Positions 1 through 40,408 of a DNA stretch of 40,408 bases are shown here, piece after piece. The DNA lies in NCBI GenBank assembly GCA_947588805.1, contig CANPYR010000020.1, positions 1-40,408 on the forward strand, read 5' to 3'. Numbering within the stretch: position 1 is the first letter of the stretch; every line of letters starts with the position of its first letter. This DNA comes from an uncultured Clostridia bacterium (GTDB lineage: Bacteria > Bacillota > Clostridia > Oscillospirales > Ruminococcaceae). The position numbers were made by a program, and so were the translations under genes. Below the pieces are notes generated by a model. That model made no database searches, was not told where the DNA came from, and saw nothing but the letters and a program-made list of their open reading frames with translations.

Positions 1-126
1 GTAAAAGGTGTTACGATTTACTCCGCAGTCCGACACAATATCTTTCACCGTGATTTTGGACAGCGGCCGTTCCGTCAGCAGTTTCAGAAAGGACTCTTGA
101 ATTGCTTTCTTCGTAAAGTTTGACAT
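1..126 (-). CDS. TetR/AcrR-family transcriptional regulator, N-terminal part (cut by window edge)
   Basis: Reading leftward from an ATG at 126, 42 codons run without a stop to the window edge. The translation begins MSNFTKKAIQESF and continues through a helix-turn-helix whose second half reads VKDIVSDCGVNRNTFY, which is the classic TetR recognition-helix pattern (I-a-x-x-a-G-v-x-x-x-T-f-Y). This is the DNA-binding domain only; the ligand-binding C-terminus lies outside the window, so the inducer cannot be guessed. A good ribosome site (AGGAG, 8 bases from the ATG) decides the start. A sigma-A-type promoter and an inverted repeat lie immediately upstream, suggesting autoregulation. Family assignment is confident; function is unknown. 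Confidence 0.8.
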   Translation of the reverse strand, partial: MSNFTKKAIQESFLKLLTERPLSKITVKDIVSDCGVNRNTFY

Positions 127-156
127 GGCTAATCTCCTAAGGGCTTTATGGTTACA

Positions 157-206
157 TAATACGTTGATGTATGATGTATTATACCACAAAGGACGCTGGG
201 GTGCAA
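157..206 (-). promoter_or_regulatory. Promoter and probable operator of the TetR-type regulator
   Basis: On the minus strand a -35 TTGCAC (201-206) and a -10 TATAAT (178-183) are separated by exactly 17 bp. The arms TAATAC and GTATTA (157-162 and 176-181 on the plus strand) form an inverted repeat that overlaps the -10 box and the likely start point. This placement fits a repressor operator for the adjacent TetR protein. The promoter is read directly; the operator role is inferred. Confidence 0.6.
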
Positions 207-263
207 GAGTGTTTTGAAACTGGGAGTGTCCATTCTGCCCGCATTATCCCCCACATTCAAATT

Positions 264-319
264 TGTCACCGAAGGTGACACCTTTATGCTCTAACATCTA
301 ATATCTAATATCTAATACC
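264..319. repeat. Hairpin plus heptanucleotide tandem repeat, copy A
   Basis: A perfect 7-bp hairpin TGTCACC-GAA-GGTGACA (264-280) is followed after about 10 bases by tandem 7-nt units of ATCTAAT (291-319). A related arrangement occurs at 31645-31709: hairpin GTCGCC-GAA-GGCGAC, then 7-nt CTAA-rich units, also preceded by TTCAAAT. The two copies share orientation and order of parts, so they look like members of one dispersed intergenic repeat family. Function unknown. Confidence 0.6.
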
Positions 320-551
320 TATGATGTGTCAGCTTCGGCCACATCCTTGAAACTGAGCACAGGGCGATCAGCAAATCCGCAATAGAGCTAAACGATCAGC
401 GGACGGCACAAAGCGAAGGCTCGGATTATGGATTTTGGCTTATATTGTAGCATATAGAATTAGCGCCTGCACATTTCCGAAAGAAGGCGCCGGATTGATT
501 GGATTGTTTTACTTTGATTGTAAGCGTGGGAATGGGTAAGGGTCTTTAAGT
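320..551. other. Intergenic stretch, nothing recognised
   Basis: This part of the long gap between the TetR-type gene and clpC has no open frame with a ribosome site and no RNA gene or promoter that I can identify. It separates the hairpin/heptad repeat on its left from the hairpin array on its right. Confidence 0.4.
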
Positions 552-727
552 GTGGGGAACACCCGGCGAGTGTCTCCCCACGCCAAAACAGTCCACAGGA
601 CTGTTTTGGCTCCCCTTCCTGCGCTCGCTTCGCTGAGAGATTTCGCGCCTGCGGGCGCGACCAAAGGGCCAGCCCTTTGGAATCCTGCGGCCTTTTGAGG
701 AAAGGCCGGCGAAACCTTTTTGGTTTC
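552..727. repeat. Array of six near-contiguous hairpins (mosaic intergenic repeat)
   Basis: Inverted repeats follow one another with almost no spacer. 552-581 has arms GTGGGGA/TCCCCAC with inner ACAC/GTGT. 582-610 is a perfect 13-bp stem, GCCAAAACAGTCC, with loop ACA. 643-660 pairs TCGCGCC with GGCGCGA. 661-680 pairs CCAAAGGGC with GCCCTTTGG over a 2-nt loop. 689-707 pairs GGCCTTT with AAAGGCC. 711-727 pairs GAAACC with GGTTTC. The array lies just downstream of the clpC stop, but none of the stems is followed by a T-run, so it is not a typical intrinsic terminator. It resembles mosaic palindromic repeats of gut Firmicutes; that comparison is from memory. Confidence 0.6.
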
Positions 728-754
728 CTCTCTATTAAGGCTTTATTTTTTCTA

Positions 755-3112
755 TCACTTTCCGCTCTTTGCTCCCTCCGTTATCATACCTGCCGTCTTC
801 AGCATAACTTCATCCCCTTCCTCCGTCACCCTCACCTTCCCGTTCCCTCCCGCTAAAATAATATCCGCAAGCGGCCCCTCTATCTTCTCCGCTATCACCC
901 TCGATATCTCCCTCGCACCGAATCTCTTATAATCCGCAGCGTCCCGTATCCTTCCGTATATCCCCTCCGGGATCTCTAAATCTATCCCCTTCCCCGCAGC
1001 CCTGTCTCTAAGCTCCGCGAGCCTTAATCCCGCTATCCTCTCGCAGTCCTCCCCGGTGAGCCTTCTGAATGTGCAGACCGCGTCGAGCCTGTTCATCAGC
1101 TCAAACGAAAATACCCCCGAAAGCCCCGATCTTGCGGTATCCTTCCCCGCGCTTCCGAATCCCAATCCCCCGCTTCCTCCCGCCATCGCGTTCGTCGTGA
1201 GAATTACTATGCAGTTTTTAAAGGATACTTTTCTTCCGAGACTGTCGGTAAGAAATCCCGCGTCAAGGATCTGCAAAAGTATCCCTATAACGTCGCGGTC
1301 GGCTTTTTCAAGCTCGTCAAACAACAGAACCGACGACGGACGTTTTCTCACCCTTTCCGTCAGCTCCCCGCCGCTCTCATGTCCCACGTACCCCGGAGGC
1401 GAACCTATAAGCCGCGAGACGGTGTATTTTTCGGAAAATTCCGACATGTCAAAACGTATAAGCGCTTCGCCCGTCCCAAAAAGCTCGGCCGCCAAAAGCC
1501 TTGCAAGCTCGGTCTTTCCCACACCGGTGGGTCCCGAGAACATCAGCGCCGCCATAGGTCCTTCCGTTCCGCGAAGTCCCGTCCCGGAGCGCTTTAGCGC
1601 GTTGATCAGGGTGTAGATTGCTTCCTGCTGACCTATTATTTTTGAGGACAGGGATTCAAAAAGCTCCTGGGCTTTTGAAGCGAATATTCTGTCCTCCGGG
1701 ATCTGAGTCTGCAGCGCGATAACGCTCTCCACGTCCTTAGCTCTGACTCTCATCCCGGGATTCCGCTCTCTTCCGGAAGTCTTTTCAAACAGCTCCTCGA
1801 AATATCTCTCTTTTGAAATCTTCCCGTTCACATAGTCGTTAAAGGCTTCGGAAAGCCCGCTTTTTTCATTTGAATCGGTAAATCCCGTGAGATTTACATG
1901 CGCGCAGGCTTCGTCTATCAGATCTATCGCCTTGTCGGGAAGCCTTCGGTCGGTTATATATCTTGTGGAGAGATCCACTGCTGCTTCCAGAGCTTCGTCC
2001 TCGATCGCGACCTTGTGATGCTGCTCATATTTTGTCTTAAGCCTTCTGAGCATTTTTATAGCCGACTCTCTTCCCGGCTCGTTCACCTTTAATACGCAAA
2101 ACCGCCGCTCAAGCGCCTTATCTCCCTCTATCGTCTTACGGTATTCGTCATAAGTGGTCGCGCCTATAAGTCTCAGCTCTCCCCTTGCAAGCATAGGCTT
2201 AAGGATATTCGCAGCGTCTATCGCTCCCTCGGCGGCTCCCGCGCCTACAAGAGTATGAAGCTCGTCGATAAATAAAATCGCGTCCTTTGTTCTCGTCGCG
2301 TCGTCTATGCACGCCTTAAGGCGTTCCTCAAAATCTCCCCTGTATTTCGCTCCCGCCAAAAGAGAGGTAAGGCTCAGGGAAAATATCCTCTTACCGATAA
2401 GCGCCTGCGGGACCTCTCCGCGCGCTATTTTTGTGGCGAGCGCTTCCACGATAGCGGTCTTTCCCACCCCTGCTTCTCCCACAAGGCAGGGGTTGTTTTT
2501 CGATCTTCTGAGTAAAATTTCCGTCATTCTTGAAATCTCCGCTTCACGCTCCACGCAGGGGTCGTATCCCGTCTTTTTCGCATGGTTCACCATGTCGAAG
2601 GCGTATTTTTCAAGCTGCGTAAGTCTTTGGGGATCCTGCTGCCGGGTCATAACGGCGCTTTTTTCGACCGCTTCGCCCGCAGTGGAGCTGAGCTTTGAGA
2701 TGTTGCAGTTAAGATCGTATAGAATGCTTCTTGCGGTAGAATTCTGCTGATTCAGTATCGCGCAGAGGATATGTTCGGTCCCGACTCTTGTGTTTGATAC
2801 CTCGCAGGCGGTCCTCTTAGCAAATCTTATACATCTTTTCGCGGCCGGCGTAAGCATAGCCCCGTTCACCTCGGTAGGCTCCCCCGTGCCTATAAGCTCC
2901 TTTATCTTCTTCTCCACGTCGCGGTATGTCACCGAAAACCTTGCAAGTATTGCCGCGCCCGCTCCGTCGGTGTTCAAAAGCCCCAAAAGAAGATGCTCGG
3001 TCCCGACATAGGTGTGGCCGAACTGCCCGGCGCGCCTTATCGCATGGCCGACGGCTTTAAGGGAATTCTCGGTGAAGTCGTCGTTTTTATACAGCTCGTT
3101 GAATTCAAACAT
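755..3112 (-). CDS. clpC: ATP-dependent Clp protease ATP-binding subunit ClpC
   Basis: A 785-residue Hsp100/Clp AAA+ unfoldase that feeds substrates to ClpP in the cytoplasm. Two Clp-N repeats occupy about residues 1-145. The first AAA+ module has Walker A GEAGVGKT (212-219) and Walker B ILFIDE (279-284). A short middle domain lies at about 418-455. The second module has GPTGVGKT (527-534) and VLLFDE (595-600). A GLGFGS loop near 649-654 matches the position of the ClpP-docking loop, so it is a protease partner rather than ClpB. Length is slightly below the roughly 810 of Bacillus ClpC. The ribosome site AGGAAGG precedes the ATG. It is not accompanied by ctsR, mcsA or mcsB here, unlike Bacillus, so regulation is unclear; I saw no convincing CtsR box or sigma-A promoter upstream. 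Confidence 0.92.
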   Translation of the reverse strand: MFEFNELYKNDDFTENSLKAVGHAIRRAGQFGHTYVGTEHLLLGLLNTDGAGAAILARFSVTYRDVEKKIKELIGTGEPTEVNGAMLTPAAKRCIRFAKRTACEVSNTRVGTEHILCAILNQQNSTARSILYDLNCNISKLSSTAGEAVEKSAVMTRQQDPQRLTQLEKYAFDMVNHAKKTGYDPCVEREAEISRMTEILLRRSKNNPCLVGEAGVGKTAIVEALATKIARGEVPQALIGKRIFSLSLTSLLAGAKYRGDFEERLKACIDDATRTKDAILFIDELHTLVGAGAAEGAIDAANILKPMLARGELRLIGATTYDEYRKTIEGDKALERRFCVLKVNEPGRESAIKMLRRLKTKYEQHHKVAIEDEALEAAVDLSTRYITDRRLPDKAIDLIDEACAHVNLTGFTDSNEKSGLSEAFNDYVNGKISKERYFEELFEKTSGRERNPGMRVRAKDVESVIALQTQIPEDRIFASKAQELFESLSSKIIGQQEAIYTLINALKRSGTGLRGTEGPMAALMFSGPTGVGKTELARLLAAELFGTGEALIRFDMSEFSEKYTVSRLIGSPPGYVGHESGGELTERVRKRPSSVLLFDELEKADRDVIGILLQILDAGFLTDSLGRKVSFKNCIVILTTNAMAGGSGGLGFGSAGKDTARSGLSGVFSFELMNRLDAVCTFRRLTGEDCERIAGLRLAELRDRAAGKGIDLEIPEGIYGRIRDAADYKRFGAREISRVIAEKIEGPLADIILAGGNGKVRVTEEGDEVMLKTAGMITEGAKSGK

Positions 3113-3378
3113 TTCTATCCTTCCTTTCTATGGATAACCCGCCGGATAGATCTCGGCAATTTTCCGGCAAAGCTCTTTCTGTTAAAGTATCGCCTGAATT
3201 TTGCGGTATAATCAATTCATGCTAAATTATATGTTTATATCCTGCTTGATTACGCCCCGCGGACCAAAAACGCTTTCGGATACGGTCATAAAATATCTGT
3301 AACACTTTTTCGGGATTTCCATAAACTGTAGTATGAAGTGCTTAAAGCTTCAGAATCTTACATGAAGGAGACATTTAT

Positions 3379-3540
3379 ATGAATTGTTTCGGTAACGGCT
3401 ACTGGTGGATCATCATCCTCATCCTCATCATTCTCTTCGGCTTCAACGGCTGCAACAGCTGCGGATGCAATTCCTGCGGCAACAGCTGCGGGAACGGATG
3501 CGGAAACGGCTGCGGCAACGACTGCGGCTGCGGATGCTGA
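3379..3540 (+). CDS. 53-residue cysteine-rich single-span membrane peptide
   Basis: The frame opens at an ATG preceded by GAAGGAG and encodes 53 residues. Residues 8-20 (YWWIIILILIILF) form one hydrophobic segment. The C-terminal half is made of Cys, Gly, Asn and Ser, with CGN units repeated and 11 cysteines in all. It is followed directly by a strong terminator, so it is a stand-alone transcript. Similar tiny WW-Ile/Leu-Cys/Gly proteins of Clostridia carry automatic names such as 'chorion class high-cysteine protein'; that comparison is from memory and gives no function. Metal binding, disulfide crosslinking or a spore-envelope role are possible but unproven. The clean start, ribosome site and terminator support a real gene. 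Confidence 0.7.
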   Translation: MNCFGNGYWWIIILILIILFGFNGCNSCGCNSCGNSCGNGCGNGCGNDCGCGC

Positions 3541-3548
3541 AAAAAGCT

Positions 3549-3586
3549 TTCCCTCCTGTCCTTTAAAGGGCAGGGGGGAATTTTTT
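3549..3586 (+). terminator. Intrinsic terminator of the cysteine-rich peptide gene
   Basis: A GC-rich stem (3549-3561 with 3568-3580; left arm TTCCCTCCTGTCC, one G-T pair and one mismatch) with loop TTTAAA is followed at once by six T residues. It begins 8 bases after the stop codon. Confidence 0.85.
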
Positions 3587-3627
3587 ATGCGTAAGCCCGG
3601 AAAAATCGCTAAAATTTTTCGTAAAGG

Positions 3628-3656
3628 TTGATTTTTTCTTACGGCAGTGGTATAAT
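3628..3656 (+). promoter_or_regulatory. Sigma-A-type promoter for the 171-residue membrane protein
   Basis: TTGATT (3628-3633), a 17-bp spacer and a perfect TATAAT (3651-3656) lie about 44 bases upstream of the ATG at 3700. Confidence 0.7.
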
Positions 3657-3699
3657 TATATAAAAGCAGTTCAGATTCTTTCCGGAGGAGGAGTTTATA

Positions 3700-4215
3700 A
3701 TGGAAGAAAGAGATTCCCTGCGTACCGTGCTTTACGGTTGGGCGAGATTCGGGCTTTATTTTCTCATCTGCGCTTTCGCTACCATAATCGGGAAAACCGC
3801 CGTGCTCGGCGTAGTCGGAACCATGCTGCCGCGACTCGCTTTATACGACAACCCGAAAACGCTTTCGCTCTTTAGCTGGTTCATAGTTCTTGCGTTCCTT
3901 ATTCCCCTTTTCTGGGACGACGGCAAGCGCCATACCGCCTACGGCACATATAATCCCATCACCGTGGCTATTATTATGATACTGACCGGAACGGTGTTTT
4001 ATATTCCGGTATTTTTCCTTGACTATCTTGACGACCTCGCCGCCAAGGCTTCGCTCATCTCCCTTTACTTCACAGACTTCTGGCTCTCGGGGATAAGCGA
4101 CGATCCACAGGTCTACGGACTTATCGGGACCGTCATAAACGTTTTGATCTGTATTGCCGTTTATATTATTGCAAACAAATTCTACCGCGGGAAATTCGAC
4201 GAGGAAGAGGAATAA
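3700..4215 (+). CDS. Multi-pass membrane protein of unknown function
   Basis: A 171-residue protein with a very good ribosome site (GGAGGAGG) and its own promoter. Hydrophobic segments at about residues 13-42, 58-70, 87-107 and 139-158 suggest four to five membrane spans. The C-terminus is charged (GKFDEEEE). There is no signal peptide, enzyme motif or known domain that I recognise. It converges on spoIIR with only 12 bases between the stop codons, so the two genes are transcribed towards each other. Function cannot be assigned. Confidence 0.75.
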   Translation: MEERDSLRTVLYGWARFGLYFLICAFATIIGKTAVLGVVGTMLPRLALYDNPKTLSLFSWFIVLAFLIPLFWDDGKRHTAYGTYNPITVAIIMILTGTVFYIPVFFLDYLDDLAAKASLISLYFTDFWLSGISDDPQVYGLIGTVINVLICIAVYIIANKFYRGKFDEEEE

Positions 4216-4227
4216 TTTCCGGTCGGC

Positions 4228-4815
4228 TTATATATGCGAGAAAAGCTTTTTAAGCTTTAAAAGCGTCTCGTAGCACCAGAGCTTATATCTGACTTTAGAA
4301 GGCTCCCTGAGTATCTTTATTTCCCCTTCGGAAAATACCTCGGAGTCCTCTATTTTTATCGCCGCGCCTATGCAGACCTCGGGGTAGCATACGCACCACC
4401 AGTTCTTTCCGTTTGCTTCCCCTATTCTTATGCATAAGCTGTCGTACATCCCCGCGGGGAGTATAAAACCGTCATATGCGCGGGGTTCAAAATATTCGCG
4501 CTCAAAGCTGCAATCTACTTTTTCATCCCCCGCGGCTTTTTGGGCTTCCGACTCTATCTCGGAAAGATTTTTTCTTATCCTCTCGACCGCTTCCTCTTTG
4601 GTCTTAGCTCCGGTGAGATATTCCCCCGACTTTTCAAGTATTCTGTCCCTCACCGTCAGCTTGAGCGCCTGGTCGGCTTTTGAGTCGGAATTCGCGATTA
4701 TATGGATCCTTATAAATTTATCCTCGGTTTTCTTCACCTCCCCCGCCGCGCCTAAAACGCTGACGGAAAACATTATGAGAAGCGATACTGCAAGCGAAAG
4801 AGTAAATTTCTTCAT
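4228..4815 (-). CDS. spoIIR: Stage II sporulation protein R (SpoIIR)
   Basis: SpoIIR is made in the forespore, is exported to the intermembrane space and activates SpoIIGA, which cleaves pro-sigma-E in the mother cell. The 195-residue product has an N-terminal hydrophobic signal segment (about 5-23), then the family's conserved IRIHIIANSDS and ALKLTVRDRIL blocks and a NGKNWWCVCYPEVC segment near the C-terminus, close to the family WWCvlFPPLC motif. The start ATG at 4815 is preceded by GGAGGG, which lies inside the 3' arm of a 9-bp hairpin, so translation may be structurally controlled. It sits downstream of ruvX on the same strand. Assignment is confident and shows that this is a sporulating lineage. 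Confidence 0.9.
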   Translation of the reverse strand: MKKFTLSLAVSLLIMFSVSVLGAAGEVKKTEDKFIRIHIIANSDSKADQALKLTVRDRILEKSGEYLTGAKTKEEAVERIRKNLSEIESEAQKAAGDEKVDCSFEREYFEPRAYDGFILPAGMYDSLCIRIGEANGKNWWCVCYPEVCIGAAIKIEDSEVFSEGEIKILREPSKVRYKLWCYETLLKLKKLFSHI

Positions 4816-4826
4816 AAAAATTAAAT

Positions 4827-4852
4827 TCCCTCCGAATTTTTTCTCGGAGGGA
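4827..4852 (-). promoter_or_regulatory. Hairpin containing the spoIIR ribosome-binding site
   Basis: TCCCTCCGA (4827-4835, plus strand) pairs perfectly with TCGGAGGGA (4844-4852) over an 8-nt A/T loop. On the minus-strand RNA the 3' arm holds the GGAGGG Shine-Dalgarno, 12 bases before the spoIIR ATG. The stem could hide the ribosome site, or act as a weak terminator after ruvX since an AT-rich run follows. It is seen in sequence; the role is inferred. Confidence 0.55.
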
Positions 4853-4873
4853 TTATTGGTATTTTTTGGATTT

Positions 4874-5314
4874 TTATTCGTCTTGGGATTCTCTCTCGGC
4901 CTTTTTTCTTCTGTAGTCGAGATATCCTTCCAAAATTAAAGTCGCCGCGACGGTATCTATCACGTCTTTGCGTTTTTTGCCCCTGACGTTTGTTTCGTTC
5001 AAAATCCCTATCGCCTGGACCGTCGTCACCCTTTCATCCCATAATACGGTCGGGACCCCGGTCTCGGCTTCGAGTCTTTTCGCAAGCTCCTCGCAGAGCT
5101 TCGCTCTCGGGCCCTTACTTCCGTCCATGTTTACAGGATGACCGACGACTATAAGCTCGGCCCCGATCTCGGATATCTTTTCCTTTATTTTTATAAAGCG
5201 CTTTTCGGGCGATTTTTCAAATAAAGTCCCGAGCGGCGCAGCTATAGATTCCGACCTGTCGCAGTAGGAAAGCCCGGTTCTTGAATCTCCGTAGTCTATC
5301 GCTAAAATCTTCAT
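4874..5314 (-). CDS. ruvX: RuvX/YqgF-family RNase H-fold nuclease (putative pre-16S rRNA nuclease)
   Basis: A 146-residue protein of the YqgF family, which has an RNase H fold and is implicated in 5' maturation of 16S rRNA; older annotations call it a Holliday junction resolvase homologue. The opening KILAIDYGDSRTG carries the first catalytic Asp (residue 7). VVGHPVNMDGS, LWDERVTT and RKDVIDTVAA follow in the family order and supply the remaining acidic residues. The ATG at 5314 has an AGGGA ribosome site. The preceding LURP-one-like gene ends 15 bases upstream and spoIIR follows, so these may be one transcript. Length is normal for the family. Confidence 0.9.
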   Translation of the reverse strand: MKILAIDYGDSRTGLSYCDRSESIAAPLGTLFEKSPEKRFIKIKEKISEIGAELIVVGHPVNMDGSKGPRAKLCEELAKRLEAETGVPTVLWDERVTTVQAIGILNETNVRGKKRKDVIDTVAATLILEGYLDYRRKKAERESQDE

Positions 5315-5329
5315 ATCTTCATATCCCTA

Positions 5330-5800
5330 TCAGCTTCCTCCGCAGTTCATCATGTCTACGGCTATCGCTATAGTCATACCCAAAAGCTCGTTTGCGGGGC
5401 GAACAGCTTCGAGCAGGTAGGTATCGCCAAGATGAAAGATCTCCTTTGAGATCCTTGCCGCAGTCTCTCCCCTCGCGTCCCTTATCTCATAGTCAAGCCC
5501 CAAAAAGTCCCCTTTTATCTCCCAGCCGTTCGAGAGAGTATATCTCGGCATGAAAAACGTGAATTCCCTCGTCATAAGTATATCTTCCCCCATGACGTGA
5601 AGGTCGGCTTTATGCAAAAACGTAAATATCCGCTCGTCTATCCTTGAAGTCTCGCGACCTGTGGACAGATCGGTTATGTGGATGTGATGGCCGAGAGTCA
5701 AAAATTCCGTATTGACCGCGTACCTCGGCTTGCCCGTATGATCGCAGACCTCGTAGGTATCGGTCAATGTAAAGATCTTCTGGCGTATAAGTAAACTCAT
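5330..5800 (-). CDS. LURP-one-related / tubby-like fold protein
   Basis: A 156-residue protein with a pattern typical of the LURP-one/YxjI family: RQKIFTLTDTYEV at the start, repeated short beta strands, KGDFLGLDYEIRD in the second half, and ISKEIFHLGDTYLLEA leading to an acidic/hydrophobic end. The fold is a 12-stranded barrel shared with tubby C-terminal domains and phospholipid scramblases. In bacteria the role is unknown. The start has a clear AGGTGA ribosome site 6 bases before the ATG. It is on the same strand as ROK kinase, ruvX and spoIIR. Family assignment is fairly confident; function is not known. Confidence 0.8.
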   Translation of the reverse strand: MSLLIRQKIFTLTDTYEVCDHTGKPRYAVNTEFLTLGHHIHITDLSTGRETSRIDERIFTFLHKADLHVMGEDILMTREFTFFMPRYTLSNGWEIKGDFLGLDYEIRDARGETAARISKEIFHLGDTYLLEAVRPANELLGMTIAIAVDMMNCGGS

Positions 5801-5875
5801 ATTTCACCTGCCGGCATTTTAAATTCTGAGCGCGGAATTCGTCCCCCCTAAAAAATTTTTGGCGGGGGTTATTTA

Positions 5876-6823
5876 CTATTTACTTATTCCCAAAAACGCC
5901 GCGCCTATTATTCCGGCTTCGTTTCCGAGCTCCGCTCTCACTATCTTCGTATTCCTCTCGGAACGCTTTGAATATACTTCGTTCTTCACAAGCTCCCTGA
6001 GCGGCGCCATAAGCGCTTCGCCCTCGTTGCATACCCCGCCGCCTATGCATAATATCTCGGGTTGGAAAATATTTATGGTGTTCGTTATCCCAATCGCCAG
6101 GTACTTTATGTATTTATCAACTACTCCCTTCGCCGCCGCGTCCCCTGCGCGCATGGCGTTAAAGGCAAGTCTTCCCGAAACGTGATCCCCCATCATCTCA
6201 TGCATCTTGGACTCGGGGTGCATATCCATCGCTTCCTTGGTCATTCTTATAAGCCCGGTAGCGGATGAATAAACCTCAAAGCAGCCGTGACGGCCGCAGG
6301 TGCATTCCACGCCGTCGGCTTCTATGACGGTATGACCGATCTCGGCTCCGGCGTAATTAAATCCCGAATATATCTTCCCGTCGATTATTATCCCGCCGCC
6401 GACTCCGGTCCCGAGAGTGATGCAGACTGCGTTCTTAGCCCCCCTCGCGGCTCCGGCGACAAATTCACCGTACGCCGCTGCGTTTGCGTCGTTTTCGACA
6501 TACACCGGAAGCCCGAGAATGTCTTTTACATATTTTGCCACGGGCTCGTTATAAAAATCAAGGTTATTTGAGTATTCAATGACTCCCGTATCGCTGTTCA
6601 CCGTCCCGGGGGAGCCGACTCCTACGGACTGAATATCCGCAAGCTTAAGCCCGGCTTCCTCGGCGGCTTTTTTCGCCGTGAGCGCCATGTCCTTACATAT
6701 TTCCTCGCAGGAACGCGGACGGTTTGTAGGAGTCGAAGCCTTTGATATGATCCTGAACTCGGAATCTACTACTCCGGCGGCAATATTCGTCCCGCCGAGG
6801 TCTATACCGATATAATATTTCAT
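5876..6823 (-). CDS. glcK: ROK-family glucokinase
   Basis: A 315-residue cytoplasmic sugar kinase that most likely phosphorylates glucose to glucose-6-phosphate. The phosphate-binding motif GIDLGGTNIAAGVVD is at 6-20, the catalytic END at 110-112 (Asp112), and a Gly-rich TLGTGVGGGI follows at 136-145. The ROK zinc site is complete: His164 in EIGHTVI and Cys174, Cys176 and Cys181 in CTCGRHGC. The end, GAAFLGISK, is also typical. The start has AAAGGGGA upstream and a sigma-A promoter further up. Sugar specificity cannot be proven from sequence; N-acetylmannosamine kinase or fructokinase are alternatives, but the length and zinc motif fit Gram-positive GlcK best. Confidence 0.87.
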   Translation of the reverse strand: MKYYIGIDLGGTNIAAGVVDSEFRIISKASTPTNRPRSCEEICKDMALTAKKAAEEAGLKLADIQSVGVGSPGTVNSDTGVIEYSNNLDFYNEPVAKYVKDILGLPVYVENDANAAAYGEFVAGAARGAKNAVCITLGTGVGGGIIIDGKIYSGFNYAGAEIGHTVIEADGVECTCGRHGCFEVYSSATGLIRMTKEAMDMHPESKMHEMMGDHVSGRLAFNAMRAGDAAAKGVVDKYIKYLAIGITNTINIFQPEILCIGGGVCNEGEALMAPLRELVKNEVYSKRSERNTKIVRAELGNEAGIIGAAFLGISK

Positions 6824-6856
6824 AAATATTCCCCTTTCGCCGGAAAAGATGAATAT

Positions 6857-6885
6857 ATTTTAACACAGGCGTTATAAAAAGTCAA
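6857..6885 (-). promoter_or_regulatory. Sigma-A-type promoter of the ROK kinase gene
   Basis: On the minus strand, TTGACT (plus-strand positions 6880-6885), a 17-bp spacer and TAAAAT (6857-6862) lie about 35 bases upstream of the ATG at 6823. Confidence 0.7.
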
Positions 6886-6899
6886 GGGCGCAAATAGAA

Positions 6900-7047
6900 A
6901 ACAGAATTGAGAAATCAGAAATCAGATCTGATGAATTTACATCTCTGCGTTTCTCCCGCGGCGCTCTTTAACTCCAAGCTCGGCTTTCGCTCCAAACGAC
7001 CTTGATATAGTCTTTCACTTTGCTGCTCCCTTAACTCGCTGCGGAAT
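6900..7047. repeat. Intergenic repeat element, copy 1 (heptad head plus about 120-bp tail)
   Basis: The head (6900-6929) consists of degenerate 7-nt units such as TCAGAAA (CAGAAT, TGAGAAA, TCAGAAA, TCAGATC). The tail contains TCTCTGCGTTTCTCCC, CGGCTTTCGCTCC and GTCTTTCACTTTGCTG in the same order and spacing as a second copy at 26663-26805. Neither copy encodes protein. It fills most of the gap between the ROK kinase and the BlaR1-like operon. Confidence 0.55.
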
Positions 7048-7482
7048 CTATCCCTCTACCCTCGCTTTCCCGTCTTCAAACCTAAGAACCGCTTCCGTCT
7101 CCTCATCTATCGCCGCTTTCTCCCCGTCCTCGGCTATGATCGCAAACTCCCTGATATACGCCGTTCCGTCTTGATCCGTCGTACAGTAAAAGCTGTATTC
7201 TCCGTCTTCAGGAGCGGTAAAGCCGAAAACTGCATGAGCCCTTCCGTTCAGCTTGCATATAAACGGTTCGCCTAAATCGATCTCTGTCCTTCCTACAGCA
7301 GCGGCGGTAATTTTCTTCGCCGTCTCTTCTATGCCTTTATCCCCTCCGAGGTCTATGAATAACGCCGCATTCTCTCCGGATTTCATCTTCGCTCCGGAAT
7401 CTTTTCCGTCCCTTCCGAGCTCGTATACCTGCCCGCCATCGCGATAAATCGCCCCGACGACGTATTTTTCGCCTTTATCCAT
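7048..7482 (-). CDS. Detached sensor-like module in frame with the BlaR1-like gene
   Basis: A 144-codon frame starts with an ATG that directly follows, in the same frame, the TAG stop of the BlaR1-like gene. No ribosome site precedes the ATG. The product has no signal peptide or membrane span. It is homologous to the preceding protein's C-terminal module: LGEPFI (70-75) and FTAPEDGEYSFY (88-99) match LGEPFI (577-582) and FEAPEDGYYFFH (592-603), and SGENAALFIDL matches KGERAALILDF. It can be expressed by readthrough of TAG or by stop-start coupling, or it may be the severed end of a once longer BlaR1-like protein. Without export or linkage a cytoplasmic beta-sandwich domain would make little sense, so readthrough or a recent nonsense mutation is favoured. 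Confidence 0.6.
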   Translation of the reverse strand: MDKGEKYVVGAIYRDGGQVYELGRDGKDSGAKMKSGENAALFIDLGGDKGIEETAKKITAAAVGRTEIDLGEPFICKLNGRAHAVFGFTAPEDGEYSFYCTTDQDGTAYIREFAIIAEDGEKAAIDEETEAVLRFEDGKARVEG

Positions 7483-9510
7483 CTAACCCATGGAGCTTGA
7501 CTTCTGCGCGGCCGCTGTCATCTCCGCAAGCACCTCTTTATCGGGTCTTTCGGGATCGAGAAGTCCCGCCCACTTCTTGCATGACGGGTTGAATTCTTCC
7601 ACGTCAAGCTTGATTTTTCCGAAACGCATCTCTTCACCGCTGTTTTCCGCTTCTACCCAGCGCCCCGGGATGAACGCGGTCGGCGCGGACAGATTTGAAA
7701 CGTGGAAGAAGTAATATCCGTCCTCGGGAGCTTCAAACGGGAAGATAAGGCAGGTCTCGTCATATATGAACGGCTCTCCTAAGCTGTATCTTGTCTGGGG
7801 ACCTCTGCTCGGCTCGCCGGAATCCGTGAAGATTATTTCTTCGCGGATAAATCCTGCTGTCACTGAAAGGTATTCCTCCGGTACCGGCCTTTGAAAATCA
7901 AGGATCAGCGCCGCTCTTTCTCCCTTTTTGAATATCTTTTCGTCCATCTCGGAAACTCCGTCGGTTATAACGTCGTGGACCTGTATCATCGATACTCCGC
8001 TGCATAAAGTCCCCCTGCGGTAGCGAAGATCCTCGTCCGTCGATCCCGCCGCTGCTCCCATGAAGCAGTAAAGCTCGGTATCGGTATGAAGCGGAGCCGT
8101 GATCTCGCTGACGGTCAGAAGCTTTATCGGAAGCTCTCCGTCATAGCTTCCGCTGACATAGAAATTATATTCCCCGTCCTCGGGCGCTGAAAATATCGCG
8201 CAGGCTCTTCCCTTGTCCACTATTACGGTATCGGCGGGATTTTCATCCCCGACTTTAACTATCCCGAGCTCTACCGGAATATAGCGGTAGTCCCCGATAT
8301 CCTCCTGAGCGTAGGTGAAATATACCGACTCGTCCTTTTTAAGATCATAGCTGTCCGGCAATCCGTCGCCGTCGCCGTCAAAATATACCGTCCGGATCTC
8401 GTCCTCTGAAGTCACGGGCTTTTCAGATGCTTTTCCGTCATTATTTTTCTTCGGTTCATAGCTTACGCTCTCCGATTCAAACTTTTCTTCCTCCTTTGGG
8501 ACGGGATTCACGGACGAAGCGATAACCGTCGCGGATACCGTCGCTATAAGAAGCGAAGAGGTAATTATTGATAAAACCGTAGTCTTTTTGAATTTCATAA
8601 TAGATATTATCCTTTCTTCGGTAGAATTTTTTGCAAAGCAGCTGAGTAAAGGCGTACCGAAGCTTCTGCTCTCTTCGATCGCGATAAGAAGCTTAGCGTA
8701 GGAGGACTTTTTGTCCTTTCCGAGCTTTTTTATCACGTCCTCGTCGCAGCGCCCTTCAAGATCCCGCGAATAAAGTCTCCACATCGCCCACGCGAACGGG
8801 TTGAACCAGTGGAGGGATACTGCGGCGGCGAATACGAGCTTTCTTAACGAATCCTTTCTGCGGATATGGCTCAGCTCGTGCTCCAAAATCATTTCAAGCC
8901 TGAAATCCGGAAACCTTTCCCACTCCTTCGGCAAAACTATCACCGGGCGCGCTATTCCGTATGTAAGCGCCGACGGGATTCCGTCAAGCACTCTTACCGA
9001 GATCTTTCCGTTCTCCCCCAAAATCGCTTTTACGGCTTCGCTTTCGCATTCCTTCGCGCGTCTGAGCTTTCTCAGCGTTAAAATATATCCCGCCGTCAAA
9101 AAAGCCGCGGTCAGCGCCGTTCCGGCTATCAGGATCTTCCAAAGAAACGCTTCGGTAATTATTTTAGAAACTTCTTTCTTATCCTCTACAGCCGTATCTC
9201 CGGACTTGATTCGGTCTTTCTGAGACGCCGGCTTAAATTCCGTAGGCTCCGAAGCGCTGTAAATAAACGTCTCGGACGACGTTTGGGCGTATGCGGAAAA
9301 ATCCTCGCCGGAAATTATTTGCTCAGGCTCGGTCTGCGCGGGAAGTATAGGAAGATCGAAGGAGACGGGAAGAACGAATCTTAAAAGCGCTATCTCCCAG
9401 AGTATCACAAAGCAGCTTTTTGGAAGCCTTGTCCTGAAAATCGTCCGAAATACCGTTATTACGGCCACCGCGAGCGCCCCGTACAAAGTCGTTTCAACAA
9501 AAATTCCCAT
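7483..9510 (-). CDS. BlaR1-like M56 membrane metallopeptidase with repeated beta-rich sensor modules
   Basis: A 675-residue antirepressor. Hydrophobic segments lie near 5-25, 33-50 and 122-145, the cytoplasmic zinc protease carries HELSH (211-215) with a downstream LEGRCDE segment holding further acidic residues, and a last span sits at about 308-332. Instead of the penicillin-binding sensor of true BlaR1/MecR1, the outside part begins with a DGDGDGLPDSYD calcium-type loop (378-389) and contains at least two related modules marked by APEDGEYNFYVS (442-453) and APEDGYYFFHVS (594-605). It follows the BlaI-type gene by 10 bases and has GAGGAAAA before the ATG. The family model is that signal binding triggers proteolysis of the BlaI-type repressor. 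The ligand is unknown and no beta-lactamase gene is nearby. Confidence 0.82.
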   Translation of the reverse strand: MGIFVETTLYGALAVAVITVFRTIFRTRLPKSCFVILWEIALLRFVLPVSFDLPILPAQTEPEQIISGEDFSAYAQTSSETFIYSASEPTEFKPASQKDRIKSGDTAVEDKKEVSKIITEAFLWKILIAGTALTAAFLTAGYILTLRKLRRAKECESEAVKAILGENGKISVRVLDGIPSALTYGIARPVIVLPKEWERFPDFRLEMILEHELSHIRRKDSLRKLVFAAAVSLHWFNPFAWAMWRLYSRDLEGRCDEDVIKKLGKDKKSSYAKLLIAIEESRSFGTPLLSCFAKNSTEERIISIMKFKKTTVLSIITSSLLIATVSATVIASSVNPVPKEEEKFESESVSYEPKKNNDGKASEKPVTSEDEIRTVYFDGDGDGLPDSYDLKKDESVYFTYAQEDIGDYRYIPVELGIVKVGDENPADTVIVDKGRACAIFSAPEDGEYNFYVSGSYDGELPIKLLTVSEITAPLHTDTELYCFMGAAAGSTDEDLRYRRGTLCSGVSMIQVHDVITDGVSEMDEKIFKKGERAALILDFQRPVPEEYLSVTAGFIREEIIFTDSGEPSRGPQTRYSLGEPFIYDETCLIFPFEAPEDGYYFFHVSNLSAPTAFIPGRWVEAENSGEEMRFGKIKLDVEEFNPSCKKWAGLLDPERPDKEVLAEMTAAAQKSSSMG

Positions 9511-9520
9511 ATTATTTTCC

Positions 9521-9883
9521 TCAGTCTTCGATCTCGTTCACAAGCTCTTTGAGCCTTTGGATCTCCTCATGCGAGAGCTTTTTTGAGCCGATAAGAGCCG
9601 CGAAAAGCTTGTCGGTCGAGCCGTCGAATATCTTATCCAAAAGCTCGCTCGCTTCGGCCTGTCTTACCTCTTCTCTCCCTATAAGCGCCCGGCACATGAA
9701 GTTAGGCTCGGTCCTTTCGATCGCGCCCTTTTCAATGCACTTCTTAATGACCGTGTATGTTGTGTTGACGTTCCACCCTACGCTTTCGCCAAGCTTCTTC
9801 GCTATCTCCTTAGCGGTCAGAGTTCCGCAGTCCCACAGCACGTTCATCACCTTGAGCTCGGAATCAAAAATCTTGATTTTCAT
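9521..9883 (-). CDS. BlaI/MecI/CopY-family repressor
   Basis: A 120-residue winged-helix repressor. I start it at the ATG at 9883, which has AAGGAG 11 bases upstream; the longer open frame to 10075 crosses the promoter and operators and is not used. The translation opens KIFDSELKVMNVLWD, followed by LTAKEIAKKLGESVGWNVNTTYTVIKKCIEKGAI, which is the typical BlaI DNA-binding helix and wing, and ends with a short dimerisation helix. It lies 10 bases before the M56 gene, so the two form a classic sensor-repressor pair. Two inverted repeats in its promoter are likely its own operators. The target genes beyond this operon are unknown. Confidence 0.88.
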   Translation of the reverse strand: MKIKIFDSELKVMNVLWDCGTLTAKEIAKKLGESVGWNVNTTYTVIKKCIEKGAIERTEPNFMCRALIGREEVRQAEASELLDKIFDGSTDKLFAALIGSKKLSHEEIQRLKELVNEIED

Positions 9884-9919
9884 ATAAATAAACACTCCTT
9901 TTTTCGGCATGAAGCCTAA

Positions 9920-9970
9920 ACTATTGCAATAGTATAAGATTATACTATCACAATAGTATGGATTTGTCAA
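9920..9970 (-). promoter_or_regulatory. Promoter with two operator dyads for the BlaI/M56 operon
   Basis: On the minus strand, TTGACA (9965-9970) and TAGTAT (9942-9947) are 17 bp apart. One dyad, ATACTAT-N4-ATAGTAT (9942-9959), covers the -10 and spacer. A second, fully palindromic ACTATTGCAATAGT (9920-9933), covers the region around the start point. Their centres are 24 bp apart and both share the ACTAT/ATAGT core, as expected for two repressor dimers. Operator function is inferred from position and symmetry. Confidence 0.72.
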
Positions 9971-10008
9971 GGGATTTTTAAAAAATTTAAGAAATATTTT
10001 TTGCATGC

Positions 10009-10037
10009 AAAAAAGTGCGGCCGAATCCGACCGCACT
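10009..10037 (-). terminator. Intrinsic terminator downstream of htpG
   Basis: AGTGCGG (10014-10020) pairs with CCGCACT (10031-10037). Reading leftward the stem is followed by six T residues (AAAAAA at 10009-10014 on the plus strand). It separates htpG from the BlaI/M56 operon. Confidence 0.8.
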
Positions 10038-10078
10038 GCGTTAAAAAGACGTAAATCAGATTTTTTCGGAGCCATGAA

Positions 10079-10122
10079 TCTTATGCCGCGAATTATCCGA
10101 AGGGTCCGAATAACGCATAAGA
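10079..10122. repeat. Long interrupted inverted repeat after the htpG stop
   Basis: TCTTATGC (10079-10086) and GCATAAGA (10115-10122) form an 8-bp outer stem. Inside, TTAT/ATAA and further short pairs continue the helix with mismatches. It lies between the htpG stop and the terminator and has no T-run of its own. Confidence 0.4.
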
Positions 10123-10150
10123 TATATGCTACCGAATGATTTTTCCGCTT

Positions 10151-12028
10151 TTATACCATAAGCTCCGAGACGAGAGATGTGAATTCCTCCGCGTCCTCGA
10201 TCTCAAGCCCGGAAAGAAGTCTTGCCTGAGCGTAGAGGAGCTTGCAGTATTTTTTGCACTTTTCTTTATCGCTTTCATAGAGCGCTTTTATCTTCTCGGT
10301 GACGGCGTGGGAAGAATTTATTTCAAGTACCAGAGAAGCCTTGAGACCTTCTCCCGCGTCAGGCATCTTTGAAAGGACCCTCGCCATCTCTATCGACATG
10401 CCGCCCTCGCTTGAAAGCGCCGCGGGGTGGCCGCCGAGGGTGTTTGAAAACTTAACGGAATTAAGACCTCCCACCGACTCCTTGATGAAATCCAAAAGCT
10501 CTTTTCCGGATTCGTTCTCCTTTTCAAGCTTCTTGTTTTCATCCTCTGTCGCAAGATCGAGCTCGTCCGTAGAAACGTTCACGAATTTCTTGTCTTCATA
10601 GTTCATAAGAGTCTGGAGGGTGAATTCGTCTATATCCTCCGAAAGAAGAAGTATCTCATAACCCTTTTCCTTTACCGCTGCAGCCTGCGGAAGTCTCAGG
10701 GCCTTTTCGGGCGTATCGCCGCAGGCGTAATAGATCGACTTCTGACCTTCCGGCATCCTCCCGACGTATTCTTTAAGAGTTACGTATTTCATCTCATTTG
10801 AGGATATGAACATTATAAGATCCTGTAAAAGCTCCTTATGAGCGCCGTAGTCGGAGTATACTCCGTATTTGAGCTGAGAGCCGAACGCTTTGAAGAAGGT
10901 CTCGTATTTCTCCCTGTCGGTCTCCATCAGCTTAGCAAGCTCGTTCTTTATCTTTTTCTCTACCGCCTTTGCGATGGTCCTGAGCTGGTAGTCCTGCTGG
11001 AGAGTCTCGCGGGAGATATTAAGGGATATATCGGAGCTGTCTATCAGTCCCTTTACGAAGCTGAAGTAGTCCGGGAGCATATCCGCGCAGCGATCCATTA
11101 TCATTACACCGCTCGAATAGAGAGTAAGTCCCTTTTCATAGCTCTTTGAATAGTAGTCGAAGGGAGCGTGGGAAGGTATAAATAGAAGCGCGGTATATTC
11201 TACGGTCCCCTCCTGCTTATAGTGAAGCGTTTTGAGCGGAGCTTCATAGTCGTAATATTTTGAGCTGTAGAAGTTCTTATACTCCTCCTCGGTCACTTCC
11301 GAAGCGGGCTTTTTCCAGATCGGGGTGATGGAATTGAGAGTGCGGCGTTCTATAACCTTTTCGGTCTTGCCGCTGTCTCCCTCTACGGGCTTTTCGGTCT
11401 CGAAATCCATCCGTATCGGGTAGTGGATGTAGTCGGAGTATTTTTTGACCAGCCTTTGGAGCGAATACTGATCGAGATATTCGCAGTAGTCCTCTTCCTC
11501 GGTATCCGGCTTTATATGCAAAACTATCTCGGTACCGACCGTCTCTTTTTCGCATTCCTCAAGAGTATACCCGTCTACGCCTTCGGATTCCCATCTGTAG
11601 GCCTTGTCCGCTCCGTATACCTTAGAAGTCACCGTAACCTTGTCCGCTACCATGAACGCGGAATAGAATCCCACGCCGAACTGCCCGATTATATCCACGG
11701 TATCGCTGTTGTTCTCGGTCTTGAAATCCTGAGAGCCGCTCTTAGCGATGGTGCCGAGATTATTCTCAAGCTCCTGAGCGCTCATCCCGCAGCCGTTGTC
11801 GCTTACGGTGAGAGTGCCCGCGTCCTTATCGACCGAAAGAGAGATCTCATATTCCTCTCTCGGAAGCCCGGATTCGGTATCGGTAAGGGAGCGGAAATAT
11901 CTCTTGTCGATAGCGTCGCTCGCGTTAGATATCAGCTCGCGCAGAAAAATCTCCCTGTGGGTATAGATCGAATTGATCATCATATCCAGAAGCTTTTTTG
12001 ATTCCGTCTGAAACTGTCTTTTTTCCAT
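10151..12028 (-). CDS. htpG: Molecular chaperone HtpG (bacterial Hsp90)
   Basis: A 625-residue cytoplasmic Hsp90 dimer that remodels client proteins using ATP. The start is taken at the ATG at 12028 (MEKRQFQTESKKLL), which has AAGGAG upstream; an upstream extension in the same frame runs through the promoter. The N-terminal ATPase pocket is complete: ELISNASDAIDK, VSDNGCGMS and GQFGVGFYSAFMVADKV. The middle domain includes LNISRETLQQD, and the C-terminal dimerisation domain ends TSLVSELMV. Length equals that of E. coli HtpG. A separate promoter and a terminator mark it as monocistronic. No HrcA CIRCE element was seen. Confidence 0.95.
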   Translation of the reverse strand: MEKRQFQTESKKLLDMMINSIYTHREIFLRELISNASDAIDKRYFRSLTDTESGLPREEYEISLSVDKDAGTLTVSDNGCGMSAQELENNLGTIAKSGSQDFKTENNSDTVDIIGQFGVGFYSAFMVADKVTVTSKVYGADKAYRWESEGVDGYTLEECEKETVGTEIVLHIKPDTEEEDYCEYLDQYSLQRLVKKYSDYIHYPIRMDFETEKPVEGDSGKTEKVIERRTLNSITPIWKKPASEVTEEEYKNFYSSKYYDYEAPLKTLHYKQEGTVEYTALLFIPSHAPFDYYSKSYEKGLTLYSSGVMIMDRCADMLPDYFSFVKGLIDSSDISLNISRETLQQDYQLRTIAKAVEKKIKNELAKLMETDREKYETFFKAFGSQLKYGVYSDYGAHKELLQDLIMFISSNEMKYVTLKEYVGRMPEGQKSIYYACGDTPEKALRLPQAAAVKEKGYEILLLSEDIDEFTLQTLMNYEDKKFVNVSTDELDLATEDENKKLEKENESGKELLDFIKESVGGLNSVKFSNTLGGHPAALSSEGGMSIEMARVLSKMPDAGEGLKASLVLEINSSHAVTEKIKALYESDKEKCKKYCKLLYAQARLLSGLEIEDAEEFTSLVSELMV

Positions 12029-12078
12029 TGATATATATCTCCTTTTAAAAAGTATTGACAAATTTGCGTATACTATAT

Positions 12079-12106
12079 ATTTTACCACGGAATTCTGAAA
12101 AATCAA
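12079..12106 (-). promoter_or_regulatory. Probable promoter of htpG
   Basis: On the minus strand TTGATT (12101-12106), a 16-bp spacer and TAAAAT (12079-12084) lie about 50 bases before the ATG. The spacing is slightly short, so confidence is moderate. Confidence 0.5.
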
Positions 12107-12304
12107 GAGCTACTTAAAAAGAATTATAAAAACCGCGCTTTTTTCGGCGAATTTTAAAAAAATCTCCCCGCTCACCTCGGTTATTCTCCGCATTCTGCTT
12201 TTTTGCCTTCCTCGCGTATTTGCACTTTTTCGGCGGGGATTGAATAATATATAGTGAGTCACGGACAAAAATCCCGACTTTAATACTTATACAGGAGGAT
12301 CTAT

Positions 12305-13081
12305 ATGGCAGAATTTGCTACCAACCCCTACGGCTTCAAGGAAGCGGTAACGGTCCAGGCCGAGAGAATTTTCGACAGCTGCTCCGACCGTGACTGTCTT
12401 GAAGATTTAGAGGTTGTTTTCCCGGATTTTGAATCCAACCGGCTCGTAAACGAAGCCGCCTACGCCAAGGCCCGCTGCTGCGAGGTCACGAGCGCCTATT
12501 TCTCCATCGAGCCCATACAGTTCAACAAGGGCTTCTATTCGGTGGACATTACTTACACCTTCAGCATCGAAGCGGAGCTTATGGCGAGCGCTTCACAGAC
12601 CGTTCCCTCGAATATTGTTAAGGGCACGGCTTCCTTCACCAAGAAGGTAATTCTCTACGGCTCGGAGGGCGGTACTAAGCTCTTCACCTCCTCCGAAAAC
12701 GGTTCGGTATCCCAAAACGGCTGCTGCTACAACAACCCGCCGAGGGCTACGGTAGCCGTCGCGGACCCGATAGTCTTAGGACTTCGGCTCGTCACCATCC
12801 CCGCATACTCGGCCTGCACCGACGCTACCTGCGATACTGCCGTCACCGTTCCTTCAAGAAAGGTGATATGCTGCACCCTCGGGATGTTCTCAGTAGTATC
12901 GCTTTCAAGAAGCGTGCCGGTAATGCTTCCGGCCTTTGACTATGAGATCCCGTCAAAGGAATGCACGTCGAACACCGAAAGCCCCTGCGAGCTTTTCGAC
13001 AAGATAAGCTTTCCGACTTCGGAATTCTATCCCAAGGGACTTGAAGAGCAGAAAACCTCGGGAGATAAGAACAACTGCTGA
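12305..13081 (+). CDS. Cysteine-rich 258-residue protein, candidate spore-envelope protein
   Basis: An ATG with a perfect AGGAGG site opens a 258-residue frame. It has no signal peptide or membrane span. It holds 13 cysteines, including three CC pairs, a DSCSDRDCLEDLEV block near residue 24 and a C-terminal NNC. The middle is beta-rich (YSVDITYTFSIEAE). I recall related conserved proteins in sporulating Clostridia, and the high cysteine content resembles self-assembling exosporium proteins such as CsxA, but I cannot prove that identity. A TGAATA at 12241-12246 with GGACAAAAAT 17 bases on loosely resembles a forespore sigma promoter; this is weak. A strong terminator follows. The gene is certain; the function is not. 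Confidence 0.7.
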   Translation: MAEFATNPYGFKEAVTVQAERIFDSCSDRDCLEDLEVVFPDFESNRLVNEAAYAKARCCEVTSAYFSIEPIQFNKGFYSVDITYTFSIEAELMASASQTVPSNIVKGTASFTKKVILYGSEGGTKLFTSSENGSVSQNGCCYNNPPRATVAVADPIVLGLRLVTIPAYSACTDATCDTAVTVPSRKVICCTLGMFSVVSLSRSVPVMLPAFDYEIPSKECTSNTESPCELFDKISFPTSEFYPKGLEEQKTSGDKNNC

Positions 13082-13093
13082 ATTTGCGGCGCG

Positions 13094-13130
13094 AAAATGC
13101 CCCGGAATGAACGACCGGGGCATTTTAATT
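13094..13130 (+). terminator. Strong terminator of the cysteine-rich protein gene
   Basis: A perfect 12-bp stem, AAAATGCCCCGG (13094-13105) with CCGGGGCATTTT (13115-13126), and a following T-rich run. Its A-T ends on both sides could let it work in either direction, but no minus-strand gene ends here. Confidence 0.88.
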
Positions 13131-13192
13131 TTACGTCTTCTATTTTTTAAATCCTTCGCATATTATTTACCAAAAAATATCAGGGTGATAAT

Positions 13193-13477
13193 ATGCTTTA
13201 TACTTTATCGGAAATCAGAAGAAAGGAAATAATCGATACCCAGACCGGGATAATCTTAGGCCGCGCGGACGACATTCAATTCGACCCGAAGACCTCGGAA
13301 ATCATCTCTATGCTTATATACGGCCGCCCTAAGCTCTTCGGATTTTTGGGAAAGGAAAACGATCTCTGCGTAAGGTTTGAAAACATAAGCCTTATCGGTA
13401 AGGACGCTATCCTTGTCACCGCTCATGAAGCGCTTGCGGGCTCCGACTCTGAGCATTCGGAGGATAAGAATACCTGA
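13193..13477 (+). CDS. YlmC/YmxH-family PRC-barrel sporulation protein
   Basis: A 94-residue protein beginning MLYTLSEIRRKEIIDTQTG, with GRADDIQFD and SMLIYGRPKLFGFLG blocks, which match the PRC-barrel YlmC/YmxH family conserved in spore-forming Firmicutes. The family has no proven biochemical role; PRC-barrels bind RNA or proteins in other contexts. The C-terminal tail is acidic and probably disordered. The ATG is preceded by AGGGTGAT. CATATTAT about 30 bases upstream is reminiscent of a sigma-E -10 element but too weak to call. It converges on the sigma-factor gene with 5 bases between the stops. Confidence 0.8.
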   Translation: MLYTLSEIRRKEIIDTQTGIILGRADDIQFDPKTSEIISMLIYGRPKLFGFLGKENDLCVRFENISLIGKDAILVTAHEALAGSDSEHSEDKNT

Positions 13478-13482
13478 TCCTG

Positions 13483-16400
13483 TCACTCCGCAAGCTTTTT
13501 CGCGCGCTCGGTGAGTTTTTTATATCTTTCCTCGTTTCTTGCAGGATCGAACCATTCCCAGCCCTTTACCGCTGTCATAGCGCTGTAGATAATGCCGCTG
13601 TCCGAGATCCAGCCGTCTATCGATCCGCTTGCGTTTATTTCGCGCCGCGATCCGTCGGGAAGCTCGATCACCGATTCTCCCTTTATGTATACGATATTCC
13701 CGAACACCGCTTCGTCTCCGAAGCTCAGCTTCTCGCCCTCGGGTATCGCTTTCCACTTCTCGGCGTAGTCAAGCGCGAGCTCCAGGTACTTATACCCCTC
13801 TTCCTTTTCGCCGCCGCCTATGAGCGCTACCGCCGACAAAAGGCAGGTCCTTGACGCTCTTGCATAGAACGCCGGAGCGATAACGCCGTTTCCGGCGGCT
13901 TCCATAAGCCTGAGATTGTATAAGAATCTCTTAGCCCTTGTTACTGCGTCCCGGAAGAAGTGATGGCCCTTCGTCATCTGATGAAGAAGAATATTTATCG
14001 CGTTGCAGCTTCCCTCAAGATTCGCTTCGTCATATTTTTCGAGACTGTCAAGGCGCTCCTCCTCCATCTCTCCCATAATGGAACCGTAGAGCGTGATCTT
14101 CTTCGGCTTATATCTTATGCCGGTCTTATCCGCAAAAATTACATTCTTTCCAACGCTGTCCTTTGCGTATACATATTCTGTCGCGCCCACATATCCGTCG
14201 GTTAGGCCGAGGTCCTCGTAACGCCGTCTCATGCCCTCTTCTATCGGCATATAGCCTTCTCCGACGCCTTCGTAATCCGTCAGCTCGTATGCGCTCTTTA
14301 TTCCGGATTTAGAATATATCTCCGCCTTCACAAGCCCGACTCCCGGGGCGAAGTAATATACTCTTCTTCCGTTTCGGTATTCCTGACCCCACTCGAATCC
14401 CTCGCAGAAGGTATCTACCGACAGACAGTTTTCAAAGCTTCCGGCTTTTACCTCTACCGTTCCCGCGTCCTCGCATTTTATCTTTGTCTTAAGAACGCAG
14501 TCGTAAAGGTCAAACGTTTTCTCGGCGCTGTAGCCCGGCTTCCACTGCTCGTCAAAAAGACATTCCGTAACGTCGTTTAAGATCCAGTAGATGTGGTTTG
14601 AAAGAAGTCGGTCGCAGAGCGCAGTGCCGTCGTAGCCCTTCCACTCAAACGAGAATCTTGAACCGCCCTTTGAAATTCGCGTCTTTCCGTCGGCGTTTTC
14701 AACCTCGATACGCCTGAAGAAGTTCCAAAGACCTATCGCTTCGCTGTTCGGATGATCCGTCTCGATTATTCTCTTCACCACCGAGTATGCGGTCTCGGCA
14801 TGAGCCTTCTCACAGGGCGTTTTTGCAAGCTCTATCGCGCGCTTTGCATATTCTCTTACGTCCTGTATCTTCCACATATTGGATCCTCTATCGACGCAGT
14901 AGTCCGCGCGAGTCTTTAAGATCATATCGAGCCAGGAATTTTCGTCGTATTTTTTCCTTACCGAGCGCACCGTCATGTTAGCGACGGCCTTTTTATTATC
15001 GCAGGACAAAATCTCGATCCTTGTCGGAGATACGTAGGCTTCGGGATTCATTTCGATCCCGTATTCCCAGAAGTTACCCTTCTTGATCGGCAAGATCCCT
15101 TCGCCGCCCGCTATTCCGTAGCTTGAAAGAAGTCTCGTTTCCCGTACTCCCTCGGAAATCGCTTCCTGCCTGACAAGCCCTACGCCGCTCTTAAGCCAGC
15201 TTCTGTAAGTGCAATCCCTGAGCCGAGAGGTCCATACTTCGCAGCCGATAAAATTCCCCGCCGGGACGGTTACCGTCTCGCAGTCGGCTTCAAAGGTAAG
15301 TGTCGAGCCGTCGGAGGCGGTGAAGCTCTCCCCCGGCTTTATATCCGCTCTCATCATCCCGTCGCAGCACATGAGATTGTTAAGAAGATAATTAGCACCC
15401 CAGTTATAACCGTAAAGTTCGCCGAAGGAAACTGATTTGCTGTCGGAAATTTTTATTCCGTCCGCAAGACTTATCTCATATGTCACAGATACGTTCATGC
15501 GGTTTTGGTTATCGTTGACAAACTCATCCGTAACCGATTCCTCAAAGCACTTTTTTGCGCATAAGGCATGATGGTAGTGTATCCCGTCCGAAGGCGTTAC
15601 AAGCTTTATCGCCGCGTTGAAGGCTTCAAGAGCGTCCTTCGGTTTTTTCTCTGCGTTTATCCCGTAAGCTATCCATCTTTCCGAGACGGTCAGCCTGAAA
15701 TCCTCGGGATCAAGAGACGGTATCTGAACGTTCTTTATATGGTTCAGCCTGTCCTCGTCCCAGTACTTATAGCACTCCCGCGCAAGTACATAGGACATAA
15801 CGTCGTTATTTTTTCCGAGTCTTGCGGCCTCCTTGATCCTCTCAAAGAGCTTATCGTTCTTCTCTCCCGGCAGCCACCAGTATCCTCTCATCAGAACGTC
15901 CGCGAGGGCGTGATATTTTTCTCTGCACTCCGGCATGGTATCTATATCCTTTAATACGCTGCCGTAGACCTTCTCGAATCCCGCCTTGGAGTTCCTATAC
16001 TGCCAGTTCTTGACCTCTTCGATCTTCTTATGTATCTTCGTAAGCAGAGTGTCGTTTAATTTTTCATCCATTGAGCATAGCTCCTTTCGCATTTTTCTTC
16101 TGCCGTCATGGAGCTGCGACTTGACCGTTCCGACCGATATCCCCATAAGCTCGGCTATATCCTCCGCGCTGCAATTCTCGTAGTAGTGAAGATATATTAC
16201 CTGCCGGGCCCGGTCGGGAAGCTTCCGCAGTCCCCGGCGCATGAGCCTTGCCTCCTCTTCGCTGAGCAGCATCTGTTCCGGGTCGCCGTCGTCAGAGCAA
16301 AACGAATCGATGTTATCCACGTCGTCAAGACTGAGATAATTCCGGAACCGTACCGCCATATTTTTTGCGCAGTTTTTGGCGATACGTCTTACCCACACTC

Positions 16401-16617
16401 CGAACTTTTCCGGATCGTTAAGACGGTCCAGCTTAAGCCACGCGGCCAAAAAAGCGTCCTGAGCCGCGTCCTCCGCGATATGCGGGTTATGTATCACGGA
16501 ATACGCCGCAGACCTCGCGCTCTTCTCGTGCCGTCTTACCAGCTCGTCGTATGAATTAGGATCTCCCGACAGCGTTAAAAGTACCAGCGTGCTGTCGGAG
16601 CACTGAAGATGAGACAT
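13483..16617 (-). CDS. ECF-type sigma factor with a giant duplicated C-terminal extension
   Basis: A single uninterrupted 1044-codon frame. Residues about 20-90 are a sigma-70 region 2 (AEDAAQDAFLAAWLKLDRL) and about 118-180 a region 4 helix-turn-helix (LPDRARQVIYLHYYE, AELMGISVGTVKSQLH). After residue 185 some 860 residues follow with no membrane span or signal peptide. Two modules of about 275-residue periodicity are visible: VPAGNFIGCE (451), GVGLVRQE (478) and GEGILPIKKGNF (505) correspond to VKAGSFENCL (723), GVGLVKAE (759) and GEGYMPIEEGMR (786). Helical stretches between them look like tetratricopeptide-type regions. The sigma part should bind core RNA polymerase; the extension may sense or inhibit, replacing an anti-sigma factor. 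The ATG has AGGAAG upstream. No separate anti-sigma gene is adjacent. Confidence 0.85.
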   Translation of the reverse strand: MSHLQCSDSTLVLLTLSGDPNSYDELVRRHEKSARSAAYSVIHNPHIAEDAAQDAFLAAWLKLDRLNDPEKFGVWVRRIAKNCAKNMAVRFRNYLSLDDVDNIDSFCSDDGDPEQMLLSEEEARLMRRGLRKLPDRARQVIYLHYYENCSAEDIAELMGISVGTVKSQLHDGRRKMRKELCSMDEKLNDTLLTKIHKKIEEVKNWQYRNSKAGFEKVYGSVLKDIDTMPECREKYHALADVLMRGYWWLPGEKNDKLFERIKEAARLGKNNDVMSYVLARECYKYWDEDRLNHIKNVQIPSLDPEDFRLTVSERWIAYGINAEKKPKDALEAFNAAIKLVTPSDGIHYHHALCAKKCFEESVTDEFVNDNQNRMNVSVTYEISLADGIKISDSKSVSFGELYGYNWGANYLLNNLMCCDGMMRADIKPGESFTASDGSTLTFEADCETVTVPAGNFIGCEVWTSRLRDCTYRSWLKSGVGLVRQEAISEGVRETRLLSSYGIAGGEGILPIKKGNFWEYGIEMNPEAYVSPTRIEILSCDNKKAVANMTVRSVRKKYDENSWLDMILKTRADYCVDRGSNMWKIQDVREYAKRAIELAKTPCEKAHAETAYSVVKRIIETDHPNSEAIGLWNFFRRIEVENADGKTRISKGGSRFSFEWKGYDGTALCDRLLSNHIYWILNDVTECLFDEQWKPGYSAEKTFDLYDCVLKTKIKCEDAGTVEVKAGSFENCLSVDTFCEGFEWGQEYRNGRRVYYFAPGVGLVKAEIYSKSGIKSAYELTDYEGVGEGYMPIEEGMRRRYEDLGLTDGYVGATEYVYAKDSVGKNVIFADKTGIRYKPKKITLYGSIMGEMEEERLDSLEKYDEANLEGSCNAINILLHQMTKGHHFFRDAVTRAKRFLYNLRLMEAAGNGVIAPAFYARASRTCLLSAVALIGGGEKEEGYKYLELALDYAEKWKAIPEGEKLSFGDEAVFGNIVYIKGESVIELPDGSRREINASGSIDGWISDSGIIYSAMTAVKGWEWFDPARNEERYKKLTERAKKLAE

Positions 16618-16713
16618 ATTTTTCTTCCTTTCGTGAAAGCTTTCAATTATAAGACTCGAAAAATGCGAAAAAGGTTGGGATATCTGAAAAAAATTTTTTT
16701 GTAAATGAAAATA

Positions 16714-16736
16714 CGTTTCCTTTTTCGGAGGAAACG
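16714..16736 (-). terminator. Probable terminator after metH
   Basis: CGTTTCCT (16714-16721) pairs perfectly with AGGAAACG (16729-16736) over a 7-nt loop; reading leftward an imperfect T-rich run follows (ATTTTCATTT). It lies 43 bases after the metH stop and before the sigma-factor start. Confidence 0.6.
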
Positions 16737-16778
16737 CATATCAAAAAGACGGAAAGTCGGAATTCAAAGGTTTTCAGA

Positions 16779-19130
16779 TCATGAAGCGGACTCAGTCCCG
16801 TAGACCTCGTCAAGCTTCTTCGCCATCTCAAGCGCGTCCTTCGTATAATAGTCCGCGCCGATCTTCTCGGCAGTCTCTTCATTGAGAACCGCGCCGCCCA
16901 CGAATATTTTCGCGCTCAGTCCCTCATCCCTTAACGCTTTTACCGTCTCCTCCATGCTCGGTACGGTGGTAGTCATAAGCGCGGAAAGACCGACTGCGAA
17001 CGGATTTAATTCTTTGACCGCTTCGACTACTTTTTCAACCGGCACGTCCTTCCCGAGATCTGTTACCTGCCAGCCGTAGGATTCGATAACTACTTTTACT
17101 ATATTTTTCCCGATGTCGTGAACGTCTCCCTTTACCGTGGCGAGAACCACTCTCCCCTTCGGCTCGGCGTCCTTCGGCAGCCGCTCGGTTATCACCGCAA
17201 AAGCGGCTTTAGCGGCTTCCGCGGAAGATATAAGCTGCGGCAGAAACAGCTTTCCCTCTCCGTAGAGCTTCCCCACGTCGTCGAGCGCTTTTATTAAAAT
17301 TTTATTCACGATCTCCATCGGCTTCAGGCTCTCAAGCTCCCGCTCCGTCATCTCGGGCGCTCTCGTCTTAAGTCCCAGCCTTACGCAGTCGTAAAGACTT
17401 TCAGCGGTCTTTTCTTCTTTGACGGCTTTAACGGTCCGGCTCGCGCTCGGAACGTAATCTTTATATATTTCGATATAATTCTCGGCGTTTTTATCTATCC
17501 CCGCCAAAAGCTCGTACGCCCTCGCCGTCCCGCTCATCTCGCTGTCAAGCGGATTAAGTATCGGCATATTCAGGCCGCGCTCCATCGCCATCGCAAGAAA
17601 AGTCCTGTTAAGAAGCGGACGGTTAGGAAGCCCGAAGGATACGTTGGAAACTCCGAGCGCAGTTTTCACACCAAGCTTTCTCACGGCTTCAAGCGCTCTC
17701 ACCGTCTCTTTGACAAGCTCCTGCTCTGCGGAAGCTGTGACTACAAGAGTATCTATCATTATCTTTTCCTTCGCTATCCCGAATTTCCCCGCAGTCGAGA
17801 TTATCCTCTCGGCTATTTCAAGCCTTCCCTCCGCAGTCTTAGGGACTCCGTTCTTATCCATCGCAAGACCCAATACCACCGCGCCGTATTTCTTCGCGAT
17901 CGGGAATATTCTTTCCATGACCTCCGGATCCCCGTTTACGCTGTTAATAAGCGGGATACCGTTATATATCCTCGCGGCTGCGGCGATAGCTTCGGAGTCT
18001 GAGGAATCGATCTGAAGCGGCAGGTCGCAGTATTCCTGCAAGCTTAAAATTATTTTCGGCATAAGCGCCTTTTCATCTATCTGCGGCAGCCCGCAGTTCA
18101 CGTCTAACAGATCCGCGCCCGCGTCCTGCTGTTTAAGAGCTTCGTCGATAAGATACTCCATATCCTCGGAAATAAGCGCTTCTTTAAGCGCTTTTTTGCC
18201 TGTCGGATTGAGCCTTTCGCCGCATATCTTCACTCCGTCTATTATGCAGACGCAGTTAGCGGAATTTACCGCCGTCGCCGGGCAATATTCATGCTCTCTG
18301 ACTTTTTGCCCGGAATACCCCGACAGCCTTCTTATTATCTCGGGATTCGTCCCGCAGCAGCCGCCTATTACCGATACTCCCATCTCTATAAGCTTTTCCG
18401 CGCTCTCTATAAATTCATCCTCGGTAAGCTTATAAACCGTTTTACCGTCCTCCAAAACCGGAAGCCCCCGGTTAGGCTGGACGATCACAGGTACCGACGT
18501 GCATTTTAAAATTCTTTCCGCTATCGGTATAAGCTCCTTCGGGCCTAAAGAGCAGTTTATCCCGAGCGCGTCTACTCCGAGTCCCGAAAGAGTATTTGCG
18601 GCTATTTCCGGAGTAGAACCCGTGAGCGTTCTTCCGGTGGAGTCAAACGTCACCGTTGCAAATATCGGCAAGGACGTATTTTCTTTAAACGCCAGTATCG
18701 CCGCTTTTATTTCGTATATATCCGAAAACGTCTCAAGAATATATCCGTCGCACAGATCGCGCGAAACGGTCGCGACCTCTTTGAATGCTTCATAAGCGTC
18801 GTCAAACGATAATTCCCCTATCGGCTTCATCATCGCGCCGGTGGGTCCTACGTCGAAAAATACCGGCTTTCCCGCTGCCCTTGCGTTATTTACCGCAGCT
18901 TTTGCAAGCTCTCTAAGGCTGTAAGCGCCATGATATTTGACGGGGTTGAGTCCGAAGGTGTTCGCGGTGATTATATCCGCGCAGGAGTAGGAACGGTGGA
19001 TGTTTTTTATCTCCTCCGCGGCGGTTATATTAAGATCCTCCGGTATCCCCGTCAGCCCTCGCTTTTCAAGCTCGCTTCCGAAGCCGCCGTCAAATATTAT
19101 CAAATCTTTTCCGAGCCTGTTTTCGAGCAT
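16779..19130 (-). CDS. metH: Cobalamin-dependent methionine synthase MetH, lacking the activation domain
   Basis: A 783-residue cytoplasmic enzyme that transfers a methyl group from methyltetrahydrofolate through cobalamin to homocysteine. The start is taken at the ATG at 19130 (MLENRLGKDLIIFDGGFGSEL). The homocysteine domain has the zinc cysteines in INCS (Cys193) and GGCCGT (Cys258, Cys259). The pterin domain begins at about 305 (CGERLNPTGKKALKEAL). The C-terminal cap and B12 domain carry GDVHDIGKNIV, with the lower cobalt ligand His671. E. coli MetH has about 440 more residues because it includes the reactivation domain; here that domain is the separate gene directly upstream, whose end overlaps this start by 31 bases. 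Confidence 0.93.
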   Translation of the reverse strand: MLENRLGKDLIIFDGGFGSELEKRGLTGIPEDLNITAAEEIKNIHRSYSCADIITANTFGLNPVKYHGAYSLRELAKAAVNNARAAGKPVFFDVGPTGAMMKPIGELSFDDAYEAFKEVATVSRDLCDGYILETFSDIYEIKAAILAFKENTSLPIFATVTFDSTGRTLTGSTPEIAANTLSGLGVDALGINCSLGPKELIPIAERILKCTSVPVIVQPNRGLPVLEDGKTVYKLTEDEFIESAEKLIEMGVSVIGGCCGTNPEIIRRLSGYSGQKVREHEYCPATAVNSANCVCIIDGVKICGERLNPTGKKALKEALISEDMEYLIDEALKQQDAGADLLDVNCGLPQIDEKALMPKIILSLQEYCDLPLQIDSSDSEAIAAAARIYNGIPLINSVNGDPEVMERIFPIAKKYGAVVLGLAMDKNGVPKTAEGRLEIAERIISTAGKFGIAKEKIMIDTLVVTASAEQELVKETVRALEAVRKLGVKTALGVSNVSFGLPNRPLLNRTFLAMAMERGLNMPILNPLDSEMSGTARAYELLAGIDKNAENYIEIYKDYVPSASRTVKAVKEEKTAESLYDCVRLGLKTRAPEMTERELESLKPMEIVNKILIKALDDVGKLYGEGKLFLPQLISSAEAAKAAFAVITERLPKDAEPKGRVVLATVKGDVHDIGKNIVKVVIESYGWQVTDLGKDVPVEKVVEAVKELNPFAVGLSALMTTTVPSMEETVKALRDEGLSAKIFVGGAVLNEETAEKIGADYYTKDALEMAKKLDEVYGTESAS

Positions 19131-19759
19131 AGCGTATAACACCTTTTTCCTTCCTTGAGATACTCGCAGGAATTCGCCATAAAGCATCCCTTACAGCTTT
19201 TTTCTTCCTTTTTTCCTTTTCCTACAGCTATTATCCCGGCCATAGATTTTGACGGGAGCATAAAATTCGATTTATTTAAGCTTATCCCTATCTTTCCGGG
19301 ATCTATAAGCTTAAAAAGCTCAGGCAGATCCTCCACGCCGCTGCCGCCGTAGCCTGGACAGAAGCGGTAGGAAAGATCCTCTCCGAGCGTTTTTTCATAT
19401 TTATCGGAGCACAGTTCAAGATACGCGCTCGCCGACGCGTCAAGAACCACGCCCTTTGACATGTCGGTCCTCATATATCTGTTCACAGCTCTGTCTACGC
19501 CCGCGCCTAACGTCGTCGCGCAGACTATAACTCCCTTCGCGCCGTTAAGATAGCTTAAATACGGCTCTTTTTTCAAAAACTCCGGCAGCGCCGTAAAATA
19601 TTTATAAATATAATTAAACTGCGAAAGCGTTTCAAGCTCTCTAAGCGCGTTATCTATCAACATATCCGTCTCTTCGCTTCTTCCGACGCCGCGAAAGCCG
19701 AGATAGTTATATATCTGCGGGAGAATGATTTCTTTATCTGAAAAGTTCGCCGAATACAT
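19100..19759 (-). CDS. Stand-alone MetH activation (AdoMet-binding) domain protein
   Basis: A 219-residue protein matching the C-terminal activation domain of MetH, which binds AdoMet and supports reductive remethylation of oxidised cob(II)alamin. Seen motifs are YRFCPGYGGSG, the family's AdoMet-binding R-x-x-PGY region, and IGISLNKSNFMLPSKSMAGII, its conserved substrate-proximal block. CKGCFMANSC near the end is a cysteine cluster common in the clostridial stand-alone form. I choose the ATG at 19759 (MYSANFSDKEI) because GGAAGG lies 7 bases upstream. It overlaps the end of metF by 26 bases and the start of metH by 31, so the three are translationally coupled. Confidence 0.85.
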   Translation of the reverse strand: MYSANFSDKEIILPQIYNYLGFRGVGRSEETDMLIDNALRELETLSQFNYIYKYFTALPEFLKKEPYLSYLNGAKGVIVCATTLGAGVDRAVNRYMRTDMSKGVVLDASASAYLELCSDKYEKTLGEDLSYRFCPGYGGSGVEDLPELFKLIDPGKIGISLNKSNFMLPSKSMAGIIAVGKGKKEEKSCKGCFMANSCEYLKEGKRCYTLCSKTGSEKI

Positions 19760-20609
19760 TTTTAAGCCTTCCGCATATCTCAAAAGCCGTCTCCGCTTTG
19801 TTCATGATCTCAAGGTGAATCCCCGGCGCGCCCTTCGCGATAAGATCGGTTATCTGATAAACCGCGTAGTTTATCCCCATCTCGTGCATTACATTAGGCA
19901 TAGTCGCATATTTTTCTATCATGTTTCTCAGATCGAGCGGTATCACCGACCCGCAGAGCGCTTTTACCGTATGGATGCTCTTCACGCTCAAAATCGGCAT
20001 AAGCCCCGGGATTATCGGAACCGTAACTCCCGCTTCCTTTGCTTCATGCAAAAGACGGTAGTAATAAGAGTTATCGTAAAACACCTGGGTTATCAAAAAC
20101 TTCGCCCCGGCGTCCTGCTTCTTTTTGAGATTCAAAAGATCCTCCCCGAGCGTTTTGCACTCGAAATGCCCCTCGGGATAGCACGCCCCGCCGAGACAGA
20201 ATTTCCCTTTGAGCTCCTCCATAAGATCGGAAGCGTGATGATAATATTTTGCGTATTCAAAATCCTCCGGCATGTCTATGGGCTTATCTCCCCTGAGCGC
20301 AAGAACGTTTTCGACTCCGCAGTCTTCAAGCTCTTCGGAGAGTCTCTTTATTTCTTCGGGAGCGCTCGGGCCGCCGGTGATATGTGAAAGCGGCTCTATA
20401 CCCATTTTCTTGATCGTGTGGGAAATTTCCACGGTATCCTTTGAATTGGATCCTCCCGCGCCGTATGTAACGCTTATGAAGTCGGGTGAAAGCTCCTTAA
20501 GGCTCTCTATCGCTCCAAACAGCTTTTCTTTATCCTCCGAGCCCTTCTGCGGCGGGAACACCTCAAAAGACAGCGTTCTCTTCCTGCTTAATATCTCATC
20601 TATTCTCAT
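19734..20609 (-). CDS. metF: Methylenetetrahydrofolate reductase
   Basis: A 291-residue flavoenzyme that reduces 5,10-methylenetetrahydrofolate to 5-methyltetrahydrofolate, the methyl donor of MetH. The start is the ATG at 20609 (MRIDEILSRKRTLSFEVFPP), with GGAGG nearby. LSFEVFPPQKG, SVTYGAGGSN and NVLALRGDKP are classic MetF motifs, as is AKFLITQVFYDN. The ATG lies inside the last codons of the transporter gene (14-base overlap). In anaerobes MetF may also serve a Wood-Ljungdahl role, but the operon context here points to methionine synthesis. Confidence 0.93.
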   Translation of the reverse strand: MRIDEILSRKRTLSFEVFPPQKGSEDKEKLFGAIESLKELSPDFISVTYGAGGSNSKDTVEISHTIKKMGIEPLSHITGGPSAPEEIKRLSEELEDCGVENVLALRGDKPIDMPEDFEYAKYYHHASDLMEELKGKFCLGGACYPEGHFECKTLGEDLLNLKKKQDAGAKFLITQVFYDNSYYYRLLHEAKEAGVTVPIIPGLMPILSVKSIHTVKALCGSVIPLDLRNMIEKYATMPNVMHEMGINYAVYQITDLIAKGAPGIHLEIMNKAETAFEICGRLKNVFGELFR

Positions 20610-21330
20610 CGTCTTTATCCTCCAATGAATATTTTTCACCTATAACGAATCTCAAAGCCCTTGTGAGCGGATCGAATAGCAAAAACGTGCTCAGAGTCGC
20701 GCAGACCGTCTGCGGGAGCATCGCTAAAAATCCTCCGTAAAAATATACCTCCGCAGCCTGTTTTGAATATCCGAAAAAGAGCGGAGTTATAACGTCGTCC
20801 AAAAGCGTGAAAAATACCGTCATTATTCCTGCAAGGGTGGCCGCGTTCACCGATTTCCCGGTCCTGTCGGAATTTTTTATACGCGGCAGGAATATACCTC
20901 CCAGGGAAAGAGCCGCGAATATTACGCAAAGCGCCCAGAGAAGTATCTTTATCCTGAAACTGTATATTATACTTATCTTTATAGCCCCGCTCAGAGCAAG
21001 CGCCGCGCAGGAAAAGGACGCGACGCCAGCCGCCAGCGGCGATACCCGGCGCGGAGGGCTTACTTTTCCCGAAAGCGAAAACGCCAGGGCAAAAAGCGGA
21101 TAGTATATAAGATATAAAATTATCGCGCTCGGATAGAAGCCGTAGATAAGACAGCGAAGAAGCGAAAAAGCGACGGCGGTAAACGCTCCGGATCTCGCTC
21201 CGGCACTATAGCAAAACGCCGCAAAAACCGGAGTTACCAGCTCGACCCCGGAGATGAAGCCGAGAGCGAACTGTATCGCGCACAAAAGCGCCGCCATCAC
21301 CGCGCATTCCGCAAGTCTTTTCGGGCTCAT
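20596..21330 (-). CDS. ECF-transporter S component, probable cobalamin uptake
   Basis: A 244-residue integral membrane protein with about six hydrophobic spans starting near residues 7, 31, 55, 96, 130 and 164. It matches the general pattern of ECF-type substrate-binding S components (short N-terminal helix with AALLCAIQFALGF, then small-residue-rich spans). The shared EcfA/EcfT energising module is not present here. The start overlaps the stop of the DUF4430 lipoprotein gene (TGATG). Position between a transcobalamin-like lipoprotein and B12-dependent methionine genes suggests vitamin B12 as substrate (CbrT-like); this is inference from context. Confidence 0.7.
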   Translation of the reverse strand: MSPKRLAECAVMAALLCAIQFALGFISGVELVTPVFAAFCYSAGARSGAFTAVAFSLLRCLIYGFYPSAIILYLIYYPLFALAFSLSGKVSPPRRVSPLAAGVASFSCAALALSGAIKISIIYSFRIKILLWALCVIFAALSLGGIFLPRIKNSDRTGKSVNAATLAGIMTVFFTLLDDVITPLFFGYSKQAAEVYFYGGFLAMLPQTVCATLSTFLLFDPLTRALRFVIGEKYSLEDKDDENR

Positions 21331-21770
21331 CAGTAGCTTTCAAGCACCAGGGCGTAATATTCCCCCGCCACTACCGGAAGCCCGGATACCCCGTATGAAG
21401 CGCTTGCAAGAGTTTTTCCGTCAAATTCATAGGTCCCGTACTCGGAGCTTGAATAAACTGTCCCGTCGGCTTCGCCGAGAGTGGTATATACCGCCCAGTA
21501 CTCGTTATTTTCCGCGTTCGCCGCTCTGCCGTTCACGGATTCTATGAAAAGCCCGTACTCTCCCGTCGAGCCCTGATAGTCGAGCTCGCCCGCGTCCTTT
21601 AAGGCGTTCAGGGCTTCCTCAAGGCTCCCTCCGTCGGCGTTAGCCTTTATCACCACCGCGGTTTCGCCCGATTCCGCTACCTCAACGTCTGCGGCCGCGC
21701 TTCCGCACGCCGTAAACAGTAAAACCGCCAAAGAAATAATCGCTAAAATTTTAAGTACTTTTGTCTTCAT
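21330..21770 (-). CDS. DUF4430 lipoprotein, probable cobalamin-binding surface protein
   Basis: A 146-residue lipoprotein: signal peptide with lipobox LLFTAC (Cys22) and a DUF4430 domain whose fold is related to the C-terminal domain of transcobalamin/intrinsic factor. Seen motifs are SLEEALNALKDAG, GLFIESVNG, and NEYWAVYTTLGEADG followed by YYALVLESY. The start has GGAGGAAAG upstream. It is the first gene of the overlapping B12/methionine operon. Likely it is anchored on the outer face of the membrane and passes cobalamin to the S component encoded next. Domain call is fairly firm; ligand is inferred. Confidence 0.75.
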   Translation of the reverse strand: MKTKVLKILAIISLAVLLFTACGSAAADVEVAESGETAVVIKANADGGSLEEALNALKDAGELDYQGSTGEYGLFIESVNGRAANAENNEYWAVYTTLGEADGTVYSSSEYGTYEFDGKTLASASYGVSGLPVVAGEYYALVLESY

Positions 21771-21803
21771 AATACTTTCCTCCGATTTGTTTTTTTACTA
21801 TAA

Positions 21804-21843
21804 CCGCACAGTATTCAAGCGTAAGCGCCGTTTTACTGTGCGG
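21804..21843. repeat. Hairpin between glmS and the B12/methionine operon
   Basis: CCGCACAGTA (21804-21813) pairs perfectly with TACTGTGCGG (21834-21843). No clean T-run follows on the minus strand, so it may be a partial terminator, an attenuator or a processing site rather than a standard terminator. The gap is about 80 bases, too short for a cobalamin riboswitch. Confidence 0.5.
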
Positions 21844-21850
21844 GTTAAAT

Positions 21851-23689
21851 TTATTCAACGGTCACGCTCTTGGCAAGATTTCTCGGCTTATCTACGTCGA
21901 GTCCTTTAGCGCAGCTCACATAGTATCCCATGAGCTGAAGCGGAACTACCGCAAGGCTCGCAAGGAATAAATGATCGGTCTTCGGGATATAGACCGTGAA
22001 GTCCGAAAGGTCTTCTATCGCATAGTTTCCGTAGCAGGTAAGACCCATAAGATACGCCCCGCGGCTCTTTACTTCTACCATATTCGATACCGTCTTTTCA
22101 TAGAGCGCTTGCTGAGTCACAACGCTTATGACGAGCGTTCCCGGCTCGATAAGGCTTATCGGGCCGTGCTTAAGCTCTCCCGCGGCGTACGCTTCGGAGT
22201 GGATATAGCTTATTTCCTTCATCTTAAGGCTTCCCTCAAGTCCTACCGCGTAATCTATTCCCCTTCCGATAAAGAAAGCGTCCTTGACCGACGCGAACTT
22301 CGCCGCGAACCACTGTATCCTCTCTTTATCTTCAAGGATCTTTTCTATCTTCTGCGGAAGCGTTTCAAGCTCGGCTATAAGTCTTGAATACTCTTCGTCG
22401 GAAATTTCTCCCCTCGCTTTTGCAAACTGTATCGCTAAAACATATCCCGCGATAAGCTGCGCGGAGTAAGCCTTGGTAGTCGCGACCGAGATTTCCGGTC
22501 CCGCAAGAGTATAGAACACGCTGTCCGCTTCTCTTGCTATGCTCGAGCCGACCACGTTCACTATTCCGAGAGTCTTAGCCCCCGAAGCCTTCGCCATCTT
22601 AAGCGCCGCTAAGCTGTCGGCGGTCTCTCCGGACTGGCTTATTATCACCACAAGGCTGTTATCTCTGAGCTTCATCTTTCTGTATCTGAATTCCGAAGCG
22701 AGCTCGACTCTTACCTGCATCGAGGTAAGCTCCTCGATAACATACTGGACCGCGCAGCCGACGTGATATGCCGAGCCGCAGGCTACGATATATACCTGCT
22801 CTATGCCCTTTATATCTTCGTCGCTTAGTCCCACGCCGGAGAGATCTATTTTCCCGTCCTTAAGAGCGGAATATAAAGTATCCTTTACCGCCTTCGGCTG
22901 CTCGTGGATCTCTTTGAGCATGAAGTGCTCGTATCCCGCCTTCTCGGCGGCTTCCGCGTTCCATTTTATCTCTGAGAGCGGCTTTTCGATCTCCTCGCGG
23001 TCGATATTGTAAAATCTGACTTCGCCCTTTGTGAGCTTTGCTATCTCAAGATCTCCGACGTAATATACGCTCCTTGTGTATTTGAGGATCGCCGGAACGT
23101 CCGAAGCTAAAAACGTCTCGCCGTCCGATACTCCTATTATCATCGGGCTGTCCTTGCGTATCGCGTAGATCTCGTCGGGATAGTCCTTGAACATAAGCTC
23201 CATGGCGTAAGAGCCGCGTATTCTCGTCATCGCTCTCGCAAGCGCGTCGATAGGTCCGAGACCGTATTTTTTATAGTAATAGTCCACAAGCTTTACGCCG
23301 ACCTCGGTATCGGTCTGGCTCTTAAAGGTATAGCCGCTCTTCGTAAGCTTCTCGCGGAGCTCCTGATAGTTTTCGATGATACCGTTATGAACTCCGACTA
23401 CGTTTTCGTCGTCAGAGCAGTGTGGATGGGCGTTTGTGACCGAAGGCTCGCCGTGAGTCGCCCATCTTGTGTGACCGATCCCGCAGTCTCCCTTTACGGC
23501 TTCGCCCTCGTTTGTCATCTCGCGAAGTATCTTAAGCTTTCCCTTCGCTTTTACTACCTCGATATCCTTTGTTCCGTCCCTTACGGCGATACCCGCCGAA
23601 TCGTAGCCGCGGTATTCAAGCTTTGAAAGCCCGTCCAAAAGCACCGGGGCGGCCTGTCTTTTTCCTGTAAATCCGACTATTCCGCACAT
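21851..23689 (-). CDS. glmS: Glutamine--fructose-6-phosphate aminotransferase (isomerizing)
   Basis: A 612-residue enzyme that makes glucosamine-6-phosphate from fructose-6-phosphate and glutamine, the entry step to UDP-GlcNAc. MCGIVGFTGK gives the catalytic Cys2 of the Ntn glutaminase domain; LEYRGYDSAGIAV and HTRWATHGEPS are typical. Two SIS domains follow (VACGSAYHVG, ISQSGETADSL, IGRGIDYAVG, KEISYIHSEAYAAGELKHGP), ending in the conserved DKPRNLAKSVTVE. The start has AGGAGAG. It is 74 bases after glmM on the same transcript. That gap is too short for the glmS ribozyme common in Firmicutes, so this copy appears to lack it. Confidence 0.96.
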   Translation of the reverse strand: MCGIVGFTGKRQAAPVLLDGLSKLEYRGYDSAGIAVRDGTKDIEVVKAKGKLKILREMTNEGEAVKGDCGIGHTRWATHGEPSVTNAHPHCSDDENVVGVHNGIIENYQELREKLTKSGYTFKSQTDTEVGVKLVDYYYKKYGLGPIDALARAMTRIRGSYAMELMFKDYPDEIYAIRKDSPMIIGVSDGETFLASDVPAILKYTRSVYYVGDLEIAKLTKGEVRFYNIDREEIEKPLSEIKWNAEAAEKAGYEHFMLKEIHEQPKAVKDTLYSALKDGKIDLSGVGLSDEDIKGIEQVYIVACGSAYHVGCAVQYVIEELTSMQVRVELASEFRYRKMKLRDNSLVVIISQSGETADSLAALKMAKASGAKTLGIVNVVGSSIAREADSVFYTLAGPEISVATTKAYSAQLIAGYVLAIQFAKARGEISDEEYSRLIAELETLPQKIEKILEDKERIQWFAAKFASVKDAFFIGRGIDYAVGLEGSLKMKEISYIHSEAYAAGELKHGPISLIEPGTLVISVVTQQALYEKTVSNMVEVKSRGAYLMGLTCYGNYAIEDLSDFTVYIPKTDHLFLASLAVVPLQLMGYYVSCAKGLDVDKPRNLAKSVTVE

Positions 23690-23763
23690 AATTATTCTCT
23701 CCTATTCCGCGATTGAAATGCCGAAAAAATTTATCTCCGGCGTTATCCGATTTGCCGTATTTA

Positions 23764-25149
23764 TTAAACGGCGTGGCCTTTTTCCTTTATGACGCTGACG
23801 ACTGAGTCTACATATTTTTTGCAGATCTTATCGGTCTCCGCTTCTACCATCACCCTGATAAGCGGCTCGGTTCCGCTCTCGCGCACAAGTATTCTTCCGC
23901 TCTCTCCGAGCGCGTTCTCTGCTTCTTTCACAGCGTTCACGACGTCGGGATCCTTCTGCGCCGCGGCCTTATCCTTTACCCTGACGTTCACAAGAAGCTG
24001 CGGATAGATAGTAAGACCTGCGGAAAGCTCGCTGAATTTTTTCTTGGACGCGAGCATTACCTCCATCATCTTAAGGGATGTGAGTATTCCGTCTCCGGTG
24101 GACGCGTATTTGGTGAATATGATATGTCCGGACTGTTCCCCGCCTATCCTGCAGCCGTTTTTCTGCATATATTCATACACGTACTTATCTCCGACAGCGG
24201 TCTTTGCATATCCTATCCCCGCTTCGTCAAAAGCCTTATAAAGCCCGAAGTTTGACATGACGGTAGTCACGACGGTATTCGTAAGAAGCTTTCCGCGCTC
24301 CTTCATATACTTTCCGTAGATATAAAGAATATGATCCCCGTTCACGACGTTTCCCTTTTCGTCCACGCAGATACATCTGTCCGCGTCGCCGTCGTATGCA
24401 AAGCCTACGTCAAGCTCCTTTTCGACCACGAATTTTTGAAGGTTTTCTATATGCGTAGAACCCACGCCGTTATTTATATTAAGTCCGTCCGGCTCCGCTC
24501 CTATCACGTACGTCTTAGCTCCAAGCGCGTCGAAAACCGATTTAGCGATGTTCCAGCTCGAACCGTTCGCGCAGTCAAGTCCGACTCTCACGCCCCTGAA
24601 GCTGTAGATCCCGAGCGAGATAAGGTATCCGATATAGCGGTTTCTTCCTGCTACATAATCAACCGTTCTTCCTATCTTTTCACGTTTTGCATACGGAGCG
24701 TCGGAAAACGTCATGCCGAAAGCAGTGACCTCGCCGTCGATGTAATTCTCGATAAGCGAGATGGTATCCTCGTCCATCTTCTCGCCGCTTGAATTTATAA
24801 GCTTGATACCGTTATCGTAGTAAGGATTATGGCTCGCGGAGATCATTATCCCGCAGTCAAAATCGTCCGTCTTGGTTATATACGCGACCGAAGGGGTAGT
24901 GGTGACGTGAAGAAGATAAGCGTCGGCTCCGGAAGCGGTAAGGCCGCCTACAAGCGCGTATTCAAACATATAGCTCGAACGCCTTGTATCCTTTCCGATA
25001 ACTATCCTTGCAGGCTCGACCGAGCCTCCCAGGCGTTTTTTCTCTCCGTAGTACCATCCTAAAAATCTTCCGACCTTGAACGCGTGGTCGGCGGTCAGAC
25101 CTACGTTCGCTTCTCCTCTGAAGCCGTCAGTGCCGAAATATTTACCCAT
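23764..25149 (-). CDS. glmM: Phosphoglucosamine mutase
   Basis: A 461-residue enzyme that interconverts glucosamine-6-phosphate and glucosamine-1-phosphate. MGKYFGTDGFRG is the standard start, IMISASHNPYYDNG (101-114) carries the phosphoserine at Ser106, FAYDGDADRC is the magnesium site and RESGTEPLIRVMVE the phosphate-binding loop. An in-frame GTG two codons upstream (25155) has slightly better spacing from AAAGGGA; the ATG at 25149 fits the family better. A strong promoter lies upstream, and glmS follows, so both steps to GlcN-1-P are co-transcribed next to the dcw cluster that uses the product. Confidence 0.95.
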   Translation of the reverse strand: MGKYFGTDGFRGEANVGLTADHAFKVGRFLGWYYGEKKRLGGSVEPARIVIGKDTRRSSYMFEYALVGGLTASGADAYLLHVTTTPSVAYITKTDDFDCGIMISASHNPYYDNGIKLINSSGEKMDEDTISLIENYIDGEVTAFGMTFSDAPYAKREKIGRTVDYVAGRNRYIGYLISLGIYSFRGVRVGLDCANGSSWNIAKSVFDALGAKTYVIGAEPDGLNINNGVGSTHIENLQKFVVEKELDVGFAYDGDADRCICVDEKGNVVNGDHILYIYGKYMKERGKLLTNTVVTTVMSNFGLYKAFDEAGIGYAKTAVGDKYVYEYMQKNGCRIGGEQSGHIIFTKYASTGDGILTSLKMMEVMLASKKKFSELSAGLTIYPQLLVNVRVKDKAAAQKDPDVVNAVKEAENALGESGRILVRESGTEPLIRVMVEAETDKICKKYVDSVVSVIKEKGHAV

Positions 25150-25205
25150 AAGCACTCATTCCCTTTATCTGTAAATTTTCGGATCGTAAGACCCTATGCT
25201 TTTTT

Positions 25206-25234
25206 ATTATATTACAAAAACGGCGAAAAGTCAA
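25206..25234 (-). promoter_or_regulatory. Sigma-A promoter of glmM-glmS
   Basis: On the minus strand TTGACT (25229-25234), a 17-bp spacer and a perfect TATAAT (25206-25211) lie about 55 bases before the glmM start. The IS256-type element begins only 37 bp beyond the -35 box. Confidence 0.85.
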
Positions 25235-25263
25235 TATTTTTGGGAGAAAAAACTGTCGGATGA

Positions 25264-25271
25264 CAGAATTG
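25264..25271. repeat. Target-site duplication, left copy
   Basis: CAGAATTG here is repeated exactly at 26663-26670, on the two sides of the IS element. Eight bases is the usual target duplication for IS256-family insertion. Confidence 0.85.
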
Positions 25272-26662
25272 GGTAATGTCAAGTATTTTTCGCAAATTCC
25301 CATAGAATGAAGTAATATTTTTGGATTATCACCCTCGGCATGCCGAGGGACAGTTTAACGCTTTGAAGCGATACCGTGAAATTATTCCGCGGCTTCTTCA
25401 AGATATTTCATGCACAAATATCTTTTGCACCCCCAGTCCTTGCCGGCGACATAGCGCAGCCTCGCGCAAACGAGCATCAGCGCTGAGTTCCCATCAGGAA
25501 ATGCTCCGACCACCTTCGTCCTGCGGCGGATCTCACGATTTAGCCGCTCAATCACATTATTCGTGCGGATTTTCAACCAATGCTGCGACGGAAAATCCAT
25601 ATATGTAAGCGTCTCTTCGACCCCGTCCTCAAGCTTTTTGGAAGCGGCATTCAGCTTCATTTCCCTCAACTTTTCGACGACCTCTCTCGCCTTTTTCCTC
25701 GCGGCTTCTTTGCTTTCTTGGGCATGGATTGCTTTCAACATCATCGTGACTTCCCGAATTCTGTTTCTCGGCACGCTTGACATGATGTTGCGGTAGAAAT
25801 GCACCGTGCAACGCTGGTATTTTGCATCGGGAAAGACCTCGTGCACCGATTCACACATTCCGAGATTCTTATCTCCAACAACCAATTTAACGCCGTCGAG
25901 CCCGCGTGATTTGAGCCATACAAGGAAATTCCGCCAGCTTTCCTTATCTTCTTTCATACCCTCAGCAGCTCCTATCACCTCTCGGTATCCCTCTTCATCA
26001 ACGCCTATTGCAACAAGTATGCTGACATTCTCAAACTCGCCGCCCCAATTCCGCTTAAGGTATATTCCGTCAATGTAGACATACGGATACTTGCAAGACA
26101 GCGATCTTTGCCGCCACTCCTCAATATGCACATATGCCTTTTGATTCAAATCGCTGATGGTGGACGCTGATACCCGACTGCCCCAAAGCGCCTCGCTGAT
26201 GTCCTCAACCCTTCTCACAGAAACTCCTGCAAGATACATCTCAATCAAAGCTTCCTCTACAGAGCTTTCGCGGCGGCGGTATCTTTCGATGATTGCCGTT
26301 TCAAACGGTACTCCTTTGAGCTTAGGCACGGACAGTTTTACATTTCCTGACGTGGTGGTGAGATTTCTCGTATAATGCCCGCTGCGATAGCCTTTTCGGG
26401 CTTCAGAGCGTTCGTATTTGCTCGCTCCGGTCAGTTCTTCGGCTTCACTGTCAAGGAGCTCGTTAAGTGTTTCTTCCACGCTTTTGCGCACCAAATCTTT
26501 CAGTTCGGTCTTGACTGCATCTTCGTTTAATGTTATAATCTTTTCGGACATGTTTCTTACTTCCTCTCGAATGATTTGTGGTTACTTCATTCTACCAGAA
26601 GTGCGGGGACATGTCTACTTTTTGCACCTTTTTTCTTTTTGCGAAAGATATTGTACCTTATC
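25272..26662 (-). mobile_element. IS256-family insertion sequence, complete
   Basis: The element is 1391 bp. Its ends form imperfect 25-bp inverted repeats (25272-25296 and 26638-26662; 19 of 25 match, inner part TTTCGCAAA identical). A perfect 13-bp subterminal inverted repeat, TAGAATGAAGTAA, occurs at 25303-25315 and 26582-26594. It holds one intact transposase gene, and a perfect 18-bp palindrome (25332-25349, CCCTCGGCATGCCGAGGG) after the transposase stop. The exact 8-bp flanking duplication shows a fairly recent simple insertion. It lies between glmM and ftsZ, inside an intergenic repeat. Confidence 0.9.
25382..26551 (-). CDS. IS256-family transposase
   Basis: A 389-residue DDE transposase. 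The Mutator/IS256 core is visible: YPYVYIDGIYLK (first Asp), KLVVGDKNLGM (second Asp), YQRCTVHFYRNIMSSVPR, and NNVIERLNREIRRRTKVVGAFPDGNSALML (catalytic Glu) near the C-terminus. The frame is full length with no stop or frameshift, so the element may be active. The ATG is preceded by AGAGGAAG. The gene opposes no host gene and is on the same strand as its neighbours. Confidence 0.95.
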   Translation of the reverse strand: MSEKIITLNEDAVKTELKDLVRKSVEETLNELLDSEAEELTGASKYERSEARKGYRSGHYTRNLTTTSGNVKLSVPKLKGVPFETAIIERYRRRESSVEEALIEMYLAGVSVRRVEDISEALWGSRVSASTISDLNQKAYVHIEEWRQRSLSCKYPYVYIDGIYLKRNWGGEFENVSILVAIGVDEEGYREVIGAAEGMKEDKESWRNFLVWLKSRGLDGVKLVVGDKNLGMCESVHEVFPDAKYQRCTVHFYRNIMSSVPRNRIREVTMMLKAIHAQESKEAARKKAREVVEKLREMKLNAASKKLEDGVEETLTYMDFPSQHWLKIRTNNVIERLNREIRRRTKVVGAFPDGNSALMLVCARLRYVAGKDWGCKRYLCMKYLEEAAE

Positions 26663-26805
26663 CAGAATTGAGAGATCGGAAATCAGACATGCCGACTGTA
26701 GCTATCTGCGCTGCGCCCATGACGAGATAAAGAAGCGGGCGCGGCTTTCGCCCCGCTGTGCCTTTTATACCGTCCTTCACTTTCTGCGCCCTCCGCTCCC
26801 GCGAT
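26663..26805. repeat. Target-site duplication (right) and intergenic repeat element, copy 2
   Basis: The first 8 bases are the right target duplication. The heptad head (CAGAAT, TGAGAGA, TCGGAAA, TCAGACA) and the tail (TATCTGCGCTGCGCCC, CGGCTTTCGCCCC, CTTCACTTTCTGCGCC) match copy 1 at 6900-7047 in order and spacing. The IS inserted into the first units of this copy, so 25264-25271 is its displaced beginning. Confidence 0.55.
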
Positions 26806-26813
26806 CCCCCCGC

Positions 26814-26864
26814 AAAAAACAGACGGTCCGAAGTCAGCTTTTGCTCTGACTTTCCGACCGTCTG
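26814..26864 (-). terminator. Strong terminator of ftsZ / end of the dcw cluster
   Basis: A long stem (CAGACGGTC at 26820 with GACCGTCTG ending 26864, continued inward by GAAGTCAG/CTGACTTTC) is followed leftward by six T residues (26814-26819). It ends the cell-division transcript before the repeat and the IS. Confidence 0.92.
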
Positions 26865-26899
26865 AAATCTTTCATCCGATAACGCCCTGCGGCGTTAAT

Positions 26900-27976
26900 T
26901 TATTTACTTAAAAAGTTCCAAAGCCCGTCGTAGAACGGATCTCCCGAACGGTGAGTCTCGGGATCGTCCGGATTCTCCGGCTCCTCGGTCTCCTCCGCCG
27001 CAGGCTCCTCGGTCTCGGGCTGGTACGCGTCAAAGTCAGCCGCGATAACGATTATATCGATAGAGTCGCTGAGATCGGGATTGAAGTCCGCGCCGAAGAT
27101 GAGGTTTACATCCGGAGCGGCCGCCTTGGTGATGGCGTCTGTGAGCTCGGTTACGTCTCCGGTTCCGATATCCTCCGACATCGTTATGTTCAGAAGAAGT
27201 CTCTTTGCGCCCTTGATCGAAGTCTCAAGAAGCGGGCTGGATATGACCTGCTGAACCGCGTCGGCGACTTTATCCTTGCCCTCGCCGTGGCCGATAGCCA
27301 TGTGCGCGTAGCCGGAATCCTTCATTATCGACTGTACGTCCGCAAAGTCGACGTTTATCCATCCGTGGCAGAGAATAAGCTGAGTTACCGATAATACCGC
27401 GGTCTTGAGTATATCGTCCGCGAGCGCGAAGGACTGGCGCATCGTGAGATTTTCTTTTCCCGTGAGAAGCTTCTGGTTCGGGATGACGACCAGCGAATCC
27501 ACGTTCTTAAGAAGGGAATCTATTCCCCTTTCGGCCTGCGCAAGCTTCTTTGCGCCCTCAAACATAAACGGCTTGGTGACTACCGCTACGGTGAGTATCC
27601 CCATATCCCTTGCGATCTCGGCTACTACCGGAGCGGCTCCGGTGCCGGTGCCGCCGCCCATTCCGGCTGTGATGAATATCATATCAGCGCCCTTGAGAGC
27701 GTCTGCGATCTCGTCCTTTGATTCCTGAGCGGCTCCCTCTCCGACCTCGGGCCTTCCTCCGGCGCCGAGACCGTGGGTAAGCTTCTGGCCGATCTGGATC
27801 TTTACCGTCGCCTTTGAATTCTTAAGCGCTTGCGCGTCGGTATTGACAGAGATATACTCGACATTCTGGATGCCGGTGGATACAATGCAGTTGAGCGCGT
27901 TACCGCCGCCGCCGCCAACGCCTACCACTTTTATCTTAGCTAAATCAATTCCTTCGTTTTCCATAATGAAGCCCAT
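26900..27976 (-). CDS. ftsZ: Cell division protein FtsZ
   Basis: A 358-residue tubulin homologue that polymerises with GTP into the Z ring at mid-cell. Start ATG at 27976 (MGFIMENEGIDLAKIKVVG) with GGAGG 9 bases upstream. GGGGGNALN (21-29) and the tubulin signature GMGGGTGTGAAP (105-116) form the GTP site; NVDFADVQSIMKDSG holds the T7-loop region. The globular part ends near ADFDAYQPE; a short acidic linker rich in Glu and Pro leads to DPFYDGLWNFLSK, which lacks the usual D-I-P-x-F-L-R peptide bound by FtsA and SepF. ftsA is not in the cluster. A promoter lies in the 191-base gap after divIB. Confidence 0.96.
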   Translation of the reverse strand: MGFIMENEGIDLAKIKVVGVGGGGGNALNCIVSTGIQNVEYISVNTDAQALKNSKATVKIQIGQKLTHGLGAGGRPEVGEGAAQESKDEIADALKGADMIFITAGMGGGTGTGAAPVVAEIARDMGILTVAVVTKPFMFEGAKKLAQAERGIDSLLKNVDSLVVIPNQKLLTGKENLTMRQSFALADDILKTAVLSVTQLILCHGWINVDFADVQSIMKDSGYAHMAIGHGEGKDKVADAVQQVISSPLLETSIKGAKRLLLNITMSEDIGTGDVTELTDAITKAAAPDVNLIFGADFNPDLSDSIDIIVIAADFDAYQPETEEPAAEETEEPENPDDPETHRSGDPFYDGLWNFLSK

Positions 27977-28099
27977 AGTCAACATCCTCCAATATCTAAT
28001 ATATATCATGCCGCAGCATAAATTCTGACGTATTTACATAATCTGTAATAAACAAACCTAAAATAAGACATTCAGGCCGTATTTTGTACCTACAGTAAT

Positions 28100-28128
28100 A
28101 TAGTATCACAAAATTTTGATTTTGGCAA
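28100..28128 (-). promoter_or_regulatory. Promoter of ftsZ
   Basis: On the minus strand TTGCCA (28123-28128), a 17-bp spacer and TACTAT (28100-28105) lie about 124 bases before the ftsZ start, giving a long leader. The spacer contains the palindrome CAAAATTTTG, a possible regulator site. Confidence 0.65.
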
Positions 28129-28167
28129 GAGTTTTTTATATATTTTTTAAGGAAAGTTATCTCAATT

Positions 28168-29043
28168 TCAGTCGTTTTCTGATTCCTCTGCGTTTTCGTC
28201 GGTATTTTCCGGCTCCGGAGCGTTAAGCTGAGCTTCTCTGTCGGCCTCGTTCTGCAAAATATCTTCCTTTTTTATGAACGACGCGCCCGCCGCCGAGCTG
28301 TGATAAATTATCGTTCCCTCCTCGTCGGGGTCGAGATTTTCTTCTATTATCGCCGTGATATATCTCAGCTTATAGTCATAGTCGAGCGAGGAGCCGAAGT
28401 CTATCGTTATCCTGTTATCGTATACCATCGAGATATTCGTTCTGTCGGTGATATCTATTTCGGTTATCTTTCCATCGCAGGTCTCGGATATCGCGTTCAA
28501 AAGTTCGAGTATGATCGTTTTTTTCGTATCGTCCTTAGAAGCGAAGTCCTGAGCAAGCGCCACGTCTTTAAGCTCCATTCCCTTTATAAGCATAAGTCCC
28601 GCGCGAGCGTCAAGCTGTTCGGTTTCAAGATATCTTCCGCTCTTGGTTATGATAGCATACCTGTTATCGTATTCCACGCACGCGTAAGCCTTGGCTTCGG
28701 TGACTTCGACTACGAATTTATCCGGAAGCTTTCTCTTAAGATTTACGTCCTCGACATATACAAGGGTATCCTTTATCTTCTGTTCGGTCTTTTCGATGTT
28801 TATCCCGTACATATTTCTTCCGTACCGAAGATTCCCGGCTTCAAGTATAGTATCGTCCGCATAGAGCTTATTTCCGCTGACAAGATATTCGTTTATATTA
28901 AAGAAAACGGTTCTTGAAAGAACAAGGAAAATAAGTATGCATACGGTTATTATCATAAGATAGTAAAGCGACAGGTTTCTGCGCCTTCTTCTTGGGCGCG
29001 TGGGATTCCCCTGCGGCTTCGCCGTTTTTACAACGTCCTTCAA
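28168..29043 (-). CDS. divIB: Cell division protein DivIB/FtsQ
   Basis: A 291-residue bitopic membrane protein of the divisome. A basic cytoplasmic head (RPRRRRRN, 17-24) precedes one membrane span at about 27-47, then a POTRA domain (FFNINEYLVSGNKLYADDTIL and onward) and a beta domain ending in acidic low-complexity sequence (PEPENTDENAEESEND). It stabilises the FtsL-type partners and the septal PBP. The start codon is TTG (29041-29043 on the plus strand as CAA), with AGGAG 9 bases upstream. It follows murA by 30 bases. Confidence 0.88.
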   Translation of the reverse strand: MKDVVKTAKPQGNPTRPRRRRRNLSLYYLMIITVCILIFLVLSRTVFFNINEYLVSGNKLYADDTILEAGNLRYGRNMYGINIEKTEQKIKDTLVYVEDVNLKRKLPDKFVVEVTEAKAYACVEYDNRYAIITKSGRYLETEQLDARAGLMLIKGMELKDVALAQDFASKDDTKKTIILELLNAISETCDGKITEIDITDRTNISMVYDNRITIDFGSSLDYDYKLRYITAIIEENLDPDEEGTIIYHSSAAGASFIKKEDILQNEADREAQLNAPEPENTDENAEESEND

Positions 29044-29073
29044 TTCTTTCAGCTCCTTTATTCTATTTTCTCC

Positions 29074-30333
29074 TTAAATTCGCTTTATCTTCGCGCCTAT
29101 CGAGCGAAGCTGCGCTTCGATCGCCTGATATCCTCTGTCTATATAGTGAACGTTAGATACCGTCGTAGTCCCGTCCGCGGCAAGCCCCGCTATCACGAGC
29201 GCGGCTCCTGCTCTCAGATCTGTCGCCACGGTCGCGGCTCCCGAGAGCTTATCCCCGCCCTCTATTACCGCTACCTTCCCCTCGGCCTTGATATCCGCTC
29301 CGAGCCGCCTTAGCTCCGCGGCCGCGCGGAAACGGTTTTCAAAGATATTCTCAACTATCATCGAGGTTCCCTTAGCCCTTGTCAGCACCGCCATCAGAAT
29401 CGGCTGGCAGTCGGTCGGAAAACCGGGATACGGGGACGTTCTCAGCGTCTTTATCGCCTGAAGCCGCTTTTTCGCGCTTATATAGATCCTATCCGCGTAC
29501 TGGTAAAGATCGCAGCCGGTCTGCTCATACGCGCTCAGCGTAGAATTCATATCCTGCGGTCTTACTCCCGTGAGCATAAGCTCCCCGCCGGTTATCGCCG
29601 CCGCGCCCATAAGAGTAGCCGCGACTATCCTGTCCGGCATTATTTCATATTCCGCGCCGTGAAGCTTTGAAACTCCCTTTATAATCACCGTCGAGCTTCC
29701 CTGACCTCTGATATCCGCTCCGCAGGCGTTAAGATATCCCGCAAGATCCGCTATCTCCGGTTCTCTTGCGGCGTTTTGTATTACCGTCTCGCCCGAGCCT
29801 ATCGCCGCCGCGAGCATTATATTTTCCGTAGCTCCGACGGAGGGAAGCGTGAGGTTTATTATCGCGCCGGTGACGGTCCCGGGAAGAGTGCAGTCAAGAA
29901 CGCCGTGATCCTCGGTTATCTTCGCTCCCAATTTTCTTAGTCCCGAGAGGTGGATATCTATAGGTCTCGGTCCGAGCTCGCAGCCGCCCGGAAATGACAG
30001 TCTGCACCTTCTCAGCCGTCCTAAGATCGCGCCTAAAAACACGATAGAGGAGCGCATCTCCCTCATAAGCTGTTCGGGGATCTCATAGTCCGAAAGCTTC
30101 CCCGCGTCTATTTCAAGAACATCCCCATCCTGCCTGCATTTGCAGCCGAGCGAGGTCAGGATCCGGCAGGACGAGAAAACGTCGGAAAGAGCCGGGCAGT
30201 TTCTCAGCCTTGACGTTCCCGACGTCAGAAGCGACGCCGCCAAAATCGGCAGAACGCTGTTTTTCGCTCCCTGCACCTTTATCTCTCCCGATATCCTTCG
30301 CCCGCCCTCTATGTAAAGTCTGCTCTTATCCAT
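29074..30333 (-). CDS. murA: UDP-N-acetylglucosamine 1-carboxyvinyltransferase
   Basis: A 419-residue cytoplasmic enzyme that adds enolpyruvate from PEP to UDP-GlcNAc, the committed step of peptidoglycan synthesis. LYIEGGRRISGEIKVQGAKNSVLPILAAS is the family start, and FPGGCELGPRPIDIHL contains the active-site Cys, so the enzyme is expected to be fosfomycin-sensitive. GFPTDCQPILMA and RYQAIE-type C-terminal motifs (DRGYQAIEAQLRSIGA) also fit. ATG with AGGAG. Its position after murG inside the dcw cluster is the clostridial arrangement. Confidence 0.95.
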   Translation of the reverse strand: MDKSRLYIEGGRRISGEIKVQGAKNSVLPILAASLLTSGTSRLRNCPALSDVFSSCRILTSLGCKCRQDGDVLEIDAGKLSDYEIPEQLMREMRSSIVFLGAILGRLRRCRLSFPGGCELGPRPIDIHLSGLRKLGAKITEDHGVLDCTLPGTVTGAIINLTLPSVGATENIMLAAAIGSGETVIQNAAREPEIADLAGYLNACGADIRGQGSSTVIIKGVSKLHGAEYEIMPDRIVAATLMGAAAITGGELMLTGVRPQDMNSTLSAYEQTGCDLYQYADRIYISAKKRLQAIKTLRTSPYPGFPTDCQPILMAVLTRAKGTSMIVENIFENRFRAAAELRRLGADIKAEGKVAVIEGGDKLSGAATVATDLRAGAALVIAGLAADGTTTVSNVHYIDRGYQAIEAQLRSIGAKIKRI

Positions 30334-30405
30334 TGCTCCTATCCCCTTTTGATATTATGTACTCTGCATAATATGCAATCGGTTACGAACAGGTGCTATT
30401 AGATG

Positions 30406-30486
30406 ACAGAAAACAGAGGTCAGAAGTCAGAAATTTGGTTTTGGGGATGAATTGTCTATTGGAAGAGGGTAAACAGACGTCAGAAT
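30406..30486. repeat. Heptad repeat between murG and murA
   Basis: Degenerate 7-nt units ACAGAAA, ACAGAGG, TCAGAAG, TCAGAAA run from 30406 to about 30433, and ACAGACG, TCAGAAT recur at 30473-30486. They match the heads of the intergenic elements at 6900 and 26663. The rest of this 153-base gap holds a TGCATAATATGCA palindrome (around 30365-30377) and no gene. Confidence 0.5.
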
Positions 30487-31623
30487 TTATGCTATCAGGG
30501 AGGAGATTACGGTCCAGATTCGGTCGGGGGCGTCTGAGATGAACTGCTCGCCGGCGTGTTCGCTCATAACGCTCAGAGCGTACGGGTCGTCTATAAGGTC
30601 TTTCACTGTTTTTGCTATAAGACCTTCTGTTATGTCTTTTTGTTCATAAAGCACCGCCGCGCCTGCGCTCTGTAAAACAAGACCGTTATAGTACTGATGG
30701 TTTTCCGCAAGATACGGCGAAGGGATCAGTATAGAAGCCTTTCCTTCGGCTTCGATCTCTGTCAGCGCTCCCATTCCGCACCTGCTTATAATAAGATCCG
30801 CTGCCGCCATGCAGGTAGACATATCGTCTATATATTCCTTTACGATGAAATTAGGGTGCTCGGAAAGAACTATATTCTTCTCTTTAAGAGCGTTTGAAAA
30901 TTCCTCGCGGTTGTTTTTTCCGTAGGAATGTATATGAGTTACCTTGACGTTTTCCTTTATATACCATTCCATCAGCTCTATCGCAGCGTTATTTATCGCT
31001 CTCGCCCCAAGGCTCCCGCCTGTAGAGAGCACTACCGTTTCGTCCCCTATCCCGAGGATCTCTCTTGCCTGAGCCTTAGTGGGCTTATTCTCGGTAAATC
31101 CTTCTCTTACCGGCAGCCCGGTCACGGTGCATTTTCCCCTGTACTGTTCGTCAAGCCGCTCGGCAGCCTTATCTACCGTCAGCATGATTTTATCCACGTC
31201 CGGAGCCAAGAGCTTAGTCGTAAGCCCCGGGAACGCGTTCTGCTCGTGTATCAGCGTCTTTATCCCCATCTTCGCCGCCGCTCTTACTATCGGTCCGCAT
31301 ACATATCCCCCGGTTCCTATAACAAGATCCGGCTTAAAGTCCTTAAGTATCTTCTTCGCGCGCGTCCCGGCAGTGGTCAGATACGCCGCGGCCTTTATAT
31401 TTCTTCCGATGTTTTTAAGGCTCAGACGGCGCTGGAATCCCGCGACCTTTATCCCCGCGAAATTAAATCCCGCTTCCTCCGCGAGCCTGTGCTCCATCCC
31501 CTTCGGAGTTCCTACATATAAAAACTCGGTATCGGGTCTGTGATGTTTTATTATCTCCGAAATCGCGAGCGCCGGGTTCACATGTCCCGCCGACCCGCCG
31601 CCCGACAGAATAATTCTAAGCAT
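30487..31623 (-). CDS. murG: UDP-GlcNAc--undecaprenyl-PP-MurNAc-pentapeptide GlcNAc transferase
   Basis: A 378-residue peripheral membrane glycosyltransferase (GT28) that converts lipid I to lipid II. Start ATG at 31623 (MLRIILSGGGSAGHVNPALAI); the longer frame crosses a repeat. The N-terminal Gly loop, LIHEQNAFPGLTTKLLA and STGGSLGARAIN are typical, and ISRCGMGALTEIEAEGKASILIPSP followed by ENHQYYNG forms the UDP-GlcNAc site. The ribosome site is GGGGA, weaker than its neighbours. It lies between the SEDS gene and murA. Confidence 0.95.
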   Translation of the reverse strand: MLRIILSGGGSAGHVNPALAISEIIKHHRPDTEFLYVGTPKGMEHRLAEEAGFNFAGIKVAGFQRRLSLKNIGRNIKAAAYLTTAGTRAKKILKDFKPDLVIGTGGYVCGPIVRAAAKMGIKTLIHEQNAFPGLTTKLLAPDVDKIMLTVDKAAERLDEQYRGKCTVTGLPVREGFTENKPTKAQAREILGIGDETVVLSTGGSLGARAINNAAIELMEWYIKENVKVTHIHSYGKNNREEFSNALKEKNIVLSEHPNFIVKEYIDDMSTCMAAADLIISRCGMGALTEIEAEGKASILIPSPYLAENHQYYNGLVLQSAGAAVLYEQKDITEGLIAKTVKDLIDDPYALSVMSEHAGEQFISDAPDRIWTVISSLIA

Positions 31624-31644
31624 AATTTTTCCCCGCTGAAATAA

Positions 31645-31709
31645 CTTCAAATCCGTCGCCGAAGGCGACTCCACAACTAACTACTAATAACTAACTACTA
31701 ACAACTATC
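31645..31709. repeat. Hairpin plus heptad tandem repeat, copy B
   Basis: The hairpin GTCGCC-GAA-GGCGAC (31655-31669) is followed by 7-nt units ACTAACT, ACTAATA, ACTAACT, ACTAACA up to the ftsW stop. It is the same arrangement as copy A at 264-319, here placed inside the dcw transcript between ftsW and murG. Confidence 0.6.
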
Positions 31710-32994
31710 AAATCTCGCACTGTCTTGAAACAGCAAGTATTACTCCCATCTCCGCAAGCTGCATAAGGAGCGCGGTGCCGCCGTAGCTGAAAAACGGCAG
31801 CGAGATACCTGTGTTCGGGAACGCGTTGCAAGCCACTCCGATATTTAAAAGCGCCTGTAAGCCTATCTGGAAGGTTATACCCGTCACGATTAGCATTCCG
31901 AACTTATCTCTTGCTTTTTTCGCGATGTAAAATCCCCTGTAGATAAAAAGACCGAACAGCACTACCACCGCAAGCCCGCCGATGTATCCGAGCTCTTCGA
32001 CTATGATCGGAAGGATGAAGTCGTTTTGGGATTCGGGGAGCCAGGCGTATTTCTGTCTTGATTCTCCGAAGCCGAGTCCGAACCATCCTCCCGAGCCGAT
32101 AGCGATAAGAGACTGAGAGGTCTGCCAGGAGTCGTCGGTTATCTCCCCGGCGCTCGCCTGGTTCATTCCCGCGAAGCGGTCAAGCACATAGCCGAGACCG
32201 TTCCCCTTAACGGACGAATATACCACCGCCGCGATTATCGCAAATACCCCGAGCACCGCACAGAGCTTCGCGAAGCTCTTAATAGGCATCCCGCCCACAA
32301 ATATAACGCAAAGACCGATCACCGCCATCAGCAAAAGTCCGGAGATATGGCGCTGAAGTACCATCATACCGCATACTATGCATAAAAGGATTATAAACGG
32401 AAGCACGCCGGTGCGGAAGTCTTTGAGCTTAGTTTGGTTCTTGCATATCAGATACGCTAAGAATACTATCAGCACCGCCTTCATAAGCTCCGACGGCTGG
32501 AACGACTGGCCGCCTAAGTTTATCCATCTGTGAGCGTTGGCTTCGGCGTGCCCCAAAGGCTCGGGAGCAAAGCAGAGAATCATGAGACCGAGCGTAAATA
32601 TGAAGCCGAAGATCACGAGCTTGGAATTCATAAGCACATGATAGTCCCAGAAGGAGATGAAGATCATCATCACGACTCCGAATATGGCCGCGATCGCCTG
32701 AGTCCTTACATAGTGATATCCGTCGGGGTTCTTAAGACTTAAGCCCGCCACATAGCTTGCGGAGAACATCATTATTATCCCGAACGCCAAAAGCACTATC
32801 ACTATGGTGAAAAATACCATATCTATAGGACCGTCGTAGATCCTGAGCCCCGGCTCGCGGTGCTTTATGCGCTCACCGTTCGCCGCAGTCTCGGAAGATT
32901 CTTCCTGTCTCGGAGCCTTCGCAGGGCGGCTCGTTCTTCTTATCCTTGACGCTTCGGACGGCTGAGCATACGCCCGGTTTCTCACAGAAGGCAT
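31708..32994 (-). CDS. ftsW: SEDS-family peptidoglycan polymerase FtsW/SpoVE
   Basis: A 428-residue multi-pass membrane protein of the SEDS (shape, elongation, division, sporulation) family, which polymerises lipid II into glycan strands together with a cognate class B PBP. A charged N-terminal cytoplasmic tail of about 55 residues precedes some ten hydrophobic spans. NAHRWINLGGQSFQPSELMK is the family's conserved loop; ESRQKYAWLPESQNDFILPIIVEELG and NTGISLPFFSYGGTALL are the other signatures. ATG with GGAGGGAAGG. Placement next to murG is that of both ftsW and spoVE; sequence alone does not separate vegetative from sporulation use. Confidence 0.92.
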   Translation of the reverse strand: MPSVRNRAYAQPSEASRIRRTSRPAKAPRQEESSETAANGERIKHREPGLRIYDGPIDMVFFTIVIVLLAFGIIMMFSASYVAGLSLKNPDGYHYVRTQAIAAIFGVVMMIFISFWDYHVLMNSKLVIFGFIFTLGLMILCFAPEPLGHAEANAHRWINLGGQSFQPSELMKAVLIVFLAYLICKNQTKLKDFRTGVLPFIILLCIVCGMMVLQRHISGLLLMAVIGLCVIFVGGMPIKSFAKLCAVLGVFAIIAAVVYSSVKGNGLGYVLDRFAGMNQASAGEITDDSWQTSQSLIAIGSGGWFGLGFGESRQKYAWLPESQNDFILPIIVEELGYIGGLAVVVLFGLFIYRGFYIAKKARDKFGMLIVTGITFQIGLQALLNIGVACNAFPNTGISLPFFSYGGTALLMQLAEMGVILAVSRQCEI

Positions 32995-33006
32995 TTCCTT
33001 CCCTCC

Positions 33007-33028
33007 TTGCTTATTGCTTATTGCTTAT
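33007..33028. repeat. Heptad repeat between mraY and ftsW
   Basis: TTGCTTA is repeated three times without change (33007-33027) just upstream of the ftsW ribosome site. The 7-nt period is the same as in the other intergenic repeats although the unit differs. Its closeness to GGAGGGAAGG could affect translation. Confidence 0.6.
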
Positions 33029-33068
33029 ACTTTGTATACCGCTTACCGCTTTACGCTGAATACGCCGA

Positions 33069-34085
33069 TCATCCTTTTGCATATATCGCCGCGGCCGCTA
33101 TCCCTAAAGCTCCCGCGACGAGGGTTATCCCGGAAAACACAAACATTATCTTATATTCGCTCCACCCCGAAAGCTCGAAGTGGTGATGAATAGGCGCCAT
33201 CTTGAAAACTCTCTTATGCCTTAACTTATAGCTCCCTATCTGTATAACGTCGCTCATCGCTTCTATCAGATAAATTATCCCGACGAGCGGTATCAGAAGC
33301 TCAAGCTTTGAAGCAAATCCGAGCGCCACTACGCACCCGCCCAAAAACATCGATCCCGTATCGCCCATGAAGACCTTGGCGGGGTGAAGATTCCAGACCA
33401 AAAATCCGAGACATCCTCCCGCGAGAGCCGTCGCGTAGACCGAGTACTCCCAGTTATCCAAAAGCGCGAAAATCACCGTGAACGCCGCCGCGTATACGAG
33501 AGTCACCGAGCCGCAAAGCCCGTCGACTCCGTCCGTAAGATTAACTGCGTTTACAAAGCCGTAGATCGCTATCGCCATAACGGGATAGTAAAAGATCCCG
33601 AGATCTATATCCCCGATAAACGGAAACGTCACCGAAGTCGTATTTCCGAGCGCCCAAAGCCCGACAAGATATAAGATCACGATAACCGCCTGACAGAGAC
33701 TTTTCGCTTTAGCGTTAAATCCCCGGTTACGCTTTTTTATGACTTTAATATAGTCGTCCGCAAATCCTACAAGCATAAATCCCAGCGACGCTCCGATTCC
33801 TAAAAGCAGCTTCAGAAGCGCGTTCTCGGGAGCTTCTGTCAGATTAGCCGCGCGATAGCGGGATATTATCAGATACCCAAGAAGCGAGGAAAATACGGTA
33901 GAGACTATGAACATGAACCCGCCCATAAGCGGCGTTCCCTCTTTGTCCTTTTGCCACCTCGGGCCTATTTCAAGTATATGCGCTCCCGCTTTGAGCTTTT
34001 TAAGAAACGGTATCAGTATAACTCCGAAGCCTGCTGCTATCGCCGCGGAAACTGTCGCGACTATAAGATTTATCCAAAACGGCAT
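33069..34085 (-). CDS. mraY: Phospho-N-acetylmuramoyl-pentapeptide transferase
   Basis: A 338-residue integral membrane enzyme with about ten spans that transfers phospho-MurNAc-pentapeptide to undecaprenyl phosphate, making lipid I. Conserved cytoplasmic motifs are GTPLMGG, the double Asp in FADDYIKVIKKRNRGF, NLTDGVDGLCG, MGDTGSMFLGG and PIHHHFELSGWSEYKIM. ATG with AAGGGTAA, 12 bases after murE. In many bacteria murF precedes and murD follows this gene; both are missing here. Confidence 0.96.
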   Translation of the reverse strand: MPFWINLIVATVSAAIAAGFGVILIPFLKKLKAGAHILEIGPRWQKDKEGTPLMGGFMFIVSTVFSSLLGYLIISRYRAANLTEAPENALLKLLLGIGASLGFMLVGFADDYIKVIKKRNRGFNAKAKSLCQAVIVILYLVGLWALGNTTSVTFPFIGDIDLGIFYYPVMAIAIYGFVNAVNLTDGVDGLCGSVTLVYAAAFTVIFALLDNWEYSVYATALAGGCLGFLVWNLHPAKVFMGDTGSMFLGGCVVALGFASKLELLIPLVGIIYLIEAMSDVIQIGSYKLRHKRVFKMAPIHHHFELSGWSEYKIMFVFSGITLVAGALGIAAAAIYAKG

Positions 34086-34097
34086 ATTTTTTACCCT

Positions 34098-35558
34098 TTA
34101 CCCTTCCCGATCCTTTATCTTTTCAAGCGCTTCCGCTACTATCTCTCGCTCGTCAAAATGTATTTTCTCGGTCCCTATGACCTGATAATCCTCATGTCCC
34201 TTTCCGCAAAGAACGATGGTATCATTTTTCCGCGCGTTCTCTATCGCCCAGAAAATCGCTTCCCTGCGGTTGTCTATTTCAATATATTCCGTCTTCTCAC
34301 CGGAAAGTCCCGCGATTATCTGCTCTATGATGGCGTGGGGATTCTCGGTCCTGGGATTATCCGAAGTGACGATCAGAAAGTCCGCATACTTCGCCGCGGA
34401 TTTCGCCATAAGCGGTCTCTTGATGGGATCCCTGTCTCCTCCGCAGCCGAAAAGGCATACCACCCTTCCGTCCGCGCATTCCTTTACGCTCGATAAAATA
34501 TTTTCAAGCGCGTCGGGACTGTGCGCGTAGTCTATTATCACGGTGAAGTCCCTTCCGGTCGGCGCCACCTCGCACCTTCCCCTGACTCCGTGAACGTTTT
34601 TGATAAGCGCGGTAAAGTCAGAAGGAGCGTATCCCAAAAGCTCCATAATCCCCATCGCGCAAAGCGTGTTCGATACGTTATAGCTCCCCGGGAGCTTTAT
34701 TTCGGTTCTGTACGCCCGGCTTTTCGATACGTACCAGTAAATTGAGCCGTGCGGACGGAGCGCTATAGCGTCGGCGATGAAGTCGGTCTCGCCGTCTATC
34801 GAATATCCGTACTTTTCGCACCCGATCTCTTCATAAAGCCTTCTTCCGTATCCGTCGTCAAGATTTACAAGAGCTTTTTTGCACTGCGAAAAGAGTATCT
34901 TTTTCGCCTGATAATAATTCTCCATATTCCCGTGGAAGTCAAGATGATCCTGCGTGAGATTAGTAAACGCCGCGACTTCAAATTCGACTCCCGACAGCCT
35001 TCTCTGCTCAAGCCCCTGAGACGTGGCTTCCATTATGCAGTACTTGCAGCCCGCGTCGGTCATCTTCTTAAGAAGCGGATACAGGTCCTCCTGCTCCGGC
35101 GTAGACGGCGCGAGCCGGTCGGAGTGATAAAACGTATCCCCGATCTCGTCTCCGCAGGTGCCGATAAGTCCTACCTTTTCGCCCGAAAGCGATAAAAGAT
35201 TTTTTAACACCGTCGTCACGGTGGTCTTTCCGTTCGTCCCCGTGACCGCCACCATCTTCATCTTCTTCTCGGGATTCCCGCAGAAGTTAGACCAAAGTCT
35301 TGAAAGCGCCGCCCTTGTATCGGAAACGATTATCTGGTTTTTAATGTTGCAGTCCCGCTCGGTCACAAACGCCGATACTCCCTTTTCGGAGAGCTCTCCT
35401 ATCGCGGAATGCGCGTCGAATCTTTTGCCGTTTAAACACACAAAGAGACTTCCTTCCCCCATCTCTCTTCTTGAGTCGGAAAAAAGCCCCGTTATTTCGA
35501 TATCGGAAAGTTCCTCCGGTACGGCCGCTATGCCGTTAAACAGTTCCTTCAGCTTCAT
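34098..35558 (-). CDS. murE: UDP-MurNAc-tripeptide synthetase MurE, meso-DAP type
   Basis: A 486-residue cytoplasmic ATP-dependent ligase adding the third amino acid to UDP-MurNAc-L-Ala-D-Glu. VTGTNGKTTVT is the P-loop, EATSQGLEQRRLSG and TNLTQDHLDFHG are Mur-ligase signatures, and DNPRTENPH near residue 405 is the DNPR motif that marks meso-diaminopimelate as substrate rather than lysine. The end includes LCGKGHEDYQ. ATG with GGGGAGAT. Together with the PBP and mraY it forms the middle of the dcw transcript. Confidence 0.95.
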   Translation of the reverse strand: MKLKELFNGIAAVPEELSDIEITGLFSDSRREMGEGSLFVCLNGKRFDAHSAIGELSEKGVSAFVTERDCNIKNQIIVSDTRAALSRLWSNFCGNPEKKMKMVAVTGTNGKTTVTTVLKNLLSLSGEKVGLIGTCGDEIGDTFYHSDRLAPSTPEQEDLYPLLKKMTDAGCKYCIMEATSQGLEQRRLSGVEFEVAAFTNLTQDHLDFHGNMENYYQAKKILFSQCKKALVNLDDGYGRRLYEEIGCEKYGYSIDGETDFIADAIALRPHGSIYWYVSKSRAYRTEIKLPGSYNVSNTLCAMGIMELLGYAPSDFTALIKNVHGVRGRCEVAPTGRDFTVIIDYAHSPDALENILSSVKECADGRVVCLFGCGGDRDPIKRPLMAKSAAKYADFLIVTSDNPRTENPHAIIEQIIAGLSGEKTEYIEIDNRREAIFWAIENARKNDTIVLCGKGHEDYQVIGTEKIHFDEREIVAEALEKIKDREG

Positions 35559-35657
35559 AATATCTCCCCTGCCGCGCGCCGTCAGTGACCCGGCTTTTTT
35601 GTTTCCGGCCGGGTCGCAGCGCAGTTCTCATTTCTATATAAAATCGTATTTAAATAA

Positions 35658-37931
35658 TCATCCTGTTTCGTCGTCCACTATAAAGTACGCTTCGATTATC
35701 GTTCCGACCTCTACGTACTGATCTTTATAATTTGATACTCCCGAGCACCTTGCGTCCGCTTTCTTCGCGGCTCCGCCGAGCGGTTTAAGATTCAGCCCCG
35801 CGTTCGCTATAGCTTTATTCGCGCCGTCAAGCGTTTTTCCGGTTATGTCCGGAACGTATACGTACTCCGGCTCTATTCCGTCCTCGGTATATAATACCGC
35901 CGTGCAGCCCTTAGGCATAGCGTCTCCCGCAGACGGTACCTGTCTTACGACAGTATCTCCGTTTCCGACCGTCTTTGTCTTAAGCTCAAGCGCTTCAAGA
36001 GTCGCCTGAGCGGAGCTCACGTCGGAACCGACTACGCTCGGAATCGTAACGTCAAGATTGGAGATATCCTCTTCGCTGTATTCCGCATAGTATCCCATAT
36101 ACGGCAGGATCTCGGTAAGAGCCTGAGATACCGCTGGCGCTGCGACCGCAGAACCGTAGTATTTTCCGTTTCTCGGCTCGTCTACCATTACAAGCATTAT
36201 TATCTCCGGATCGTCGTAGGGATAAAACGCGCAGTAGGATGACACGTAGGTATCTCCGGCCGGGTTTTCATCAAGCTTCTGAGAGGTTCCGGACTTCCCT
36301 CCGAGACTGTATCCCTCTATGCAGACGTTTGAACCCGAGTTCACCGTAACCACCTGATGCAGTACGTCCCTCATTATCGCAGAGGTCTCTTCGGAAATGA
36401 CCTGGCGCTTTATCGTCGGCTCGAATTCCTTTACGATATTCCCGTCCGCGTCTACTATCTTGTTTACGATATATGGCGTTACGAGATAACCGCCGTTTAC
36501 TACCGCCGCGTATGCCGTTATCATCTGAAGCGGGGTTATCTTATTCGCCTGACCGAACGCGGAAACCGAAAGGTCTACTACCGACATCCTTGAATACGGA
36601 ACATAGATGGAATCCGTCTCCGCGGGAAGATCTATTCCGGTCTTTTCGGTAAGTCCGAACGCCTTGAAGTAGTCGCTGAAGGCTTTCGCGCCGAGAGTCT
36701 GGCCTATTGTCATAAACGCCGGGTTGCAGGAATTCGTCATCGCCTGCACGAAATTCTGAGTCCCGTGGCCGCCGTGGGTGGTCCAGCAGTGAATGGTCTC
36801 GGGTCCTACCTGCATATATCCCTTGCAGTAATACGTATCTTCAAGCGATATCGCGTGCTCCTCCAGAGCCGCAGAGCCTGTAACTACCTTGAAAACCGAG
36901 CCCGGGAAGTAAAGCTCGCTTATCGCCTTATTCCTCCACTGCTTATTCCAAACCGTCGCGCGCTCTTTTTCATATGCCTCCTCGCCCTGCTCGGCAAGGA
37001 TATTCATAAGATTATTTTTGTCCTTTTCGTCGTAGATCTCCGCGGGGGCGTTCAGGTCATACCCGTTTTCCGTCGCCATCGCGAGGATCTTCCCGGTCTT
37101 GCATTCCATAACTATCGCGCAGCCGCGGTTTTTCGCGTTGTTATCCTCTACCGCCTGCTTAAGCGCTTTTTCGGTATAATACTGTATTGTCGTATCGAGA
37201 TTCGTATAGATAGAATCCCCGTCCTGTGCGTCGTAGCTCTGCTTATATTTATACGGCACCTCCTGCTGATGCGCGTCTACCGCGGTAATTATCTTCCCGT
37301 CAACGCCGGTCAGGTAGTCGTCATAATAGCTTTCAAGCCCGTAGATCCCGTATCCGTCGTAGTGAAGATGCCCGATCACGCTCGCGGCGAGATCGTTATG
37401 AGGATAGTATCTCTTCGCGGTGGGAGTAGCTCCGACGGATGTTACGTCCTTTTTTATCTCAAGACCCTGCTTTTTCATCTCGCTCTTTTCTTCGGAGCTT
37501 TTATTCAAAGTATCCATTATCGCTTGGACCGTGGTCTTGCTTACATCCTTGGCTATGATCTGGTACTGATTATCCTTATGAAGCTTCTCTCTTATTTCCT
37601 CGGACTTCACTCCGAGATTGTCGCTGAGAGCCGCCACAATATCGTTTTCGCGGTCGAGATCCCTCTCCATAAACGTCTTCGGGTCTACAAACACCGTATA
37701 CACCGTAACGCTCTGCGCAAGGACCTGTCCGTTGGAGTCATATATCGAACCGCGGTTTGCGGCGATAGTCATGGTCTTGAATTGCTGAGAGTTCGCCATC
37801 TCCTGATACATCCCGCTCTCCTTGACCGCTACCCTGTACATCTGATAGGATACGTACCCCGCGACCAGAAGCATCACTATAAATACCATACACAGAAGCC
37901 TGAATCTCATCGACTGTGTTGACTTTTCCAA
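35658..37931 (-). CDS. spoVD: Class B penicillin-binding protein with two PASTA domains (SpoVD/FtsI-like)
   Basis: A 757-residue bitopic transpeptidase acting at the septum. One membrane span lies at about 9-30, a dimerisation domain follows with NRGSIYDSNGQVLAQS (59-74), and the transpeptidase has SVFK (Ser345), SCN (401-403) and KSGT (546-549). Two PASTA domains end the protein at about 628-683 and 692-753. The start codon is TTG with GGGAGG 8 bases upstream. PASTA domains occur both on division PBPs (PBP2B/PBP2x) and on SpoVD, which makes cortex; the placement directly before murE is that of B. subtilis spoVD. No other class B PBP is present, so it may serve vegetative division too. Confidence 0.9.
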   Translation of the reverse strand: MEKSTQSMRFRLLCMVFIVMLLVAGYVSYQMYRVAVKESGMYQEMANSQQFKTMTIAANRGSIYDSNGQVLAQSVTVYTVFVDPKTFMERDLDRENDIVAALSDNLGVKSEEIREKLHKDNQYQIIAKDVSKTTVQAIMDTLNKSSEEKSEMKKQGLEIKKDVTSVGATPTAKRYYPHNDLAASVIGHLHYDGYGIYGLESYYDDYLTGVDGKIITAVDAHQQEVPYKYKQSYDAQDGDSIYTNLDTTIQYYTEKALKQAVEDNNAKNRGCAIVMECKTGKILAMATENGYDLNAPAEIYDEKDKNNLMNILAEQGEEAYEKERATVWNKQWRNKAISELYFPGSVFKVVTGSAALEEHAISLEDTYYCKGYMQVGPETIHCWTTHGGHGTQNFVQAMTNSCNPAFMTIGQTLGAKAFSDYFKAFGLTEKTGIDLPAETDSIYVPYSRMSVVDLSVSAFGQANKITPLQMITAYAAVVNGGYLVTPYIVNKIVDADGNIVKEFEPTIKRQVISEETSAIMRDVLHQVVTVNSGSNVCIEGYSLGGKSGTSQKLDENPAGDTYVSSYCAFYPYDDPEIIMLVMVDEPRNGKYYGSAVAAPAVSQALTEILPYMGYYAEYSEEDISNLDVTIPSVVGSDVSSAQATLEALELKTKTVGNGDTVVRQVPSAGDAMPKGCTAVLYTEDGIEPEYVYVPDITGKTLDGANKAIANAGLNLKPLGGAAKKADARCSGVSNYKDQYVEVGTIIEAYFIVDDETG

Positions 37932-38044
37932 AATCCCTACCTCCCGAAGCTTATCAAACGGTCAAACTACTAACAGAAAAAATTGAGCTTATTTTCCCGA
38001 CCTTTTAAAGCTCAACTTTTTCGCTTCTTTAAATATTTATTATC

Positions 38045-38524
38045 TTAAGCTCCCAAATATTCCCGGAGCTCGTTTATCTTGTTCCTTATAATTACGAATA
38101 TATTCTTCTGCTCGGTCTCTACTATCTCTATGACGCTGTCGCTTTCAAGCTCGACGTATTCTATCTGGGACTTATCAAGCTTTTTAAGCCCTAAAACGTT
38201 TTCGGCATAGTCCTCTACGTTCTTAAGGGAGGTTCTTGATTCATACTCCGCGGCGAGAGTGATATTCTCGCTCTGAAGATTTTTAAGCTCCTGCTCAAGA
38301 CTGTGGATCTCGTTAAAGAGAGTATTCGATTCGACCTTGCTGTAAAGCACCGCGCAGAGCACCGCAAGAATGAACGCAGCCTTTAAAAAGATCTTGAACG
38401 CGCTTTCTTTTCTGACGTGGCCGGCGTTTTTCTTCATCTTGATCTGCGGTTCCTGCGGCTTCGGAGCCTGTTTTGCCCTCGGCTCGTATACTGACAGATC
38501 GTAGGCTAAATTTCCCTTCGGCAA
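38045..38524 (-). CDS. FtsL-like / septum formation initiator protein
   Basis: A roughly 160-residue bitopic protein. A basic, Pro-rich cytoplasmic head is followed by one span at about 44-62 (FKIFLKAAFILAVLCAVLYS), then a coiled coil (NTLFNEIHSLEQELKNLQSEN) and a LKNVEDYAENVLGL segment typical of FtsL/DivIC proteins. It should join DivIB and the PBP in the divisome. Start: TTG at 38524 lies 8 bases after AAGGAG; the TTG three codons upstream touches the ribosome site and is less likely. Position between rsmH and the PBP is the classic ftsL slot. Confidence 0.82.
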   Translation of the reverse strand: MPKGNLAYDLSVYEPRAKQAPKPQEPQIKMKKNAGHVRKESAFKIFLKAAFILAVLCAVLYSKVESNTLFNEIHSLEQELKNLQSENITLAAEYESRTSLKNVEDYAENVLGLKKLDKSQIEYVELESDSVIEIVETEQKNIFVIIRNKINELREYLGA

Positions 38525-38586
38525 AACGCTCAACTCCTTTTTTTCGCAGTTATCGGTTAGTTATATTTATAATATCTATCATTGTA

Positions 38587-38647
38587 GACGGCGCCGTTTG
38601 AAATTCTCTGCAAGGCTTTTGTCTTACCGAAAACGCGGACGGCGCCG
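38587..38647. repeat. Duplicated GC palindrome in the rsmH-ftsL gap
   Basis: GACGGCGCCG occurs at 38587-38596 and again at 38638-38647. Its ACGGCGCC core is nearly self-complementary, so the copies can form separate small hairpins or pair with each other around a 41-base loop. The 183-base gap is unusually long for a dcw junction and holds no gene. Confidence 0.45.
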
Positions 38648-38707
38648 CCCGCTCGCCTTAATTTGATTTATAATCTTATAATCCGATATATAATTTATAT
38701 CTTAAAT

Positions 38708-39628
38708 TTATATCTTCTCTATTACCCTCAGCTTCGCGGAGCGGGAACGCGGATTTATCCTCTGTTCCTCCTCCGAAGGCTCTATGGGCTTTTTAGTTAT
38801 AAGCCTTCCTCTCGGCTTTTTTCCGCATACGCAGACCGGAAATTCCGGAGGGCAGGTGCAGCCTTGGCAGAAGCCCGCAAATTTCTGCTTGGTGAGTCTG
38901 TCTTCTAAGGAATGAAAGGTTATGATACAGAGTCTTCCTTTTGGAAGCAGAAGCTCAAAAGCTTTATCTATAGCCTCCGACAGTGAGCCGAGCTCGTTGT
39001 TGACCTCGATCCTTATTGCCTGAAAAGTCTTCCGGCAGGGATTCTTTTCCCGCCGAACCTTTTGCGGAACCGACTCCTTTATTATCTCAGCCAGCTCCGC
39101 AGTTGATTCGATGGGCTTTGATTCACGCAACTTTACTATATTGGAGGCGATGTTTTTGGCATATCTTTCCTCGCCGTATTCAAAAATTATCCTTGAAAGT
39201 TCTTCATAGCTGTAGCCGTTCACCACGTCCTTAGCCGAGATTCCCTCTTTGGACATTCTCATATCGAGCGGCGCGTCGTCGTGATAGGAAAATCCCCGTT
39301 CGCGGTTGTCAAGCTGATAGCTCGATACCCCGAGATCCAGAAGAACTCCGTTCACTCCTTCTATCCCAAGCTCCCGCGTGATCCTATCCATCTCGCAGTA
39401 GTTGGAATTTACCAGCTTAGCGCCGGTTCCGTAAAGCCTTTCTCCCGCCGCTTTTATTGCGTCCGGGTCGCGGTCGATTGCAATAAGCTTTCCCGTAGTA
39501 AGTCTTCTTGCGATCTCGAGGGAATGTCCCCCGCCGCCGGCGGTGCCGTCTATATATATCCCCTCCGGGTCGATATTCAACCCGGTCATGCATTCATCCA
39601 AAAGTACCGGTAAATGTGAAAATTTCAA
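38708..39628 (-). CDS. rsmH: 16S rRNA (cytosine(1402)-N(4))-methyltransferase
   Basis: A 306-residue AdoMet-dependent enzyme (formerly MraW) methylating C1402 of 16S rRNA. FSHLPVLLDECM is the family start; GIYIDGTAGGGGHSLEIA binds AdoMet; GVLLDLGVSSYQLD, DAPLDMRM and RKTFQAIRIEVNNEL are standard. The end has a CxC...C cluster (GCTCPPEFPVCVCG) as in Firmicutes. The start codon is TTG with GGGAGTG upstream; the site overlaps the end of mraZ, whose stop is 3 bases away, so the two are coupled. Confidence 0.94.
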   Translation of the reverse strand: MKFSHLPVLLDECMTGLNIDPEGIYIDGTAGGGGHSLEIARRLTTGKLIAIDRDPDAIKAAGERLYGTGAKLVNSNYCEMDRITRELGIEGVNGVLLDLGVSSYQLDNRERGFSYHDDAPLDMRMSKEGISAKDVVNGYSYEELSRIIFEYGEERYAKNIASNIVKLRESKPIESTAELAEIIKESVPQKVRREKNPCRKTFQAIRIEVNNELGSLSEAIDKAFELLLPKGRLCIITFHSLEDRLTKQKFAGFCQGCTCPPEFPVCVCGKKPRGRLITKKPIEPSEEEQRINPRSRSAKLRVIEKI

Positions 39629-39631
39629 ATC

Positions 39632-40090
39632 TTACACTCCCAAGGCGCTCAGAGCTGCATATATCTCGTCCTGACTGATAGACTGCGTGAAGGTCTCGTA
39701 AGCCTGCTTGTCCCAGATCTCCGCGGTATCCATCGCTCCGACCACATAAACGTCCTTGAGAAGCCCCGCATATTCGCGAAGCGTTTGCGGGACAAGTATC
39801 CTTCCCATTTTATCGCACTCTACCGGTATCGCGCCTTTTATATAAATCTGTTTAAGAATTTCCTTCTGTCTTCCTTCGCTGAGCGCCGAAATCTTCAGCA
39901 ACAGCTCCTGCCATTTTTCCTCGGAATAAGCCGTGAGCCTTCGGTCCGCGCCGCGGGTAAGCATGAATCTGTCGCCTATTACGTCCCGAAATTTCTGCGG
40001 GAAGCTCATTCTCCCCTTCTGGTCTATCGTATACGGCAGCTCGCCGCTCATCATTTGCGACGTCTGCGACTCCGCGATATTTTCGGCCAA
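39632..40090 (-). CDS. mraZ: Transcriptional regulator MraZ
   Basis: A small two-AbrB-domain DNA-binding protein that in other bacteria represses its own dcw operon by binding direct repeats upstream. The two swapped-hairpin halves are visible: YTIDQKGRMSFPQKFRD with FMLTRGADRRLTAYSEEKW, then VECDKMGRILVPQTLREYAG with VYVVGAMDTAEIWDKQAYE. Start: TTG at 40090 lies 5 bases after AAGGGGGTGA, an excellent site; the GTG three codons earlier overlaps the site. This adds about 12 residues before the usual MSGE start. First gene of the dcw cluster. Confidence 0.93.
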   Translation of the reverse strand: MAENIAESQTSQMMSGELPYTIDQKGRMSFPQKFRDVIGDRFMLTRGADRRLTAYSEEKWQELLLKISALSEGRQKEILKQIYIKGAIPVECDKMGRILVPQTLREYAGLLKDVYVVGAMDTAEIWDKQAYETFTQSISQDEIYAALSALGV

Positions 40091-40127
40091 CAGATTCACC
40101 CCCTTCTTGGAGCTTTGCGGATATTTC

Positions 40128-40175
40128 GCCTTTTAAACCGCTTTTAAAGGGCCACCGCCCTGCGCTTTAAAAGGC
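40128..40175 (-). promoter_or_regulatory. mraZ leader with mutually exclusive hairpins
   Basis: The segment TTTAAAAGGC (40166-40175) can pair with GCCTTTTAAA (40128-40137) over 10 bp, or its first 8 bases with CTTTTAAA (40141-40148), the latter helped by an inner GGGC/GCCC stem (40149-40160). The two structures exclude each other. They lie between the promoter and the ribosome site, as in an attenuator or riboswitch-type leader. No T-run makes a standard terminator. Pairings are read directly; function is inferred. Confidence 0.5.
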
Positions 40176-40203
40176 TTTTTCGGCTCCGCTCATCCACAAA
40201 ATT

Positions 40204-40257
40204 GCACTATATACCACTTGATACCAAAATTATAGCACTATCTCCACCAAATTTCAA
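40204..40257 (-). promoter_or_regulatory. Promoter of the dcw cluster with direct repeats (possible MraZ site)
   Basis: On the minus strand TTGAAA (40252-40257), 17 bp and TATAAT (40229-40234). Two direct repeats read GTGGAGATAGTGC (40235-40247, in the spacer) and GTGGTATATAGTGC (40204-40217, downstream of the start point), 31 bp apart. MraZ proteins bind G-rich direct repeats at such places, so these are candidate sites. Confidence 0.7.
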
Positions 40258-40333
40258 GATGTAAAGCCAAAACAGTGAAAGGGAAATAGATAGAATTTTT
40301 CAAGGGATTTTTGTGCAGACTGAACAAAAAGGG

Positions 40334-40408
40334 GATAAGGTACAATATCTTTCGCAAAAAGAAAAAGGACAAAAATATAGACATGTCCCCGCACTTCTGG
40401 TAGAATGA
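40334..40408 (+). mobile_element. End of a second IS256-type element (cut by window edge), inverted relative to the first
   Basis: The sequence starting GATAAGGTACAATATCTTTC matches the right end of the element at 25272-26662 in inverted order for 27 bases, then differs in a short A-rich stretch, then matches again through TAGACATGTCCCCGCACTTC to the window edge. In the first copy this end lies upstream of the transposase, so a transposase here would be read on the plus strand beyond the window. The 8 bases before it (AAAAAGGG, 40326-40333) are the candidate target duplication. Confidence 0.8.

Follow-up and report, generated by a model that had tools for sequence, protein, structure and literature searches.

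BlaR1 and MecR1 are M56 proteases with a HEXXH motif and membrane segments, and their genes adjoin that of a repressor of the Penicillinase_R family (BlaI or MecI). According to the available part of PMC7593790, the extracellular part of BlaR1 is a class-D beta-lactamase-like sensor for penicillin. In-frame stop codons within otherwise kept bacterial reading frames are described in the available part of a 2021 study (PMC7918605), where they tended to be short-lived on an evolutionary scale. The focus of that part is on stops common to at least two species; the stop described here likewise lies within an otherwise kept frame, but at its site a TAG is known from one genome only.

The window, i.e. 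the whole stretch of 40,408 nucleotides that was analysed, belongs to the draft genome of an uncultured Clostridia bacterium (2.0 Mb in 53 contigs, 86% complete). A locus resembling the BlaR1/BlaI and MecR1/MecI pairs was identified in it, with the following features:

9521..9883, minus strand: BlaI/MecI-type repressor gene, 120 aa, first of the pair (PF03965 Penicillinase_R, 83.9 bits, cut-off 22.6)
7483..9510, minus strand: gene for a BlaR1-like M56 sensor-protease, 675 aa, shortened by a TAG (PF05569, 144 bits, cut-off 31)
7483..7485, minus strand: in-frame TAG in the linker before the last module; the three other clade genes have a sense codon here
7048..7482, minus strand: open frame of 144 codons starting with ATG; the ancestral gene's last module, now behind the stop and not an independent gene

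The M56 domain occupies residues 4-303 of the shortened protein, with the HEXXH motif (HELSH) at residue 211, and is followed by a hydrophobic segment at residues 311-334, based on hydropathy. The repressor gene (9883-9521) is directly upstream of the M56 ORF, and both marks of the BlaR1-like M56 family, the HEXXH-bearing M56 domain and the adjoining BlaI-type repressor, were found. The NCBIfam model blaR1_generic scored 86.7 against a cut-off of 400, with only positions 3-328 of its 585 covered. Behind the hydrophobic segment, alignment to intact relatives and a structure model indicate two beta-rich modules and then a linker; the last 295 residues were predicted to be mainly strands (mean pLDDT 60). 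In contrast to BlaR1 (PMC7593790, available part), the extracellular part thus seemingly consists of beta-rich modules, and no C-terminal class-D beta-lactamase-like sensor was matched in Pfam at E 1. The signal therefore need not be a beta-lactam. By analogy with BlaR1 as presented in the same part of that source, a signal sensed by the extracellular part would activate the protease, which in turn would cleave the repressor. Two other observations were made on the minus strand of the window. The product of the gene at 13483-16617 has sigma factor domains of the ECF type at residues 26-178 and, fused to them, about 850 more residues with a DUF3108-like match at 714-777, and a Mutator-family transposase (25382-26551) is located in a division-gene cluster, with glmM and ftsZ on either side (neighbour names assigned by eye).

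The TAG at 7485-7483 closes the M56 ORF (9510-7483), and the very next codon in the same frame is the ATG of the 144-codon ORF, which ends at 7048; the junction is exactly as given in the original prediction. Across 7048-7482 the other two minus-strand frames contain 9 and 6 stops, which, together with homology to M56 modules, argues that the 144-codon frame is not due to chance. That homology, also proposed at the outset, was borne out, and the LGEPFI and APEDG landmarks are present. The translated frame matched the last M56 modules of two relatives, G010 (34% identity over 139 aa, E 1e-15) and G017 (35% over 141, E 2e-17), and a copy on contig C4 of its own genome (33% over 141, E 3e-18); the match to the preceding module of its own gene was weaker (30% over 110 aa, E 5e-6). 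Among 60 genomes (its own and 59 relatives), matches were obtained in five, of which its own, G010 and G017 reached E 7e-17 or better. The matches in the other two, G028 and G015 (the latter 35 aa within a frame of 71 codons), were weak, with E values of about 3e-4, and were not counted as module copies.

In both G010 and G017 the module and the M56 domain are encoded in a single uninterrupted frame, of 887 and 927 codons, respectively. A tree was constructed from all M56 domains of at least 250 residues in the loci then in hand, with identical ones entered once (n=46). The window gene grouped with the G010, G017 and C4 genes with a support of 0.92, and all three of these carry the last module. 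Between AEM and IYxDG the linker aligned by eye without gaps and at equal length in the four genes, so that the TAG occupies one codon column. Comparing this site in close relatives had been suggested as a check: a sense codon was found in all three other clade genes and TAG in none, in paralogues at about 40% identity to the window gene, the low identity being the reason for calling them paralogues. Two of the three, both paralogues, are intact and have a sense codon there, as would be expected if the window gene became a pseudogene by a recent nonsense mutation.

The ancestral state was read from paralogues since no strict orthologue was present among the genomes searched. None was found in the 30 other genomes of the genus, drafts among them, and neither the ROK gene nor a BlaI/M56 pair was located beside htpG in 14 regions, which extended roughly 10 kb downstream, or less where a contig ended, and some 0.5 kb upstream, the htpG locus of G028 being left out. 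A single-protein scan of a genome-contig collection gave no match; the profile scan of this collection returned two contigs equal in length to G017:C6 and G010:C80 and hence not independent. No match was obtained in the viral contigs and plasmids searched, nor at E 0.001 or better in a fold search with a low-confidence model of the module. From 394 genomes of the order, which did not include G010 or G017, the module profile recovered only the two copies of the window's genome.

The second BlaI/M56 pair of this clade in the window's genome is on contig C4 (locus L009, G000:C4:8000-18000, around 5370-5380). Linker and module share one open frame there, with no stop in the linker, but a gap of one base, seen against both G010 and G017, breaks the frame of the gene upstream of the linker. 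The window gene and the C4 gene are the only two members of the sensor clade found in this 86%-complete genome. Between G010 and G017, dN/dS was 0.23 for the module plus linker, 0.15 for the two preceding modules and 0.37 across the M56 part. In the broken C4 copy, the module gave 0.34 and 0.46 against the two intact relatives, a weak hint of relaxation only. In one or both comparisons with the window module, the distance at synonymous sites was saturated.

Three explanations of the junction had been offered: truncation by a recent nonsense mutation, readthrough of the TAG, and restart of translation at TAG-ATG. With a sense codon in all three other clade genes, the first is favoured. Very probably, a recent nonsense mutation truncated the M56 gene, by ordinary gene decay and with no new mode of readthrough. 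A programmed or regulated readthrough of UAG would extend a minority of the sensors by the extra module, and it is consistent with a module that is in the same frame, still open and similar to intact copies, as well as with in-frame stops with dN/dS below 1 reported generally in bacterial genes (PMC7918605, available part). Conservation of the stop among relatives would be expected, but it is absent from all three other clade genes, all of them paralogues. RF1 is present (512.5 bits), and no unusual RNA fold surrounds the TAG (z 0.13 over 203 nt, with 109 of 200 shuffles folding at least as well), nor did any Rfam family reach its gathering score within 5000-12500. For the PylS family the highest scores in the 86%-complete draft were 22.1 and 19.4 bits, where the cut-off is 178; similarly low scores were obtained in 13 of 14 control genomes and a score above the cut-off in one. 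No amber tRNA was found in the same draft by a self-made pattern; of its three matches, two were in tRNA-free loci and the third in a locus that carries tRNA-Gly and tRNA-Arg (anticodon tct). Programmed readthrough, as originally entertained, is thus unsupported and very improbable. Genome-wide recoding of TAG was rejected as well, because RF1 is present and TAG also terminates the ROK gene. An adjacent stop and start, as at this junction, can allow coupled restart, which here would give a separate protein of 144 aa. The original prediction saw no ribosome site at this ATG, and this was borne out: the site there proved to be the weakest of 20 hand-picked starts, at -3.6 kcal/mol against -5.2 to -12.9 for the others, the energies being for pairing to an assumed anti-SD string and with the htpG entry 3 nt off its ATG. 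The 144-aa module is also without a hydrophobic segment for export, and, unjoined, this extracellular-type module would probably remain in the cytoplasm, where it would make little sense. No stand-alone copy of the module was seen among the 60 genomes or in the profile search of the 394; such a gene in relatives, with its own start and signal, had been named as able to overturn the original prediction. The frame in the window has neither a ribosome site of its own nor an export signal. Restart is therefore scarcely to be expected.

The TAG could also be an error of assembly or base calling, the gene of the living strain being intact. This is in keeping with the draft state of the assembly (53 contigs, 86% complete) and with the single-base gap that likewise sets the C4 paralogue apart from its relatives. 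That gap, however, is not in a long homopolymer (longest run four, by eye), and the window genes compared with relatives aligned well wherever the contig contained them: htpG and ROK over their full length, clpC over 778-783 of 785 residues. An error of this kind is accordingly unlikely, though it deserves some weight, and ranks below a recent nonsense mutation; we infer that the base is real. A further reading is that different lesions deprived both clade members of this genome of their last module, that this loss may have been favoured and that the shorter sensors stay in use, perhaps along with traces of the long form made through a leaky UAG. This was considered improbable.

M56 genes are common in the genus, at least one being present in 27 of 31 genomes. 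Their decay was surveyed in 25 M56 genes from six genomes (not a random sample; one was chosen for an already flagged stop). Two genes had no usable DNA past the stop, and M56-type C-terminal homology was detected behind the stop in 8 of the other 23. Five of these eight look broken or like remnants, namely the window gene, C4, G000:C1 (TAA), G017:C27 and G017:C34b, while the homology behind G017:C34a is the C34b copy that follows it. At G000:C5 and G006:C9 the downstream homology resembles a lipoprotein gene in its own right, beginning at a start of its own. In the former (L116, G000:C5:36000-44500), a lipoprotein-like frame homologous to M56 extracellular parts is located downstream of the M56 gene; in the latter (L129, G006:C9:100500-108600, minus strand), a TGA lies inside the M56 domain and a separate lipoprotein-like frame follows. 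In G000:C1 (L117, 130000-138500, minus strand) an M56 frame of 445 codons runs to a TAA and is followed by 103 in-frame codons, about 77 of which match residues 731-804 of the M56 frame of a relative. The stretch before the TAA had no convincing counterpart in that relative, and this is only perhaps another broken or remnant sensor. Breaks in M56 genes elsewhere in the genus are thus by TAA, TGA or changes of frame.

Under recent truncation, the ancestor would have been a single gene whose product, an M56 protease bearing three extracellular modules, worked with the adjoining BlaI-type repressor. Within the linker that joins modules two and three, a nonsense mutation would have ended the gene early in the genome of the window, leaving module three as a relic that is presumably untranslated or barely translated. 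The ATG right behind the TAG would be a coincidence. That all 144 codons of the module are still open agrees with a very recent event, and likewise with some continuing use. The shortened product would keep the protease, the membrane segments and two of the three modules, and may either be working with altered sensing or represent a young pseudogene. An in-frame stop followed by an ATG and a homologous continuation can arise by ordinary decay of a multigene sensor family, and such junctions should be read with caution. The many M56 genes of the genus, some of them broken, provide material for the turnover of sensing parts.
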